In this document: positions 1-64,000 of the stretch, piece after piece
Numbering within the stretch: position 1 is the first letter of the stretch
Layout of the letters: each line of letters begins with the position of its first letter
Assembly: GCF_030704535.1 (NCBI RefSeq)
Contig: NC_081818.1
Location: 26,389,001-26,453,000, forward strand
DNA length: 64,000 nucleotides
From: Vitis vinifera
Lineage: Eukaryota; Streptophyta; Magnoliopsida; Vitales; Vitaceae
Direction of reading: 5' to 3'
Notes under the pieces: model-generated
Told to the model about the DNA's origin: nothing
What the model saw: only the letters and a program-made list of their open reading frames with translations
The model's database searches: none
Program-made: the position numbers and the translations under genes

Positions 1-2195
1 ATATTCTAAAAGGATACAGCCAAGGCAAATACATGACGATATAGAAATATATCATGCATAATAACGTAATTGTCTAGTTTCATTTGAAATTATCAATTTC
101 TTCCTCCCCAATTTAATACCATTAGGACATATATTTCCATAACGTATTATGATCTTGGCTCTTAAAGTACTTTATGGTGTAGAACCGAAGCTTACAGGTT
201 CATTTACCTCCACCATAAAACAAATAATAATTATTCAATCAATAAATGTAATTATTAAAATTTGCAACATGAAACTGATTACAACTTGGATACGTTTAAC
301 AAAAAATTATGAATACCAAGCTCCTCTAAGGAAATGGCTCAAGTAATTTCATCAGAAAGAGAACACGAACAATGATAAGCAATTGAATTTCTATCAAGTC
401 TAAAGAATGTAACAACCTTGAAAAACAATTTAAGAAATGTGCATACACAAATCGAATGTCTAAAATTCATCGACTCAACTAAGGGTAGATTAGTTTCCAA
501 AAATCACTTACGTGACGATATACTTGATAATGAAGTCCAATTGCTAACAGAAGTGGCACAATGGTGTTTGCCTATTGTCTCTCTCGCTCTCCCTCCCTCT
601 CCTACTCACAACCACAGTTTTGAGGCGAAAGAAAATTAGGGCACATTTTTCCTTTATTATTTCATATATTTACAAACAAGCACCTGGAGAGTGGTACATT
701 TTTCATAAGACCCTTGAATTATGTGATAATATGGATTTTAGACATTATTTGAAATAAAATTGATATTTGACCAACAATAAGAAAAATCAGCTCCAAATCC
801 TAGAAGCAAGTCATGTTTACCTTGTGGCAAAAAATTACATACATTTTCTACAATTAGAAGTGTTCATTAACATCCAAGCGTATACCCATGTTCAAATTAT
901 CTCACCCAACATGTATATAAGAAAAGCACAACTCTGGCTTAGATGCATCCATCCTACTCACATGTACTAACTATCAAAATAAGCAAATCCTTATTTAATT
1001 TCAGGTGGCATACTAGATGTTTGGATGTAAAGACCTTCAACAAACTTTCCTTTTAAACTACCTAGAAAAGCACAAGATCTTTAAAAGAAAAAAGAAAAAG
1101 AAGTTATGACCTTACGCATAAATCAAAAACCATAAATATCCAAAGGTAACACCTAGTTACATTAAAAATTTAAACCTTTTAAAAAATATTTACTTCAACA
1201 TAGCAACACTACAACATAAAGAAGAAACTTTATCCTCACTAAAAAAATAGAAATGGAATCTTTAGTGCCTAATAAAAGATGAAAACTTGTAGGTCTCCCA
1301 CCAAACTATAAATCTTTACATAAATAGGATTTAAATAGATACTTAGAGACATTATACCATACAATTTTATTGTGAAGTATAAGGCACACTATGTGCTTTA
1401 TTAAAGAATAAAATAGAATGTTGTATATAATTAATATCTGAAGTAACTTCAATAAGAGGCTTAACTGTTAAATAGTAACTACACCTTAGTGATTTAATAA
1501 AATAAATGTTAAATTGTGTTTATAAATGGAAATATAATATGAAATTTTGGTTAAACTAAACTCAATGGTCTATGATCCCTATTCAAGAAAGAAAATTTAG
1601 GAAATCGATAAAAAAAAATTTATGGAATTAAACAAGTTTTATAATGGAGAAATGCAAGGTAACATTAGAGACAAGTTAATAAAACTACCACACTCATCTT
1701 TATGTGAATGTGTATTTTAATGTATTTATATTTATGATCTACTTATATTAGTTTTCTCAAATGTTAGATCCACCAAGTGACTCTTTCATACTCAATATAT
1801 TGAGTAGAAAGAGAATGCTTGGGATTAAATTGAATGGTAATCTATCATAATATCTTTCTCAATCACTGGCATTATGTCATAAAGTCCCTTAAATTGAAAA
1901 TTTATGATTTACTTTACATGCACCATCCTGATCTAACTAAAGGATTCTACAAAGATTGTGGAGATGGTATCAAGAAAATATGTTAGTATTATTGCTATTA
2001 TAAAAATGATATCACGTATATTTAAAGAGGTATTCATCAATTGCCAAGTGGCACCAAGTGGTCAAAGATTGAGGAGAAGAATTACAATCCCATGCTCAAG
2101 TTAGGAACCAAGCCTTGAGACTTGGTGTGTTGCTTGATTTGCACAATTATTAGATCTTGAAACAAACACACCAACAACACAAGCTTAGAACAGAT
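1..2195. other. AT-rich intergenic DNA, no gene seen
   Basis: Only short open frames without protein-like composition occur here on either strand. I see no splice-consistent exons, RNA gene or clear terminal repeats. The stretch is ordinary AT-rich plant intergenic sequence or decayed repeat. Confidence 0.6.
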
Positions 2196-2450
2196 TTCTT
2201 GGAGCTTCAATGTTGGGAGAGCTAGAGGTCTCCTAAGAGCTGACACCAAAATGTTTCATTGCATACTTCTTGGAGGTTGGGTGCTAAGATAGCTCAAGGT
2301 CCTGCAAGAGCTATCATTAAATTGTTCCAGCACATACTCCTTGGAGCTTTGGTGCTGGGAGAGTTCTTAATCCTCCAAGAGTTAAACGGCCAGACTTCCA
2401 ACTCATACTTCACAGAGCTCAGGTGCTGGAAGCACTCCTGAGAGCTTGAG
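2196..2450 (+). repeat. Diverged tandem repeat, unit about 71 bp
   Basis: Three successive units begin with a CTTGGAG core near 2200, 2270 and 2339, and a fourth partial unit begins near 2410. Each unit carries a GGTGCTGGGAGAG-like core followed by a variant of TCCTCCAAGAG and ends near CACATACT. Because 71 is not a multiple of three, the open frame running through it is fortuitous. It may be a minisatellite inside an older retroelement; I cannot assign a family. Confidence 0.65.
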
Positions 2451-2609
2451 ATTTTCCGAAAATTAAAACCAATTGTAGGTGAGGGACTACTATGGATGAT
2501 TCTTGAACCCTGCAGGATAAAGATATAATCGTCTAACCCTACGATCAAGTCAACTAACCCCAGCCAAACAATGAGTTTTAAATTTATATACAACAAAAGA
2601 AGCTCAACC

Positions 2610-3497
2610 CAACACAAAATTTGTCTACCCTTCACGATCGCATTTTGGTCCTTGGATATCACCTTAGTTATTAGCCTAAAATCCCTCAAGTCTTCTGTTC
2701 CCCCTTTTTTCGGAATCAAAACTAAAAGGTTGCATTCAAGTTCCTAACAAAACAATCATGCTCATGAAACTCCCTGAAAAAACCCATCACCTCATCCTTC
2801 ACAAACTCCCAAGAAAACTATCAAAAGGCCATAGAAAACTCATCTGGACCTAGTGCTTTATCCCCACTAAAATTCAAGAGAGCACCAAAAATCTCCTTAT
2901 CTGAAAAAGGTTCTTCCAGCCCTACAACCTTCTGATCCTCTAACCTCTCAAAAGACATCCCACTTACACTGGACCTCTAGTCACCCGTAGTAGTAAGAAG
3001 GTTTTGAAAGGTTCTAACCACTTCTTCTTTAATTTCATTTTCCTCTTTGAACCAAGTTCTATTAATTTTAACTATGGCCATCAAGTTCCTCCTTCTATGA
3101 GCATTAGCATCATATGGAAAAATCTAGTATTTCTATCCACTTCTTCTAGAAAAAGTGAACAAGATCTCTCCTCTTTATCCCAAAAATCCATTTGGTTCAA
3201 AGCCAAAGCCTTCTAGACTACTATCTTACCAAAACTTCCCTGTTCCAGTTTTTCAGGAGAGATTTTAGGGCTTGCAATTTTGCAGCAAAAACAAAACTAG
3301 CGGACCTCCTGAAATTGAGCCCTTCCCACCAAGTCTGCAACACATCCTTAAAACCCTCCTCCTTCAACCACATATTTTCAAATCTAAAAGGTGCGGGACC
3401 TCTTCTCAGCCCTCCCCCATCAAGTAGAATAGGAAAGTGATCAGATAGACTTTCATCCCCAAAAAGCCAACAATAACTCGATAGTTGGAGCATTTAG
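2610..3497 (-). mobile_element. Truncated L1-type LINE (endonuclease end and reverse transcriptase start)
   Basis: Read on the minus strand, 3493-3221 encodes the end of an L1 endonuclease: SDHFPILLDGGG, then a PFRFENMW block, then the linker with NWNREV. After several frame interruptions come the reverse-transcriptase entry motifs GDKALGPDEFS near 2850, LIPKKGG near 2715 and QNAIVKGRQIL near 2640. In plant L1 proteins a longer stretch separates LIPKKGG..DLRDFR from QNA..EGRQIL, so an internal deletion is present. The start of the endonuclease and everything after the early RT are absent. The copy is dead. No poly(A) tail or target duplication was recognised at either end. Confidence 0.8.
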
Positions 3498-3943
3498 GTC
3501 AATGCTCTCACAAGAGTATTTTGTGAGTGCCCGAAAGCCTCAGATGGTCTTCTCATATTAGATTTTAATTTCCTTCTAATTTGGGTTCAGATCTTCAATC
3601 CTCTTCCAATATCATCTATACACAAGATCTTGAGTTTTGGAGTGTCAATTACCAATACTCTCACCAATGTGTTTCAGTAGGTACAAGAAGGGCTCAAGTG
3701 GCCAGTTTCCATTCAAATCCCAATTTCCTTCAGATTTGGGTATGCATCTTTAACCCAGTTCCAACACCAATTACTCAACAAATTCTTTACCTCCAAGATT
3801 TTCTTCATCATTTTCTTCTGAAAAATAATTAAACCATCCCTCTTGTTTGTTCACTAAACAAAGTAAAAGCAGATTAACCACCCTTCTCTTATAAAATATC
3901 TAATTATTGTAATGGCTTACAACATTGTATTACAATCATGCAA
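3498..3943. other. Spacer with a diverged ~150-bp direct repeat
   Basis: The text around 3570-3620 (TTTCCTTC then TTTGGGT, ATCTT and CAA) recurs near 3722-3760 in diverged form, so an old duplication of about 150 bp is likely. No protein-like frame is seen. The stretch separates the LINE fragment from the LTR element that follows. Confidence 0.4.
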
Positions 3944-3948
3944 TGGTA

Positions 3949-4193
3949 TCTTATGACCCAAGGAGAAGATGCAAAATTGATAGAACAAATTTTTCTTGTT
4001 GAGAATATTTTTCCATGTCCTCCCCATTACACTCCCTATTTTATATAGACTACTAAATAGAAATAAAAATTGACTGAAGTAGAAACTAAATAAAATATAA
4101 ACTAATCCTAAGATCCTTTATTTCCTAAACTAAATAGAAACTAATAAGAAATAGAAACCAAAGATTAAGGGATCCTTTATTCGGGTTGTAACA
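3949..4193 (-). repeat. 3' LTR of the gypsy-type element
   Basis: It shares with the other LTR the start TGTTACAACCCGAATAAAGG (minus strand, with the first base outside being part of the purine tract), the TAGTCTATATAAAA-like block and the end GGGTCATAAGA. The target duplication TGGTA abuts it on the plus-strand left side. Confidence 0.8.
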
Positions 4194-5859
4194 TTCCCTC
4201 TCCCATCAAAAGAAGCCTTGTCCTCAAGGCTAAAATTGTGGAAACTTTTGTTGAATCTTGTAAGCATTTTCCCATGTTGCATCTCTTGGAAACAAGTTGA
4301 ACAACTGCCTTGTTATTCCTTTTTAACTTTATTTTTCTCATCCCCTTAGATAGAGAAAATTTGAATTGTAGATACTTGAGATATATGCATTGAATCCTCT
4401 TGAATCCGATCTATTGAGATTAACTTCTTGGGACTTGTAGTTGCACCTCTCAAAACGAATTTCCTTCCATCAACAATAAATTCCATTCCCAATACCATAT
4501 TGCACCCACCTAAAGGTATGAGCCTCAAATATGCCTAAAATTCCTTCCCTTGCATCCTCCATGTCAATTGCCTACAAATTGCATCACTAGTAATTTTGAT
4601 TCCGTCTGCCACTGCCACCTTCATGGGGTTGGTAGTTTGTATTGAGCATCTTATTCTTTCGGCCACTACAGGATCAAGGAAATTATGAGTGCTTCCCGAG
4701 TCAATTTGTATGGTGACGACCTTCTTCTTGATGTTGCCACGGATTCTTATGGTTTGATGAAATGATGAACCAAATATTGCATTGATTGAAACCACAAGAT
4801 CATCCTCCTTGATATTATTTTCAGCTTCACAATTGCTTCCACTTTGCTTTCATGACCATCTAGTAGAAAAATTTGCTTCCTTTTATATTTATGACTAGGT
4901 TCATACCTTTCATCACAATAATAACAAAGACTTTTATCCCATCTGTCTTGTATCTTTGTGGCTGAAATCCTCTTAATTGGTGGTAATTGGGTATTCTGGT
5001 TCATTCTGATTCCCATAGAATTCACTGTACTCTCCTCACTTTCGTTAGAGGCCTTGACTTCCTTAAGAATTGCCTCCATTGTCCCTTCCTGCAACAAGGC
5101 TAACCCCATGGTTTGGGCCAGTGTGTTCGATCGAAACATGGTGACTTGATTTTTAATTGCCTCATTCAAGCCACTAATAAAACATTGAACAAAAAATTCC
5201 TCTAACAACCCGCTAATTTTGGCCATCAACGTTTCAAATTGCTCTTGGTATGCCATAACCGTAGAAACCTGTTTCAATTTAGTTATTTGCCCAATAGGGC
5301 TATCATAAACACTACGGCCAAACCTAGAAACAACATCTATAGAAAACTGTGTCCAATTGATTTCCTTGTTACTAGTCTCGTACCCTTGAAACTACTCCAA
5401 GGCCCTTCCTTCTAAATGTAAGGAAGCCAATCTTACCTTCTCTTAGTCCCCGATTCCATTAATTGTAAAAAATTTGTCACATTTGTAAATCCACCCCCTA
5501 GGATTCTTACCTTCAAATTTTGGAAAATTGAGTTTGGAAAACCTAGTTTGAAAGGAGTGTGTACTGTGTGAGTGATAGTCTATCTCACTTCTATTCATTG
5601 AAGCGGTGTCCCTATTACTTGATTCCTCTATTCTAGAAGTCATAAGTTCGAATTTCAAATTTATTACTACAACCATTCTCGATAGTTTTGATAAAGTAGC
5701 TACTTGTTTACTTAATGAATCCTACAATTACGATAAAGTGGTTGCTTGTTTATCCTATGAATCTTGCAACTGCTTGATATTATCTTCAAGTCTTCGTTGA
5801 ACTTGCGCTCTAGTCCCTTCTACCATGATTGGTGTCAAAGTCCGTGCTCCGATACCAAT

Positions 5860-6217
5860 TCTTATGACCCAAGGAACAGGTGCAAAATTGAGAGAACAAA
5901 TTTTTCTTATTGAGAATATTTCTCCATTTCCTCCCCATTACACTTTCCTTATTTTATATAGACTACTAAATAGAAATAGAAGTGGAATAAAGTAGAAACT
6001 AAATAAAGTAAAAACTAATCATAAGAATCCTTTATTCCATAGACTAAATAGAAACCACTTATGAACTTATCAAATAAATAAATAAAAATAGAAACTAATT
6101 ATGAATTGAAATTAAATTAAATATAAACTAATGCTAACATCCTTTATTTCTGAAACTAATAAGGAATAGAAACCAAAGATTGAGGGATCCTAGGGATCCT
6201 TTATTCAGGTTGTTACA
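5860..6217 (-). repeat. 5' LTR of the gypsy-type element
   Basis: On the minus strand it starts TGTAACAACCTGAATAAAGG and ends GGGTCATAAGA, next to the primer-binding site. It is longer than its partner at 3949-4193, so the two LTRs have diverged substantially in length and the insertion is old. Confidence 0.8.
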
Positions 6218-6533
6218 TGGTAAGGGTAGAAGTGATCCTGGTCCGCAACACAGGCTGTCTATAACATTTTGAGATTCCTTTAAGGACGCAATTTGAAATC
6301 AAAAGTTCGCTGCCCGTGCATGATTTTGTTCCAAAACTGGAAAACCAATAAACACTCTTTGTTCTTGGCGTGATCAATGGTACAGGATGGACAAAAGGAA
6401 AAAAGATGAAAAGTAAACAAGAAAAGTGCCATTATCTCGTAAACCTTTCTTCAAACAGGTGGTGAATTTCACATAGCCTTAATTCATCTAGATTTCAGCT
6501 AAAAAAGAAACAAGAAATAAAATTAGGAAATAC

Positions 6534-7084
6534 CTGCAGCCGAACCATTCTAAGTACCGCTTCGGATTCCAAACATGGGCATAGATCCGAATTAGATTCA
6601 TTAACCCGAATCTTGCCACCAGAGCAAGCCTCCCCATCAGATGGCGGTGTACTGTACAAGACAGGAAACCCGGTTTCAATTCCATATAGTTGCATCTTTG
6701 CCGCTTCTTCAGCCATGACTTGAGAAGATGCTGCAATTGTGGGTCTGGGTCTGGATCTTTCTCTTGATATCTTAAATTCAATGCTTGGCAAGATGCCAAT
6801 TCGACTGTCCAACCAGCCGCTAGCAATTTTCAAAGGGTAAAATATCAGTCATAGTAGAGTTGGAGCAGGGAATCTGGATCCATCTTTCTTTGAACTCCGT
6901 GATGATTAGAAGTGCTCTAAATATGAACCCCACCCAAGATAAATGAGGGTTTCAAAATACCAGCCATTTGGACAATTGGATGCTTCGAGCTGGAGTAAAA
7001 TTGAGAATGAGCTGTGTGAGAGAGAGTCTGGTGAAGCAACCCGATCTGAATGTTCATTGATTCCTGGGAAAGGAAACCCATTGT
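6534..7084 (-). pseudogene. Possible two-exon gene or gene remnant of unknown function
   Basis: Two stretches on the minus strand have usable splice signals and agree in phase. Exon A, 7084-6961, follows GCTGTAG and ends before GTATTTTG. Exon B, 6819-6534, follows TTGCTAG and ends CTGCAG before GTATTTCC. Joined, one frame reads DNGFPFPGINEHSD..., then GWLDSRIGILPS..., then SDLCPCLESEAVLRMVRLQ. A second frame that starts with an ATG (MGFLSQESMNIQIG) is also open throughout, so the true frame is uncertain. I do not recognise either product. No first or last exon was found, and the gypsy-type element lies just downstream, so the gene may be broken. Confidence 0.35.
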
Positions 7085-7269
7085 CTACAGCACAAACCAA
7101 TACTTCAGAAGAAAAGAATATGTCATATATAAGGAAAAAGATTAATAAACTCTCATACTCTTTCCTTAAATTTATCAGAAATAAGATTATTGACCAAAAA
7201 TTCCGCTTCTTCCTCTGCAAATCATTCCTTCATTGCTCGATTTCTGATTGTTCCACAAATCTTTTCTTT

Positions 7270-8860
7270 AGTTTTATTAATACTCCCCTCAAGTCAAAGC
7301 ATCAGTTTTTTTTTATATATATAAGAAAAAATCCATTTAACCAGCTAAAATGTTTTTAATATTTTTAAAAATAATTTTTATATTTATTATCTTATTTTTA
7401 ATCATTCTATATATCTATATAACTATTTCTTTAAATACTTAAATAGTCTTTAAAAACCAAACGAAAACTATTAAAAAAATATTTTCTAAAAATATCATAT
7501 TTTTTCCTCATTTTTCTTCTAAGATAATTATATGATGTGGTATTTTTAAAAAAATACTAAGATTGACATCCATTTGGGTTTTTTTGAATTAAAAGATAAT
7601 TATAATTTTTATAGAAGATACAAGAATTCATAAGAACTTATAATTTTATAGGCTATTTAAAATAAATTGAATTATTAAAAAATATTTGCTATATCAATTT
7701 TTTAAATAATTTGAAAAATATATAAGATAAGGATTTGTATAGTTACTGTTTTTTAAACCTGTCATGGGAAACATTTTTTGAGAATAATTTTTTGTGTTAT
7801 AAAAAAAAATGTTTGGGAATTATATTTTAGAAAACAGTTTTTGTTCTAAAAAAATATTTGGTTGGATTAATAAAAAAAATTTAGAACAAAAAAAAATGTT
7901 TGATTTTTTTTTTTAATTGATAAAATGTTTTTTTCAATTAACTCCATATTATAAATATATAAATAATTTTTATATGCACAATTCATATAAATTAACAAAA
8001 TTATTCCCTTTTAAAATTTTTATACCAGTTATAATTTTCTTAAACAAATAATAATTTTGTAATCATATGTAAGTATATTAATTTTAATAATTTAAATAAG
8101 AAAAAATGGTATGTGGGTGTGGTGTTTTGGTTGAAGGTTACTTTATTAAAAACACACAAAATAGTTAAAGAAACACAAAAATAATGAAGAAAAAAATGAA
8201 GAACAATATATTATTTGATTAGTAAAAAAAAAATTATTATTATAAAAAAAAGTAGTTTTTGAGAATATGGAAAATACAAAAAACAAAAATACATCACATT
8301 CCCCTAATATGTTTTTAGTGTTTTTTGTTTTTAAGAAAAAATAATAATTTATTAAAATAATAACCAAATAGACCTAAATTTATAGGGCTTTAATAAGAAA
8401 GTTATAATTTTAAAAATAAAGAACATAAAATATATATAAATGATATCTAAGGCTTATTCAAAAATTATTTTTGAAAACAATTGTTTATTTTTTAGAACAA
8501 AAAACACGTTTAATAACTAAAAATAGTTTTTGATGTTTTTATTCTTAAGAACATAAAATAAAGTGTTTTTATATAATATTTTTTAATTTTTTTTGTTATT
8601 TTTATTTATTTTAAGGACTATTTTAAGAAATAATTATATAAACATATAAAATGATTAAAAACAAAACACTAAATAAAAAAAATTATTTTAAAAATATTAA
8701 ATATAAGTTAAAAATATTTTAGGTTTTCAAAGAAATTTTTTAAAAATATTAATTTTTGAGGTATGTTTCTCGAACAGTGGCCAAATTTGTTCTTAATATC
8801 TTATTTTTTATAAATTATTTTTACAGCATAAAGAGGGGGGTGGGGAGCATAAGGACGTTG
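7270..8860. repeat. Very AT-rich block with MITE-like repeats
   Basis: The block is dominated by A/T runs and by variants of TTTTTAGAACAAAAAA and AACAGTTTTT. The part near 8455-8790 shares a long core (AATAATTATATAAACATATAAAATG-like, then AAACACT, then a TTAGGTTTTCAAAG end) with 33985-34270 and 46975-47350. That marks a dispersed non-autonomous repeat. Open frames here are low complexity and not genes. Confidence 0.55.
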
Positions 8861-9084
8861 ATTTGGAAGCACAAAATCGTACATAATAGCTTGAGTTCAA
8901 AGCAAGTAGAATCTTAGTCGATTTGTAAATTATTGGGAAAAGAATTTGAACTTATCATTGAATTGAGATTTAATAATGAAGTCTTGAATATGGGGGGAGG
9001 GGGGCAAAACATTCTCAAATGCGTCGCTGCTGAGTGCTGACACGACCCTTCTCGAAATGAAAGAAGCCCGGGGGCGACTCTGTC

Positions 9085-9684
9085 CATCTTTGATTGGATG
9101 CAAAGCAATGTCATGTAATTGTAAGGTGTTTCACCCCTCCAATGACGTTACGAATCTCCCCTGAGATCCATTTCGTCATCTACCCCATCCACGCGTCTTC
9201 ATCCTACCACACACACTCTGCCTTGAAAGAGACACATCCTCCCTCCCACGCTCTCCTCCCCGACGTGACCCCCCATCCCACCACCCCCGTTCGTCATTCC
9301 TCCCCACGCGCTGCACAGCGAGTGCAGGACCAGGGTCGTGAACCCTAGACGCCGAATAAAATCGCCACACGTGTGCAGTTTCTGGAACCTCCACCAAAAG
9401 GCCTTTCCAACCACGAAAAGCCCACGTGTCCCGTCTTTCCGCGAGTGCTGTACACTCTGCGGCTTGCCATTGGGCGCCATGTGGGACCAATCACAGACCT
9501 TCTCTTGCGCCGGTTACGCTGCTTTTTCCTGTGTGGGGCCCACCATAACATGCAGCCAATCACGTGTTAGACACGTGGTGACTGATCACCCGGCGCCCGT
9601 ACTCTGTGTTATGATTATCGCCATCGGTTCGGTGCAGTCAGAGAGAAAGATAAAGAAAGTAGAGAGACAGAGAGTGGAGGGGAT
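9085..9684 (+). promoter_or_regulatory. Promoter and 5' UTR of the DUF7950 gene with a G-box cluster
   Basis: Four perfect CACGTG palindromes lie at 9368-9373, 9423-9428, 9561-9566 and 9572-9577, from 317 to 108 bases before the start codon. The last two are 11 bp apart. Most have ABRE-like flanks (ACACGTGTG, CCACGTGTC, ACACGTGG). CCAAT boxes occur near 9486 and 9556. A pyrimidine-poor GA-rich leader (near 9640-9680) precedes the ATG. Such boxes bind bZIP and bHLH/PIF factors, so abscisic-acid, stress or light control is a reasonable inference. Confidence 0.6.
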
Positions 9685-10590
9685 ATGGAGGCCCTGGTAG
9701 GTGGTGGGAGGATGGTTAGTGGCTGCTCTGTTGGGGAAGGTTTGTGCATGGAAAGATGCGCCGGAGGTGCGCAGGACAACGCGATAATCAACCGGATAAT
9801 GCTGAGATTCCGGCCGATTGCGCCCAAGCCGGCCGCCGGCGGATCTTCCTCCGGTGGGTCGACGTCGGAGAACCGGAACGTCGTGGTTGCGAGAGGAAGA
9901 GGGAAGAGAAAGTACGTTAGGGTTAGGAAATATAACCGGTGTAGGAGAAAGAAACGAACCGCTGAGGAAGAGATAAGAGATGGGTTGGAGAAGACGGTCC
10001 AGACGCTGCAACTGCTTCCGGAGAAAGCCGACGGGAGTGACTCGCCGGCTGGAGCGTCGTGGTGTAACCTCGAGCGCTCGGAGACAACAAAGCCGATTCG
10101 AGAAACGCCACCCTTCTGGCTCACCTTCAACGGTGAGAACACGTGGTCTGCTCTTGATCGGGGCGTGGTGAGGGAGGCGACGATGATCGTGGTGGAGTCG
10201 TGGGTGACGGTGGAATGCGTGAGGAGCGCATGCATGGAAGGAGGGGGGCTGGGGAGTACGGACTTGGAGAGAAGAAAGAATCTGGAGGGGGACACCTGTC
10301 CGGGGCTGATATCGGACGGTCTAAACAGAGTGGAGTGGGTGAACGACGCGTACAAGAGGATGGTGAGCCAGGAGATTAGCAACGGGCGGTGGCCGGAGTG
10401 TTGGGTATGGTTGGTGGCGAAGGAGAAGCTGCCGTACATGTACCCGGCGTTTACGTGCAGAGTGAGGCTACAGTACACGTTTGGGAAGGAGAAGCACTCG
10501 CAGACGGTGCCGTGCGACGCCTGGAGAATGGACCGTGGAGGCTTTGCATGGAGGCTCGACGTCAAAGCTGCGTTGAGTTTAGGTCGCTGA
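9685..10590 (+). CDS. DUF7950 domain protein (301 aa), probably nuclear
   Basis: A single-exon gene whose first ATG in a good context is at 9685. Residues about 34-50 carry the family signature INRIMLRFRPIAPKP. A strongly basic stretch follows at about 70-91 (RGRGKRKYVRVRKYNRCRRK), which would serve as nuclear targeting and possibly nucleic-acid contact. The C-terminal half, from about residue 170, is the conserved DUF7950 domain with WVTVECV, CPGL, RVEWVN.AY, CWVWL, and CDAWRMD..GFAWRLD near the end. The family is plant-specific and of unknown molecular role. The G/C content is much higher than in flanking DNA, as for other intronless genes here. The long antisense frames across it are shadows of its codon bias. 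The assignment to the family is firm; any function is inference. Confidence 0.88.
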   Translation: MEALVGGGRMVSGCSVGEGLCMERCAGGAQDNAIINRIMLRFRPIAPKPAAGGSSSGGSTSENRNVVVARGRGKRKYVRVRKYNRCRRKKRTAEEEIRDGLEKTVQTLQLLPEKADGSDSPAGASWCNLERSETTKPIRETPPFWLTFNGENTWSALDRGVVREATMIVVESWVTVECVRSACMEGGGLGSTDLERRKNLEGDTCPGLISDGLNRVEWVNDAYKRMVSQEISNGRWPECWVWLVAKEKLPYMYPAFTCRVRLQYTFGKEKHSQTVPCDAWRMDRGGFAWRLDVKAALSLGR

Positions 10591-12394
10591 AGGGGGTTTC
10601 AGAAAGCAGACGGAAAGCTGAGCGCTACAACAGTAATATCAGGTATATATCCTGTTTCTTACTCTATCCAACCGTGAAAAATATATAAAAGGAAAAGGAA
10701 ATTCACTCCCAATTACAGGGTATGTCAGAACATTCCCACCTCAAAAACATGAAATTTGGAACACTACGATTACCAAATGTTGAAGACTATGTAGGTAAAA
10801 CAAAGATATCCGCGTTGAAGAGGATAGTTAATATGCAAGGGTAGGAAAGCCAAGCGCCACACGGCAGCACATTATCCAGATGAAAGACATCGTATCCTAC
10901 ATGCCTATGCAAGTCAAATGTCAATCGTGTCCATCACTATATGTCATGTACATATATGTATGGTGACATGCCCTATGGGTCTATTATGCCTCTTTTTGGG
11001 CGAGCACGATGCCACAATCAGCCGTCTGAGTTTTAACTTTTAACGTCAACCTTTTTCACCATCTGCTGTTTGAGCTTGATGGGTCTGCGTCAAATCCTTC
11101 TTTGTCGCATGCATTATGGGGGAAGAGATGTATATAAAGGAAAAATGCTACCTTAACTAACAACCTCAATATATCCCGGCCATGTCAAAAAATAAGACAC
11201 AGGTATGGTAGAAGGTGTACATGTGATGTCTTTTGGATATCTATCGCAGAGGTTGGGTGCTATAGGCGGTCCATGTTCCATGTATAAATAGATAGGTACT
11301 AGTGAATAAAGTAAAATTTCAAATAGGAATCCCCCCATTCCCTAAGTTATTGGATGTCTCAATCTAAACTCTACTGCAACCCTCTGTAACTGACTGAATA
11401 AGGCCTTGATATTTATTTTCCTTTAATTTTTTCTTTTCTTCTCCTTCTCCGTTTCCTTTTTTTTTTTTTTTTTACCTGTACATTTCTCTTCAAATTTCGT
11501 AAGAACCAAACATTGTTATAACTGGCAGCTTCCATAGAAAATTTCTTTCCTCCTTCCTTCATGAGCACATACCCATTCATTCACAAACCGCATGTAATCT
11601 GAAGGCATTAACAGTTAAGTGATTTTAGTTATTCCTTCAGATTAATAAGGGACCGGCACGAATACAAATACGTCAGAAAACTTTCTTGGGAGTGTTAAGC
11701 TTAAAATGAAATGCGCTTTGCTGATCATTCACATGTTATTTGTCTCAGCTTTTTATTTTCTTTAATTAATTTGAGTATGCTGTTCCATTCCTGGCATGCT
11801 AACATATATTTTGGTAATGAGGTTTCCTCTGCAAGGTTTCAAGAGGGATGGGTGTAGCTAGGGGGAGAGGGTCCAACATGTAAGCATGTTGAAATCCTTG
11901 GTAATTTAGTAATTGAAGGCAAGCAGCCAGGAGTAAAGAAGCTCAGACCAACGCTTGAACCCAGGTTTGTGATAAGAAATTTCACCAGCTGGGATAGTAA
12001 TGACTTCAATAATAGAGTTGGATTAAAGGTGTGGAGTACTGAAGGGGGCTGAGGATGCGCCCAAGAGGCCGAAATGATGGGTGGGCCATGTTAACCAAAC
12101 TGTAAGTAGTATTACGATGTACCTGGATTGGAGTATGTAAAAATCAATGTGACAATGTACTGTGTAATTCTCTCTTACTGGGAACTATTGACAGTGGGGC
12201 ATTCAGGCTGTCTCATGGGCTCTTGTTTGTCAAAAATTCAAAATCACTTACAATCAACAAGTCATTTGTTAAAAAATTTCAAGAATCTGGTGAACTCAAT
12301 TTGTAACTTTAACTGTAGGCTCCATTTTAACTTAAACCAGGGCTGAAACTGATATTGAAAACAAGTTCCACAAAGTACAGATGCAGCATCCCTT
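10591..12394. other. Intergenic: 3' regions of two convergent genes
   Basis: The DUF7950 gene and the thymidylate kinase gene converge here, so both 3' UTRs lie inside. No further exon is supported. A pyrimidine/T run lies near 11400-11475. Nothing resembling a complete tRNA or transposon was recognised. Confidence 0.5.
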
Positions 12395-15300
12395 TCATGG
12401 AATTGAAGGTTCATGTGACCACAGGTTCAAGAGGGTTTTCCCTTTCTTGCATGTCTTAACACAGTCCAATACCATGTCCCTTAGCGGTTTCTCAACATCT
12501 TCAATGGGTAGGCTAGCATCAATAATCTGCAGAGAAGCCAAGAAAAAGGTTTAGTCTACCACCTATGCTGAAGCATACAAGCTGTTTCTAACACCTAAAC
12601 AAATGAATATGATCTCAGATACTAACTGCTAGGATACTAAATGTATCAGTAGTCCAACTGACCAGCTAATGTACTTTGTTTGGTATGCAATTAGTTTGGT
12701 TCTCTTAGAACAAAAATGAAAAGGAGAGAAATCCTGTGACAAAACTAGTTGAAATCAAATTAACAGCACAACTTCAAGACATGAATGTGTACCGTCACTT
12801 CATAAATTAATGAAAAACTGCTCAGCAAGCAGCTGAGTTAGATACAAGAGAACTGCATATCAGAAAGCCACACGTTGTTGAGATTAACCAGTGGGGGTTG
12901 GGTTGCTGAATGAAAACACACTACGTTTGGTGTTCTTAAGAAAATAAAAGATAAAAAACTAACAGTAGTATGGACAGTATTGAACATGAATTGACAAACA
13001 CAAAATATATTGTACCCCGTATTATCATCTAATACAACAATTGATTTATTATCAAGTATGTATCATTAAAAATATGAATAACAATTCAGAGCTATACTAA
13101 AAATCCTAAACTCAGTATTAAATCATATGATTAAATCTCAACAAACTTAGTGACAGGTGATAATGTTGCACCCAAAGGATGGCATCAAAACCAGAGGCAG
13201 ATTTGCAGCTTTTGATTTGCAATATTAACATCATATTTTTCCTTCAGCAGTGAAAATTAGTATATTCAACGTAAGTTTTACCTTCCATGAGGGATCACGA
13301 AGGACCTGATAATGATGAGCAACTTTTCTCTGAAAGTCAAGCTGCTCGTATCTCTCGCCACCATAGCCTCCTCTTTCTGCTGCTTTCTGGTAATTTCATG
13401 ATAACTTTCAGTTCCAAATTTAAAGAAAAAAAACCATCACTTATATACACCCCTGGTTCCAGCAGCCAGTTAATTCATTGGTAACACTGTTCATCTGAAC
13501 ATTATCTTCATATTTCATCAGTTTAGAAGCCTAATGGGATTGCTTATCATTTCAGTAGTGATCTACAATAGTACCTATTAGGCACATTGAGTGCTTTCTA
13601 AACAGTCATTAACCTACAACTAGAACATCCTGCAAACTCAAGGCCGGGCCAAAACAGGAATTAAGCTGAGCAGCAAAGGAGTGGTCATTTTATTGCTTTC
13701 CAGTATGGTTCATGTGGAATATAAATGGTAAACCCATAAGAATCATTAAATTTAGTTATTTAGGAAGAAGACTCTCCACCAAAAGGGCCCAATAATCAAA
13801 TCTCCACCATTGTCTAGTGTTGGGATAATTGCCAATCATTACAGGTGAGTGCCTGAAACCATCAAACTGTATAAGACTGTTGTCTGCCAAAACAAACATG
13901 GTCAAAGTTTTTGGACACAAAGTGAACTAGCCCTTACAAGGACTACTTCCCAGCCCAAAAATCATGTCTACTAAAAAATAAAATGAAGTGTTTTCAGCAA
14001 AACAATGGGAAACTAGATGGAAAGTGAACAACACAGTTCAATCTTGATTTTTATAAGCACTGCAGTGATGACAAATTACCTCTGGTGGTATGTTGAGGTA
14101 CACTACAAGATCTGGAGCTAGCAATCCCATCTCTGGTGCCTGCAACAGAAGGGTTTATATATTCGCTACCTTAAAGAAAATAAACTTCATTTTTTGTCAC
14201 AGTTTCAAGCAAAGTTTCACCTTACACCATTCAATATCAAGTCCTTTGGCAGATGAAAAGGCCACTCCAGAATAGGAGTAACGGTCAACAATGAGGGTGG
14301 TTCCAGTCCTCAGCTTAGTCTCCATCAATGATCTGCATAACGTGGATGACCAAGGACAAAACTTACATTGTCAAAAGTGCTAATGACCATTTAAATTTCA
14401 GTCAGTGTTGGAAATGGGCCCCAAGTTATAAAGTTTGAAGACCTATGGTTCCAAAACTAAGTGCTTTTCTGATTTCCAGAGTTTTCTCCTTTTTATATTT
14501 GTACCCCACCTAACCCCCACTAGAAAAAAGAAAAAAAAAATCTAGAGTATCATTAAATACATATGATTCATATGAAAAAAAATTCTACTGCATAAAAAAC
14601 ATACTAGAAAATTCCTTATGTGAAAAGTTTAGAGTCGACTGTTTGCTAAAACCTAACTTCAGAGGAAAAAAAAAAAACATTGAAATGGAGTACATAGAAA
14701 CACTATAATATTGGAAACTAGGTGTGCGCCATAGATAACTCTCCTAATGTAGAATTAGTAAAACCAAAGTATAGTTGCTTATTCCTTTGATGCATTGGCA
14801 CCTAATTTACAAGTCCAGTACAAAACCTATTATCTTGCAATCATGCAGATGCACTTGAAAAAACATAAACTGAGATCATATCAAATTATCTTTCAGGTGC
14901 GTAGATTTCCTCCAGTAGTTTAAAAAAAGCTAATCTCCTTCACTAAATATCTGAAACATGTGATAAAAATAGGTCCACTAATATTCAACATACGTAGCCA
15001 TTTATGCCCTGTTTTCTATTGTCTTTTCTGCATAAGCACTTGTTGCAGATCCAGGGAAACCTTCATCCAAATGAGGGACAACTTCACACCAAGTAGAAGG
15101 GCTTACTCTAGTAATTCCTACCACAGCTGCAAATTGAACTTATTCAAAACTCTATTGCATTTCACGCACAAAGATTATAGGTTTATTACCTGTCTACCTG
15201 ATAGTGGGAACTAAAGTTTTTAAGCATTGAACTACTAATCAGACGGCTAAAATATAGTATCAAGGACTTTCCATAACATGAATTTTGCATTAAACAATCA

Positions 15301-17009
15301 AAGGTAATCTCTAATTACAATTACTCGAGCTTAAAATAGAACATTAGAATGGGTGTTCTTAAACATTGGCAGGAATAATAACAGAAACGTATTTTTTTGG
15401 TACCTGCCGAAAAGGCACTAACAATCAGGTGGCGTCACACATACATTTTCAGGTCTCATTGTTTGTACGCGAGTGCCATTTGTTTATACCTTTATACCTT
15501 GGTCTCATTCATTTGTAGCTTCGTTCAACAGCCTGGATCTCACCCACACACACTCACATGCATACAGCGTTCCAGCATCAAGTACCATGATGCCCTAAAA
15601 GTTATCATTTTCCATGCCATGCATGAGATATGTGACTGTATTGTGGTTCTCTATCATCTTCCAGGGAAAAACTCCTAGATTATGACAAAAAACTACAATT
15701 TTGTACCATGCACCCCCCCCCCCCCCCCCCTCTCCAAAAGAAAAAAAACAAGATCATTCAAATATTTAATATACACCTAATTCTAATATTTGAATAAACC
15801 CATAGTACCTGTAAACTATCCATAGACATAAGAATACTAATTTTACCAATTACACAAGCTTTAATTGGATTAGGTTTTTAACCACTAATTCTTGATCTCC
15901 ATGATATATAAAATCCCAAACAAATATAGATTTCCTAGATGACACTTTCACTGATCAATGCTGAAAGTTCCATCCAATAAAAATTTTAGAATTAAAGAGT
16001 ATGCTTAGGAGGATTTTTTTTTTTTTCATTGTCATCTTTCATAGCAATGCTAGGTAAGGTTCATGACATCACTAAACTTATACAATGACAAAATTTTCAC
16101 TAATAGGGATGATAAAAAATAAGGCTTCCCGGTTACCTTCTAAAATACCCAAGATCCAGATTGGTTGTTTCACTGACCAACGCTTCAAGTCATGAATGAA
16201 ACTACAAATACGAGAACTATTCTTTTCTCATAGCACAAATACGAGAAAAACAAAACTTTCAAGAGAAAAAAGACTTTTGTTTCTTCATAAAGAAAAATTG
16301 TATTCTTTCTTGGTTTCCGGGAGAAAAGAAAAACATATTTCTTCACTGTCATTTTCAGAGAGAAGAAAAAACATGTATTCTTTCTCTCTGATTTTTCAGG
16401 AGAGCGTGTTCTCACAGACAGATAGATAAGAAAAAAAACTTTCTTATTTTTATTTTTATTTTTTTTATTCTAATATTGGCAATTTTTGGGTAGTTTTAAA
16501 ACTCCTAAAAACTCCCCTTATTTCTCCCATTTATTGGGTGTGGTCGGGTCAGCTCAGTTGGGCACCCAAACCCAACTCCAACAAGGGATACAAACGCATT
16601 TAAAAAACTCCAAATTGTCAACAAGTGAGTGGATTAGAGCCTAACTTTGCTGGAAAAATATGTTACTCAGCAGACAAACTACCAACAGATCAAGCAGCAC
16701 GCATATGAACACAGATTTCAGATAAATTTCAACAAACCACAAAAAGTACCTCTTTTCCCAACGATTCGCACTGAAAAGGAGATGGATCGTGTGATCATCT
16801 AAGTCCGATTTATTGGCGAGGTATGAAGATATCATTTGCCCAACACAAGTACTCCTGTCTGGAAACCGCCACAATTCGGCCGAAACCCCAAGGCCCTCCA
16901 GGTAAGACATCATTCTACTCGATTGTGAAGACTTCCCACTTCGATCCAAACCTTCAAGAACAATCAAAGCACCTCTGGAATCGCTGTTGCGATTGTTCTC
17001 CATGTGCAT
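12395..17009 (-). CDS. TMPK: Thymidylate kinase (dTMP kinase), five exons
   Basis: Phosphorylates dTMP to dTDP for dTTP supply. Exons on the minus strand: 17009-16750, 14332-14221, 14139-14080, 13386-13282 and 12526-12395. They sum to 669 nt, or 222 aa, and all junctions keep phase. Exon 1 has the P-loop [11 protein letters not shown] at residues about 20-30 and the FPDR motif that holds dTMP. Exon 2 has [20 protein letters not shown]. Exon 3 is [17 protein letters not shown]. Exon 4 carries the lid-region [11 protein letters not shown] and RDPSW. Exon 5 ends PSIP. The first in-frame ATG is at 17009. Upstream of it the frame is open to about 17085 as an Arg/Ser-rich stretch without an ATG, so an extra 5' exon could give a longer, mitochondrial form such as is known for Arabidopsis ZEUS1. 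Intron 1 is 2.4 kb and contains repeats. Confidence 0.92.
15713..15730 (+). repeat. Poly(C) run of 18 in thymidylate kinase intron 1
   Basis: Eighteen consecutive C residues (G on the transcribed strand) followed by TCTCC. A run of this length is prone to slippage and sequencing length error. Confidence 0.85.
16230..16405 (+). repeat. Imperfect ~40-bp tandem repeat in thymidylate kinase intron 1
   Basis: About three units alternate an AGAAAAA(C/T)AT block, a TTCTTTC or TTTCTTC block and a TTTTCAGAGAG-like block. The apparent open frames on both strands across it are products of the purine/pyrimidine repeat, not genes. Confidence 0.5.
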
Positions 17010-17728
17010 ATTCCTGAAAGAACAGTTGCAGCGCAAATTCGAGCCGAATTTCACCAACCCTCGTGCTGATCCGGCTCCAAAATTTCTAGAACATCATTTG
17101 GATAAGTAAGTACTTTGAAACGGAAAAGAAAAGTATTTTCCAGAGAAAACGAAAAGGCGAGTGAATGGGTTACTTACAAAAGCTTAGGGAGTCTGAAATG
17201 GGAGGCATGTGACATGACCCTTCCAAATTTCCAATTGAGCGAGATCACGAAGAGGGTCAATTTTGGGGTTTTTGCTTTTTCAAATCCCCCTTCGAGGGTT
17301 TTCCCCTTTGTTTTCCCGGGTTTTCTATCCGCCCTAACTCCACATTTCAATCCTCAATTCAATTAGTTTTCAAAATTTGAAAATAATATATAGCTTAATA
17401 AGATATTTTGAATCATAGATAATAAAAATTAATTTTTTTACCATCTCTTATGTGTTGTAATACTTATATTATAATATTATAAATAATCCTTAAATAAAAA
17501 ATTTTATCGTTGTCAAAGTGATTTATATTTAGTTATTTGAAAAAAGGAATTCAAAAAATATATTTATAAATTTCTTGGTATTTATTAAAATTCATGTAAC
17601 CAATGATAAAAATATCGAATTTTACGGATATAAATCAATAGATATTTTGACATAAATATAAAACAAAAATCTTATAAATGAAATTAGAAGTATAATATGT
17701 ATTTTAAAGTTGTTTCGTTAAAGAAATT

Positions 17729-17730
<2 letters not shown>

Positions 17731-17784
<54 letters not shown>
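17731..17784. repeat. (AT)n microsatellite
   Basis: An uninterrupted TA dinucleotide run of about 54 bases between ATTAACA and AAAAGTG. It is likely polymorphic. Confidence 0.9.
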
Positions 17785-17788
<4 letters not shown>

Positions 17789-18058
17789 TGTAGATTGATT
17801 ATTAAATTACATCAAATATTATTCAATAATAATATTGTGATATTTGATTATAATATATTTAATGTTAAAATTATGACATATTTAATTTAATTGTATTAAA
17901 TGATAATAAATGTATAATTTTTTAATATTTAATTAATATATTAATAATATTAAAAACTTTTTGCTACTTAATTAAATAAAATTTTTATTTATTTATAAAA
18001 TAATTATAATTAATTCATTTTTTAAATGATTATTTTAATATTTTGTGTATATGAACAC

Positions 18059-18063
<5 letters not shown>

Positions 18064-18101
<38 letters not shown>
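18064..18101. repeat. (AT)n microsatellite
   Basis: A second uninterrupted TA run of about 38 bases, 280 bases after the first. Confidence 0.9.
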
Positions 18102-18103
<2 letters not shown>

Positions 18104-18380
18104 TGCATGGCAATTAACAAAGGGCAAACTTGCCTAAATGGATGCCAAAAGGTCCAACTCTTAAATTATTAGAAAAAAAATAGTAATTTTTCTTGCTTTT
18201 TTTTTTTAATGCTTTTCAAAATATCATTTGATTTTTTTAGTATTTTTGTTATTTAATTTAATACATTATATATTTTTGTTTCTCTTCGTAATTGCTTACT
18301 TTAGTAATTACTTACTTTATTAAATGATATTGAGAGTATTATTTTTTAAAATATGGAAAAATATTGAGAGCACATGAATC

Positions 18381-18557
18381 TGTTGGTGTGAGCTGTTAGA
18401 AACTAACTTAGGAATGATACAATTGTAGACGTAAAATCGTAAATATAGAATTTTTGCCAAGATATTTGTATAGACAAAAATAGGACTATAATTTTCTTAT
18501 TTATTTTGTATTCTCTCCGTGTAAATAGTATAATGAAAAAACCCAGAAAAGCTGATA
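18381..18557 (+). repeat. 5' LTR of the Copia element
   Basis: Starts TGTTGGTGTGAG and ends CTGATA directly before the primer-binding site. Together with the target duplication on its left this fixes the boundary. It contains the TATTTTGTATTCTCTCC block shared with the 3' LTR. Confidence 0.9.
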
Positions 18558-21029
18558 TGGTATCAGAGCAAGGAATCCGATCATTGCCTCCATTCATCGG
18601 AAAAAAACTTTAGTTTTGTCTGTTTGATTTGTGTCATTCAGCTATGACTGACACTGGCATTATCACCAACTCTAGTGATCCTCCATCACATACTGACTCC
18701 ATCATCACCACCCTTACTGGCCAAATGACTGAAGCCTTATCCAAAGTCCAAGTCTCGACTTCAACCACCGAAAACTCAACTGCTCCAATCAGTATCAAGT
18801 TGGATGGTTCCAACTACACCCTTTGGTCCCAGGTTGTTGAGATGTACATCTCCGGCAAAGATAAATTGGGTTATATCAACGGCGATTGTCCACCACTGCC
18901 ACAGGCAAATCTATCATTTCAAAAATGGCGTACTGGTAATGTCACTGTCAAATGATGGTTGATAAACTCTATGGATCCAACACTCATTGGCAATTTCATC
19001 TAATTTCCCACAACAAAATTGGTCTGCGATGCCATTGCTACGACTTATTTTGATGGGAGCGATACTTCTCAAGTCCATGAACTCCGGCGATGTGTGACTC
19101 GTCTACGACAAGGCAGTGGATCCTTTGAGAAGTTCTACACCAAACTATAAGGACTATGGCGGGAAATTGATTTCTATCGTCCAAATCCAATGGAATGTGC
19201 CACCGACATCTACCACTACAACAACCTACTCCAAGAAGATCGCGTTTACACTTTCCTTGATGGTCTTGATGATCACCTTGACAACATCCACAACGATGTG
19301 CTACAGATGCGCCCATCTCCCTCAATCGAGCAAGCTTATGCTCATGTTTGCAGAAAGGCTCTCCGGCAAGCAGTCATGAGCACTAGTGATCCCGACAATA
19401 CCTCGGACGTGGTTCTGACTACCAAAGGGTTGAAACTGAGTTCAACCAACACAAACTCTGTTGCAGTCTCTAGCCATGGAAAATCCACTACAGCCTCTAA
19501 GTCACAAAGTGTTCCTGATGGAATGAAATGCTCCCATTGTGGCAACCAGCGTCACACGAGTGAGAATTGTTTTAAAAAAAATGATTATCTTGATTGGTGG
19601 TATGAGTTGCAGACAAAAAAAAAGAATGACTTAGCTGGTGCGGATGCGAACAAGGGCAAAATGGTTATAATGTCAGTCGTACCTCACCTTTCTTTTTGAT
19701 TCCTTAAGTCGAGTCTTCTCAGGATGCAGGACATGTCTTTGATATAGGTAACTATGGTTCTAATTTAGTTACCTCCTCCTATGATATTGATCGTGGTGCA
19801 TGGATTCTTGACTCCGGAGCCACAAACCACATGACTTTTGCAACTATTGACTTTACTATGACATCTCCACCGCGACGCACCAGTGTTGCCAATGCTAATG
19901 GGGTTGTCTCTCCTGTCACAGGGGCCAGATCTGTGTATCTGTCCCCTTCACTCTAATTATCAAATACGTTACTTGTTTCATCGCTCACACATAAATTACT
20001 ATCTATTAGTCAAGTTACAACATAATTAAATTGTGTTGTTCTAATGTATCCTACATTTTGTATTCTTCAGGATATTCTCACCAAGGAGATAATTGGGCGT
20101 GGTACTAAAAGGGAGGGTCTATACTACATGGAAGATGTTAGCACATGTCATGTTCACCAAATACAAAGTGATGTGAGAGAATGAAAAATTTGGCTTTGGC
20201 ATCGACGTTTAGGGCATCCAAATTTTGGTTATCTAAAGCATCTACAACCTAATCTTTTTTTTAATACGGGGTTGTCTGACCTTAAATGTAATACTTGCAT
20301 TATAGCCAAAAGTCATCGGACTTCCTATCCACTAAGTATGAATAAAAGCACTATTCCTTTTGCTTTAGTTCACTCTAATGTGTGGGGTCCTTCCCCTATC
20401 TCGATTGGTTCTGGTGTTCGTTGGTTTGTCATCTTTGTTGACGACTGTACCCATATGACCTGGCTTTACTTGATGAAACATAAAGATGAAGTATTACATG
20501 TGTTTCAATCATTCCATGCGATGATCCAAACTCAGTTTTCTTCCAAGCTCCGAGTTTTCCGCTTTGATAATGGTGGTGAATATGTTAATCAGTGTTTCCA
20601 TACTTATTTCGAACACCATGGACTTGTTTATGAGACATCGTGTCCTCAAACCCCTCAGTAAAATGGCATAACTGAGCGGAAGCACCGCCATATTCTTGAA
20701 ACTGCACGAGCTTTACTACATGAAATGCTTGTGCCATCCCAATACTGGTTTGATGCGATGTCCACTGTCATCCATCTACTGAATAGATTACCCTCTAAAG
20801 TCTTGAATTTTAAGACTCCGCTCCAAGTTCTAGCATCACATGTCTCTTTACTTATAACCCTAATGTTTCCTCCTAGAGTATTTGAGTGTGTAGCTTATGT
20901 ACATCTTCACAAAAATCAAAGAACCAAATTAGATATGTGTGCTTGTTGTTGTCTCTTCCTAGGCTACTCTATGCATCAGAAAGGCTATCGATGTTATGAT
21001 CCCTCTACCCGACGCACCTATGTAACTAT

Positions 21030-21810
21030 TGTAGGGACCCCTCATCCTGAGAACACGTGCCACGCACCTCATGGTGACACGTGGCACACATTATGATCTG
21101 AATCACCCCCATCCGGATACATGTGACGCGCCTCTCATATCCAGACTGCCTCAAGGAAGTTCAAGCGATGCTTATAAACATAAGACATTCGGACGACTTC
21201 CACCTCATATCCGGACTGCCTCAAAGAAGTTCAAACGACACTTATAAGCATAAAACATCCGGACGACTTTCACAAATACATCTGAATGACCAACATAGGT
21301 CATCCGGATATGATTGTCCGGGTCATTGACTAAAGTGAGCAAGTCTTACACGTTATCGCAACAGCCTGCCATGACCCACGTTCCGCCCCCTACAGAGTTA
21401 AAGGACAAGGTGAAGTGACAACAAGTCACTTCCCACGATCACTTCACACGATCACCTACCACAATCTCTGTCAGCCGCCCGTAGGGTGATGATGGTCCTG
21501 CCACCACCTAATGTCATCATAACAACACAAAATATCTCTCTGCCATTAAAGAGGGAATCAAAGCTTCTGATACTATATATATCAGTCTTCACGCAAAGAG
21601 GAAGGTAAGCTTGCTATACCTAGTAAAAGGCCAACTGATTTATCTCTCTCTCTAACCATGGCTGACAAAACCATCGGAGGGTGCGTCCGGACACCCCGTA
21701 CGGACGTCTTTTGCAGGTGGAATGACTGAATCAAGAACCTATATTGGTTGAGATCGTGCGTTTATCCATTTGGCAACTACGTGGATTACCAGGGATGTGA
21801 GGCCTCAACA
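21030..21810 (+). mobile_element. Solo LTR (781 bp) nested inside the Copia element
   Basis: The insert begins TGTAGGGACCCC and ends GCCTCAACA, so it has the usual TG...CA ends. It is flanked by a perfect 5-bp duplication ACTAT at 21025-21029 and 21811-21815. The Copia coding similarity stops at its left edge (CYDPSTRRTYV) and resumes at its right edge (DVTFLE). It contains repeated CATCCGGA / TCCGGAC motifs, a TATATATA stretch near 21572 and no coding capacity. It is what remains after recombination between the LTRs of a second, younger element, probably gypsy-type; the family is not certain. Confidence 0.85.
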
Positions 21811-23852
21811 ACTATGGATGTTACCTTCCTGGAGTCTGAACCTTTTTCCCCAACCCCCACTTCTTCTCTTCAGGGAGAGACACGATATGAAGAGCATAAA
21901 TAGTTGCACTTTGACTGGCCAAATAGTGAAACTATGGTGGATGAAGCACCAAGCTTAATGCCAATTGATCCCACAAGATTAGATGGACCCACAAAGCAGA
22001 ATACAACTTCATAAAATTATACGCCTTCAGCAATTGAACCAAGTTCCCCCTTTCCTTAGTACATGCAGACCCACCTCCTGAGAATATCCCTAAGGTAAGC
22101 ATTCTTGACACGTCTTCCAATATAAGTGACTTGAATACTTCTGTTGGATATACATTGCCTTTCAAGGAAAATTGTGGCAAGCCACTGACTAGATATTCTC
22201 CTGATATTGAAAAGCGAAAATCAAAGTATCCAATTGCCAACTATGTGTCTACCAGGAGATTATCTGAACCCCTCAGAGCATTTGTCAATGTACTTTCCTC
22301 AAGTCAAATTCTAACTGGAGTGCAAGAAGTCTTGTCTAACCCGAAATGGACTTAAGCAATAAAAGAGGAAATAGAGGCACTACTAAAAAACAACACATGG
22401 ACCATAGTTCCGTTACCTAAAGGGAATAAAGCAGTAGGATGCAAATGGGTATTTTATATCAAACACAAGGCAGATGGTACGGTCGAAAGATACAAAACAA
22501 GATTGGTGACAAAAGGCTATACACAAACATACGGGGTAGACTACCTAGATACTTTTTCACTAGTTGCAAAACTGAGCATTGTAAGGGTATTGTTATCTCT
22601 CGTAGCCAACCTTGATTGGCCATTACATCAATTTGATGTAAAAAATGCCTTTCTACACGGAGATCTTGAAGAAGAAGTGTACATGGAACTTCCTCTGGGA
22701 TACATGACATCTACTAAAACAAAGGTTGTGTGCAAACTACAACGAGCACTATATGGATTGAAACAATCACCTTGAGCGTGGTTTGGGCGGTTCAATCTAG
22801 CAATGAGGAAATACAGATTCAAGCAAAGCAACTCGGACCATACACTATTCACAAAGCACAAAGTGGGAAAGGTAATTGTGTTGATAGTCTATGTGGATGA
22901 CATGATTATCACAGTAAATGATGAAGAAGAAATAACCAGACTACATAAGGAGTTAGCCACCGAATTTGAGATGAAAAACTTGGGAGGACTTAAGTATTTT
23001 ATGGGAATTGAAGTTGCCAAGTCCAAACAAGGAATATTTATTTTCCAAAGGAAGTATGTGTTGGATATATTAACTGAGGTAATAATGTTGGAGTGCAAAC
23101 CGATGGATACTTCAATTGTCCAAAACCATAGACTCAGAGAATAACCAGATCAAGCACCAGTGGATAAAAGGATGTACCAAAGGTTAGTTGGCAAAGTCAT
23201 ATACCTCTCACATACTCGTCCAGACATTGCATATGTTGTAAGCGTAGTTAGCCAATTCATGCATAACCCTAGTGAAGACCACATGGATGCGGTAATCAGG
23301 ACATTAAGATACTTGAAGTCCTCACATAGGAAATGACTTTTGTTTTCAAATAATGGTCATTTAAGAATTAATGGATATACAGATGCAGACTGGGCTGGAA
23401 ATATCTCGAACAGAAGATCTACTTCAAGTTTTTTTATGTTTATCGGTGGGAATCTTGTTACATGGAGAAACAAGAAGCAAAATGTGGTAGCACTTTCTAG
23501 CGTCGAAGTAGAATTTTGTGGAATGGAAAAAGGGTGTGTGAACTACTCTGGATGAAGAGACTACTTACTGAACTATGTTTCGCCTTTGCCTCATAAATGG
23601 ATCTTTTTTGTGACAACAAAGCTGCTATTGCAATATCTCAAGACCCAGTCTAACATGACCGTACTAAACATGTGGAAGTGGATCGACATTTTATTAAAGA
23701 AAACCTATAAGCAAAAATAATCCGATTTCCATTTGTGAAGTTCAAATACCAATTAGCAGACATACTCTTAAAGGCGACATCAAGCAAAGAGTTCCACAAC
23801 TCACTCAACAAGTTGTGCATTAGAGATTTGTATGCATCAATTTTAGGGGGAG

Positions 23853-24045
23853 TGTTGGTGTGAGTTGTTATAAACCAACTTAGGAAGGATACAACTGTAA
23901 ACGTAAATATAGAATCATGCCATACAAGTATGGCATGATCTTTGCTGAGATATTTGTATAAACACAAATAGGACTGTAATTTTCTTATTTATTTTGTATT
24001 CTCTCCATGTAAATAATATACTGAAAAAACCTAGAAAAACTGATA
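23853..24045 (+). repeat. 3' LTR of the Copia element
   Basis: Starts TGTTGGTGTGAG after a purine tract and ends CTGATA before the target duplication GAATC. At 23914-23939 it contains a perfect 12-bp-arm inverted repeat (ATCATGCCATAC, two bases, then the complement) that is not visible in the 5' LTR. Confidence 0.9.
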
Positions 24046-24180
24046 GAATCTTCAGATGCAGCAATCTCCATGTCAACTGGTCTTGAGCACATCCCTCTAA
24101 CTCCCCCCATGGGTCTCAAAAGCATCACGATAATATCCTCGAGGAAACCTATCGTAGAGTTCTGGCCCAAGGAGACCATG
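24046..24180 (-). pseudogene. Antisense partial copy of the GTE gene's first coding exon
   Basis: Read on the minus strand this stretch matches 25990-26107 of the downstream GTE gene nearly base for base with small gaps: AGGTTTCCTCGAGGATATTA, then GCTTTTGAGA, then GTTGACATGGAGATTGCTGC. One frame therefore reads [11 protein letters not shown] exactly as in the real gene. Small insertions and deletions break the frame. The Copia target duplication GAATC is part of the copied exon. On the far side of the Copia element the minus strand continues GATTCATGTG (18380-18371), as the exon does. So the copy was there first and the Copia element split it. The fragment keeps a GAT codon (R-D-A-F) that the intact gene lacks. 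Confidence 0.8.
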
Positions 24181-25989
24181 CAATCTATGAATCCCATGTA
24201 CATTAATAGTGAATTTCTTGTTGTCAATGGAGCATTTAGGCTCACAATTTATAACAAATTGTATTATTGTTATTTTAAATATTGTTGGGTTGATTAAAAA
24301 ATAAATAAAAGTGTTAGTTTGGTAGAGAGGAATAAATTGTGATTAGAAAATTGATAATTTATTTTAAAATTTTGCCAAAGAATTTTGAAAACATAATAAA
24401 TAAAAATATCTTATCATATGTTAACAAATATATATATTTAAATTATTTTTAATTTTTATTAAAAAATATAAAAGTTAGAAGAAAAATGCAACTAAGTGTT
24501 AATTACATTATTATTATAATTATTTTTGTCACGGGGAGAAGCTGACTTACCACTACCGTGGTCAATTATAGACAGCGCGCACGGCTTCTGGTAGCTTCTA
24601 GACAGAGGTGAAAAGACCTCGGTACCCTCACAGTGTAATTAAACCTTCCAATGAAATCGTGGTTTGGTAGGAGGCACATGGAACTAAACTCGCATGCATC
24701 GCTCCTGCCAATCAGAATCTTGCCAATTGACCACGCGTTCACACTGTCAAATTTGATGCCGACGTGGCCGAGACATCTAAGCCGTCGAAGTTTTGATCCA
24801 CGGTTCAGAAAAGGAATGAAGCTCAGCCGTTGGATCAGGAATAGGCGGGAACTCAACGATCGTGATTACGCAGACGCCTTTTTAGTATTGACTGCTGGTT
24901 AAGGTTTCGCCTCTTTCGCATTTGACAGGGTTTCGCGAGTTTTTCTCCTCGGAGATCCAGATTTTCCCTCGGATTCCGCTCGAGTTTTTCAAGCTTCCAA
25001 ACACTGTGCTGCTGCCTTTCTAAGTTAATATTCTGCTTCGATTTTCTCTGGCTTTTGGTTTGGCTCGTGCTCTAACTGCGGTTATTGGATTCTGTTGTTG
25101 GGGTTTTACTCAAGTATTGCGTCTTCGATTACGAGTATCCTCCACTCCAAGTCCGTTTGGTGGGTTTCCATTAAATCGGAAGCGAGGAGGTTGAGCCACT
25201 GAGAAATCGCGGAGCGCCTAGCGAATGGTAATTGATATTAGGGTTTTGGGTCGTGTTATACTTTTCTAATGATTATTTTCGGTTTTATTTTCTTTGATTT
25301 TAACAAGATAATCGGTGAAGGCGAGCGTTGTTTGTGACGAGAAATATTCAATTCTGTTGTTCGTTGACATTTTCAAGAGGAAAATCTGGGTTTGGGAATT
25401 CAGTAGAGTAATCTAATTGTACTTAAAACCATTTACTTTATCCATTTTTTTGTTCATAAGTATGTTGGATTTTTTTTCAACTGAGTAATCTGTCAATTTA
25501 CGAAAACCCTCATGCGATGGCTTAAACAGGAAAAGACATTCTCATTTAATGGCTCGATTGGGTTTGGGGGCTATGAAATCAAGGGAACTAAAAGAAAAGA
25601 AATTAAATTTGGGATTTGGATGAAATTTATAATTATCTAGTTAATGCTTAAACACAAAACTCTGGTAGGTAAAGCCTTATTCAGCTATTTCATTTAGTTG
25701 AATTTGATTGTTTTCAGTTTGTACTAACAAAAACTATAAAAATATGATTACAAATGTGCAATTATACACAGATTTTACTCTGTTGTTCCAACAAAGGGTT
25801 TCTAAGGTTTTAAATATTGAGGAAGCTGAAAGTATAAGATTTCATGAACGGCCTGAGGGGATAATCATACTCCAATGGTTGATATATGCAGAATTAAAGA
25901 GATTTAATCCTATGGTGGCTACAGCTTTTGTAGAGAACAGTCCATGAAACAAATTAAATAAGTGCTTAGAGAAAGTTCTGGCTCTGATT
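24181..25989 (+). promoter_or_regulatory. Promoter, 5' UTR and probable 5'-UTR intron of the GTE gene
   Basis: About 24540-24900 is a sharply more GC-rich block than its flanks, as expected of a promoter and transcription start. The pyrimidine-rich 24900-25230 looks like a leader. A donor-like ATG/GTAATTG lies at about 25227 and an acceptor-like TTTTGTAG at about 25933, so a 5'-UTR intron of about 0.7 kb is likely. Short frames inside are not supported as genes. The exact start site cannot be read from sequence alone. Confidence 0.45.
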
Positions 25990-28900
25990 ATGGCAAAGAA
26001 CGATAGGTTTCCTGGAGGATATTATCGTGCTTTTGAGAACCAGGGGGAGTCAGAGGGATCTGGTAGCTCAGGACGAGTTGACATGGAGATTGCTGCTTCA
26101 GAAGATTCATGTGTACCCATGAGGAAATGCATCAACTTGAATTCTAATAACTGTGACAGCTTCAGTGTTCCCATTCAAGTTCTTCCTCTATCAAACATCT
26201 CTCCCTCTGAAAGAAAGGATTTAGTACTTAGATTGAGAATGGAGCTTGAACAGATTCGGCTCCTTCAGAAGAAGGTTGATTTGCAGAGAACAAATGGTGT
26301 TGCCCTGTCATCTTCCAGTGATATTCTCAGTTGCAGCAATGGACAAAGAGGGCATGTGGATAATGGCCGAAAATCATCAGCATTGACCTCTGGACCAGGG
26401 AAAAAATTGGAGCCTCTGGGTAACAAGAACCGTGCATGGAACCGGGGAACCTCAGGAAGGTTTGAATCAGCAACACAAGCTTCTGCACCAAGTACTGCAA
26501 GTGTGCTTTTGATGAAACAGTGTGAGACGCTTCTGAAACAATTAATGTCACATCAGCATGGTTGGGTCTTCAATGAACCTGTTGACATAGTGAAGTTGAA
26601 CATTCCAGATTATTTTACTATTATCAAGCATCCAATGGATTTGGGAACAATAAAGGGCAAGATAGCTTCAGGTGCATACTCAAGTCCATTGGACTTTGCT
26701 GCTGATGTGAGGCTGACTTTCTCTAATGCACAAACTTTCAATCCGCCTGGAAATGATGTCCACAAGATGGCTGATACTCTCAGTAAATTTTTTGAAGTAA
26801 GATGGAAAACTATTGAGAAGAAGCTTCCAGTGACTAAGACTCAGTCATTACCTGGAAAGTACGGCACTCATGGGGAAATGAAGACTGCTAAGCCAATGCC
26901 ACCCTCAAAAAAGAGGAAGGTTACTTCAACGCATCATGAAGTTATACAAGAGCCTGTTCAGAAGGTCATGACAGCTGATGAGAAACGGAATTTAGGAAGA
27001 GACTTGGAGGATTTGTTGGGAGAAATACCTGTCCAAATCATCGATTTCTTGAGGGTACACAGTTCGAATGGAAGGGAAACTGGGGAGGATGACGAGATTG
27101 AGGTTGATATCGAAGCTCTAAGTGATGATACCTTGTTCACTTTGAGGAAGCTTTTAGATGACTATTTGCAAGAGAAACAAAAGAGCCATGGAAAAGCTGA
27201 ACCTTGTGAAATAGAGGTATTGGTCCTATCCACAAGGAATAAAAAGCTTCTTACTATATTTTGATTATATGTATAACAGGTGCCATGGTTCTCTATTTTC
27301 TGTCACAGCTGTTGCATGATTCAGGGCCTAGCAATTCATCCATTCAACCATGCAAAGGTTATTATCTATTCCATTTGATTGCATATTAAATTGGAAACTT
27401 GATATCAACTTTTTACAACAATTTTTTTTTCTTAATTTTTTGTTGTCATTTTTTTCTCATGAATTGCACACTTCTAGGAAATGACCCTGTTGAGGAGGAC
27501 ATTGATATTGTTGGGAATGAAGCCCCTGTCTCAAGCTATCCCCCAGTAGAGATAGAAAAAGATACTGAGCACAGAAGCAGTAAATGTGTTCTTTCAAGAA
27601 GCTTCAGTGGTAATTCATCCTGTCCACCATGTGGTTTGTGTTTTTTTTAGTCTTTCATATGTTTTAATTTACCTTTTTCCTTTTTCTTTTTCCTTTTTTT
27701 TTTAATAGATGGACTCATAGAAGGAAACACTTTAATTTCTCCATTAAGAACTATTATTTCAGATGTGAAAGTTTGTTGGGAATGAAATTACTTGCAAGCA
27801 GACCAGCATTATCTTGTGTGCCTCATCACCACTTAATGTGCATAATTAGGTGTTTAATCCAATCAGTTTATTTCTCTGCTTGGTATAGTGATATTGGATG
27901 GACATATTATTCAAAGCATCTATTGTTTAGTTCTAATAAACAATTCATGGTGGCTATGTGATGTATTCCATTTTTTACTAATCCACTGCCAATCCAATCC
28001 ATTCTATCAGCCAATTAACATCATAAGCTAAATGCTGCCTGTTAAAGCCTGCTCATGTTATCAAAGATCCAGTCATTTTGCCTAATTCAGTTATAGCTTG
28101 CCAAGCTAAGTGAGCTCCCTCTGAATATGGTTTAGATTTACTTGCCTAAATCTTGAAATGCCCTTTCTGATAAATAAAAATAAAAATAAAAATTTGAAAT
28201 GCCCTTTTTGTTATGCTTCACTACTTCATCTTTAATCAGGTTCTTTAGTTTGTAGTGATTTATATTTAGAGGGTAATAGTCTGATGAATCCTTGTTGAAT
28301 CTTGTGATGTGATGAATTTAAAACCTCATATACTGTAGGACATGTTATTAACCAATGGAAACTTTTATACAGCCTTTTTCTGATTCCAAAGGAGGAGGCC
28401 TAGTTAGCTTTCTCCTCCTCAAGTGATGGTTCCTTGTTTATTTTAAAGGTATATGCTAGAAATTTAGCAAACATTCTTTTCCGATTTTGGGGGATTGTGT
28501 TGCTTTTGGTGATTAATTGGTACTTGGCTGGCCTGCCAGCATCATGAATGGAGGAGAATAATATTGTCAATATGTACGCAAATAAATGAGTCTTTTGTTG
28601 TCTAAGATGGGATATTCTGGAGAGGGGGTTGTTCTGACCTGAGGCTTGGATAATAATGGGCACTTCCCTTATTTTGATTGTATTTTGGAAATTTTCTCTG
28701 TTTAGTTGTATTTGGTAAAATTCAAAGTTCTTTGTGATTTTGTTTGGTTGACAACAGGCATGTTTCACAGGCTGTCAATACTTGTGTGTTGGTATCAAAC
28801 TACCCCATGTTGCTCACCATGTTTATTGATGACTTAATTTCCTGGATTATCCTCCATGGCTTTAGGATAGAGATTTTGTTGTTGCTACTGCATCCCATTT

Positions 28901-31900
28901 TATTCATGTTTACATTATTTTGTGGGGTGAGGGAACTGTTAAAATATAGCTTTCTATGCTTTTCTTTTATTGCATTTTAATTTTTTTTTACTTTTTTTTT
29001 TTTTTGGTAAAATATATTTTGTGAAAACATGATGAACAACATTATTGACTGTACCCTATTTTTTGTTGACCATGAAAAATGTTGTTTTCCTTAAATGTGT
29101 TTCAAAACCCTATCTAAGGGGCTAAAAGAATGTATTAAAGTGTATATATTTGCATCTGGAAGACATATATGCCATTATGTTGAACTGAATATTCAGAAAG
29201 CTTCGTTATGAATTTTAATTTTCCATTATTCATCTATAACTAGCATTCTTTTGCTGCTTGATTTATTCAGTATTGATTAACTATTGTTGCCTTTATTTTT
29301 ATTAGTATGTGATACAATAACTGTGTTTACTTTGCAGAGCCAGACAATAGCAGTTCTGAAAGTGAACTGGATGGTGCTAAAACTTCAAAACCAGTAAATA
29401 TATCTGAGGTATGTGGCTATTGGATTAACATGGTAATTACATGTTCCTCATGATAGGAAAGTCACGCATTATAGTGCTTTTATTTGTTGGATTTGGGTGG
29501 AGCATGGTTTATTGATGTTAGATGCATGTGAGATTGCAACTTGTAGATGTTTTTTCCCCTTTATTGCCTACTTACTCTTCCTTCCTTCTTAGGGACAGGA
29601 GTCCTTAGACTCTGGAGCACTTTTAGATGAAAAGACTAGTGCTGGCAATCCATGTGAGGAGAACCGTAAGTCTCTTGTTCATATCCTTATTTTGTGATGC
29701 ATGTTTTTCAGTGTCTTAATATTAAGAAAGTGGTTTTTGTGTTTGGTTCTGCTATGGTGTTAATCTGGTGGACCCTGGTATGACTTAATATCCCCATGTT
29801 CTGACTCAATAAAAGAAAAAAAGGGAAATCCATATCTCATCTCGACTGGATTTCACCAATTGAATGCCTACGAAAAGTGTATTTAACCAAGCAAAGCAAT
29901 CTGCCTTTGTAACTTTTTGAAATACCCTAAATAGTGGCAACAAATTTGACATATCCTGGTACATTATTTGAAAATGATATAAATTTTAGAGGGTTCTGGT
30001 TGAGTATGATCATATTAGCGTCATGATCGTTAAATGCATACAACCCATTTAATAAAAGAGTTGTGTTTGAGTTTAATGGCTTAATCCTTTCAACCCTTTT
30101 AACGTGTTTATTTAATGGTGTCAAAATGACACAATTATGACCCATACCATTCATGACTAGTTTAGGCCATAAAAAATTATTTTTTATATTGAAAAATTAG
30201 TATAATAAAAAATCCTTATTTTTATTTTTAACTATAAATATCATAAATTAAGAAAATTAAATAACTAAGTGCTTGTTTGGATACATTTCCTATTAAATAA
30301 TTATAAACATGTTCTTGGATTGGGTTAGGGTGCATGTAAATTGTGCTTCATGGTCCATCTTCGATTTCATTGATTGGTTGGGTTGTAATTGAGGGTTTTT
30401 TTGTTTTTTCTTTTCCTTTGGCCTAGTTGCCTTGTATACTCTGTGTATACTGTCAGGTGTACTTCAGGCTTTCTTAATACAATTGCTTTTACTTATAAAT
30501 AAAAAATAAAAAATAAAAAATTAAATTAATTGATATTTAAAAAAAATCAATATTAGAACTTAAAATCCAACCAAAATGTATTTTAAGAATATTTTTTTAT
30601 AAATTTAAAATGTTAAAGAGGTTTAATGTGTTATAATTGTGTTAGTATGCTAGAATCTTGTTGATGAGTTTAAAAGGTTAAAATCATAGTAATAGCTTAT
30701 TTGTGCTCATTGTACATGATTCAACTAAACCCATTTATTAAATTGATTAAACCGTATACTGATTGTGTTGTGTTATCCATGTAATAAAGTGTTAAGAGTC
30801 ATTTTGATGCAATTATTAAATAGATTTTTATTCAAATAAATTTTCAGTATTTCTTATCACAACATAACATTACTCTGACATGATATGGCCCATTGTCACT
30901 CCTAATCTTAAAAATCATTTTCATTAAATATAAAATCCTATCAGAAGGTTTGGAAGTGTGGGATCTGAACACCCCTCCTGTTATTAAGGGAAACAAAAAT
31001 AGGGAAATTGTTGTCTTTATACAATTAATGGTCTTGCAGTAATGAGGCTTCTCATACATTAGCTGTTAACAATGGAAAAAAATGTTAGATAAACATTGTG
31101 TGCTGGTCATGCATCTGACCAAAAGATAATAGCATGGACATTTCCTCTGGAATAGTTCTTTATGAAGTTTACTAATACACATTATCTTACAGAATCTGTT
31201 AGTGGCGTGGATCAACTTGAGCAGACTTCCCAGCAAAAGCCAAACTATGTTGAGTCAGATAGCCAGCAAGATGGTAAGAGTAAAGAAGAAAATTATTTGC
31301 TGTTAGTTTTGGGTACCATCTCACTGATCACCCTGTTTAACATTTTAGGGGAGAGTTTAACTGATAGGCAGGTATCCCCTGAGAAGCTCTACAGGGCTGC
31401 TGTATTGAAGAATCGATTTGCTGATACCATTTTTAAAGCTCGAGAAAAGACACTTAATCAGGTTGGTCTCAAATTTGGGCTGCTTGTATACTTGCCTTAT
31501 TTGTGGCTGTCCATTTGTGAGCATTTACAAATGTAACCTGGTAAAATTTGATCTGGTGAGATCAGGGCGAGAAGGGGGATCCTGAAAAACTGCGCCGCGA
31601 GAGAGAGGAACTTGAAATGCAGAGAAGGAAAGGTGGTTTACGTTTACCACTTTGGGGTCTTACTCTTTTGGTTTCCAAGTGAATGGTGTTATATCTGTAT
31701 ATAAGGTGTATTAACATATTTAAAAGCATTCTAAATTATTTTGCTGCGATGTGACCAGAGAAAGCTCGGTTGCAAGCAGAAGCCAAAGCTGCTGAAGATG
31801 CTCGAAGGCGGGCTGAAGCAGAGGCTGCAGCTGAAGCTAAGAAGAAGAGGGAGCTTGAGAGGGCAGCAGCACGACAAGCATTACAGAAGGTAAATGAGCA

Positions 31901-32269
31901 TGCGCATATATATATATATATATATATATAACACTAGAAGTATAGCTTCCCCCTGCCCCACCTGCAGATCTTATTCGAAGTTTTTCTAACATTATGCAGA
32001 TGGAAAAGACTGTTGAAATTAATGAGAACTCCCGGTTTCTTGAAGACTTGGAACTGCTTAGGGCTGCCCCCGCTGAGCATTTACCAAGTTCTGTAGATGA
32101 GACAAGCCCAGATCACTCTCAAGATGGCTTGAGTGGTTTCAGGTTTGTTGGCAGTAACCCACTGGAGCAACTTGGATTGTACATGAAAGTGGATGATGAG
32201 GAAGAAGACGGAGAGCCACATAGTCCTCCAGATGTTGTAAACGATGTGGAGGAAGGAGAAATTGATTAG
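25990..32269 (+). CDS. GTE8: BET-family transcription regulator (bromodomain + NET), GTE8/GTE10 type
   Basis: Reads acetyl-lysine on histones. Ten coding exons: 25990-27216, 27309-27357, 27478-27633, 29338-29408, 29593-29665, 31193-31273, 31349-31461, 31566-31632, 31759-31889 and 32000-32269. They sum to 2238 nt (745 aa) with all phases consistent. Residues about 173-272 are the bromodomain, with HPMDLGTIK and the acetyl-lysine-binding Asn in [18 protein letters not shown] at 304-311 is a nuclear signal. The NET domain spans about 326-398 ([15 protein letters not shown], ending LRKLLDDYL). An acidic/Ser-rich linker follows. A charged coiled coil ([16 protein letters not shown]... and Ala/Glu repeats) comes next, then an acidic C-terminus ending EEGEID; this tail is typical of the GTE8/10/11 subgroup. 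Exon 3 could alternatively end at 27609, also in phase. Orthology to GTE8 versus GTE10 is not settled. Large introns carry repeats. Confidence 0.92.
28153..28210 (+). mobile_element. Tail-only retroposon insertion with target duplication
   Basis: A 17-bp sequence TTGAAATGCCCTTT(C/T)TG occurs at 28153-28169 and again at 28194-28210 with one mismatch. Between them lie only about 24 bases of ATAAATAAAAATAAAAA type. This is the signature of a LINE-machinery insertion that copied little beyond the A-rich tail. It lies in a GTE intron. Confidence 0.65.
30280..30535 (+). mobile_element. LINE 3'-end fragment
   Basis: The stretch TTGTATACTCTGTGTATACT, then a GTACTTCAGGC block and TTCTTAATACAATTGC, resembles the 3' UTR of plant L1 elements. 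It ends in TACTTATAAATAAAAAATAA repeats that look like the tail. No coding part is present. It is a 5'-truncated copy in a GTE intron. Confidence 0.5.
31905..31931. repeat. (TA)n microsatellite in a GTE intron
   Basis: About 26 bases of alternating TA directly after GCATGCGC, within 20 bases of the exon ending at 31889, so it lies near the 5' splice site of that intron. Confidence 0.85.
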
Positions 32270-34734
32270 CCGTCTGTTCTGCTGATAGTATCTGGCTTAA
32301 CTAAAGGGACAAATATAGCATAACTTGATATCAGAAAATCATGCCGTGCACTTCGGGTTCTTCTAATGTTGCATGAAGTGTGGGCAAAGAGCTGTGTTTT
32401 CTTGTTTGTGGCCCAGATTCAGACACCATTGCAGACAATTACAATGGAGTGGCACGAGAAGCATAATTAGTAGTCATGGAAAGCTAGCTTGGATTTTTTG
32501 TAGTCCACTGGTTTGCAAGACTGGTGGGGTCTCAAGAGGGTAAGGTCATATATTTAAATTGCTGATTGGGTTTCCTCTGTTACAAGTGGGAGAGAGAATT
32601 TTGATGAATCCAAAGGTTAATGGACTCCTATTGGAGTGGGTATACCGTATGGGTACCATAAGTGTGAGATACGTGCAAAGTGACACCTTTTATTATCACC
32701 AATCTACACAGTGATGATCAAATTTTGCCCATAATGAATGGTTTATCAATCTCATCACCCTCCCTTGTTCCAAAATGCTTCTTGTACATCATAAGAATTT
32801 TTTTTTTTCCATATCCAGGTTTTACAATGGACCTGTTTGAAAAGCCTATCAAAGTTGTATATAATGTATGGTTATCATAATGGCTTCATCCAGTATTCTC
32901 TTTTAAGGGCCCGCACATGTACACACCTATGGTTAGAAAATGAAGAGAGATAACAAATTTTTTTAAGTTAGTAAATTATTTTTCTATATTTTTAAAATTT
33001 ATTCTACCTGTTATTTTTATATAAAACGTTTTTAAGTTACTTTTGAATTTGGTAAAATATAAATAATTTTATTAAATAAATGATTTTTTTTTATGGTTTT
33101 CCTTTTATAAATATAAAAAATAAAAATGTTATTACTTGTTAATATATTAGTAAAAAAAAAGAAAAATGCAAAAACGTGTCATGTACATATGTTATTGAAA
33201 ATAATAATGAATAATATATATTTTATTTCTAAAATATAATATAAAATGAAATCTTGAATAATAGAAAAGATAGATATAGATATAAGAATAGATTTTAAGA
33301 TTTTAATTAAATTTAGTTCTTTTTTGGTTGTTAAGGTGTTTAATAATACTTTAACTCCTCTAATATTTTTATTTAAATAACAATTATTATTATTATTATC
33401 TCATGGAAATGAAAGTAAAAAAAATATATTATATATTTGTAAATTTCTTTTTTTGTTATATTTCATATAGCAAAGGTTCCATATTTTAATATTTAGTAGG
33501 CAAAATTATAAATTGAAAGAACCGTTTTTTTTTTAAATATATATATAGCAAATGTTTTAATTTTGATATTTCATTAAATTCAAATTTAATAGGCTGGATT
33601 GAAATAATTATTATTTTTCAATAAAGTAAACTAAAATTTAGACAAAATATTGCATTAATGTAAAAAATATAATTGTATCAAGATTGTGTATAAAGAATGC
33701 AATGGAAGTATAAAAAAAAAATGTTAAGAAAAATGATTTTTTTATATTTGGTTGTCCTATAAAATATTCTAAAAAAAAATTAAATATAATTAAAATTAAT
33801 TAGAAACTTATGTATCTTAAAATTATTTAATCTTTATATTGATGAGTTAAAATAAATAAAATGAATTTGAAGTAGCAAATAAAAATAATTTATCATCTTT
33901 AACTCTATTTTTTATTTTTCTTTACTTTTTATTTCCTTTTATTTTTCCTATCTATTTTATTTCCTTTACATTTTCCCTCAAATTTTTTGAGAACCAAACA
34001 GGAAAACACGTTTGGTAGTTGAAAAACTGTTTTTTAGTTTTCACTTATTTTGTAAAAGCTATTTTAAAAAATAACAATAAAATATATATAATAATTAAAA
34101 ATAAAACAGTAGACATAATAATTATTTTTAAAACACATTTTAAAATAATAAAAATAGATTAAAAATAATAAAAATAGATTAAAAATGTTTTAGGTTTTCA
34201 AAGGTATCTTTGTTTTACAAAATATCAAATAACAGTTTTTAAAAAATAGTCATGAAACAAATCACCAAATTGTATTCATCTTCCAATCGACTTTTTTTTA
34301 TTTTTTATTTATAAATATTTTTATTATTTTTTAATTGATATATATATAAATAAAAATAATGATTAGGATGAAGGCTGAATCCCACTAGGAATGTAATTAT
34401 GCGAATTTAATAATAATTATAAACTCAAATCCTTATCAAACTAAAGACTCTCTAACTCTCCAAGTCTAACCTCGATGAGCATCAACGTCACCAGGAATAT
34501 CACATACAAAGTCCTGTTTGGAATATGCATCTTGGACCTCTCAATCCTCGATAAGTACAATCCTGTCAGAGCTTAGCTTCTTAACTCTCGCAAACGGTCC
34601 CCTATACTTCTCCTCTTCCGTAAATACTAAATACCACCCACCGTCACTTCCCCCTTCCCTGCTGCAAACCCTAGCTTTAATTTTTTTCTGTTTCAGATTC
34701 AAAATCATACAGATTGAATTCAGTTAGGGTTTCC
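32270..34734. other. GTE 3' UTR and AT-rich intergenic spacer
   Basis: The first several hundred bases are of mixed composition and are the GTE 3' UTR. From about 32940 the DNA is extremely AT-rich with homopolymer runs. A copy of the dispersed MITE-like repeat lies at about 33985-34270 (AACCAAACAGGAAAACACG, then the shared core to GGTTTTCAAAGG). The last 250 bases hold the TLC gene promoter. No other gene is supported. Confidence 0.5.
33985..34270. repeat. Copy of a dispersed AT-rich MITE-like repeat
   Basis: Shares with 8455-8790 and 46975-47350 an ordered core: TTTTAAAAAATAA, AATATATATAATAATTAAAA-like text, an AAAACA..AGACATAA block, TTTAAAAT.. and TTTTAGGTTTTCAAAG. The ends are too degenerate to define inverted termini. 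Confidence 0.5.
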
Positions 34735-35493
34735 ATGGAAACCCTAACTTTAGTTCATTCTCTTCCGAATCTTCCCATTTTCTTCTTTCTGTTTCTCGCA
34801 ATTTACCTTGTTGGTTACTTCGTCGTCTTCCGAAATTGGAGCCCCAAGATCCGACCTGAAGCCTCCAGCTGCTTCATCTCTCTTGCCCATGGCACTCCGG
34901 CGGTGGTTTTGGCCTCGTTTGCGCTCTACGCCGACTCGCAGCGCGGCTTTGCTGCTCCCAATACGGCGTTTCAGGGCCTGGTGCTCGATTACAGCATTGC
35001 TTACTTCTTGATGGATCTGTGCCATTACTTGGTCTTCTTCCCCAGCGACATCCTCTTCATTGGCCATCACCTCGCCACACTCTTCGTCTTCGTCACATGC
35101 CGTTACGTCGTCTTCCACGGCTCGTACGCCATACTCGTTTTGCTTGTTCTGGCAGAGGTCACCAGTGCGTTCCAGAACACGTGGACGCTCGCCGGTGCTC
35201 TGAAATCCGACGTGGCGACTGCGGCGAAAGTGTATGAGCTCTTGTCGCCTCCATTTTATGCATTCTATTCCGTCGTTAGAGGATTTATTGGGCCGCTGTT
35301 CATGTATAAAATGGGTGTGTTCTTCTTGAGTGGGGCCGCTGATCATGTGATTCCTAGGTGGGTTTGGGTTTCCTGGATTTTCGTTGTTTTATCGGCAATT
35401 ATGGTTAGTATACTCTGGATTTCAAATCTTTGGGCTGAGTTGTATAGGGAAAGGAAAACCAAATTGCAGAAATTAGAGAAGAAAGTAAGTTAG
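34735..35493 (+). CDS. TLC-domain multipass membrane protein (252 aa)
   Basis: An intronless gene; the ATG at 34735 lies in TTTCCATGG, a good plant context. The protein has about seven hydrophobic segments: residues 14-33, 47-66, 83-102, 108-123, 131-146, 170-200 and 210-233. The conserved TLC block includes DYSIAYFLMDLCHY at 85-98, the double histidine of FIGHHLAT at 108-115, and a LAEVTSAFQNTWTL motif at 139-152. It ends in a basic ER-type tail, RERKTKLQKLEKK. The family (TRAM/LAG1/CLN8, here TLCD4/TMEM56-like) comprises ER or Golgi lipid-handling proteins; this plant subgroup lacks the longer ceramide-synthase hallmarks. The last codons contain AAAGTAAGT, a strong 5' splice-like sequence at about 35482, so an alternative spliced C-terminus is possible. 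Confidence 0.88.
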   Translation: METLTLVHSLPNLPIFFFLFLAIYLVGYFVVFRNWSPKIRPEASSCFISLAHGTPAVVLASFALYADSQRGFAAPNTAFQGLVLDYSIAYFLMDLCHYLVFFPSDILFIGHHLATLFVFVTCRYVVFHGSYAILVLLVLAEVTSAFQNTWTLAGALKSDVATAAKVYELLSPPFYAFYSVVRGFIGPLFMYKMGVFFLSGAADHVIPRWVWVSWIFVVLSAIMVSILWISNLWAELYRERKTKLQKLEKKVS

Positions 35494-37864
35494 GCCAATC
35501 AATTGGGTTCTTCTTCTCTTGGTTTATTTACATTCCAATATTGTACCTTGATTGGTGAAAAACTTACCCCGATTGCTTTTAAGTTATGGGAACTCATTAA
35601 GCTCAGTTTGGTTCTCTGTTACTCTGCAGGCTCTAATTTAGGAAAATACATTTGTTTTTAGCTTACAAATCCGAGTAGTTCTGTATTCTGGGAATAGTTT
35701 TTGAATGCCATGAATATGATCGGAAGGTTATTTTCTGCTTAACCTGGGATTATATTTTCTAATTCAAATGATCCGCATGGTGTTTCCATGGATTGAACAT
35801 GTTTTGGAGTTTGTTTGCTATCGAATTGGATATATTTATTTATTCTTTTTGGTGCATTCCTTTGAAAGTTGTTGGTTTCTAATCAACCAATGATAATGGG
35901 GTGTATTCAATTATACAATAGTTGTTGACTTTTTACCTGAAGGTTCCTTGCAAGCATCTTCAGAGCTGCATTACTTGTAGTTCAAAAGTCCAGTTGGGTC
36001 ATCTGAATTAGGAAAGAATAAAGAATATCTCCATTAAAAAAATTTTAGTCTGTTGTCTAGGTGGGAGCAGACCAACCAGAAACATATGATCAAATGTGTA
36101 GGTAGAAGTGGCCAAAATTCAACATGTTAGTTGGCTTGCTTGTTATGCAATTTCTATTTCCTGCATTGCTTCCTCCCTCTTGTCATTATTTTGCTGGCAA
36201 TTAAATCCATCCTTTGAATCCAACCTGGCTATGTGCCTAGTTGGCAGCCTATGTAGTCTGGACATTTGAGATAGAATATTGGCAATTTATCTCTTGATCC
36301 CTTGTTTATGTGCATTTATATCTCATCCTAGGTAAATTCTTGGCCCCAAACAGTGAACAAAAAAGTTCTGAAGGTTGCAAATGCAAGTGTTATCAAATAA
36401 AATAGGATACAACACCAGGATTGCAGAATTACCCATCGATGTCTCATTGATTATTAACCTAGTTTAAGTATTTAGCATGGCCGCCATGCTTGGCATTGTG
36501 ATAATTTTTTGTCATTTCATCTTTGTATTTATTTTGCAATTGGCAGCAGTCCACCTCCTCTGGATGTGGACTGATGATTGAAGTTGGCTGAAGTATCATC
36601 TTCTGAGATCCTCCCATGGGGAATTAATGAATTCAAACCAGATTAGGTAAGCTAAAATTTTGAAGCCAAACAAGAGAAAGAAACATAATCCAAGTATTGT
36701 ACATAATTGGATTGGTACACCAGCTTAAGCTAGAACTTTTTTGGTTTGTATTGCAAGCCACATGAAAATTTGGAACCATTTTATTACAATGTAACAACAG
36801 CAAGTTATGGCCTATGAACTGTGTTGTTGGTGGTAATTCATGTTCTCCAATGAATCCAAGAAGACCACTAAAATATTTTATTTGCTCTTGATCAGAAAAA
36901 GTAGACATCATGGGAACTGGTTTAATTAAAATAGGTACAAGTTTGACAGGGATTATGATAGATATTGATCCCATTCCTGACAGCATCACCATAGGCTGAT
37001 ATTTTCTTTGGAGCATCTCATCATAGAGTTAGGATGACATGATGATATTCTGTTTGTTTATTTCTTTTTGTTGGAGCAGTCCTAATAGAGGTTTTTCCCA
37101 AGCCAGTGATCATCCATCAATGGAGAAAAATTATTGCTTTGCCCTAGAAGTCATTGCATACCAGGAAATGAGTTGCTTTCTATGTTGAAAGGGTAAAAGA
37201 AAAAAAATCTAGGTTCTTTAATGAAAGCATAAATAATGGGACTAAGACACCACATTCGTATAAAGCAATGAGACATAAATGCACATGTAACATGACTTAT
37301 GCCATAGAAAATAAGGATAATAATTGGACGGCTATAGAAAAAACATGCAAGCCATCCAAGCAGATTTCAAAACTGGACCCAGTTGTGTATTTTACTGGCA
37401 AACTTATATATTCATTTGTCTCAAATACAGACAATAGATACATGCCAATCGTGCTCTGCTTCTAATGAGAAAAGTCTTTTATGGCTTTCAAGGTGATTCA
37501 GTGACAGTGGCCGCTCAGGCAAAACATCAACTTTACGTATTCCTATTTCAATATCGAAACTGATGAAAATCAACGGAACCCATTTCCAGAAACAAACACA
37601 AAAAAGAACGTACAAACACTAGCACGAACATGGCAATGGAGAAAACAGTGAAGTCCTATATGAAATTTTGTTATAATTGTCTTTGTATTTAGCCAACTAT
37701 TTAGTTCCCAATAATTACTGCACAACCCCTGTTCAACCATAAACCATTGGTCACTGTTTGTAACTGGGTATCATCATCTGCATAAATGTTTCTCTGCAGG
37801 GGGGTGGGGGGGAAATTGCTGTAGATTTCACAACTCCCTTCTTTTTTTGGCGTGGGAGGATGGT
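35494..37864. other. Intergenic between TLC and LHT1 genes (3' ends converge)
   Basis: Both flanking genes end here. The longest open frames (for example 36633-37016 on the minus strand) lack domain-like composition or splice support. A G-run GGGGTGGGGGGG lies at about 37800. I see no gene or defined repeat. Confidence 0.5.
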
Positions 37865-40800
37865 TTAAGAGTAGAATTCATAGGTTTTTGCTTCGAGTAT
37901 GATGTTCCTCAACGCTCCAATAGGTGCCAAAATCATCAACAAAAGTCCCAGAATAATGCAGATCTGAAATCAACAAAGCAAGATCAGATCAAAGGAACAC
38001 AAATTTTGAAGCAAATGAAATAAGGACAATGAGACATCAAGTCAGAACATACCCAGTTAGCTATCCAAGATAGGCTGTATTTCTTAGGCTTGTAAATGGC
38101 GAGCCACATTACGCAAGGCAGCTGAGGAACATAAAATGAGTGACAAAAGCATTAGTATGAATCCTTATTGCAGGACTAGTAAATTGAATTACAATCTGCC
38201 AAGAGCCCTGTGCTTACAAAGTACGTTGTAGGCGCAAAAGCAAATCCTCCAAAGAAACTCAGAAGGCCACTAAAGAACGGGAATGTGATGCCGACAAACA
38301 TTGTGAATGCTGCAAACAACGAACACATTGATTTTAATGCCATAGACCACAATCCCAGCAATATCTTAGTTGATAGGGAAGTATCCTGAATACTTACCAA
38401 CATATATGTTCCGAGAGATGAACCGAAGGGTAGTGCTGGGTTTGAAATGCAGTTTCTTTACCAAGACAGTTTCTATCATATCAAACACTGGCATAGCATA
38501 AATCTGCATGAAGGCACACAAAACCATGAGTTGGAGGAAAGATTTGAGACGACTGAATTAGGGGGGTTTGGGACAGCACCTGATAGCTTCCAATAACATG
38601 GATGACCACGAACATGTTGGCCATAGCAATAAGCCATGCAGGGTTCTCCAATGAGATCAAAATGTTGTCTGACACCGCATTCCCAAACATCCAGTATCCA
38701 ATTAGAGCCACAGGGAAGTAACACAAAGCCACAACTATATAGGCCACAATCACTCCTCTCCACATGGGTCCCTTAGATGGCTTCTCAGGTGTAGAAGGTA
38801 TGGTTGCTTGGATCTCTAAGACCACATTGTGCCCAGCATAGGCAAAAGCCACTTCGCCCAACGCACTGAAAAAGTTGAAGACAGTCCCTGCTGTGGACTT
38901 GGCTTTGTAGCCATACTCCACATTGTCCTGAACGCCCTTATCCACGGAAGCTCCCCAAGCAATGGTAGAGTAACTGCATCACAAAACATCAAATATGTTA
39001 TTGTGTTTGGCTCACACTTGGATCAGCAGTTTCATTTCTTAAGATCAATTGGTACCTCAAGGACATGACTGCAGCTGCAAGAGAAACACCAGAGATGGAG
39101 TTGAAGTTGGGGAGATGGGAGAGCACGAAATGAACAGAGGCGAAGATCATGATGAAGTAGGTAAGTTTGATCGGTTTGCAGGTACTGCAGACGGTGTCAT
39201 GGAATTTCTTCAGTGATTTTCCTCCGGTCACCATGTACACTATGTCTACGCCCACTTCAACGATAAGCTGTTGAGGCACCACAATGTAGAGGCCGAGCTT
39301 CTCGCCGAAGGCATGCTGACCCAGTTCGTGGTATCTGTCAAACCTTTTCCCAGGAACCATCTCGTGCATCTCAACCATTTGCCATAGTGTGTAAAGAGTA
39401 ATGATCCATGATAGCACCATTATCACCACACCAGGACCCCTGAAAAGATCAATATTTTTTTTATGTTCAACCTTAATCAAATGGAATCAGACATAAATAA
39501 TAAGGCAACTATCTCTTGTAAAGACACAAAAGACATACCATCCAAGCTCGGACATGGCGTAAGGGAGACCGAGGACACCAGCTCCGACCATGGCAGTAAC
39601 ATTGTGGAATGCTGAATACCACCATTTTGCATTCCTGGAGGAAGAAATGGGCAGCCAATCATCGATCTCCTTCTGCCTTGCTAATTTTTCATCTATCTGC
39701 CATTGATTATCAAACGACACATCAATTTACAGAAAATTCAATCTCCATGGCGACTCTCAAGACTTGTTTTCAATTTTATTTTTTTTGGTTGGGTTTCATT
39801 TGGTAGTGGGTGAAGCAAGGATGATATCATGCCATCATGGTTTGGAGGGAATTGAGCACTACGAATCTCGGTAGTGGGATGAGTATCCCCACGCTTTTGG
39901 AGAAGGCTTTTTGTCATCTCTCGTGGAAAAGGCCTCCACGTGCTATGCAACTTAGACCTTGGACCTGTCAGCCCATTGGCCGGCCACTCTTCATGCCCAC
40001 CACTTTTTAACACACATCCACTTGAAAAGACAGCTCAAACCATTTTCAAGGTAGAACGAGAAAATCATGTAAAAGGAAAAACCCATGAATGGGAATACAT
40101 TCTAAAAATTTCTTGGAAATATCTTTAGAAAAATATTAAAATACAATTTTGTATCTTAAGAAACCTGATATTTCAAGTACTTTTAAATATACTTTCTATA
40201 TATATACTTTTTAAGAAATAATAATTCTTCTGTAAAATATAAAAAGTCTTAAATAATGTTTATTATTTAATTTAATTTTAAATAAAACCTTAATACTTAA
40301 TAGTGTTAAATATTAGGTTGTTTGTTTTTGTAATATTTTATTTTTATTAAGTATTAAAAATAAAGAAAAATATTTTTTCTATTTATAGAAAGTAATATAT
40401 TTTTATTTAATAAAAAATTTATAATAAATCATGAAAAAATAAAAAAATAAAAAATTTAAATTCTGAAAATAAATTATTTTAAGTAAAAAACCAATAAAAA
40501 AAAACAAACACTTTTTATTTTGAAAATTGTTTTTTTCCAAAACGAAACCCCCAACAATTATAGCAAAAAATAAATTTTCTAAAACCCATTTTAGGTACCT
40601 AAAAATAGTAGTTGCCCATATCATCAACCAACCCTGCAGAGACGATAAATCTTAATTTTCAAACTTGCGGGTTCACTTTTGTACCCATTAACTTTCATAA
40701 GTCAACAAGAGTTGGTAGCAGGCACATGAATTGTAAGATATTTTCTGACATATATATTATCAGCCATGTTAACTACAGCTTCGAGGATGGTTCCTCCTGC

Positions 40801-41518
40801 CTGTTAGGTTAGATTAATGTGGAAAAGTCATCCTCACACTATTCTACTTCCAGAGGTTGTATGTTAAGTTAATATGATTTAACAGCTAAGCCTTGTGCTG
40901 AGGGTTAAGGTACGGTCATGGTCATGCGGTCAACTTGATGACAGGCTCTGTCCTTTTCTCTTTCCATTTTGTAAGTATCGTAATTGAAACGGTGTCATAT
41001 ATTCAATCTTATGAAAATGGAAAATGAATAAAGTAAATATAAATAAATACACCAGAAGATGAGGTGGATGAGCAACAAGAATACCCAGATATGATTTCTA
41101 TCATGTTTCTTGAAGCATCAAAATGTTTGGATTATGAGAAGGAAGAGAAGCAGAAAAGGAAAATATTGAAAGCAGTTGAATCAAGTTATTTGCAGAACTC
41201 ATGGAAGTTTAAAGAGATGGAAGGATTTTAGTTGTCTTTGTTTGATTGAGATGAATTTGATTCTATGACCCTTAATCCTCCCATCCAACCAGATTCAGAC
41301 ATAAAGGTTTCACAACATAAAAAAGCTCCAAAATTTGTCTTTTTCCCAGTATTTTCCCATGAACCAATCACAACCACATCTAAATGGAACTCACAAAAAG
41401 ATGACACAAAAAGACAGCAGAACCACAAAATCTAGGCAGCCAAAAGCAAAGAGAATGGGAATTGAAAGAGAGAAAATAGAAGGAAACTCACACTGGTGGG
41501 TGGACCTTGGGTTCCCAT
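37865..41518 (-). CDS. LHT1: Lysine/histidine amino-acid transporter, LHT1 type, eight exons
   Basis: A proton-coupled amino-acid importer of the AAAP family at the plasma membrane; Arabidopsis LHT1 takes up neutral and acidic amino acids, Lys and His, in roots and mesophyll. Minus-strand exons: 41518-41492, 39696-39539, 39439-39056, 38973-38580, 38503-38398, 38309-38218, 38121-38053 and 37963-37865. They sum to 1329 nt, or 442 aa, with all phases consistent; Arabidopsis LHT1 is 446 aa. Key blocks: MGTQGPPTS from the tiny exon 1, [73 protein letters not shown], and the terminal KTYEFYS. About ten or eleven membrane segments run from residue 45 to 430. Intron 1 is 1.8 kb, contains an AT-rich block (40130-40600) and may carry regulatory sequence. 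Confidence 0.94.
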
Positions 41519-43990
41519 GGCTGCACTGCAACTTCGAAAATTTGCCGAAATGTGAGAAGATAGAGAGAAAAAGAAGAGGAAGACGCGAAGAGAGAGAAGA
41601 ATGGTCTCCAAAGATTAACCAGGATGTGGTATTTAAATAGACGTGTCCTCCAGTGGGGGTGAACCCTCACCCACTACCGGTTCACAAGGTGACGCCTCTC
41701 TGTTGACTTTCCAAAGTCGTTGCCAGGACAAAAAGCTTATGGCTATAGGCTGGCTACACCCAGAAAAATTCCCTCAACCCAGACAAATTCAAGCCGGCCG
41801 TTTTAATCAAAATAAAAACCCTATTCGAATCAACCAGAGCTCTTTAGCTTCCCTGTTCTTATGCTGGAAAAAAAGATTCTCCTCCCCATCCTCCTGCTGC
41901 CCTTTACTTAATCAATTTCAACCTTTTTTTTGGGGGGGTTCATGGGTGAAGATTCCAACTCTGTACGCATTCAATAAACAAAAATTTGAATTTAAAACTC
42001 TATGCTTAAAGATAAGGTTATTGTAGTTTTGTATTCTGGTCTGGGAGTTCAAATTCCCACCAATCATTTTTTTCCTCTTTTTATTTTTGAAGTCTTGTTC
42101 TGTAGTAGAACTGTAGAAATGGGAAAACCTTGATGGGCTGTATTCTTGAAAATCGCATTACAGGTTGGTGTTACTCCATTCCAACCAGATTCCAAACCTA
42201 AGCCAAAAGTTACAGATGATGGGACATGAAACACTTGTGGAATCTGCCGGTTGCCATAATACTATTGATACTAGATATTTAAAAAATGGTGAACATTTCT
42301 TGTTTAAAGAAATTTTTGTGATTAGGGCTTAATCTTTTTTTTATTTATTATTACTGTACCTGAATTGAGGTGATAATGACCCTGCTAGTCCTGAAATTTG
42401 CAGCATAGTACCAATATTGTGAGTACTTTAAAAGTAATTTTATTATCATTATTTATATTAAAAATAGGAAAATAAACAGTAAATTAATTATATATATAAT
42501 TGAAATAAGACGGGATAAAACAAGGTAATAACATCCCAGATTTTTTTTAAAATGTTCGAACCGCTTCTAACCCACTTAATTATCACCTTTACTTAAATAC
42601 CTCAATGCCAATTTTTTGTTAAATTTTCAAAATTTTACTTAAATAAGTTAAGTTACTGAAGATTAGTATGTAAAAATTTACTGACCTTAAATTTTAGTAT
42701 ATCTATTAGGGTGTAACAGTGTCACTTTTAAGCTCATGAATTGATCATCAAAATAATATTCTTAATTGGTCATCAAAATAATATTCTAAGAATAATTATG
42801 ATGGTTAAATCTCAATCCAAAATAGATATTAGAGTCATGGGTCATGGTCGATACTGATTTAAATGATTTTTAATATAATATTGTTCCTTTAATTTTCCAA
42901 CCCAAAAAAGGGAAAAAAAGAAAAAAAGAAAAAAAAAAAAGCCAAAGATTAAAATGGGCATAGTTGCACATGTCGATCAGCTTAATTAGCCAATCAAAGA
43001 CCTATTTGGTGCCGAGCCCATGACATACAAAAACGTGGCATGTGAATGGAACATTACATATGATTTCATTTATTCAAACAACTTATCAAAGCCCCTTGAG
43101 TGCGACCAAAGAAAATTTTGCTTCTAAAATATGTGCCATAGAAAGTAGAAACCAATCCCACGTTTTGGACTTGTTGAATAATTAATTAAATCCTAAGCAT
43201 GTGGTGCATTGACCGCCGGAAACCTCCACAACCCTCCTGCCCCCCCTCCGTTTTGGTTTCCCATTTCCACTTTCTAAGGGAATATTTGTTTATTTACATC
43301 CGAAAGGAACTCAATGAAAAAAATAAATAAATAAAATGTAATTTATGATAGCTTTTGTGCCTAATTTCCATTTCAATCTCTACACGTAGGCTTATGTTAT
43401 ATTTTTGATCTATACCCGGATCATTTGGACTTTCTTTCCATTCTGTCTTTTTTCAAAATTCTGCTCTGACTTCGTCAAATATTATTACTTACAAGATTTG
43501 CCCACTGAATTTTGCTATTTATTATTATTATTTTAATTTGTTTGGGACATGGAGAGGATATAAAGATAAGAGAATTGGACTATCTAGTAATGTCAGCCTT
43601 GCTGAAATTTGATACGTAACTTTTATCGTATTTTCATTCAGTGGTTTTCTTTGATATTTGTTTTTTAATCGTATAGAAAAAATTAAATTATTTGATTTTT
43701 TTTATTAAATCAAAAGTAACTTATTAATATTTAATTATATTGATTAATATTAATATTTTAGTTTTTCCTATTTAGATAAAATTTTCTATTCCCAAAAAAA
43801 AAACAAACACCAATAAAAATTTTTTCCTTCAAAATTTGAATGAAATATTGATTTCAAATATAGAATTTGAATATTTAATAATTAATTTGGGTTTGGTGAC
43901 CCGTTAAGGAGATGTAATCGCTGAGTCTGAAACCTTAAAAGTTGGGTTAAGTACTGATCAATGATCCATTCACATGCTTTTTTGAAACTC
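41519..43990. other. LHT1 upstream region and intergenic spacer
   Basis: The region next to 41519-41640 is the LHT1 5' UTR (GA-rich on the plus strand, TC-rich on the transcribed strand), preceded by its promoter with TATTTAAATAG at about 41630. From about 42300 the sequence is AT-rich with A-runs (42905-42940). No gene is supported. Confidence 0.5.
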
Positions 43991-43994
43991 TACG

Positions 43995-44955
43995 CCGCTG
44001 AATTTGATTTCACAGCCAGAAGGCTTTTTTTGAAAATTTTCTCCTTTTGACACAAATGGCCAGCTGCAGAAGCTACAAACGAGAAGGTTGACTTTCCCCA
44101 ACCTTTGTTTCCAAGATAAAGCAGCGTACCATCATCCTCAGAATCTGCAAGAACTTTACAAGAAGTCCAACTTTTTATTTTTAGAATAAAGGCTTTGTCT
44201 ATAATATATTAATAATACGGTCAACAGTCACATAGGACCAAAACGTCCCGTTTATACTGAAGCTGCGTGTTCTTCCACACAGATCGTGGAGTGTGGGACT
44301 CGTCTCAGCTAAATCAATACCCCACTGATTGAAACTTGAAACTTGCTTATCACCCAAGTGGAATTCATCCACCTGCATCAAGATGAACAATACGGAAGTT
44401 TCACAACGGTATCGGGAAGACTTAAAAGACTCGAGAGCTCCAGTCAATGCTAGATGCCATGAACCACACCGCTCCTTTTTTGAATTTGCGCAAAGAAATT
44501 TTAGGCCTTGCCCATCATGGTTTGTCCAAAATTGACCCCAACTCATGCTGTCGACTTGAGTTGTCGTATTTCTATTTCATGGACTTAGATATTTTCTAAG
44601 CTTGTATGCAAATTTTCTCCACTCCGTAATGTACGTGAAATAAGATGTGACATTCGACTCAATTATTATGCCAAGGGTTAACACGCGAACCTAGTGGACT
44701 GTTATCGGCATCTAATGCTAAGTCCATATCAAAATCAATGGAAAAATCCTCGAACCTAGCGGGGACTAAAAGTCTAAAATGAGGTGTGTCTATCGAGCAT
44801 CGAAGTCCAAATGAAAGGATAATCGAAACCGTTCGAGGAAAATTCTCTCCCGTTGAAGTTTTAACGTGGGAAGGCTTATAATAATCGTCCGTGACAAGGG
44901 ATGGTGGCAAATTTTTCAAAGAGCTTGTGTCAAGGGTTGGAGGCTTGCGACACAT
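43995..44955 (-). pseudogene. Unrecognised coding-looking fragments on the minus strand
   Basis: Three stretches look more protein-like than their surroundings. From 44169 to 43995 a frame reads SCKVLADSEDDGTLLYLGNK, then GWGKSTFSFVASAAG, and stops. From 44546 to 44199 there is a 115-codon frame with CANSKKERCGSWHLAL, and Cys-containing text LHDLCGRTRSFSINGTFW. From 44955 to 44659 there is a 98-codon frame with RLLVPARFEDFSIDFDMD. They are in different frames and I could not link them with convincing splice sites. I do not recognise a family. They could be a decayed gene, part of an unrecognised transposon or chance. Confidence 0.25.
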
Positions 44956-45233
44956 AGCATTTTAGTATAAAAATGACATGCCCGAAATTGACTTGAAGGT
45001 ATGGCAGATTGTGTTTGGATTTACCTACGTAGAGAATATGTATATTGAAATTTAACCAACTTTTCTTTCTTATTGTATAGGAGTTACATCACATGAAAGA
45101 ATTTTTTTGTCCACAGGGCAGCATCACCCTGATGCGGGAATATGTAAGCAATAGTTTGATGGTGGTGTGTGAAAGGGAAGACAAACATCCAATGGCATGG
45201 GCTGTCATGCCTCAAAGATGAGGAAAAAGGGAA

Positions 45234-46355
45234 TTTTTTTTTTTTTTTTAACTTGTACGGCTATTTTAAAAAATAATTTTAAAAAAATGGTATTTTAAAA
45301 AATAATTCCAAATCTACGACATTTTTTGTCACTTTGAAAGGTGTTTCTTAAAGAGACACTTTCTATATTGTTCATATCAACCATAAATGTTTTTTAAAAA
45401 AATTGAATTTACACTAAAAATGTTTCTTGAAGAGACACCTTCTATAATTTTATAAAATAGAATATATGTTAAAGGTGTCTTTTCAAAAGACACTTTTTCA
45501 TCATTTTTTTATTAGTCATACACGTTAAAAAAAAATTTGAATTTATACTAAAGAAATATCATTTCCACAATATCATAAAATCAAATTAATACTAAAGGTG
45601 TCTCTAGAAGAGACATCTTTGATAATTTTCATATCAGTCACACAGTAAACAAAATTGAATTTACATTGAAGGAGTCTAGACAATTCCACAAAATTGAATT
45701 TATATTAAATGTATCTTTTGAAAAAACACTTTCCACAATTTTTATATTAGTCACTTATAAAAAAAAAATTAAATTTATACTAAAAGTGTCTCTTGAAGGA
45801 AAATCTTTCAATATAAATTTAATTTTATAGAATTGTGGAATGTGTTTTTTTAAAAATACACTTTTAGTATAAATTCAATTATTTCAATAGATGACTGATG
45901 CAAGAATTGCTGAAGGTGTCAAGAGACACCTTTAATATAAATTTAATTTTATGAAATTGTAGAAAGTGTGTCTTAAGAAGACATCTTTAATATAAATTCA
46001 ATTTTTTTATTATGCAATTGATATGAAAACTGTGAAAAATGTCTATTTAAAAGACACCTTTAATATAAATTCGATTTTGTAAAATTATAAAACGTGTCTC
46101 TTGAAGAGACACTTTTAATGTAAATTCAAATTTTTTAAATTTATGTTATTAATATAAAAATTGTGGAAATAGACATTTTCAATATAAATTCAATTTTTTT
46201 GAATATGTATTATTTATAAAAAAAATGATATAAAGTGTCTTTTTAAATACATCTTTAAAAATGACAAAAATGATAGTAGATTTAGAAATAGTTTTCATTG
46301 TACTGTATTTTAAAAAATTAATTTTAAATTCATTGTACAATTATAAAAAATCCAG
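45234..46355. mobile_element. 1.1-kb inverted-repeat (foldback) element made of short palindromes
   Basis: The two halves are diverged inverted copies about a dyad near 45795. The left end (TTGTACGGCTATTTTAAAAA, then AAATCTACGACATTTTTTGT) pairs with the right end (ACAAAAATGATAGTAGATTT, then TTTAAAATTCATTGTACAA). Within it about twelve modules of the type GTGTCTCTTGAAGAGACAC recur every 60-130 bases (near 45346, 45430, 45475, 45597, 45711, 45786, 45850, 45918, 45967, 46050, 46093 and 46228). They are separated by TATAAATTCAATTTT spacers whose orientation flips at the centre. No coding capacity. It resembles a foldback or long-TIR non-autonomous DNA element; no target duplication was recognised. 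Confidence 0.7.
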
Positions 46356-48150
46356 GATAAAGGCAAATCAGCACATTAAAAAAGGGTGAAGTGGGCATAG
46401 TAAAGCGGTACTTGACAAGACATATTGGGTATTCAAGTCCACTCATTGGACCTGATGCGATATTAGCAGTTTCCAAGAGTTTTAAAACTATCCAAAAATT
46501 ATCATTATTAAATAATTTTTTTAAATTATATCATCTTTTCCATTAAAAAAAAAGAAAAAAAAGTCATATTTTCATTAGGTTTCCAATCATATCATCTTTT
46601 TAAATTGAAAAAAAAAAAGGAAAATAGTGAGGAGATTGATGAAAGAATCATAAGCCCATTCCCGGCATGCTGAGTCATAATGTGAAATGCATGGAAGCAT
46701 CCAAAACTTGGGAAATCAATGCATGATGATTCCGAGAAAATGCCATGAAAATATCTCCATCATTTTCCAGCAGAATGTTGGAGGTGGTTACAGCTAATTC
46801 GACTTAAAGATTTTTCTATTGCAGGGTTATTTAATGTAACAGCAATAATTTGTGTGCAAGTTTTGGAGAATCCAAGCACAAGACTCCAACTCCATTATTT
46901 TGTCCGCGGGCTTCTTGGCTTTTCTCTCATAGTGGTAGCGAGCACGCCACGGAGACTCCGGGTCTGCTCGACGACTTTTTTTTAAATACCAGTTTTCTAT
47001 TTTTCAAGAAAAAAAAACTGAAAAATACATTTAGTACTGAAAAATTTGTTTTCTATTTTGTTTTTTTAATAACACAAAACATGATATTTTTAAATAACAT
47101 TTTTAGTTGTTTTCATTTATTTTTAAAAAATAATTATACAAATATGTATAATGATTAATATTAAAGTCTTAGACATAAAAATTATTTTAAAAATATATTT
47201 TAAAATATTAAAAATAGGTTAAAAACATTTCATGTTTTCATGAAATTTATCTATAAATTTATGGTATTAATTAGATTATTATTTGAGTTTCAAGTTATTT
47301 TTAAAAACTATTAGACTTGTTAATAAATCAAACACATTAAGTCTTGTTTAATTTAGAGTTCATTTACTTCTTAGCCTCTGAACTTGACCACGAGGGTGAT
47401 ATAATTGGTGGTCACTATGTTAGCCTTGTTTGCAAGGGTTCATCTAGGAGGATCAACACAAGTACCTCGGTTACCTTGACAAAAGTGGTTTAATTCTAGC
47501 TCAAACGGGGGTTGTAGGCTCCCTAGACTCATTCATGCCTCATTCCTCTTGCAAACATCATCATAAGTGAAATATCAACTTTCTTATTAACAAAAAAGAC
47601 TTCTAACAAAAAACAATAAAACGAGATAAGATATTTACTAGCATTAGAAGTGCAAAGAATGGATGTCTATTAATAAAACCAAGCACTTTTAGGTAACCAA
47701 TGGTGATTATATATGATTTGACAAGAATGCAACCCTTCTGTTTTCCATTAGATTTGTTATCCTAACTAGATTGAAATTGATGTCCTATCTACCAATGTTT
47801 AAGTGACAAAGGGAAAATATGATTATTTGGTCTATCGCAAGAGACATTCATTAGTGGTCCTCAACTACTAGCTGCATTCATGAAATTGGGAAAAGGGCAC
47901 CAAGGAGAGGATAAGAGGAGACCCTTAGAGATGATATCAAGAGATACTAAGAAGTTTAAACCCAGAGTGGTCCTAGTCTCATTATTGTTTTTATTCTTAC
48001 TTCGATTGAAATGGACCTTTAAAGCTTATAGTAATATTTAGTTCAAAAAGTTAGCTAGGTAGATGACTGTTAGTTCATTTTTGCAATATTGAGATCTAAA
48101 GTTAAGTCTCAAATTTAACTCAGTTCTAACTTTGTTACATCATGCTTTAT
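46356..48150. other. Intergenic, contains a MITE-like repeat copy
   Basis: Holds a copy of the dispersed AT-rich repeat at 46975-47350 (CCAGTTTTCTATTTTTCAAG, then the shared core to AAACATTTCATGTTTTCA). A tRNA-like B-box (TATTCAAGTCC at about 46431) has no convincing partner. No gene is supported. Confidence 0.45.
46975..47350. repeat. Copy of a dispersed AT-rich MITE-like repeat
   Basis: Shares the ordered core with 8455-8790 and 33985-34270: AAAAAATAATTATACAAATA, then an AATGATTAATATTAAA block, a TTAGACATAAAAATTATTTT block, AATAGGTTAAAAAC and TTTTCATGAAA. It may be member of one non-autonomous DNA transposon family. Confidence 0.5.
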
Positions 48151-48159
48151 TTTTAAGGG

Positions 48160-48765
48160 GTTTTATCTTTTATTATGTTATAAATTTATTCATTACTAAA
48201 TTCTTTTGCTTATCAGTAATTCAACTTTATTTGTTATTAGTTGTGTTCATACTTGACCTTATGTTATGAACCTATTCATTTCTTTTCCACTTTTATAATT
48301 GTGACAACTTAACTTTCTTCGTACTTCATCTTATCTTAAAAACTCATTCCCCACTTCTATTCCTTTCCCTATCAACAACTCAACTTTCCTTGACCCTAAT
48401 GTTGGGTTATAAGTTTTTTGTTTTTCTACATTTTTCATAACCTTTGACAATTCAACTCTTTTTGTCCTTAACTCATATGTTATAAGCTCTTTCGTTATTA
48501 CTACCATTTCCACCATTATCACAATTTAATTCTCTTTGTTCCTCCTTTCACTCCTCCAACTCTTATATTAGAAACTTGTTTATTTCTTTTATCTTTTCTA
48601 CTACCGGCAACTCGGCTTTCTCTAGCCCTGCATCTTGTTTAATGAACTTATTTATTTCTTTTATCATTTCCATCCCCATGACAACTCATCAACTCTCTTT
48701 GCTCTCAATTGCTAGGCTATGAACTTGTTCTATTACTTCTACCCTTTCAACCACTTTAAAAAATC
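48160..48765. repeat. Diverged minisatellite, unit about 80-90 bp, about seven copies
   Basis: The phrase CAACTCAACTTTC...TTG, followed by TTATGTTATAAACTTATTCA-like text, TTTCTTTTA and TTTCCA, recurs about seven times: around 48160, 48230, 48310, 48385, 48455, 48530, 48610 and 48690. Units differ by 20-30 percent by eye, so the array is old. The open frame on the minus strand through one part is incidental. Confidence 0.6.
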
Positions 48766-50655
48766 GCTTTCTTTGTTCCTCTCCCATTGCCATTCCCTTC
48801 CCAACTCCCCACAAAGCATATCGATAATAAAAACGCCAATAATTCATTTATCCCTTCATGATGTTGTTGTAAGCAAAAACACCTACAGTGGTTTCCCCCA
48901 ATGATTTATCTAATAATCGACTAGAAAATCAGAGTGGGAAACCTAAACACTCTAAATCTTCGAAATCGATAAAAATTCATTACAATGTTGTTTTATTATT
49001 CAATTTGTTTCCTAAATCTATATTATTAGGGTTTATGTAACTCTAAATGTCGTAGGAAATTTGCTCACTTGTGTATTTCCACATCCAAATAATTTTTAGG
49101 CACGTAATTTTAATTAAATCCATGGTTTCTATGAAAAAAAAATAATCGTAATTTATATGTACTTATAATCCTTGAGAATGGAATGGAGATGATTTATTTA
49201 TTAATATTTGATTTACCGATTTATCCTTTTTGGTTTTGTACTGTGGTGAGGAACTTTTCTAATCTTCTCAAATTTTCTTTGTCTAGTAATTGATGACTGA
49301 ATTTTGATGATGGTACGGTAGGGTTCACAGGTGGTGAAACCATGCTTGCCCCAAACGAAGAAGATGAGACGAGCCCTTGAGAGGTCAATTTAAACACGAC
49401 ATGAATAATAATTAGATTAAAAGAATGAACCCAAACATGTTTTAATTATTCAACAAATAATGTGTCATGCTACTCATTTTTATAATCAATTTTAGTTGTG
49501 TCTTGTTTGAGTCAATACGAGTATCATCTCAAACTGACATGTTTGTAACTTAATTGATGTATTTATTCAAAATCAAATTTTAAATGAATCTAATGTGAGT
49601 AAAATAAGTCATCGCCATAATAAGGTTAATTAACACTATTATTAAATAGGATAATTTAAATCAAATTTATGTTATATAGATTAGACCTAGAAATAATTTA
49701 TCGAGGTTTAAGTTAATATGAATTTGACTCACATACAATTATATTTAAACCTAAACCCGTGAAAAACATGCCTAAGTTCGAGTCATGTTGGAGAAATTGT
49801 AACAAACTTTGCCACCCTTGAAGTCCTCGTCCTCCCTGGCCCTGAAAACAAGCACCCTCGGGCTAGTAAAATTGCATGTCTTTGCACAATTTTCCTCTAG
49901 TATTGAAAAAGCCACTCAATCAATTTGGCGTTTCTAATCTTAATAAAGCTGCTCAGAATCAAGTTGTCGCCCAAGGTCTTCTGGGCCGTGGAGGGGCAGC
50001 CAAGCCCAGCCCTTGCCCAACCTGCCGCTTTTACACCCCAAAGTTTCGCTTGGTGTGGCTCAATCAGAGTAATATACTCTGGGTTTGACTGGCCTTGAGC
50101 CCACTGCATCTGGGATTGAAAAGCCAATTCGAGGCGCTGTGATGCTGTGCGTTATCCATGAGTAGAATACCGACATTTTTTTTGCATCCATGTGAGATGT
50201 TTCTAGCGATATCATGGCCTACAAGAATATATATAACGATATGATATGTCAATTACACAGCCCAACAATTGAAGACATTTTATCTGCATCCATGGAAACA
50301 GATCAAGCCTTTATTATCTTGTAGATCAGCAGTCATATCATCCAATATAAGCATTGGTGCAGATTGAAGTTCATAGGTACCCAATTACTGCTGTCACCAC
50401 TGAATATTACATTTCTTCGTAGTGAAGTCCCAGAATATTACGCTGAAGCATAATTCGGATGATCGATTACAACTGAGTAGTAGATTTCTAAGCACACTAA
50501 GCAAACAAACATGTAAGGAAAAGCAGAAGTATTTAACAACTAGCTGTGGGACTTGACCTTCTATTGTACTAATGGAGACACATGGGTCTGGGAAGTTGTT
50601 TGCTTTCATTTTGATAGCCAAATCATCCTGCAACCCATATCTGTCAAGGAGTGGA
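48766..50655. other. Intergenic and probable 3' region of the ankyrin gene
   Basis: No gene is supported. Near 50394-50655 the minus strand continues with an open, protein-like frame one register off the ankyrin gene stop (see findings). The remainder is AT-rich and unremarkable; short frames near 49876-50127 are not supported. Confidence 0.45.
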
Positions 50656-53417
50656 TCAAGCTGTTGATAGAACAGAACGCTTGTAAGTCTGGTTGTGCTG
50701 ATGTCTGGTGACTGGGTTTTTCACAGAGAGGCCTGGTGCGCCAAAACAGAAGTACTGGTTCATCAGCCTCTTATTAGCTGATCCGGATTTGTGAATCAAA
50801 TTTGGTGTTCCATCGGCAAATATTTGATTGGAGCTGGACGGTCTCCCTGAATCGCTCTCAACATAAATACCCTTTTGTTTATCCAATGAACCAGGTGAGG
50901 AAATTGATGATTTTGAGAATGAACTTGAGCGTGATCGACCTGGAATGGTTATATGGGGCATGGACTGCATGATGCCATGCTTTAACCCTGAAGCAAATTT
51001 CTTCTTGGCAACTGGGCTTGCTAGATTGCTCCTAACAGCAAGTGTTCGTTTGTTGTTGGACAGTGCTGGGGGCTTTGAAAATCTCTGCCGCAGTGGGGTT
51101 GGAGTTTCATCCAAATTGCTCCCCTTCTTATGTGACTCCACTGAATTGTCATCTCCCAATTTCTTGAACCTCTCTGGTTTTTTCTCTTTTGCCCGTGGCC
51201 AATGAAGCAGGCTTTTTAGGCGTTGTGCTGCATAATTTACCGTATTTGCTTTCTTATAAGTTGATGAGTTGGGATTCTCAAGGGCTGACTCAAATGGACT
51301 CGTGTCAGCTGAATATGAACTCAGTCCTCCGCTACCTTGATCCATGCTGACATCAGACTCATTCTCAATGCCCGTGCACAAGAATATTTCTGTGTCAGAG
51401 ATACTGAAGGAAGTTCCAGGACTACTTCCACCAGTACCTTGCATCTTTAAATGGGAAATTATGGCCCTTCTTGCAGTATAATCTTGACAACTGAAGATTC
51501 CCCCAGCAGAAATCAACTGCCTGATCAGTATTTCTGAAGATGCTGATCGAGGCCGTTGCCTAAGGAGGTCAAGTGGAGTCATGCCATCTACATCACGCAT
51601 GTTCACATCAATTGAGCGTGCAGTCGTCAGGTGTTCCACTAGATCTGAGTGAATATTCCCAATGATAGCCATATGAAGAGCGGTTCTTCCATCATTATTC
51701 TTTGCATTGATGACTTCTTCCATGTTGAAAACTTTTCCACATACTAATTGCTTCATAAGCTCAACCTGTCGATCCAGCCTTCGGAATCCAGGGGTTTGAA
51801 AACCAGACACTGCCATATGGAGAAAAGTTTCTCCAGCATTGTTTTTCAAGGAGATGGAGGAGGGAGAAGCAAGAATCAAGGCTTCAACCACTGCTAATTG
51901 ACCCCTGTAGGCAGCAACATGCAATGCCGTGTTGCCTTGATTATCTGTTGAGTTGATGATATCAAAGGATGCTACAAGTTCTTTAACCACCTGCACAAAT
52001 AGCAAGATTGGCAAATTTAGATACCAATCTGCTTCAACAAATAAAATAAAAAAGAAACCTCCTCCTTATGTGCAATCCTGAAGAGGATATTGACAATAAT
52101 GGATATGAGCACCTAGAAAATTAACAGGATTTCCTAGTTTTTCAGTGTGTCAATGGAAGATGATTTCATAGCCTTATTTTCCTAACAAGTAAACTTGCTT
52201 GATCTCGACATGATTTAGTCAGGACTTGTTTAGTTATAATATGGGTATCATGAACTATGAACAAATTAAATATATCCCATTCAACCAATAGACCTTACAA
52301 AAACATTAGATTAAAAAGGTAGGTGCTCTAATTAGTCAGCAAACACAATCATTTATTAAAGTTTAGATGATAAAGAAAAAAGATACGGTGAGCCGAATAA
52401 ATCCAATGTAGACATGAGCTTAACCAGCTTCTCCAACTTCATACCCTTTTCTGCTTGACTCACAAAACTCCATCAACCAAACCATACAAGTTAAATCCAA
52501 CAGTGAAGATCCTAGATCTTGATTTATGACTATTCTTAACAATGATTATATAGGAAACAAAAACTAGTCAATTAAACTGCTATTGTCTTCAGGACAGCAG
52601 CACCTCAGGATATCAAATTGTATTAGCCAAAAAGCAGGAATAACTAGGAGCAGAATGGCATATAGAAAAGCTGAAACTGTAAATAAGCAGACAATAGTGG
52701 GAGCCTAACCTCAACTTGCCCTCTGCCAGCAGCTGCATGTAAGATAGTTGATCCTTGAATATCTCTATATGCCAAAACATCTGAGCAATCACTAAGGAGC
52801 TCCTTCAAAATCTCCAAATTTCCCCCTCTGGCAGCAGCATGAACAGCTCTATTTATCATCTCCCACTTAAAAACAGAAGGGATCTCCCCAATTTGCTCCT
52901 CCAGCTCTCCACCTTTGCCGGTGGAGAACCTTGGGGAGACTGCAAAATCAAAAACCAGCCTAAAAACCTGACAATTCTTGCTCCTGGCAGCAGCATAAAG
53001 TATATCAGTAACACCATATTCTCCTTCTCCAAAAACAAGAAGAGGGTCTCTTTCAAGCAGTTCCTGAACAAAACCCAAGTCTCCAGCTGAGGCAGCAGTA
53101 TATAGAAACCATCCACCATAGCCAGACCTGATGAGAGAATTCTTTCCTTTCTTAGATTCACCCTCGACAAGTAGCTTTTGAGCCACCTGAGAGCGGCACC
53201 TAGCAACATCATGGAACTGTTCTTCATCATCCCACACAGTTTCAAGACGGCGAACTCTGCGAAGTGAGGTGAGCTTGATAAGGTGATTGCTGTCAATGCG
53301 AAGGAGCTCCCTGACCAAGTCATAGTGGCCATTTGCAGCAGCCCAATCAATGGGGGAAGCAAACCACCACTGATCACCAGTGCTCTCCCACCGAAGAGGA
53401 AAGTATGAAGGAGGCAT
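50656..53417 (-). CDS. Ankyrin-repeat protein, two coding exons (680 aa)
   Basis: Minus-strand exons 53417-52710 and 51990-50656 join in phase (GQVE|VVKELV) and give 236 + 444 residues. The only in-frame ATG upstream of the conserved region is at 53417 (MPPSYFPLRWE). Ankyrin repeats run from about residue 20 to 370: PIDWAAANGHYDLVRELL, WFLYTAASAGDLGFVQELL, NRAVHAAARGGNLEILKEL, STILHAAAGRGQVEVVKEL, NTALHVAAYRGQLAVVEAL, ETFLHMAVSG and RTALHMAIIGN. A Ser-rich, basic, low-complexity C-terminal half follows and ends ...QTYKRSVLSTA. There are no transmembrane segments, unlike the ITN1/ACD6 ankyrin classes, so it is a soluble scaffold of a plant-wide but poorly characterised family. The partner and role are unknown. 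The stop may lie upstream of the ancestral C-terminus (see findings). Confidence 0.88.
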
Positions 53418-56364
53418 TATGAGCACAAAACTCCAAAGCAGAGGAAGATAATAACAAAGAGGACCAATTTTCAGGGAAAGAAAACTAGCAACCCTCTTGG
53501 GATCCAATTAAATCCAACTGAACAAAGCTATAACCCAACTGCTTGGTATCAGCTGTGCCAATTCTAGTCCTTTTTTACTTTTCTTTTTTTGAGATAAATA
53601 TCTAGAAAAACGAAAACCCAATCAATAATGCAATCGAGAAAATTGCAACAACTATGTAATCACCTAGAATTCACCATTCATTGAGGAGAATATCAAAAGG
53701 GCGTATTGAGTTCTAAGGAATAAAGCATGACCCAAAAACAAGGCTAGAACAAATGGAATGAGAAGCAAATTTACAAGAGAGGGAGAGAGGGGTCGGCCAA
53801 CAACGAAGACTCCTGAAATTTCAACTTGAGAGAGAACATAACCACTTGGAGAAGTAAAGAACACCTTGTGAAGCTTACACAGAGACAACAGAAGAGAATC
53901 CTCCGAAGTTTTTCTCCCTTAAGCAGTTGAAATACCTGCTGCAAGACGCATTAGATCTCTGACAGAAAATGAAAAATAACCTATAAACAACAAAGGAAAA
54001 ATAAAGACCACCCCCCTACAGTTGGTGATAATGATAGGGAGAAATAATTGATAAGATCAACTAGATGAAATTAGAGGGAAGAAAGACGACAGCCATGATG
54101 CTGGCTGTCCATAGGAGAAAAATCCCCAGAAAAGGCAAAAAAAAAAAAAAGGAAAAAAAGGCCCCTCAAGGAAAAAGTTGGTAATTAAGGGAAAAAATAC
54201 AGCTAGAAGACCAAAATAAGAACTGCTTTAGAAGGAAACAATTAACAAGACAGAACTGAAGAGGGTCTTGAATCTTGACAGGTTTTTGGATGTTTATGAA
54301 GAAGGAGAACAAAATACTAGAATTTAGAAATAAATATTACAAAAAGTCAAGATTCCTTCTTTTAACTGCAAAAGGGTGTTGGAGATGGACACATCATGAT
54401 GGAGATATCTGGGTGTATCTTTTTATGTGTGTGAGAGAGAAAGAGTGCTTGTACTCTAATCTTGTATGCGAATGAGTCATGAGTGTGTGAATGAGGGTTT
54501 TGCCTTTATAACTGATATAGTCTTGGGTGATAATAATGGTTACACAGTCTTTACCCAGATGAATCCGAGGGAACATGCGTAAAGAGAGAGAGAGGTGTGC
54601 ACTGTGCACACACCCTTGTCTTGGAGTTACATTTCCACTATCAGAATGCTCATAGAAATTATAGGATGGGCGGTGACTTGTGCAACCCACATCCCATTTG
54701 CCGACCTAATCTCCAGCCCATCGAAGACATGAAAATAGTTTGTTAGGTCAAACCACCTAGCTTTTGAATTAATGTTGAAAGGTCTTAGTTTCAATACCAT
54801 GTGATCTTCTGGTTAGACTATGACATTATACTTAAATGGGTTTGTTTAAAGTTTGAATTTTTAGTTGTGACCATGTATGACAAGTGCAACACCACCCACC
54901 TTTTGGCTTGTGATGTTAATGTGGGTGAGGTTTCCACCCCACAGGCATGGTCCTGCGCTGTGCGGCAAATGTGGGAGCTTCATCCCATGTAGGACCAGTA
55001 TGGTTGTGGAATTACGTGAACTGCTGCTGAGAGAAAATTAGACCCTGTTAAGATGAATTTTTAAGAAGGCAAAAACTCTATTTTAAGCTCAACAAGGTTT
55101 TTGTGACTATTTGACTAATTTTGTTTAAAATACTTGAGACTTCAAAAAGAAATTCTTTCATGTTTAATTTAAATATTATGGTTTTGATTTCAGCTTCAAA
55201 ACAAGAAAAACCAAGAAGTTACTCCAAACAAGGCTTAGTCTTTCATCAGCTGCCAGCCCCATTCTTGGTCATCATCAAAACTTCCGACCTTCTTCCGTCT
55301 TCTGCAGATCAAATCCAAACAAGGACGATCTCCCATTGATGGCTTTTCTTTATTTATTTGTAGTCTTTATTTTCGGCTGTGGTAAGCACTGATGAAGAGA
55401 CCATGCCGAGCATCATCATTAGCCCAGTGAGGCAAATATCTTAAAGATGCTGATGCATGCTTGTATCATATGTACACCACTTCAATGCAGTGGAACTTTG
55501 AATCATGGAATGTGATGTTGAAAAATTGTGGACTAATGAATTTATGAAGGAATTCTGATCCAAGGCTTTGATCCCACCGCCAATTCTTCTTGAAAATTGA
55601 CTGCAATGTCAATTCCAACATGCTTGCTTTCTAATCCATCTTTGTCTCTGCACAATATGATTTGTTATAAAAACACAGTTCCCATTGTTGGTATAATGAA
55701 TTCATTTAAGCTATTATTATGAGTTGATATTCGTATGTCTTACATGCTATGTGTATTGTACCCACTATCCAGTAAGGTTTCACATAGAGCATGCCTATGT
55801 TGAATAAATATAGCACAAAGATTATTGCACATGGAAGCCTGTGCTCAGAAGGTTAGAAACATAGACACATGAAAAGTGAAGGAGACCCATGTGAGAAGCA
55901 ACTTTAACTTTTCAAGTATGGCATTCAAAAGGATGTAACAGAGGGACATGCTTTAAGCAATAATAATTCATTGGATGTCAAATTTCAGTTTCCTGATTGC
56001 ACGATTTTCCTGCTTCCTGCCACCTTTTCTTTTTCTGTTTCCACTAAGCCTCCCTCATCTTCACATGGCCATAAAGCAAGGCGTACAGTCTCCTCTCTAG
56101 CACTCCAGTCAGTCAGTCCCAGTAGGGGGCTAGATTGAAAGGTATGCTCAACTAAGTGTTATTATGTCTTTGCTAAATCTACCTATTAAGTAATGGGCCA
56201 TCAGGAATCTGGACCACCTGACCATATGCATCACGACAGTCATTTCAATTTGTATGTAAACCGACAAACTTCATCACAAGAGCTTGAAATTGGGGTAACA
56301 AGCTAAGTCAAGCGAACATGGGGTCCTGCAAGTGGATGATGCAAGGAGGAAAAGGGAAAAATCA
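53418..56364. other. Ankyrin gene 5' region and intergenic DNA
   Basis: The ankyrin leader and promoter are expected within 53418-54100, with GA/CT-rich tracts (53780-53790, 54435-54450, 54580-54592). Possible 5'-UTR introns cannot be fixed. From about 54700 to 56300 I see no exon with splice support. A GC-richer patch at 54885-54990 has no recognisable identity. Confidence 0.4.
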
Positions 56365-56602
56365 TTAACTTCTCAGTGAATCTACAAAAGGATAAACTTC
56401 AACCCCACCGTTGTTGAGTTGGGTAGGGGAGACAATGGGAGGTGGCTTCCACCTATTTAGTTCAATGGCAATGTCAAGACTAGGGCCCAACTGACTAGAC
56501 CAGTAAGCTTTCTCTATCACATTCCATGCACCAGCCATGTTATTCCAATAAGACATCAAATCATAGACCCAAAAGCTGTGTAAGCACCTGTGTGGCCCTG
56601 CC
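56365..56602 (-). pseudogene. Orphan terminal exon or gene fragment, unknown function
   Basis: On the minus strand an acceptor-like TTGCTGGCAG is followed by 78 open codons and a stop: GPHRCLHSFWVYDLMSYW, then NNMAGAWNVIEKAYWSSQ, then LGPSLDIAIELNRWKPPP. The amino-acid make-up (Trp, Tyr and Asn rich, balanced charge) is far from the low-complexity translations around it. No upstream exon was found in the 900 bases before the mL54 gene. I do not recognise the family. It may be the last exon of a missed gene or a displaced fragment. Confidence 0.3.
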
Positions 56603-57489
56603 CTGCCAGCAATCAGAAACCCAACAATTAATTGATTCTACTGAAAAATCTTCTTGCTTCTCCTAAGAATATTACAAAGAGAAAAGATTAAAATTAATAA
56701 AGAAAATTTGGGCCATTTAATTTTAGTTTACGACCTGTTGGGCTGAAAAGGGTTTTTTTTTTTTTTTTAAATGAAAAAATGAAAAAAAAAGAGCTCTACA
56801 TAAGTCTTGAAATCATGTGTAGTCTCATTATACTTGTCCTTTGATATATATATATATTTTGATAAGTTATACTTGTCGTTTGATATTAATAACAATTTTC
56901 TGCCTCCATGACAATGCAATTAAAAAGATATTGCCATGTGCATAGTGGTGCAGCAATTAAAAAGATAGCATCAACAGTTCAAGGTTCAACTCAAATGCAA
57001 GACTACTCCCATTTATACCCCAAATCCACCACTTTGTAAGATACCACTGTGTAGACTACAAAGCAGCAATAGGGCGGGAATCCCCATAATGGGTTGGGCA
57101 AAGCAATAGGAACTCAAGGAACAACAGTGCTGATGCATCAATTCTCTGATAAAAGACAATAGTCACTAGCCTCATTAATGTGCAGCAGAAGAGAATGTCA
57201 TGGTAGGATTTTGCTGTGCTTCTAAGGGACAAAAAAAATCTTTTGTTTTTATCTTTTCCACCATCAAACATGGTAAATTATAGCCCCTTCCAAACAGCAT
57301 GAGTGGTTCTTATAAGAAAAAGGGAAAGAAAAAGCATTATTAGCTACAGAGATCTGCTAAATCATATCCACTTTCTCCATAATTCCATTTCATCATCACC
57401 TCACATGCTAGTCAAATCGGTAAAAGGAATCCAAAAATATAAAGATAAGATATTTTAAAAGGGGCAAAATGCCACTTACAGATTGTTGA
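56603..57489. other. Spacer downstream of mL54
   Basis: Contains the mL54 3' region, a T-run at 56753-56769, and a perfect 15-bp direct repeat GCAATTAAAAAGATA (about 56918 and 56953). A tRNA-like A-box and B-box pair (TAGTGGTGCAG, GGTTCAACTC, about 56943-56995) is weak SINE evidence. No gene. Confidence 0.4.
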
Positions 57490-57888
57490 TCAGTTCTTGG
57501 CCTTAAGATTGTTGTTCTCCTTGATCCTTGCTCGGTTGTCCAGCTTAACAAAACGCTTAAGAGCTTCATAAGGGAGACTTTCTACACTCTTCCTTCTTAG
57601 CTCACTCAATGCTGGACGTTTATCGAGCAGGTGCCACAGCCAATCAGGGTACTCAGAGTCAGGCAGGACCTTGGGATCTGTTCCATCCTTCAGAATATTG
57701 GCACCAACAGTTGTAGTAGACTTGACTTCTTTGCTGAGAGTTGATGCCTTTGGAGCATCGCTGGCCCCACCCCCTTTTGAGCCCTTCTTTGCTTTACCAC
57801 CAACAGCAAATGTCCTGCAGCCCACAAGCCTAACTGCCTCCCTTGTGATGATGATACTTCTCACTGATTTGATGCGGTTCATTGTCAT
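57490..57888 (-). CDS. mL54: Mitochondrial large ribosomal subunit protein mL54 (132 aa)
   Basis: A structural protein of the mitoribosome large subunit (yeast MRPL37, human MRPL54 family). The N-terminus NRIKSVRSIIITREAVRLVG is an Arg-rich amphipathic presequence. Then comes a Lys/Gly linker (GGKAKKGSKGGG) and the conserved core: GANILKDGTDPKVLPDSEYP, DWLWHLLDKRPALSELRRKS, and the C-terminal KRFVKLDNRARIKENN. The start is chosen at 57888 (MTMNRIK) because a likely acceptor, AATGCAG before GGAAAAG, ends at 57898. That would put an apparent ATG at 57903 in the intron. A matching 5'-UTR exon at about 61090-61034 ends CTAG before GTGAGT. The leader intron is then about 3.1 kb. The gene is divergent from prohibitin and shares its promoter. 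Confidence 0.9.
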   Translation of the reverse strand: MTMNRIKSVRSIIITREAVRLVGCRTFAVGGKAKKGSKGGGASDAPKASTLSKEVKSTTTVGANILKDGTDPKVLPDSEYPDWLWHLLDKRPALSELRRKSVESLPYEALKRFVKLDNRARIKENNNLKAKN

Positions 57889-57897
57889 TTCTTTTCC

Positions 57898-60800
57898 CTG
57901 CATTGTTGATGGAAATGGTTATAGTGAATAATGCACATAAGCAGTTGTTTTCTATATGCCAAAGAGAAGCTAAACCAGCATCAACTCCCAATGTTCCTCA
58001 CAGGACCTCTAAGAGAAAATTGTCAGATGTAAGCTCAACATTTACTTTCAAAAAAGGTTCCCCAATGTGAGCAATGAGCTAGACATCAGTTCTGAAGTAC
58101 CTTTTCCCATGGACAATCAAAAGGAAAAAAGGAAACCCTCAGATGGTATTCTCCTACATATATCTTTCCTTCTCCACTCTACCTGAGTGCTTGGAAACTA
58201 AAATCGGTGCAACATCCTTATATTTTTTTCCATTATAAGCTCACTAAATTTTCAAAGAGACAACGGAAGGCATGATCTTGGTAAATTTTCAAAAGCAAGT
58301 TGCAACTTCATCCATTTTTTGTCTGGCCTTTAAGGTAATTAGTAATTGGTAAATTTGAGTCAGTCGTCCTACAATGTTTTAGTTGATTTTGGTGGAACGA
58401 TGTGGGCTCGAACTCAAGCCCTGCAATGGAGCAAGTTGGCTCCTCATCCACTAGGGCAATTTTGCCATTGCAAACCCTAGCCGAATTTAATGGTGATGAT
58501 AACAAAATCCCCATACCATTGAAGCCTACTATACTAAAGATCTCAATGGTGGATAAAAATTTCAATATACCCTCTGTAGCATCTGCAAATAAGCTATTTG
58601 GCTAAGAGGAAGAGGCAGGTAATGAAAACAATAATCCAATTCTAACACTATGTTTTCCAAAAAGTATAAATTAAATGATATTAAGTGCAACAGTATAACA
58701 TCTCTCAGCAAGATATTTCCCCAACAGCAATGAGACAAGAGGAAGCAGGAGAACCTCTCAGCAACATCATTCAAATTCAGTTTTAACTCATCAAGAAAAA
58801 TGATAATAATAATAAAAAGAATTGATAAAAAGTAATCAAATTATTGTCTTCTCAATGAGGCGCTAATCCAGCTCAAATAAGTCTGCTCTACATGGTCAAT
58901 GAAGCAACATTTTGTAAATTAGCTTTACAGAAAGGAAAAAGAAACGACTAATGCATTATTTGAATAGATGTCTTATTTGACCTATTCAAAAAAGTTGATC
59001 AGAAATATTTCACGAGCTGTTGTGTTCTTAAGGAGCCATAATCAATTTAAAAAATTTAGACAATAGAATAGCATACACAAAGAGATAAAACTAACTCTGA
59101 GAAATAGTTTAAGACTTGAATGGCTATAATCCCCTCATAGTAGATTATATATAGTGGATTAATCACCCATAGGAAAGACCTAAGAAACATCCAATTATTC
59201 TTTGAATATGAAACCAACCATAAAGTAACTGCTAAGGATGTAAAAGCTCACAGCTTAACAATCAAATAAAGAATAAAACAAGGCAAGTAATATCAAACAT
59301 ATCCAAAAGAGATAAACACAAAATGCATTTGGGAAAATAATTGAGGAAAATAAGGACATAACGGTAGAGCAAAAAGGTTTCAATTCATTAATTGGACAAG
59401 AACAAACTCAAGAAATTAATTTACCAACAATTTGAACATAAAAGTAAATAAATATTTGATTCAAAGACTGAAACTATGGTCTGTATGTTCATTATGATGT
59501 GAGTGCTCACTCAAAAAGCAACCAATAAAGTAAAAGGGAAAAAGGATAATTTTAAGGTTGTAATTGTTCATGTAACATAAAAAAATAATAGATGTTGAGC
59601 TATTTCACATATGAACTCCTCAAACAAAATAACAGATGTAGAGTTAACACCACCTTGTTAGCTATTTGGTGGCTGAAATCACAGAGCAGGAATGAGTATC
59701 CCATTCACATTCCTTGGTACCCAGGAATGAGATAGGTTTCTAGGACTCCAATTCCATCATTTGAATATGTTAAAAATTATGAAGTGACCATGACTTTGCC
59801 ATTTTCTTTCCAGCATTCGGCAATGGCAAAAATAAAATCAGCAAACAAGTAATTTTCTAATATCTTTAAAATATAGAAATAGAGAATTTCAAAACAAAAT
59901 TAAAGGTCCATTTCTCATACCTATTTCATTTCATATGGTCACTACTTAGGAAGGATCCATCACAATAAGCCCATACAAATGTAAATGAGGTGTACATTTT
60001 TCAAGTCCATGCTACTGAAACATGATCAACTCTCTTGTTAAGTTTTAGGGTGATGCATCTCTAATGGTGTGAGATTACTGCATTATCAAGTCTCCCTATA
60101 AGTCATAACCCTACCCCCAAAAATAACATCTCAATAACACACCTAGATGTTATTTTTCTCATCGATGGTATCTTACACACACACACACACAAAATCTTCA
60201 CAAACCGCTGGTTTCTGTCCCTCCCTCCACTCATTTTATCAAAATATCATTGCCCTCTATTGCTGAATCTTGTAAACCATTCCTCCCCCACCCCCACCAA
60301 AAAAAAAAAAAAAAAAAGACAGTCTGTCATGAAATTTGTGAAATCCTCGTCAAAAAATGAAAAAGCTAAAATTTTATACTGCTCAAATAACAAGAACTTC
60401 AGCAACCAAAACACATTCAATTCAGAAACGTATCACACAGAGTACTCCAAAACCTCATTTCAGTAACTACATGTCACACAAAGTACTCCAAAACCCATTT
60501 CAGCAACATTATAGAAATAAAATATTTCTCAAGATTTATTGGCAATGGCATGATGTTAGCTGTAATGGCATGATAATGAAGAGCAACTACGCAAGAATCA
60601 GCAGAAATTGCAGAATATGAAATACCCCAAAAATTACTGACTTCAGATTGAGCATGAATATGTTAAAAATCCTGACATCTGAAATACCCAAAAGGCGGAT
60701 TTATAAATCAAAATATAAGAAAGAGCTAGACACGCAGATTGGGGAAGAAATTGAGGCATGGAAGAACGTAGAGAAGAGCGACAGAGGCAGAAAATTTGAA

Positions 60801-61033
60801 TGAGTACAATTTTGTTTCAAAAACCTAGCCCATACGAAATGCAAGCACAAGTCACAGCCAAACCATTGATTTCAAACTCTAACAAAACCCATTTCAAAAT
60901 CCTCATTTGGAACCCTCAAACAACCAGTTCCAAACCCAAATTCCATAACCATCAAAGAAACTAAACATACAAAACCCGAAAGCCGCATGCCAAACCCCAG
61001 TTCCTACAAAAGTGAGGAGAGACGACCACTCAC
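57898..61033 (-). other. Probable 3.1-kb 5'-UTR intron of mL54
   Basis: Bounded by the donor GTGAGT at 61033 and the acceptor ATGCAG at 57898 on the minus strand. It is AT-rich, contains a SINE-like element (58310-58482), an A-run at 60299-60317 and a short (AC)n at about 60176-60191, and no supported exon. The intron call is an inference from splice consensus and from the position of a promoter-like region beyond it. Confidence 0.55.
58310..58482 (-). mobile_element. tRNA-derived SINE-like element
   Basis: On the minus strand an internal RNA polymerase III promoter is visible: A-box TAGTGGATGAG (58453-58443) and B-box GAGTTCGAGCCC (58415-58404), about 30 bases apart as in tRNA-derived SINEs. 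The element then runs on to an A-rich end (ACAAAAAA) near 58312. The target duplication was not identified. Confidence 0.55.
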
Positions 61034-61090
61034 CTAGAGAGACGAGAGGCAGCAAAGAAAACAAGAAATGACACCTTCGAGAATGAATTG

Positions 61091-61439
61091 CCGGCTAAGT
61101 TAGGGTTACTAATGTTATGCAGAGGGATTCTGAGTTTTCATTTCTTTTTCCTTCCGTTTCTCAGCCACCAAACGGACCCAATGTAACAAATGACATTAGA
61201 CAAGTCGTGGAACCTACAAACCTTTGGGCCTCTAATTTAAAAGTGTGGCCCACTGAACTAAACAGCCATCGAGCCCATTTGCCATTTACAATCGAAATAT
61301 TTTTAAGTGTCGGCCCAAACCTAGGGCGTTACCCCCTCCGTCAAGGTAAGGGTTTAGGGTTTTTTTTAGGCAAGTCCCAAACGCTAAACCCTAACCACTC
61401 GAACCTCTCTGTGTGTGAGCCTTCTTTTGTTGCTGGAAA
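61091..61439. promoter_or_regulatory. Shared divergent promoter of mL54 and prohibitin
   Basis: Between the mL54 leader exon (minus) and the prohibitin ATG (plus) lie site II elements TGGGCC/GGCCCA at 61225-61230, 61247-61252 and 61312-61317, and a related GCCCAT at 61273-61278. Telo-box-like AAACCCTAA lies at 61386-61394, and TTTAGGGTTT at about 61353-61362. In plants site II plus telo-box combinations bind TCP and other factors and drive genes for ribosomal and mitochondrial proteins in dividing cells. Confidence 0.65.
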
Positions 61440-62291
61440 ATGGGCAGCAGCCAAGCAGCAGTTTCCTTCCTCACGAACCTCGCCAGAGCCGCCTTTGGGC
61501 TAGGCGCCGCTGCCTCAGTTCTGAACGCCTCTCTCTATACTGTTGACGGCGGCCAACGCGCCGTCCTCTTCGACCGTTTCCGCGGTGTGATCGACGACAC
61601 CATCGGCGAAGGCACCCATTTCCTGGTGCCATGGCTTCAAAAGCCCTATATTTTCGATATTCGCACCCGCCCCCACACGTTCTCCTCCGTCTCCGGCACT
61701 AAGGATCTCCAAATGGTCAACCTCACCCTCCGTGTCCTCTCTCGCCCCGAAGTCTCACGCCTCCCCTACATTTTCAAAACCTTAGGTTTGGAGTACGACG
61801 AGAAGGTCCTTCCTTCAATCGGTAATGAGGTTCTGAAGGCCGTCGTTGCTCAATTCAACGCGGATCAGCTTCTCACGGACCGGCCACATGTGTCGGCTCT
61901 CGTCCGCGACAGCTTGATTCGCCGGGCCAAGGACTTCAATATTGTTCTGGATGACGTCGCTATTACGCATTTGAGCTACGGGGCGGAGTTCTCCAAGGCT
62001 GTGGAGCAGAAGCAGGTGGCGCAGCAGGAGGCGGAGCGCTCCAAGTTTGTAGTGGCCAAGGCGGAGCAGGAACGTAGGGCCGCAATTATTCGGGCAGAGG
62101 GTGAGAGCGAGTCTGCCAAGCTCATCTCGGATGCCACTGCTGCTGCAGGAATGGGGTTGATTGAGCTTAGGAGGATTGAGGCTTCAAGGGAGATTGCAGC
62201 TACTCTGGCGAAAACACCCAATGTGGCTTACTTGCCTGGTGGGAATAACATGCTTTTGGGGCTGAACCCTACTATTGCGGGAGGGCGTTGA
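61440..62291 (+). CDS. PHB3: Prohibitin (PHB1-type; plant PHB3/PHB4), 283 aa
   Basis: A subunit of the ring-shaped prohibitin complex of the inner mitochondrial membrane, which stabilises membrane proteins and the AAA protease. An intronless CDS; the ATG at 61440 is the first in frame. Residues about 10-30 form the N-terminal hydrophobic anchor ([20 protein letters not shown]). The SPFH/PHB domain spans about 31-190: [86 protein letters not shown] and [11 protein letters not shown] coiled coil follows at about 180-230 ([20 protein letters not shown]). It ends [15 protein letters not shown], as in PHB3/PHB4; the family is usually about 277-280 aa. Which of the near-identical plant paralogues it matches cannot be settled here. 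Confidence 0.95.
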
Positions 62292-64000
62292 ACTGGTGAA
62301 CTCAATTTTCTTATTTTTCCTATTGAACTTGAATTTCATATGCGAAATTGCTAGATGTTTTCTATGTTTATTATTGCTCAGATTCCAGTTGATTACTTCA
62401 AGAAACTTAGGTTTTATTTCTACTGAACCCTTTTTCTTTAATCTCTTTTATTCTTCAATTCTTCCCTGGGAAATGTATTATAAGAGGATTAAACTGACAT
62501 TTTCCAATCACACAATTTAGAATTACTTGTTTGAAGATGGAGCCCGTGTGAAGATTTTATGATAGAAATGGGTTTGGCCAAGTTGTCTGATTTGGTTATT
62601 TTGAACTGATGAAAGATGGAATGGTGAGGTCCATAGTTTTAAAAGGTGCAGCGGTCACCTAAGACACAACAGTCTCCTATAGCTGAAGTGCGAGGCGCAA
62701 CAGAAGGCGCACACATGAGTGAAGTGAAATGCAACTAAGGATACCCATCAATTTTGTAAAATATGATTCAAAATCTAATCCAATCAATAAAAAATTTAAG
62801 ATTTGAAACATATAAAAGAAGCATTCATTAAAAAAGTAATAAAATTATATAAATTTAAAAAAGAAAAGTGTTTAAAAGAAAGAGTAAAGCCAACAAGGCG
62901 TGCCTTTGCAATAAGGCGCATATCTTGGCATAGAAGGCACTATAACTAGGGAGTGATGGCGCCTTGAGCCTAGGCGTGCTTTAAGCGTGCCTTTTAAAAG
63001 GACTGCTGGTTTTGACATTGTTTTTGTGTGGCACAATTTGTAGTGCCTTAGAGTCATGATAATTTTTGCTAAGCATGGTCAATTTCAAAGAACTTAACTC
63101 AAATCTCAAAGGGACCCTCTCATTATTTGTGCACTTAATGCACCAACAGATTCAAATAGATATGTTGAAATGGAGATCCATTTGTGCTGATATTGCTACT
63201 CTGTACAATATTTAGCATCTTCCAGTTAATTATTATTCAAATCTTTTATTTGATGGAGATCATTGGGTGGGTAGAATATCATGTTTGAGTATAATGTTAA
63301 ATTCACAGTTTTACTAACTTGATATGACCTCTCTAACTCCATTTGCAAGAGTCAGTAGATTCCTCATTTGGTGTAATGCATGATTTGATCCTTACTTAAT
63401 CAAAGGATTTAGTGGTTTATTTGGAATAGTTTTAAATATAGTTACCAATCATACCTGCATCAGTTTATCAGTTTCCTAATTTTATCTTAAGTTTATGATA
63501 ATGATTACCTTCTGTTCACATTCATTGGCCCTCTGCATGCACAGGGTATATGACTTTTTTATAAATTCACATCCTATGTTTTACTTGATTTGACCTTCCA
63601 TGTTTCAATTATGGGATCTTAGGGTCCATCAATACATCTAGGATAGCATGTTGGATATATATTGGCTTCATTTAGATGTAATTTTTGCCCAAAGCTAACA
63701 TTATCGTGGAAACTCATTGAATGAATTGATAATCTACCTGCTTAGTTGGCAATATTTATTGTGCCAGTGTTAACTTGGAGTGGGGAAGTTCCTTTTTTGA
63801 ATCCTTTAACTTCAATGTTTTGAGACGGTTTCATCGGTAGGACTGAATTTTGTAAAGCAAGGGAAAATTGGTTTAAAATAACTATAGTAATTTCTCCTTC
63901 TGGGACAGGATCAAGATGTACTGCATTGCCAAAAAATATTATAGATGGCTGTCCTTTTATTCATTATCATGATGTTGGAATTTAGTTTTTCCATGTGGTT
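62292..64000. other. Prohibitin 3' UTR and intergenic DNA
   Basis: The prohibitin 3' UTR comes first. At 62633-63012 lies a GGCGC-rich repeat (separate entry). From 63060 to the end there is no supported exon, RNA gene or transposon. Confidence 0.5.
62633..63012. repeat. GGCGC-rich non-autonomous repeat with TTTTAAAAGG ends
   Basis: The left end TTTTAAAAGGTGCAGCGG and the right end GTGCCTTTTAAAAGG share an inverted TTTTAAAAGG. Between them are many AAGGCGC, GAGGCGC, GGCGTG and GGCACT words in both orientations: about 62685-62720 and 62895-62990. The middle is AT-rich. This layout, with subterminal GC words around an AT core, is common in hAT-like non-autonomous elements of plants. No target duplication was confirmed. 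Confidence 0.5.

Follow-up and report, generated by a model that had tools for sequence, protein, structure and literature searches.

MULEs that carry a plant mobile domain (PMD) are known in plants and include MUDRAVI2, MUDR, the VANDAL groups and others (PMC6446971, PMC5418596). A role of the captured PMD in anti-silencing is called a "tempting speculation" in PMC5418596, and the role of the PMD protein, together with any chromatin contact, is described as unknown in the parts of PMC8616336 and PMC9899485 that deal with it. In VANDAL21, an element protein binds a motif and removes silencing (PMC5735166, PMC10398659). Foldback MULEs have been described as Tm1 of Meloidogyne (PMC3169594) and Muta1 of Aedes (PMC5225508), and FARE of Arabidopsis is a foldback-type MULE as cited in PMC3169594. 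For grapevine, a MULE survey described the Mutavine families, including the 11-kb Mutavine-2 / Mudravi2 (PMC2528002).

The element studied here lies in a 64,000-nucleotide stretch of Vitis vinifera DNA (the window) and can be compared with these systems. Like the described PMD-MULEs, its coding relatives combine a MULE transposase containing a SWIM finger with a PMD frame in sense or antisense orientation, and the 10-bp duplications found here are close to the 9 bp of PMD-MULEs and the 9-10 bp of the MUDR group (PMC6446971, PMC5418596). The descriptions of PMD-MULEs in those two papers, as far as they extend, mention no palindrome array or foldback derivative, unlike the situation here. Dense arrays of short motifs in MULE non-coding parts, which differ between related families, are also a property of VANDAL21/VANC21 (PMC5735166, PMC10398659). 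The dense family-specific arrays match VANDAL/VANC by likeness only, and the motif is not YAGTATTAY. VANC motifs are described as 9 bp long and in one orientation, whereas here putatively functional 27-bp dyads occur together with a PMD frame (PMC5735166). For the putative function, VANC motif arrays are the nearest parallel. Tm1, Muta1 and FARE resemble the elements reported here in their composite inverted repeats of many short repeats, MULE-type transposase and non-autonomous derivatives, but as described they have 12-15 bp tandem motifs and 8-9 bp duplications, whereas here the palindromes are spaced and the duplications are 10 bp (PMC3169594, PMC5225508). Mutator-type MITEs are described as non-coding and dispersed, with terminal inverted repeats and target duplications (PMC12550479). 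The window element is likewise non-coding and dispersed, with inverted ends; however, its 1123 bp (1.12 kb) exceed the MITE limit of about 800 bp taken from PMC12550479 (≤800 bp in that survey), and its inside is occupied by the array and not by unique filler.

The window element and its dispersed family

The sequence-only reading had proposed a symmetric 1.1-kb foldback with its centre near 45795. This structure was reproduced: the element spans window positions 45231-46353 (1.12 kb), its arms pair at 84%, and the computed axis is near 45796. The proposed limits of 45234-46355 were revised, because the target duplication gives 45231-46353 instead. Self-alignment of the arms covered 465 aligned positions with 84.3% identity and a score of 269, against a mean of 33.6 and a maximum of 47 in 100 dinucleotide shuffles. 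Long inverted repeats make up most of the element and are accompanied by internal repeats, as in the foldback class, and the terminal inverted repeats are 70% complementary (Table 1). The predicted RNA fold of the element has an energy of −333.9 kcal/mol, compared with −173.3 (sd 6.6) for 15 shuffles. The element is AT-rich (19-23% G+C in 500-base windows wholly or mostly within it). A frame scan found no reading frame of ≥110 aa in it, none of the 10 scanned window frames overlaps it (0/10), and an Rfam scan of the window gave no family at its threshold.

At a threshold of ≥16/25 against AAGGTGTCTCTTGAAGAGACACCTT or its complement, nine palindromes were counted, with spacings of 55-180, whereas 100 base-shuffled sequences gave a mean of 0.04 and a maximum of 1. 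About twelve had been proposed; nine stand at this threshold, and half-decayed ones (e.g., 45839 and 46232) raise the count towards twelve. The window copy is worn. Its GGGC terminus is gone, so the left end was placed by eye; the automatic end finder chose another left end, at which the duplication is only 3/10. In the window palindromes with a readable core, the two triplets agree in 0/7. With its terminus lost and its triplets in disagreement, this copy is expected to be immobile.

Table 1. Features of the foldback element, in window positions
Feature	Position	Strand	Basis or remark
Whole foldback element, 1123 bp	45231..46353	.	43-copy alignment and ends
Left target-site duplication, aggaaaaagg	45221..45230	+	9/10 like the right one; left end by eye
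Right target-site duplication, aggataaagg	46354..46363	+	9/10 like the left one
Long inverted repeat, left arm	45242..45786	+	Self-alignment
Long inverted repeat, right arm	45805..46350	-	Self-alignment
Left terminal inverted repeat, ending in palindrome 1	45243..45352	+	Best match is the MULE right end
Right terminal inverted repeat	46241..46350	-	Matches the MULE left end with its outermost bases
Palindrome 1	45338..45362	+	22/25
Palindrome 2	45417..45441	+	22/25
Palindrome 3	45472..45496	+	22/25
Palindrome 4	45595..45619	+	23/25
Palindrome 5	45708..45732	+	19/25
Palindrome 6, at the axis, worn	45783..45807	+	20/25
Palindrome 7, worn	45963..45987	+	19/25
Palindrome 8	46036..46060	+	20/25
Palindrome 9, quoted in the sequence-only reading	46091..46115	+	23/25

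A 44-nt A/T-rich repeat in two copies, 75% alike, lies just right of the element at 46519-46623. The neighbouring coding regions of the window comprise a TLC domain (34681-35493, +), an amino acid transporter (38481-39486, −), ankyrin repeats (50656-53507, −) and mitochondrial ribosomal protein L37 (57490-57918, −).

We searched the genome (G000, 495.6 Mb, 21 contigs) with each half of the element and found that the window element belongs to a dispersed family. For the two halves, 40 of 428 and 40 of 362 first-look candidates were scored, so the copy number is a lower bound. Including the window element, 43 distinct copies were compared; in the aligned parts, identity to the window element is 85-92% for the other 42. 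Both ends were found together in 29 of the 43 copies. Twenty-two of these 29 have GGGC... and ...ATCC ends, which is the arrangement of the window element, and 7 are of the GGGC type on both sides. Duplications of 10 bp are exact in 8/29 and within two mismatches in 11/29 (0.000 in the control with re-paired flanks), and duplication lengths of 8, 9, 11 and 12 gave 0, 1, 4 and 1 cases within two mismatches in the same 29 copies. In some of the failing copies, an end seems to have been set one base away from its true place (e.g., L051 and L006). The right-end pattern of the family matched 47 times in the genome versus 0 times in the reversed control.

Coding relatives and the swapped triplet

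The left-end pattern of the foldback family also matches a related end, GGGCTTTTTTAACTTTTGCGGCAATTTT. Comparison of GGGCTTTTTTAACTTTTGCGGCAATTTT-type ends with MULE transposase matches led to an element at G000:C3:10479015-10490016 (the C3 MULE). It is 11,002 bp long, is flanked by a perfect 10-bp duplication (TAATTTTAAA) and has the ends GGATTCTTGATAAAT... on the left and ...GTTAAAAAAGCCC on the right. Selected frames of the coding relatives were scanned with Pfam. The 854-aa frame of the C3 MULE contains MULE (PF10551, 2.4e-19), MuDR DNA-binding (PF03108, 4.8e-11) and SWIM domains, and two PMD frames are also present (1.1e-34 and 4.2e-19). A copy on C18 has an uninterrupted 854-aa frame with 98% identity to the C3 frame. 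The C3 family could be Mutavine-2 / Mudravi2, but Mutavine duplications, where found, are always 9 nt in the survey as it describes them, whereas they are 10 bp here (PMC2528002). The words "palindrom" and "subterminal" are absent from the main text of that paper.

The right end of the C3 MULE contains 17 palindromes, whereas the rest of the 14.7 kb read has none. This array is located downstream of the transposase and PMD frames, 3 kb beyond the transposase frame. A palindromic right end lies 3.7-6.1 kb downstream in 13 of 21 hand-picked transposase copies, and for 8/21 none was found among the 41 ends compared. Palindromes also lie 3.2-3.4 kb downstream of a further transposase copy, on C4. 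Two non-autonomous derivatives of about 2.1 kb (C3, L063 530-2629; C7, L065 550-2610) have both MULE ends and the palindrome array, with perfect 10-bp duplications. For the last 218 bp of the C3 MULE, 23 of the 42 near-full matches listed are 97-100% identical, from which we infer that the last movements of the C3 family are probably younger than those of the foldback family. The tandem repeats of 266-272 bp that precede the MULE transposase frame contain no palindromes (L068 305-2038, C3). At two places MULE right ends stand face to face, 50 bases apart (G000:C19:13030099-13030606) and 38 bases apart (G000:C18:2115005-2115478), as either adjacent insertions or composite elements.

Both the ends and the interior of the window element align with the ends and the array of the C3 MULE, which marks it as a non-autonomous element of MULE type that has shrunk to a pair of ends and an array. 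The left end matches the MULE right end at 73.6% over 110 positions and the MULE left end at 65.7% over 108. The right end matches the MULE left end at 74.3% over 101 positions and the MULE right end at 67.2% over 116. In both orientations, the interior can be aligned with the array at the MULE right end (73.2% over 984 and 75.8% over 1,009 positions). The 10-bp duplication (8/29 exact; 9/10 in the window) is within the approximately 9-11 bp of MULEs, and the ends are common with a transposase-coding element, which is related and not the direct parent. No transposase was found next to an end of the foldback family's own type (TTGTACGGC), which leaves the family without its direct parent.

A sister MULE is present on C9 (L071, G000:C9:1850220-1857500, and L074). 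Its transposase has no stop and is 70% identical to that of the C3 family. Its PMD frames, with pieces 71% and 64% identical to those of the C3 family, are antisense and lie between two CTC-type arrays, of which one has 10 sites right after the transposase frame and the other at least 18 sites beyond the PMD frames. The C3-family palindrome is GAA-RGT-GTCTCTT-S-AAGAGAC-ACY-TTC and the sister palindrome is GAA-CTC-GTCTCTT-S-AAGAGAC-GAG-TTC; the families differ within the 27 bp by one triplet (RGT vs CTC) replaced in both half-sites. RGT is found in 17/17 left and 15/17 right half-sites of the C3 family, and CTC in 39/39 left and 37/39 right half-sites of the sister family (C9 and C7 sites). The half-sites of the 43 foldback copies have RGT in 400/652 and CTC in 0. 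In the C3 family, the outermost G-C pair is only loosely kept (8/17 paired). The 15-bp core is kept across these families, which are 70% alike in protein, and the linkers diverge. With ≤2 mismatches allowed, the genome contains 967 RGT-type and 1,960 CTC-type sites (0 in the reversed controls), and a third triplet class, searched as a purine before the exact core, gave 0 genome sites. The 4,521 bases read downstream in a 56% identical MULE relative are free of such palindromes. The palindrome has no resemblance to the DOWN motif (CATGCAGTTT) of the MORC1 promoter, which is tied to MAIN/MAIL1 in the account of PMC9899485.

Putative function of the palindromes

We consider it probable that the window element is a worn non-autonomous foldback MULE, moved by the transposase of such a MULE, and that its palindromes are putative dyads for an element protein. 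The foldback copies would have been mobilised by transposase from such a MULE. Less surely, each palindrome may be a dyad of two half-sites (GAA-RGT-GTCTCTT) for a dimer of an element-encoded protein, either the transposase or the PMD protein, and the array may guide this protein to its own family. The foldback element may then have spread because it has little beyond two ends and a dense array. The earlier suggestion of a protein-binding array at the end of a transposon is favoured by the array at one end of the transposase-coding relative. The palindromes of the C3 element carry 1.72 bits per position, compared with 0.75 and 0.61 in the flanks, although this sharpness, like that of the half-sites compared between the C3 and sister families, is inflated because the modules were chosen by motif. 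The consensus-bound half-sites and the triplet change in both halves form the pattern expected of a dimeric DNA-binding protein, and the existence of a sister family with three letters swapped suggests that a protein reads the sites. On the sequence evidence, the palindromes look like putative protein-binding dyads and not hairpins kept for pairing, and we infer that they may be family-specific address sites for an element protein.

In another explanation the hairpin itself is the point, with a folded transcript feeding siRNA or miRNA, or with short hairpins processed singly. The predicted fold is indeed very stable, and MITE-derived plant miRNAs have been reported (PMC12550479). The earlier suggestion of a small-RNA source holds to the extent that the long hairpin exists and could give rise to siRNAs; as the main role of the element it is not supported, given the arms of the short palindromes. 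Selection for paired RNA should leave covariation between these arms, and none was seen within families, with 196/238 cells paired in the C3 family (shuffle mean 195.3) and 515/546 in the sister family (shuffle mean 513.8). The pairing itself therefore does not look selected. With the C3 MULE array lying so far beyond the transposase frame as well, the hairpin explanation is highly doubtful. The palindromes may alternatively be a functionless mutational by-product, in which hairpin-mediated repair perfects inverted repeats and tandem duplication spreads them. Foldback elements are described as rearranging readily (PMC3169594), and one template switch could alter both half-sites. The palindromes of the foldback copies are also no better kept than their linkers (87.7% vs 89.2%), and 783 of 922 shifted masks were as good or better. 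This even decay is expected of dead copies, yet it gives the address reading no support. However, repair would palindromise any sequence, whereas here a fixed 15-bp core persists across families with diverging linkers, and within a family the two arms vary without following one another, contrary to what repair would produce, which makes a by-product decidedly unlikely.

Host sites are often borrowed by transposons, and a host transcription factor or insulator-like protein could bind the palindromes at a site which the elements borrowed. The position of the sister arrays, right after the transposase frame and beyond the PMD frames, agrees with such a factor, but the C3 MULE array is downstream of both genes. 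A single host factor would have no need for a triplet that changes from family to family, and we regard this explanation as unlikely. Returning to an element protein as the reader, we tentatively propose, as a possible but rather doubtful extension, that PMD-MULEs carry a two-part address (the GTCTCTT-S-AAGAGAC core plus the RGT/CTC triplet) which a dimeric element protein would read, and that the foldbacks would be parasites keeping little else. The protein reading the address is perhaps the PMD protein, which by analogy with VANC may act as a sequence-specific anti-silencing or recruiting factor.

Implications for PMD-MULE families

Foldback MULEs, PMD-MULEs and VANC motif arrays are already known. 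We recognised no description of these palindromes or of the swapped triplet in the literature searched, whose scope excluded most subscription papers and Repbase, and a search on the palindrome letters gave no transposon-titled paper among the matches listed. This genome contains two sister MULE families, both with PMD frames and each with between one and two thousand near-identical dyads that differ by a triplet from those of the other family. They offer a ready specificity test, namely whether the PMD protein or the transposase prefers the triplet of its own family. If true, address reading would explain how a transposon can shrink to a palindrome array and yet still spread.
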